Shown here: positions 1 through 10,353 of the stretch, piece after piece
Layout: each line of letters opens with the position of its first letter
Numbering within the stretch: position 1 is the stretch's first letter
NCBI GenBank assembly: GCA_910592005.1
Contig: CAJVPP010003986.1
Coordinates: 1-10,353 of the forward strand
Source of the DNA: Funneliformis mosseae
Lineage: Eukaryota; Glomeromycota; Glomeromycetes; Glomerales; Glomeraceae
Length of the DNA stretch: 10,353 bases
Direction: 5' to 3'
The notes under the pieces: model-generated
Databases searched by the model: none
Told to the model about the DNA's origin: nothing
What the model saw: the letters and a program-made list of their open reading frames with translations, nothing else
Translations under genes and position numbers: made by a program

Positions 1-2744
1 ATTTATTTTTAAAAATTAGTTTTTTATAATAAAAATATAAATAATTATATAATAATTAATAAAATAACTTACTATCTAATTAATTATATATTTTTAAATA
101 AAATTTAATAAATTTAATTATTATAAAAATATAATTATATAAAATAAATTAATAAAATAACTTACCATCTTATTTATTAAATATAAAATTTGGTTAATTT
201 TAATTTATAATAAAAATATAATTAAAATATAATAAATAATAAACATAATTTACTATCTATTTTATTTTTATAAAAAATTAATTAATTTATATTTTAATAA
301 AAAAAAATATTAATAAAAATAACTTACCATCTAAATTATTAAATATTTTTTAATAAAAAATTGTAATTAAATTAATTATATAAAAGAAATAATTAATTAT
401 AAATAATTGGTATTTATATTTACCAACTATTTATTAATAATTATTATTTATATTTTTTATAAGTAAGTTATTATTAAAATTAATTAAAAATATAAAATAA
501 ATAAAATAAAAATTACCATCTAAATAATTAAATATTTTTTTAGATAATAATTTAATAAGTTTAATTTATAATAAAAATATAATAAATACAAATAATCAAT
601 AAATAATTTACCATCTAAATTATTTAAATATTAATTAATTTTAAATTATAATTAAAATAAGAAGATTAATAAAAGTAATTTACCTTCTAAATTATTTAAT
701 TTTTTTTATTAAATAAAAATTAGTTAAACTACTTTATAGTAAATTGTAATAATATAAATTATTAAAAAAATATTTTTATTATCTAAATTATTAATATTTT
801 AATAAAATTTAATTAATATAATAAAAGTAATTAAATATAAATAATTTATAATAATAACTTACATCCTAAAATATAAATTATTAAATATTTTTTTTAAATT
901 AAAAAAATTAAAATCAAATTTAAAATATAACAAATAACTTACCTACTATTATTAATTATTATTTATTTTTATATAAAATATTATTAAATTTAAATTATAA
1001 ATAATTTAAATAATCAATAAAAATAACTTACAATCTTAATTATTAAATAATATTTAATTAAATATTTAAAAGAATAAAAAATTAAATATAAAATAAATAA
1101 TTAAATAACTTACAATCTAAATTATTTAATATATATTAAAATAAATATTTTAATTATATTAATATTATATTAAAAAAATAAAATAGATATAATTTACCAA
1201 CTAATATATTATTAATAATAATTATTATTTAATAAAAAATTTAATTAAATAACTAAATATAAATAATAAAAATAAATAATAAAAATAATTACCAACTAAA
1301 TTATTAAATATATTTCAATACAAAATATTTTTAATTAAAATTTATATTAATTAAATATAAAATAATTAATAAATAATTTACCATCTAATTAATCAAATAT
1401 ATTTATAATAATTTAATTAAGTTTATATTATAAAATAATATAATTAAATTATTATTTTAATTTACCATCTAAATTATTAAATATAAATTTAGTTTACTAA
1501 ATATAGTATTAATATAATTAATTATAAAATAATTTACCATCTAAATTATTAAATATATTTTTTAAATGGTTTTTTATATAATAAGATTTTATTTAATTAA
1601 GTAATTAATAAAAATAACTTACTATCTAAATTATTAATTTTTAAATAAAAAGATTAGTTAATTAATTAATAACTAATTTTTAATTATTAAAACAAAATTA
1701 GTTAATTAATAAAATAACTTACCATCTAAATTATTTTATTTATTTAAACAAAAATATAGTTAAGTTTAAAAAGTATAATTAAATATTACTAATTAATAAA
1801 ATAACTTACAATCTAATTATTAAAATAAAATATTTAGTTTACAGTAAAAGGCATAATTAATATAGATAATTAATAAAATAACTGACCATCTAAATTGTTA
1901 AAATAAAAATTTAGTTTAATCTAATAATTAACATTTAAATAATCAATAAAATAACATACCATCTAAATTTTATTTATTTATTTATTTTTTTATTAAATGA
2001 AAATTTAATTAAATTTAAATTATAATTAAATTAGATAATTAAAACTTACAATCTAAATATTAAATAATTTTTAGATATATTGCTTTACTATAAAAAAGTA
2101 TAATTAATCAATTAAGATACTTACTTTCTTTAATATATTAATAAAATATTTTATAAATTCGTTAATTTTAATGAAAGTAAAAATTTAATAAATTAATAAA
2201 AATTAACTTACGTTCTATAATATTTTAATATGGTAATTAATTATTATTATAAAAATATACTTAAATAAACATGACCAATAAAAATAACTTACTAACTAAA
2301 TTATTGTTAACCATTTAAAAAAAGGATTAATTAAGTTTAATTTACAATATTAAGAATTGAAATAACTTACTCCCTTTAGTGTTATTAATTTTTACATAGA
2401 AAGTATAATTGAATTTAATAATTTTAATTGTAATGTCTTAAAATAAATTAATATATGACTTACAATCTATAGCGTCATTAATCATTATTTTTTTAAAAAA
2501 AAAAAAATAAAAAAATAAAAAAATTTAATTGTTAAAGCCAATTTTTAGAAACATGAAAAATAGATAAATATTCATTACTATTTAATTCTTTTAAAGTAGG
2601 AGCATCAGGAACATCTGAAACTGGCTCTATCAATGATATTATTAAAGTTAGATCTTAGTCTAGTATTTAAATAATTAACGAATTATAATATCGGTTAATG
2701 AATAATAGCTACTATTTGTATTTACCTTCGTCACTATTGTACAT
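1..2744 (-). CDS. Putative gene with an array of 3-nt (single-codon) exons, 3' end outside window
   Basis: I do not recognise this gene. Exon 1 (2744 down to 2726) starts with ATG in the context AACAATG, reads MYNSDE plus one base, and ends at a GTAAAT donor. Exon 2 (2626-2579) follows a CTAAC branch-like site and ATAG acceptor and continues in frame as EPVSDVPDAPTLKELN plus one base, ending at a GTAATG donor. Then follow 29 three-base segments, each set between AG and a donor-like hexamer. Joined in the phase left by exon 2 they read without a stop, beginning NWIKQNYDDYDNDDVV, then DYLGY and KDDVDDND. The product would be acidic, rich in Asp, Asn and Tyr, with no signal peptide or membrane segment. 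Every intron is phase 1. The donor of the unit at 780-782 is lost. The Asp bias may partly follow from splice consensus, since G before GT plus AT after AG spells GAT. The alternative is a non-coding AT-rich repeat array next to a small two-exon gene. Confidence 0.5.
64..2470 (-). repeat. 29-unit array of acceptor-NNN-donor motifs, spacing 72-100 bp
   Basis: On the minus strand each unit has the form (A/T)AG, three bases, then GTAAGT or a close variant, usually followed by TATT. The triplets start at 73, 166, 254, 328, 424, 517, 612, 684, 780, 863, 943, 1032, 1114, 1198, 1293, 1382, 1466, 1538, 1623, 1723, 1810, 1887, 1960, 2050, 2125, 2212, 2293, 2371 and 2464. By hand count the donors are GTAAGT 16, GTAAAT 8, GTAATT 2, GTCAGT 1, GTATGT 1 and lost 1. 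The acceptors are TAG 25 and AAG 4. The triplets are ATG 10, ATT 5, ATA 4, TTG 3 and seven others once each. Mean spacing is about 85 bp and the spacing does not keep a fixed length. Between motifs the DNA is almost pure A/T, and plus-strand C bases fall nearly only inside the motif. The array continues to the left edge. Confidence 0.93.
731..784 (-). other. Array unit with a lost splice donor
   Basis: The unit keeps the TTTAG acceptor and an ATA triplet (780-782), but the next two bases are AT where every other unit has GT. If the unit is skipped, its neighbours join as T plus AA, which makes TAA, a stop. If the triplet is somehow included, the codon is TAT (Tyr) and the frame continues into KDDVDDND. 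A GTAGTT about 47 nt further on could act as a donor, but it would leave the wrong phase for the following units. This is either a loss-of-function change, a natural end of translation, or a base error at 779. Confidence 0.55.
2579..2626 (-). other. Exon 2 of the microexon gene, with a possible alternative 3' end
   Basis: Forty-eight bases encode EPVSDVPDAPTLKELN after joining to exon 1. The composition is protein-like, and GC is clearly higher than in the flanks. The GTAATG at 2578-2573 serves as donor in phase 1. The following intron (2467-2578, 112 nt) contains a long T-rich tract before the ATAG acceptor of the first 3-nt exon. If this intron is retained, the frame continues for 15 more codons (ending ...HVSKNWL) to a TAA at 2534-2532, giving a complete 37-residue protein. 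So exon 2 could be internal or terminal depending on splicing. Confidence 0.5.
2726..2744 (-). other. Exon 1 of the microexon gene
   Basis: Nineteen bases from ATG to the last G before GTAAAT encode MYNSDE plus the first base of a split codon. The split codon is completed as GAG (Glu) by the first two bases of exon 2, which keeps the frame open. The intron (2627-2725, 99 nt) has a GTAAAT donor, a CTAAC sequence about 20 nt before its end and an ATAG acceptor, all normal for a fungal intron. A TTTAG lies just upstream of the ATG (ending at 2750), so a further 5' UTR exon is possible. I see no convincing TATA box at a usual distance. Confidence 0.5.
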
Positions 2745-2819
2745 TGTTACTAAATTATAAAAGAAAAATTTTTTTTTTTCAAATCGAGTTATTGACGTTT
2801 TTAATGAAATGTTAACCGG

Positions 2820-2877
2820 TGTTGTAGCCCAAATGCGTTAAGATCATTTCGGATAATAGCGCATTTGGGCTACAACA
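2820..2877. repeat. Perfect inverted repeat, 18-bp arms around a 22-bp spacer
   Basis: The left arm 2820-2837 begins TGTTGTAGCCC and ends AAATGCG. The right arm 2860-2877 is its exact reverse complement. The arms are much more GC-rich than the flanks. The element could form a strong hairpin and looks like a very short non-autonomous inverted-repeat element, or the two ends of one that lost its middle. No clear target duplication is visible. It lies about 75 bp upstream of the start of the microexon gene (which reads leftward), so it could also affect that promoter. Confidence 0.8.
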
Positions 2878-3245
2878 GTGTTACTTCGAGGTGTAACGTT
2901 GCTGCTCAATATATGTTGATCATCCTGTAGAGATTATCGTTTTTATATTAAATGCTGCGGATATGATGAGAAAACAACCACGTGAAATACAATCAAGTTT
3001 TTTATCTATAAAATATTATAGTCTATAATACAATAATGAGTATTAATCATAGGATAGTCGTCCAAATGATCCAATATTTTTATCAATCAATTGACGACCA
3101 AGGAAACATTTTGGGTTATAAATAAAATTCCCATAATGAAGCCTACTTGGTTTAACGTTATTAGATATTTATACGAAATTTATAAAAAAATTTTTAGTAA
3201 AATGGTAACTCATTATGAAGGAATACTTGAAATTTAAGTTTCTTA
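2878..3245. other. Intergenic stretch without a supported gene
   Basis: I see no recognisable gene. A 29-codon ATG-to-TAA frame on the plus strand (3036-3125) ends SIDDQGNILGYK and is protein-like in composition, but it is too short to support without other evidence. It could be another decayed coding fragment. Confidence 0.4.
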
Positions 3246-3392
3246 TGGGACCTTTGCAATAGAAAGGGGAAACTTCCGGAAAAATCAATTTTATTTTTAT
3301 GTCAATTATGATTTCAGGTATTTCAGGTCCTAAATATGTTCAGATTAACTTATTTTTTATTTTTCCCAGCACTTTCTATTGCAAAGGTCTCA
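3246..3392. mobile_element. Miniature inverted-repeat element, copy A
   Basis: The element is 147 bp with terminal inverted repeats. The left end begins TGGGACCTTTGCAATAGAAAG. The right end, reverse complemented, begins TGAGACCTTTGCAATAGAAAG, a single difference over about 21 bases. It has no coding capacity; the 63-codon open frame overlapping it is chance. TA precedes the left end, but the right side is followed by AA rather than TA, so only half of a TA target duplication is seen. The interior matches copies B and C. It was probably moved by a Tc1/mariner-like transposase elsewhere in the genome; this is inferred from the size and the TA in copy C. Confidence 0.8.
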
Positions 3393-3904
3393 AATTATAT
3401 AATGTATTAATAAAAAAGGAATTATTATTTATTAAGCGTAGAACTCTGATGAATAATATAAAAGAACACATGTTCTTTCCTAAAGAGTAATGATGAAGGC
3501 AAACTTTCGTGCTATTGAACTTTCCTTCTTTAATGATTTCCAAATTCTGCGGTTAACTTAAGTCATGAAGAACAATATAACAATGAATAATCCATTTGTT
3601 AAAAAACTATGCAATTTTTTTATTTTTTGATCAGTTGTACTTGTGAGATTCCTTTTGATAAATAAAAGGAGACATTATTAAAATGTTGATCCTTGGGAAT
3701 AATTTTCTTTAAAACAATATTAATTTACAGGATCATTGCAAACAATTTTCATGTTTCAAAATTTTTTTTATGATGACAGAAATGGTTGCGCCAATACTTT
3801 TTTTTTTAAAAAAAAAGGGTGGAATAATTGTAGATGAATTTTAAAAAGTGTAAATGCTAAGTTTTCTTAAAGAAAATAGAACCTTGAAATTTTCATTTTC
3901 TATG
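3393..3904. other. Intergenic stretch without a supported gene
   Basis: The DNA is AT-rich with several A or T runs (for example near 3797-3818). I see no recognisable coding sequence, RNA gene or repeat. Confidence 0.5.
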
Positions 3905-4042
3905 TCAAAAAGTGCTGTTGAACATACTTGCTTTGTAATATGTGGAAATTCTTTCATTTATAAATATAATCCTTTCTGATGAAAGCCCATTGCAATCTGT
4001 TCTTTCTAAAAGAATTCTCTTTAGAGTTTTATCCTTTTTTTT
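3905..4042 (-). pseudogene. Possible decayed coding exon, family unknown
   Basis: Reading leftward from 4042, directly after a CTAAT...CCATTTAG acceptor-like sequence, a frame of 45 codons runs to a TGA at 3907-3905. It contains RILLERTDCNGLSSERII followed by FINERISTYYKASMF, which looks like real protein rather than translated AT-rich spacer. No ATG begins it, so it would be an internal or last exon. A second frame overlaps the end and continues with FDIENENFKVLFSLRKL, which suggests a frameshift inside an older, longer coding region. I cannot name a family. The evidence is composition, the acceptor and the two matching frames only. Confidence 0.33.
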
Positions 4043-5179
4043 CTAAATGGTCTTTATTAATTAGAAATTAATTTGAAAGGATCGCAAATATAAAATTTAA
4101 GTTAAAATATTTCCAAAAATAAATCAACCACTTAATAATAATAAACCTTGATACCTATACATATTTTATCCTATCCGGTCCGGTTGTTTAATTTGGAGAA
4201 AGTTTAAAGCAATGCTCACAGGGTTGGAAGTGGATATATAAACTTATATACGTACATGTAAAACTTATATATGTCTAAATCCAATACTGTAATGCGCATG
4301 ACATTTATGAGATAGATGCGTTTGCGGGCAAGAATAAGCGGAGTATTTCCTATTCGAGAAAAGTTCCACATTTTTGCTGAATTATTTAGGCCCTCTTCTG
4401 CTGACATGACATAAATTATCATCAGTCTAAACTCAGTAAAGGCAGTCCTTTCTTTTTATAAAAAACGAAACAATAGCATTCTCAGTATTAGAAAAACAAT
4501 GACTTTATTTGAATGTGATAAATTCTTGTTAAAGTGAATATATTAGTATAATATCCATACCTCTGGATATTCATTTTACAAATCAATATTTTGTTTGGTT
4601 ATTATTATCGAATAATTAAAATTACCTCTTTATTTATTTATTTATTATTATTATTATTTTAATAACAAAAAGCATTTTGATTAAATTAACTGATTTTTAA
4701 GGACAATATTTTTCATTAAATTTATAATTCGCGCAAATCAATTTTTATGGATGCGTTGCCAGTAAAACCACATTACGGATCATATGATTTACTATATCTC
4801 ATGATTTGATTTTACTGGAAAGAAACGTTCCCATACGTTATCTTTATTGTAATTTCATATGTAGACAATAAAATGTACTTTTAAGCTTAGCCGATCGCAT
4901 TAGTAAAATAAATAAATAAAATATGTTTTTATTGGTATGTGTAGAATAATAATCTCATTTATATTATCTATTATATAATATTGTCGGAAATGACCTCGCC
5001 ACTAGTAGGTAAAATAGTAAGAATCCATATAGAAGACAAATTAGAATTTTCGAGCATTTATATTGAAAATTATAATCATTTGCGATCGTGATGATTTTAA
5101 TTTATATTAAGACATGTTCATATAACTTTAATATAATCGATTTAAATTACTGCCGAATGGTACTAGTCTAAGTTAATTT
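4043..5179. other. Intergenic stretch with small hairpins and a simple repeat
   Basis: No gene is well supported. A minus-strand frame (4216-4422, open upstream to about 4460) contains SAEEGLNNSAKMWNFSR but matches nothing I know. There is an AATATCC/GGATATT hairpin at 4550-4571 and a TTTA/TTA simple repeat at about 4628-4660. An imperfect inverted repeat (CCAGTAAAACCA at 4759-4770 against TGATTTTACTGG at 4807-4818, 11 of 12 pairing) has the palindrome ATCATATGAT between its arms at 4779-4788. The last could be a tiny element or a fold-back structure. Confidence 0.4.
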
Positions 5180-5370
5180 AACCAGTCAATTAACCGGTTA
5201 AAGATTCTTAGCCGATTATGCAACCTCTACTCTCAAGCATTTCATGCATTATGTGCTGATAAGCATGCTTCATTAAAGTAAAAGAAGCAGAAGAAATTCT
5301 GGGAAGATATAATTCTCTATTAAGGGAATATACTAATGAATGGAGTAAAACTAAACTTTTCTTAAAATAA
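5180..5370 (+). pseudogene. Possible decayed coding fragment with a frameshift, family unknown
   Basis: Two protein-like pieces sit head to tail in different frames. From 5180 one frame reads LSRLCNLYSQAFHALCADKH and on through ASLK. At about 5275-5280 the protein-like reading passes to a second frame, which gives VKEAEEILGRYNSLL and then REYTNEWSKTKLFLK before TAA at 5368-5370. The second piece is charged and helix-forming and could be the end of a coiled coil. No start codon or upstream exon is evident. One indel would join the two. I cannot name the family, and chance open frames are not excluded. Confidence 0.33.
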
Positions 5371-5630
5371 GGACGATAATTTTATCAAAAACGCAATTTT
5401 GAGTAATATTGAGTGTAGATCATGTATTTAAATGATCTTCTGAATTATGTAGATTGTAAATTTTTTTGTCAAAGAATATTATGAAAGAAAATTAAGGTTA
5501 TTTTTAGAACTAAATATTTTATTGAAAAATATATAACAGCGTTTATTGCCTTATCGAATTCAATTTAATTAACCTTGACTTTTTTAGCTTACAAAAAAAG
5601 TGACTGTTTTAAGGTCAAATATAAAATAAA

Positions 5631-5755
5631 TGGGCCTTTGCAATAGAAAGGGGAAATTGCTGAATTAATTAAAAAATGAGTTAATTCTAAATCTAAACAT
5701 ATTTTGGCCTAAATTCATATTGAAAATTAAAATTTTCCCCTTTCTATTTATTTGA
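5631..5755. mobile_element. Miniature inverted-repeat element, copy B (degenerate)
   Basis: The left end TGGGCCTTTGCAATAGAAAG matches copy A apart from a missing A. The right end keeps CCCCTTTCTATT, but its outer part has diverged, so the exact boundary is uncertain. The interior is in the opposite orientation to copy A: its reverse complement contains AAAATATGTTTAGATT where copy A has TAAATATGTTCAGATT. It lies about 120 bp upstream of the BTB gene start and could lie in that promoter. Confidence 0.65.
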
Positions 5756-6132
5756 AAGTCAAGATCAGCATGTGATTGCACAGTAATTTAAATAACTAAC
5801 CTTAAATATTCATCCCGATTTTGATCAACTACTGTAAATAAGAATTTCGGCAACAAAACCCATTAATCTACTTGAAATATGTCTTCAAAATTTTTTTCGA
5901 AGTTAAATCAAAGTTACATTGAATTATTGGAAGATGATAAATATTATGATGTTACGGTGGAAGTTGGTGAAGATCCAGATGTAAAAATATTTCGTGCGCA
6001 TATGAATATTTTATGTTTCCGTTCTCCGTATTTACGACGAATTTTGGCTTCGAATAAAAAAAATCATAATGATTCCTTGGTTCATTTGAGGTTGCCAAAT
6101 ATATCTCCGAATACCTTTCAAATTATTTTAAA

Positions 6133-6203
6133 GTATGTGTGAATTAACTAAGCATCGATATGTAACATGTATATTAATATTTTTAAAATATTTCAAAACC
6201 TAG
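6133..6203 (+). other. Intron in the BTB-BACK-TLDc gene, with two possible donors
   Basis: A GTATGT donor at 6133, a TTAACTAAG branch-like site at 6143-6151 and a CCTAG acceptor ending at 6203 define a 71-nt intron. It is placed in the conserved IILKYIYGG segment, between the first two bases and the third base of the Lys codon. With this donor the frame breaks a few codons later. A weaker donor, GTGTGA at 6137, would leave exon 1 ending in LKY in phase 0 and join to IYLCGVLELKGQDV without a break. So the reading frame here depends on which donor is used. GTATGT is the better fungal donor. Confidence 0.65.
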
Positions 6204-6790
6204 ATATATTTATGTGGTGTTCTTGAGCTTAAAGGGCAAGACGTTTCAGAAATTTTTAAAGTTTTGATAGCAGCTGATAAGCTTTTTCTTCAAGAACTAG
6301 TTGATTATTTACAAAAATATTTAATTCAAAATAAATCTGAATGGATAGAGCAACATTTTGAATTTACTCATAAAACAAGTTTCCTTTCAAGTAAATTAAT
6401 AGAGCTTCAACGATATTGTACGGACATAATGGCTAAAGAACCTGAAAAAATATTTGTATCACTTGATTTTACTTCACTCTCTGAAAAATCTTTAATCACA
6501 TTCATTAAAAGAGACGATTTACAAATGAGAGAAGTGGAAGTTTGGAAACATGTATTGAGATGGGGTCTTGAACGAAATCCAACCCTTCTTTCAGATCCCG
6601 CAACTTGGAAAAATGATGATTTCAAAGCGATGAAAAACACTTTAAAACGATGTTTACCTAAAATTAGATTTTTTAGTTTTTCGTCCAAGCAATTCTCTCA
6701 AAACGTACGACCATATAAAGACCTGTTAGATCACCGACTATATGAGCAATTGTTAAATTCTTACTTGGATTCTGATAGTAACCAACCGAG

Positions 6791-7378
6791 GATATTTTAC
6801 TTCCTAGAAAAATTAAAATTGAAACGATCATGGATACAAAATTCGTTAATTTAAATATTGTTTTAACAATTTCAAGATGGATTGATAAAACGGTTGATAA
6901 TAGTAATTTTTCTCATTTACGAGAATTATAAGTACCATATAAATTTATATTATTGTTGAGAGGGAGTCGTGATGGTTTTACTCCCAAAAAATTTCATGAA
7001 TTATGTAATGATAAACCTAATACCGTTGTATTTATTAAAGTAAAAGGGACTGAAGAAATTATTGGTGGATATAATCCTATAACATGGGAATCTTATAAAT
7101 ATATATTGGGTTGGGGTCAAACTAAGGATAGTTTTGTATTTTCTTTTAGAAAAATGGATAACCTATCTGAGGATGCGATTTTGAGTAACGTTAAGAATAT
7201 AGATAAGGCATTGCTTTTTAATAGTTGCAGTGGACCTCGTTTTGGAGATTCGGATCTTATCATGTGTTCATCAAATAGAACAGCAGATTACCATCAAATT
7301 TGTTGCAAAAAGAGTTATTATGAAAAAAAGATAAGGGATACCGAAGATTATGAAGTATTTCAAATAATAAAGAGATAA
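6791..7378 (+). pseudogene. TLDc-domain half of the disrupted gene
   Basis: This part is in frame 2 relative to the window, while the BTB-BACK exon ends in another frame (running on to a TAA at 6852-6854). It begins DILLPRKIKIETIMD and continues NLNIVLTISRWIDKTVDN and FSHLREL to the TAA at 6929. After that it is uninterrupted from VPYKFILLLRGSRDG through PNTVVFIKVKGTEEIIGGYN and ILGWGQTKDSFVFSF to EDYEVFQIIKR and a normal TAA. The conserved order of family motifs on both sides of the stop shows it was one domain. TLDc domains in animals are linked to oxidative-stress resistance and V-ATPase binding; nothing here shows that role. The absence of other stops suggests that the damage is recent. 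Confidence 0.8.
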
Positions 7379-8008
7379 ATTATGAAGTATACATATTAGT
7401 GCAACAAATTGGTTTTCGCAAAATGTTGTTTCATTTATATGAATTTTGTTGAACTTACAGACAGATGTTCATTTACTATTAAATTCTAAGTTACAAGGCA
7501 TCATAATTCATATAATCCGAACAAGATTTTAATAGCAATCCTTCCAAAATATCGATCTATACTTTATTGGATCTATTTGAATCAAATTTTCCGGGAAAGT
7601 ATAAGTATGACTAATATATTTTACTAATGTGCTAAGTAAATACAAGAACACCGAGCAATATATAAATAGGTAACAAGAAATCGGCACACATTTACTAATA
7701 GCTCTACGCATATCTTCAGGGCCGGCACTATGTAATGCTGATGGGAATTATCCAAAAAAGGAAATGATTCACATGAATTTTGGCTCATTCTACGCAATAT
7801 CTCTATATTGTTACATGTATTGTTCGGGCTCCTTTCATAAATTAAATGGACTTAATTACTTATTTTTACAAAACTTCAACTACAAAATGATAATCATTCC
7901 TTTTAAATAATAAAGTTAAACTTATTTCATGATTTACATATAAGCCATCCACTGGTGTGAATATCTATCCTTCCGGTGATACTGTTCTAAGAACGAAAAA
8001 GGTTTAAG
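7379..8008. other. Downstream stretch with overlapping open frames, no supported gene
   Basis: Open frames of about 75 codons exist on both strands around 7624-7910. The minus frame (7851-7624) contains EILRRMSQNSCESFPFLD and NSHQHYIVPALKICVEL. An overlapping minus frame reads SALHSAGPEDMRRAISKC. A plus frame contains SSGPALCNADGNYPKKE. These contradict each other, none has a good start, and I cannot choose one. A decayed minus-strand gene is possible but unproven. Confidence 0.25.
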
Positions 8009-8575
8009 ACTCGAAGAGCTTTCGAGTTAAGAATTGAAATTAAATCGAATCAAGCAGACTCGAGTTCATACTGATTTGCTGCGGTATTACTTATAATCTT
8101 GACATTATTTTCTAATGTAAAGTCTTACGTATTAAAATTAAATATATATTCGTAATTTAATTTTATGATGTATTTTAGGTGAAAACAATTTTGAAAATGT
8201 TTTATAATTTATAAAAAAATAATATTAAACATAACATGACTGGGAATAACAATATATTACACAAAGGTTAATAATCGATCATCCTTAGCTAAAAGTACCG
8301 CAACATATTAAATGAAAAGTTTCACGTTCCATTATTTAGAATTATTAAAAAAAAATTATTTATCAATTCTAATCGCACAAGCCATTTAGCATATCATGAT
8401 TATTAAATGAGTTAATGATAACAAAAGTTTATAAGATAATTAACTACGCTAAAGAATCATCAGCTTAGATACATTCTTTGTAAATTAATTTTACTTAGCT
8501 TTAAATCTCAATAGTTAACAAGTCGAATTACTCGAATCAGATGTAACTCGAGTAAGAAAATCTAGAGTTACTACT
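8009..8575. repeat. Cluster of ACTCGA-type motifs with a palindrome
   Basis: ACTCGAA at 8009-8015 and TTCGAGT at 8021-8027 are exact inverted repeats around GAGCT. Related GACTCGAGTT, TACTCGAATC and AACTCGAGTA motifs recur near 8058-8068 and 8530-8555. These may be fragments of an inverted-repeat element or scattered copies of a low-complexity motif. No boundaries can be set, and the roughly 450 bp between the groups contain nothing I recognise. Confidence 0.4.
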
Positions 8576-8938
8576 ATCAAAAACTTGGTTAATAATGATT
8601 GCAGCACTTGTTGCTATAAAAGGATTAATTGTAATCACTTTTTTGCACTTGTAATAGAATTCTTACAATCATTTTTTCATATTAAAGATGGAATTCCAAA
8701 TTTTATTATTTTGTCAGAAAAGGGAAATTTAAAGCAGAAATTTTGACCAAATATAAGTATTAAAGTAGTATTAAACACAAATTTGGTTATTTTAAGCCAC
8801 GGGTATTGAAGATTAATATGAAAAAGTCTACATTCTTTTTCATTTCTTAAAACTCATAAATCACCACCTATTTTTTTAAAAAAATATTTAGAATGTAAAT
8901 ATAAGAATAATGAAAATGAAAGCTTTTACTCATTTGTT
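8576..8938. other. Intergenic stretch without a supported gene
   Basis: AT-rich sequence with no recognisable coding sequence, RNA gene or repeat on either strand. Confidence 0.5.
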
Positions 8939-9232
8939 TTAATCAAACGTACCATTTATTTTCAATTCCATTAATTCAATCTGTAAATTTTCTACAGCAC
9001 CTCATCTCATTTGATATGAATAGAATTTTTTTCACTTTCCAATTTTTGATTAGTTTTTTCCAACCTTCTGTTCGCTTATTCGCAACAATCAAACTCATCT
9101 GTTTGAGTTCCGACTAACAAATAAATAATAAATTTAGCAAATTAAAACAGTGACCTTCGCCATGCTCATCATTGACTACGCAAGTATGTCATTTTCAGTA
9201 TCAACTATAAGGTTCTCAGAATCACCTCACAT
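8939..9232 (-). pseudogene. Decayed coding fragment with a coiled-coil end
   Basis: Reading leftward from about 9232, protein-like pieces follow in order. GDSENLIVDTENDIL comes first, then, after a one-base shift, VVNDEHGE. A possible short intron (GTCACT to TTGTTAG, 41 nt, at 9112-9152) joins in phase to VGTQTDEFDCCE. A TAA follows, then ANRRLEKTNQKLESEKNSI and HIK, a TGA, a shift, and finally AVENLQIELMELKINGTFD with a terminal TAA at 8941-8939. The charged heptad-like spacing indicates a C-terminal coiled coil. At least two stops and two shifts make it a relic. I cannot name the parent gene. The pieces are too coherent to be chance AT-rich frames, though the intron is weak. Confidence 0.55.
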
Positions 9233-9276
9233 ATAATAATATCAAATAATAGTAATAAAACTCACTGTCTCGGAAC

Positions 9277-9330
9277 TCTTATTTTTCTTTTCTTTGTTTC
9301 TTTTCTTTTTTTTCTTTTTGTTTTATTAAA
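9277..9330. repeat. Pyrimidine-rich low-complexity tract
   Basis: The plus strand is almost entirely C and T here (runs of CTTTT with few other bases). On the minus strand it is a purine tract just upstream of the decayed coiled-coil fragment. It may be ordinary low-complexity sequence. Confidence 0.6.
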
Positions 9331-9381
9331 AATTTTATTTTTTTGATTAATTTGTTTGGTTTTTCGAATCATTTTAATATA

Positions 9382-9523
9382 TGAGACCTTTGCGGGGGGA
9401 AACTGCTGGAAAAAATCAATTTTACTTTTATTTACCAAATATGATTTTTAGGTCAGATTTTAGCTTTAAAATCTTTTTTTTTTATTTTTCCGCCGTTTCC
9501 CCTTTTCTATTGCAAAGGTCCCA
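9382..9523. mobile_element. Miniature inverted-repeat element, copy C, flanked by TA
   Basis: The element is 142 bp. It begins TGAGACCTTTGC and ends with a right terminus whose reverse complement is TGGGACCTTTGCAATAGAAA. The dinucleotide TA lies directly outside both ends (9380-9381 and 9524-9525), which fits a Tc1/mariner-type TA target duplication. The left terminus has lost AATAGAAA and carries a run of G instead. The interior shares AAAAATCAATTTTA and a following ATATGATTT with copy A in the same orientation. It has no coding capacity. Confidence 0.82.
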
Positions 9524-10083
9524 TATTGAATAAATTTTTTTATAAAAAAAAAAAATTTGATCAAGGAAACGTGGGAAAATAACCTTTATATAAAAGATTG
9601 TAAAATGCATAATGACGTAAGTTCTACATGAAATACGCCACGTGAAATCTCCTTAAAAAATAAACATTTAACCAAGTTTCAAACGAAGAGTAAAATTTTT
9701 AATGTTAGCTTTTTAGAACGCACGGAATGTTTCTCATGATAAGAATTGTCTCCGGAAATATTAATTCAAGCTGGCTCGAACCGTCATATAATTATTGTAA
9801 AATTTTCCCTACATGTGTAGCTTTAATTTTAATTTTAATAAGGATCAAAGATGTTAATAAGCACTTTAAAATAAATATTAAATAACATTATATCACAATT
9901 TAAGAAAAAGCAGCATTACCTATTTTTTTTTATAAAACACGCAAAATTTTACACGTGATTTTCAATGTATTGATTGGCATGTGGTGTAACAAAAAAAGTA
10001 TACAATAAATCCTTCCTTTCAAAACCATAAATTATTTAACGGAGAATTACCTGAGTTAACTTATTATATAATACAAAATTTAA
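9524..10083. other. Intergenic stretch with one short open frame
   Basis: The only frame of note is a 52-codon plus-strand ATG-to-TAA frame at 9727-9885 that contains SGNINSSWLEPSYNYCKIF and then a hydrophobic run. It is protein-like in its first half but has no other support. Nothing else is recognised. Confidence 0.35.
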
Positions 10084-10352
10084 AAATTCGTTATATTCTT
10101 ACGCTCTAGTCAATCGAAATTTAAGTCGAGGAACTTATGGTTTTATGGATATTTCTTCATATATTTTCTTGGTGATGACGTTAAAGCAAATTTTAAAGAT
10201 ATTGGGATTACTATTAAGTCAAAGGATCCAAATCTTTTATATAAGTACCACACTTTCATCAAACATTGGTATTATTTCAATTAGAACTGTACCTGAATAA
10301 TTGGATTCGTCACCCTACACAACCTCGTGAACCGAATATAGTAACAAAATAA
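10084..10352 (+). pseudogene. Coding-like stretch passing through three frames, family unknown
   Basis: Three coherent peptides follow one another in different frames. NLSRGTYGFMDISSYIF lies at about 10114-10167. FLGDDVKANFKDIGITIKS continues to DPNLLYKYHTF at about 10165-10260. VPHFHQTLVLFQLELYLNN continues to WIRHPTQPREPNIVTK, with TAA at 10350-10352. Each would join the next with a single small indel, so an older coding exon with two frameshifts is the simplest reading. No start is seen. The window ends one base after the stop, so whether the region continues is unknown. I do not recognise the family. Confidence 0.42.
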
Positions 10353-10353
10353 A

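Follow-up and report, generated by a model that had tools for sequence, protein, structure and literature searches.

Runs of three-nucleotide exons predicted in a protein kinase gene family of Funneliformis mosseae

We found an array of 29 units, each a predicted three-nucleotide (3-nt) exon followed by a short intron, at positions 73..2466 on the minus strand of a Funneliformis mosseae contig (CAJVPP010003986.1, assembly GCA_910592005.1; the window analysed is its positions 1 to 10,353, a stretch of 10,353 nucleotides), and arrays of the same kind at other loci in the genome. It is highly probable that the array is a section of a fungal protein kinase gene, with the 3-nt exons predicted to be joined consecutively by splicing and read by the ribosome in phase 1. 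That the array is translated as a series of such exons, in a family of kinase genes, is very likely because of the spacing of the splice sites, the reading phase, the depletion of stop codons at junctions, an open gene model at a sister locus and the presence of near-copies of introns around differing triplets. Since the avoidance of stops depends on the order of neighbouring exons, as many as some forty 3-nt pieces are likely spliced together in a row, so as to encode part of a protein. A sequence-only reading of this DNA had suggested a gene made of single-codon exons. The run of real 3-nt exons was supported by a stop codon depletion confined to phase 1 and to neighbours, but phase 1 means that the exons hold parts of two codons and are not whole codons, and the array accounts for one part of a kinase-family gene rather than an entire gene.

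In the window array exactly three bases separate AG and GT in 28 of the 29 units, at the place where this had been described, and neighbouring units are spaced by 72-100 bp as reported. The 28 exons with both AG and GT are, by their highest plus-strand base and reading on the minus strand: 2466 ATT, 2373 GGA, 2295 TTA, 2214 AAC, 2127 AAA, 2052 ATT, 1962 ATG, 1889 ATG, 1812 ATT, 1725 ATG, 1625 ATA, 1540 ATG, 1468 ATG, 1384 ATG, 1295 TTG, 1200 TTG, 1116 ATT, 1034 ATT, 945 TAG, 865 GAT, 686 AAG, 614 ATG, 519 ATG, 426 TTG, 330 ATG, 256 ATA, 168 ATG and 75 ATA. With exon length left free, a splice-site parser called 27 of the 29 units, and its steps of 179 and 189 bp each contain one missed unit; the TTG unit at 424-426 fell under the parser cut-off and was counted as a further window unit. 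The remaining unit (780-782, minus strand, counted from the printed intron) has the triplet ATA and a normal acceptor, TTTAG, followed by ATAAAA with no GT at the donor, and skipping it would bring GAT next to AAG and create a TAA. As this one donor lacks GT, the window copy of the array may be damaged. The donor variants GTAAAT, GTAATT, GTATGT and GTCAGT noticed earlier were all found. Plus-strand C bases are indeed enriched in the motif, but their near-confinement to it was overstated, with 93 of 128 C falling within 583 of the 2407 bases. The last window intron (1..72, minus strand), which begins GTAAGTTATT, is truncated where the contig begins, at base 1, and any kinase exons downstream of the window array lie outside this contig.

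Two upstream exons are predicted on the same strand. Exon 1 (2726..2744, minus strand; ATGTACAATAGTGACGAAG) codes for MYNSDE, ends in phase 1, is followed by the donor GTAAATAC and joins in frame to exon 2 (2579..2626, minus strand; EPVSDVPDAPTLKELN), which is in phase 1 at both ends and has the donor GTAATGAA. Relatives of exon 2 (PTLEELN-like) precede the array at a number of other array loci. Intron 2 (2467..2578, minus strand; 112 nt, GTAATG...CTATAG) contains an in-frame TAA near 2532 which had been raised as a concern; because exon 2 has its donor at 2578 this TAA is intronic, and the worry was not borne out. The array then opens with a block of six conserved 3-nt exons, ATT-GGA-TTA-AAC-AAA-ATT (2050..2466, minus strand), which translate as N W I K Q N when the final base of exon 2 is placed before them.

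The same arrangement recurs across the genome. The motif TTAG-NNN-GTAAGTTATT had 369 matches genome-wide vs 4 in a reversed control, and only the 3-base gap peaks, the counts for gaps of 0-2 (24 vs 18) and for gaps of 4-30 together (155 vs 129) being near those of the control. Parsing of 30 loci, again with exon length free, called 651 exons, of which 618 were 3 nt long and 33 were of other lengths, compared to 1 of 37 when the reversed sequence was parsed in the same way. It should be noted that the units used to train the splice matrices had been seeded with a 3-nt gap; the unseeded checks are the genome-wide gap counts and anchoring on AAGTTATT only. By such anchoring in the 30 array loci, GT directly preceded 336 of 351 anchors, and in 324 of these 336 exactly three bases separated that GT from an AG before it. 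One locus (L023) was excluded before parsing as it had fewer than five motif matches, and L015, L027, L040 and four comparison loci (L042-L045) were excluded under the array criterion. The first unit is 4 nt long in L011 and has TT as its donor in L025. The motif was absent from the viral contigs scanned. The arrays are often situated immediately upstream of a protein kinase gene.

The order of the triplets carries a reading-frame signal. Counting only junctions between neighbouring 3-nt exons no more than 130 nt apart, we found phase-1 stops at 2 of 515 junctions vs 22.2 ± 3.7 after the order was shuffled, an approximately elevenfold depletion. None of 5000 shuffles had as few as the 2 stops observed and the minimum in 50,000 was 7, and both fetch batches agreed (2 stops vs 11.7, and 0 vs 10.4). 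T never preceded a triplet beginning with AA (0 of 69). Reversing the adjacency gave 27 stops, lag 2 gave 21 (expected 18.8), lags 3-5 were near expectation and lag 6 gave 6 (10.8 expected). There was no such depletion in phase 2 (163 stops vs 142.5 when shuffled) or in phase 0 (12 stops vs approximately 19 expected from base frequencies). Junctions which span a missing unit had 3 stops in 42. The window array alone had 0 stops vs 0.8 expected, and is too short to give power. The array phase is that of the upstream exons when read from the start codon in the window, L013 and L031. Of the 17 loci whose first block is uninterrupted, 16 show the pattern W-I-x-[EQK]-N across consecutive junctions, its Ile being split as A/TT or A/TC. 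We also considered the triplets as whole codons, a phase-0 reading whose peptide would be rich in Met and Ile; it was dropped because 12 of 596 triplets are then stops and because the exons before the array finish in phase 1.

At some sister loci the reading frame could be followed through the array. L013 yields an open gene model of 41 exons and 536 codons which includes 34 consecutive 3-nt exons (predicted junction string DWIEQNESWDSNYY...) and carries a downstream Pfam kinase domain (PF07714, 6.8e-35). L031 (predicted junction string DWIEENSTLLEFW...) is open from the start codon through 13 or 14 3-nt exons to the first kinase exon, and L021 is open through 25 3-nt exons with a stop further on. 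This stop, together with stops inside the kinase match at 6 of the 20 parsed loci with a listed kinase match on the contig, indicates that some arrays sit in putative pseudogenes. Two AGs precede the kinase exon at the five loci read by eye, and in four of them the second comes seven bases after the first. The second AG was chosen because it gives phase 1 in all five, which is a choice and not independent proof of the downstream phase; the first AG would give phase 0 in four loci and, in L011, a different phase and a TAA.

The introns are mostly 70-110 nt and look complete, with a GTAAGT donor, often an ACTAA branch-like motif (present in 234 of 550 introns vs 57 reversed) and a TAG acceptor. 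A typed consensus-like intron had at least 422 genome matches, and those listed were of 91-100% identity and spread over many contigs. A set of 70 neighbouring spacers lies between near-copies of one intron; each spacer is 3 nt long and together they are of 30 kinds. In the parsed arrays, among those fetched, near-copy introns lie 3 nt apart. The triplets vary about as much as random triplets while AG and GT are kept: where introns are 85-95% identical, a fraction of 0.51-0.59 of the bases in the triplets beside them differs, compared to 0.61 for random triplets. For the 13 pairs with at least 95% identity the mismatch was 0.33 for downstream and 0.64 for upstream triplets. Average intron similarity is flat with unit distance (0.703 for neighbours, 0.692 for units eight apart), which counts against simple unit-by-unit duplication, as this predicts a fall.

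Tandem Repeats Finder calls the window array tandem repeats, and intron interiors within arrays are more similar to one another (0.70) than when shuffled (0.62), as might be expected if the arrays were an AT-rich minisatellite with a splice-like core arising by chance and with unspliced units. We regard this as extremely improbable, since a phase-specific, neighbour-only loss of stops (2 of 515 vs 22.2) repeated in two fetch batches, a peptide conserved across junctions and the retention of AG and GT beside near-random triplets all speak against it. AG-NNN-GT also resembles a recursive splice site, and frame-neutral 3-nt units could be removed in steps if they were ratchet points in one long overgrown intron and the triplets a mere by-product. 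A recursive ratchet point, however, consists of AG directly joined to GT with nothing between, whereas here three bases stay between them and the reading frame constrains how these triplets are ordered, so that the triplets would be needed in a translated mRNA; a ratchet is thus very unlikely. Hypervariability through alternative splicing, with mRNAs including different subsets of the 3-nt exons as in schistosome micro-exon genes, is helped by the fact that any 3-nt skip keeps the frame and that a stop results from only 20 of 432 single skips. Selected skipping nevertheless predicts a depletion of stops at lags 2-5 which is absent (lag 6 having 6 vs 10.8), and the constraint fits the ordered inclusion of every unit, making this explanation improbable.

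There is a small chance that the arrays arose by introner-like insertion, in which intron copies entered an existing coding sequence and cut it into triplets. The near-random mismatch of triplets beside introns of 85-95% identity, the hundreds of genome matches of one intron and the lack of a drop in intron similarity with unit distance would all be consistent with this. Random insertion, however, predicts exons of 6, 9 and 12 nt, of which we found one each vs 618 of 3 nt, and the better agreement of downstream triplets at the highest intron identities also counts against it. We lean towards a new architecture, in which a satellite-like tandem intron family adds one codon-equivalent per copy by way of a phase-1 3-nt exon. 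In this architecture the array would grow by amplification of a module of 3-nt exon plus intron, each exon completing one codon with two bases and starting the next with its third, and introns would be kept alike by copying or homogenisation while the triplets diverge at a higher rate than the introns beside them. The outcome would be a hypervariable linker with many D, N and Y residues and of differing length among paralogues, placed ahead of a Cys-rich motif and then the kinase domain, and requiring up to approximately 40 consecutive splicing events in a single stretch. As the introns are short and look complete, intron definition is probably the mode of splicing, and removal would go stepwise because a 3-nt exon cannot seat two spliceosomes simultaneously.

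Several known systems share features with these arrays. Schistosome micro-exon genes contain very small exons, symmetrical and frame-neutral, that follow one another in strings (PMC4350168). The array exons are similarly tiny (618 of 651 being 3 nt), but in the micro-exon genes micro-exons form most of the coding region, whereas of the 536 codon-equivalents modelled for L013 the array supplies 34, array exons are nearly all 3 nt and many of the introns between them are near-copies. In aphids, bicycle and megacycle genes have many microexons per gene, nearly all in one phase and numbering more than 100 in megacycle (PMC9168663), and in this they are like the arrays; they belong to another organism and protein type, and the passages on them mention neither uniform 3-nt exons nor tandem near-copy introns. 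Single exons of 1 nt are described in Arabidopsis APC11 and Fusarium CYP621A, with one-after-another intron removal proposed for APC11 (PMC4674806, PMC12940212); these show that spliceosomes cope with such exons, though these are one per gene vs runs of ten or more here. In Trichoderma Xlr2 a functional microexon is known from a filamentous fungus (PMC11121469), where a single microexon acts as a switch. Introner-like elements and stwintrons are near-identical introns multiplied in fungal genomes and nested introns spliced consecutively (PMC4457414, PMC9860276, PMC8469720, PMC9024468). The array introns resemble introner-like elements in having highly similar copies at many genome sites, but those elements are described as separate introns in many genes or as nested ones, whereas the array copies are tandem with 3-nt spacers. 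No description of runs of 3-nt exons was found among the matches listed in the microexon, short-exon and intron-gain literature, at the level of titles and abstract openings and with subscription papers mostly outside this coverage.

Three nucleotides is about the smallest exon content that leaves the frame unshifted, and to our knowledge single exons of 1-3 nt are still reported as curiosities. If the predicted splicing is true, runs of at least 20 across a gene family would mean that the spliceosome handles serial 3-nt exons routinely, probably by stepwise intron definition, and the arrays would provide many natural substrates for testing serial splicing. They would also offer a concrete route by which a protein can grow residue by residue via intron copying.

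A whole-protein search placed many glomeromycotan kinases among the public relatives (best 120 considered). The spliced array peptide was not seen in the 13 public relatives inspected by eye, and the predicted N-terminal 112 residues (1-112) as a query matched no public protein at E ≤ 10. The named relatives of highest identity among the matches listed were two Funneliformis geosporum proteins (60 and 66%), and as both start within the kinase domain, standard annotation would probably miss the array exons.

On the minus strand of the window (bases 1-10353 of contig C3986, in a genome of 82 Mb and 4154 contigs), we found 29 units between positions 2466 and 73. The arrangement described in the sequence-only reading, an AG, three bases and a GT-type donor with a unit spacing of 72-100 bp, was confirmed in 28 of the 29 units, and the two longer parser steps, 179 and 189 bp, are explained by one missed unit apiece. 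The exception is the unit at 780-782, where the acceptor is normal and the donor begins AT. Because this unit has no GT and its skipping creates a TAA, the window's own copy may be non-functional. Upstream of the array, two predicted minus-strand exons, MYNSDE (2726-2744) and EPVSDVPDAPTLKELN (2579-2626), are in frame with each other and both end in phase 1, after the first base of a codon. A 26-bp inverted repeat (2820-2877, 88% complementary, 6-bp loop) lies just 5' of predicted exon 1. The contig start cuts off the array, and the window covers just the 5' portion of such a gene; from the sister loci we infer a kinase downstream.

Searching the genome with a 19-base core (≤ 2 mismatches) gave 470 matches vs 52 for a reversed control, and the first 100 of the 369 places with the exact 3-nt form were spread over 33 contigs. 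We extracted 37 loci besides eight short ones; 29, together with the window, were classed as arrays, giving 30 parsed loci. Donors and acceptors were scored separately, with exon length left free at 0-60 nt. In the 30 loci 618 of 651 called exons were 3 nt long, six were 2 nt and any other length occurred at most 3 times, while in reversed arrays the same parser called 37 exons, one of them of 3 nt. Because the seeds used to train the splice matrices already had a 3-nt gap, the spacing was also examined in two ways that did not depend on seeding. In the whole genome the gap between TTAG and GTAAGTTATT was 3 bases at 369 places (control 4), 0-2 bases at 24 (control 18) and 4-30 bases at 155 (control 129). 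With AAGTTATT as the sole anchor, a GT preceded it in 336 of 351 cases, and 324 of these 336 had an AG at exactly three bases. In the array of locus L040 the parser called, in addition to 3-nt exons, some of 21 and 18 nt, possibly an older or intermediate state. A further array was seen on contig C1253 (G000; about 4527-8273, plus strand), with several AG-NNN-GTAAGTTATT units and the C-rich triplets CCC, CTC, TTC and ACC.

Among the matches listed, at least 20 of the 30 parsed loci had a match to one kinase exon on the same contig. The second batch (12 parsed loci, at least 11 with a match) was picked mainly for this exon, so a fairer figure for the association is at least 9 of 18, comprising the window and the loci picked by motif. 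Two of these 18, L016 and L024, have open frames of a second, different kinase type (with GGFGSIMKATW and ILHRDL) adjoining or downstream of the array. The matched kinase exon contained internal stop codons in 6 of the 20 loci (L010, L012, L014, L018, L019 and L038). Among the best 120 matches to the kinase of the sister locus, the named proteins were glomeromycotan (Diversispora, Rhizophagus, Glomus, Gigaspora and Funneliformis), which makes an arbuscular mycorrhizal fungus the likely source of the window. In the extracted stretches of four relatives of the kinase taken for comparison (L042-L045), a search for AG-NNN-GTAA[AG] sites gave none. At L009 (contig C269), for which there was no kinase match among those listed, a K-[TI]-YLPE motif recurs in the upstream frames at about 1217-1653 (oriented), which sets this locus apart from the others that were read.

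Gene models could be carried through the array at three sister loci. The L013 model has a start-codon exon followed by four short ones, runs through 34 3-nt exons in succession and closes with two kinase exons, giving 536 codons in one open frame; its predicted product has a protein kinase domain spanning residues 177-447 (PF07714, E 6.8e-35). Of the 34, the parser called 32 at a low cut-off; the remaining two, an ATG followed by GTGGGT and the final TAA followed by GTATTA, were positioned manually, as were the ordinary exons. The L031 model begins at a start codon and continues through three short exons and 13 exons of 3 nt (14 if the last TAA unit is counted) into the first kinase exon, with no stop up to where that exon ends. 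At L021, 25 consecutive 3-nt exons run stop-free into the kinase exon, but a TAG lies deeper in the kinase part of this copy.

If the triplets are spliced together in order and translated, their phase follows from the upstream exons: in the window, L013 and L031 these exons, read from the start codon, end in phase 1. Each codon then consists of the last base of one triplet and the first two of the next. The kinase exon fits this phase (x|GA ATT TGT) if the second of two preceding AGs is used, a choice made in our analysis. Only 2 phase-1 stops were found at 515 neighbouring junctions (81 runs), compared with 22.2 ± 3.7 when triplet order was shuffled within runs; none of 5000 shuffles reached ≤ 2, and the lowest count in 50,000 was 7. 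TAA occurred 0 times (14 expected) and TGA twice (6 expected). Stops at lag 2, joining triplets two units apart, numbered 21 (expected 18.8), those at lags 3, 4 and 5 numbered 15, 15 and 12 (expected 16.2, 14.0 and 12.5) and those at lag 6 numbered 6 (expected 10.8); reversed neighbours gave 27. The batches agreed (2 vs 11.7 expected in the first-extracted loci, 0 vs 10.4 in later ones), as did counts with each distinct triplet pair taken once (2 vs 14.8) or with the first six units per locus omitted (2 in 377 vs 15.3). One of the two stops lies in L010, where the kinase exon too has stops, and the other in L025, whose contig has no kinase match among those listed. Phase 2 gave 163 stops vs 142.5, and phase 0 gave 12 vs about 19 from base frequencies, with TAA making up most of the shortfall. 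The sense codons GGG, AGG and GTG were also rarer than expected, because GG-triplets mostly come after T and give TGG. Of the proposed gene of single-codon exons, the run of 3-nt exons is supported by the depletion of neighbour stops, and the idea of a whole codon per exon gives way to phase 1.

A conserved peptide is predicted from the first block. Loci were selected for a block that is uninterrupted and starts with GGA; in the 17 of this kind the third unit after GGA is AAA without exception, whereas introns at matching positions share 71-76% identity. Joined, the codons spell W-I-x-[EQK]-N in 16 loci and WNDEN in L036. The unit preceding GGA ends in T, giving W, in all 17; it was parsed adjoining GGA in seven loci (in L018 it forms the end of a longer call), identified as a candidate in eight more, and seen as ATT in L013 and as AAT in L019. 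Two of the 17 have an irregular form of this unit, 4 nt long in L011 and with donor TT in L025. The Ile is split as A|TT or A|TC. Among the remaining 13 loci, eight had no GGA in the first six parsed exons (that of L021 was recovered at a lower cut-off) and in five the block was gapped or included exons of another length, L026 with WTDLD being one of these. D, N and Y make up 243 of the 515 array codons. Judged from these sequences, the peptide encoded across joined triplets is very likely real.

Mean identity of intron interiors was 0.70 for array neighbours, 0.69 for introns eight apart, 0.67 between arrays and 0.62 after shuffling. For intron pairs within arrays, triplet bases mismatched at 59% upstream and 57% downstream (introns 85-90% identical), 57% and 51% (90-95%) and 64% and 33% (≥ 95%, n = 13), against 61% for random triplets. 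A consensus-like intron had at least 422 genome matches, including full-length neighbours three bases apart on contig C1950 (845-940, 944-1039, 1043-1137 and 1141-1235), and 132 of 621 introns, in 20 of the 30 parsed loci, were ≥ 85% identical to it. All 70 pairs of neighbouring near-copy introns lay 3 nt apart, with 30 different kinds of spacer; the introns therefore appear to be homogenised or freshly copied and the triplets to follow another rule. Introns inserted at random into coding sequence could also split it into triplets, but this predicts exons of 6, 9 and 12 nt, which are nearly absent from the parse, and for this reason we favour growth by amplification of an intron-plus-3-nt module whose triplets would diverge fast. 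The flatness of intron similarity with distance points to homogenisation or block copying, and away from simple unit-by-unit duplication.

Array introns are 70-109 nt long in 521 of 621 cases, with GTAAGTTATT-type donors and TAG acceptors, and 234 of 550 contain ACTAA (57 when the sequence is reversed), mostly 15-45 nt 5' of the exon. They resemble small, complete introns that would suit intron definition. Nearly every splicing event would matter, since retention brings in an in-phase stop for 545 of 563 introns. Skipping of a single exon would be tolerated, as the frame is preserved and no more than 20 of 432 such skips create a stop, but the undepleted stops at lags 2-5 suggest that skipping is not the target of selection on triplet order. 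For the 1-nt exon of APC11 it has been proposed that introns leave one after another (PMC4674806), and array introns are likely to be removed in the same way. From its variation, our guess is that the linker is a hypervariable, length-variable region of a large kinase family.

Elsewhere in the window, plus-strand open frames match, in order, BTB (5879-6142), BACK (6264-6854) and TLDc (6953-7378), and this BTB-BACK-TLDc copy (5879-7378) may be broken. Three similar stretches (3246-3392, about 5632-5755 and 9384-9528) begin near CCTTTGC and have inverted ends, computed for 3246-3392 and identified by eye for the other two, and resemble a small inverted-repeat transposon.
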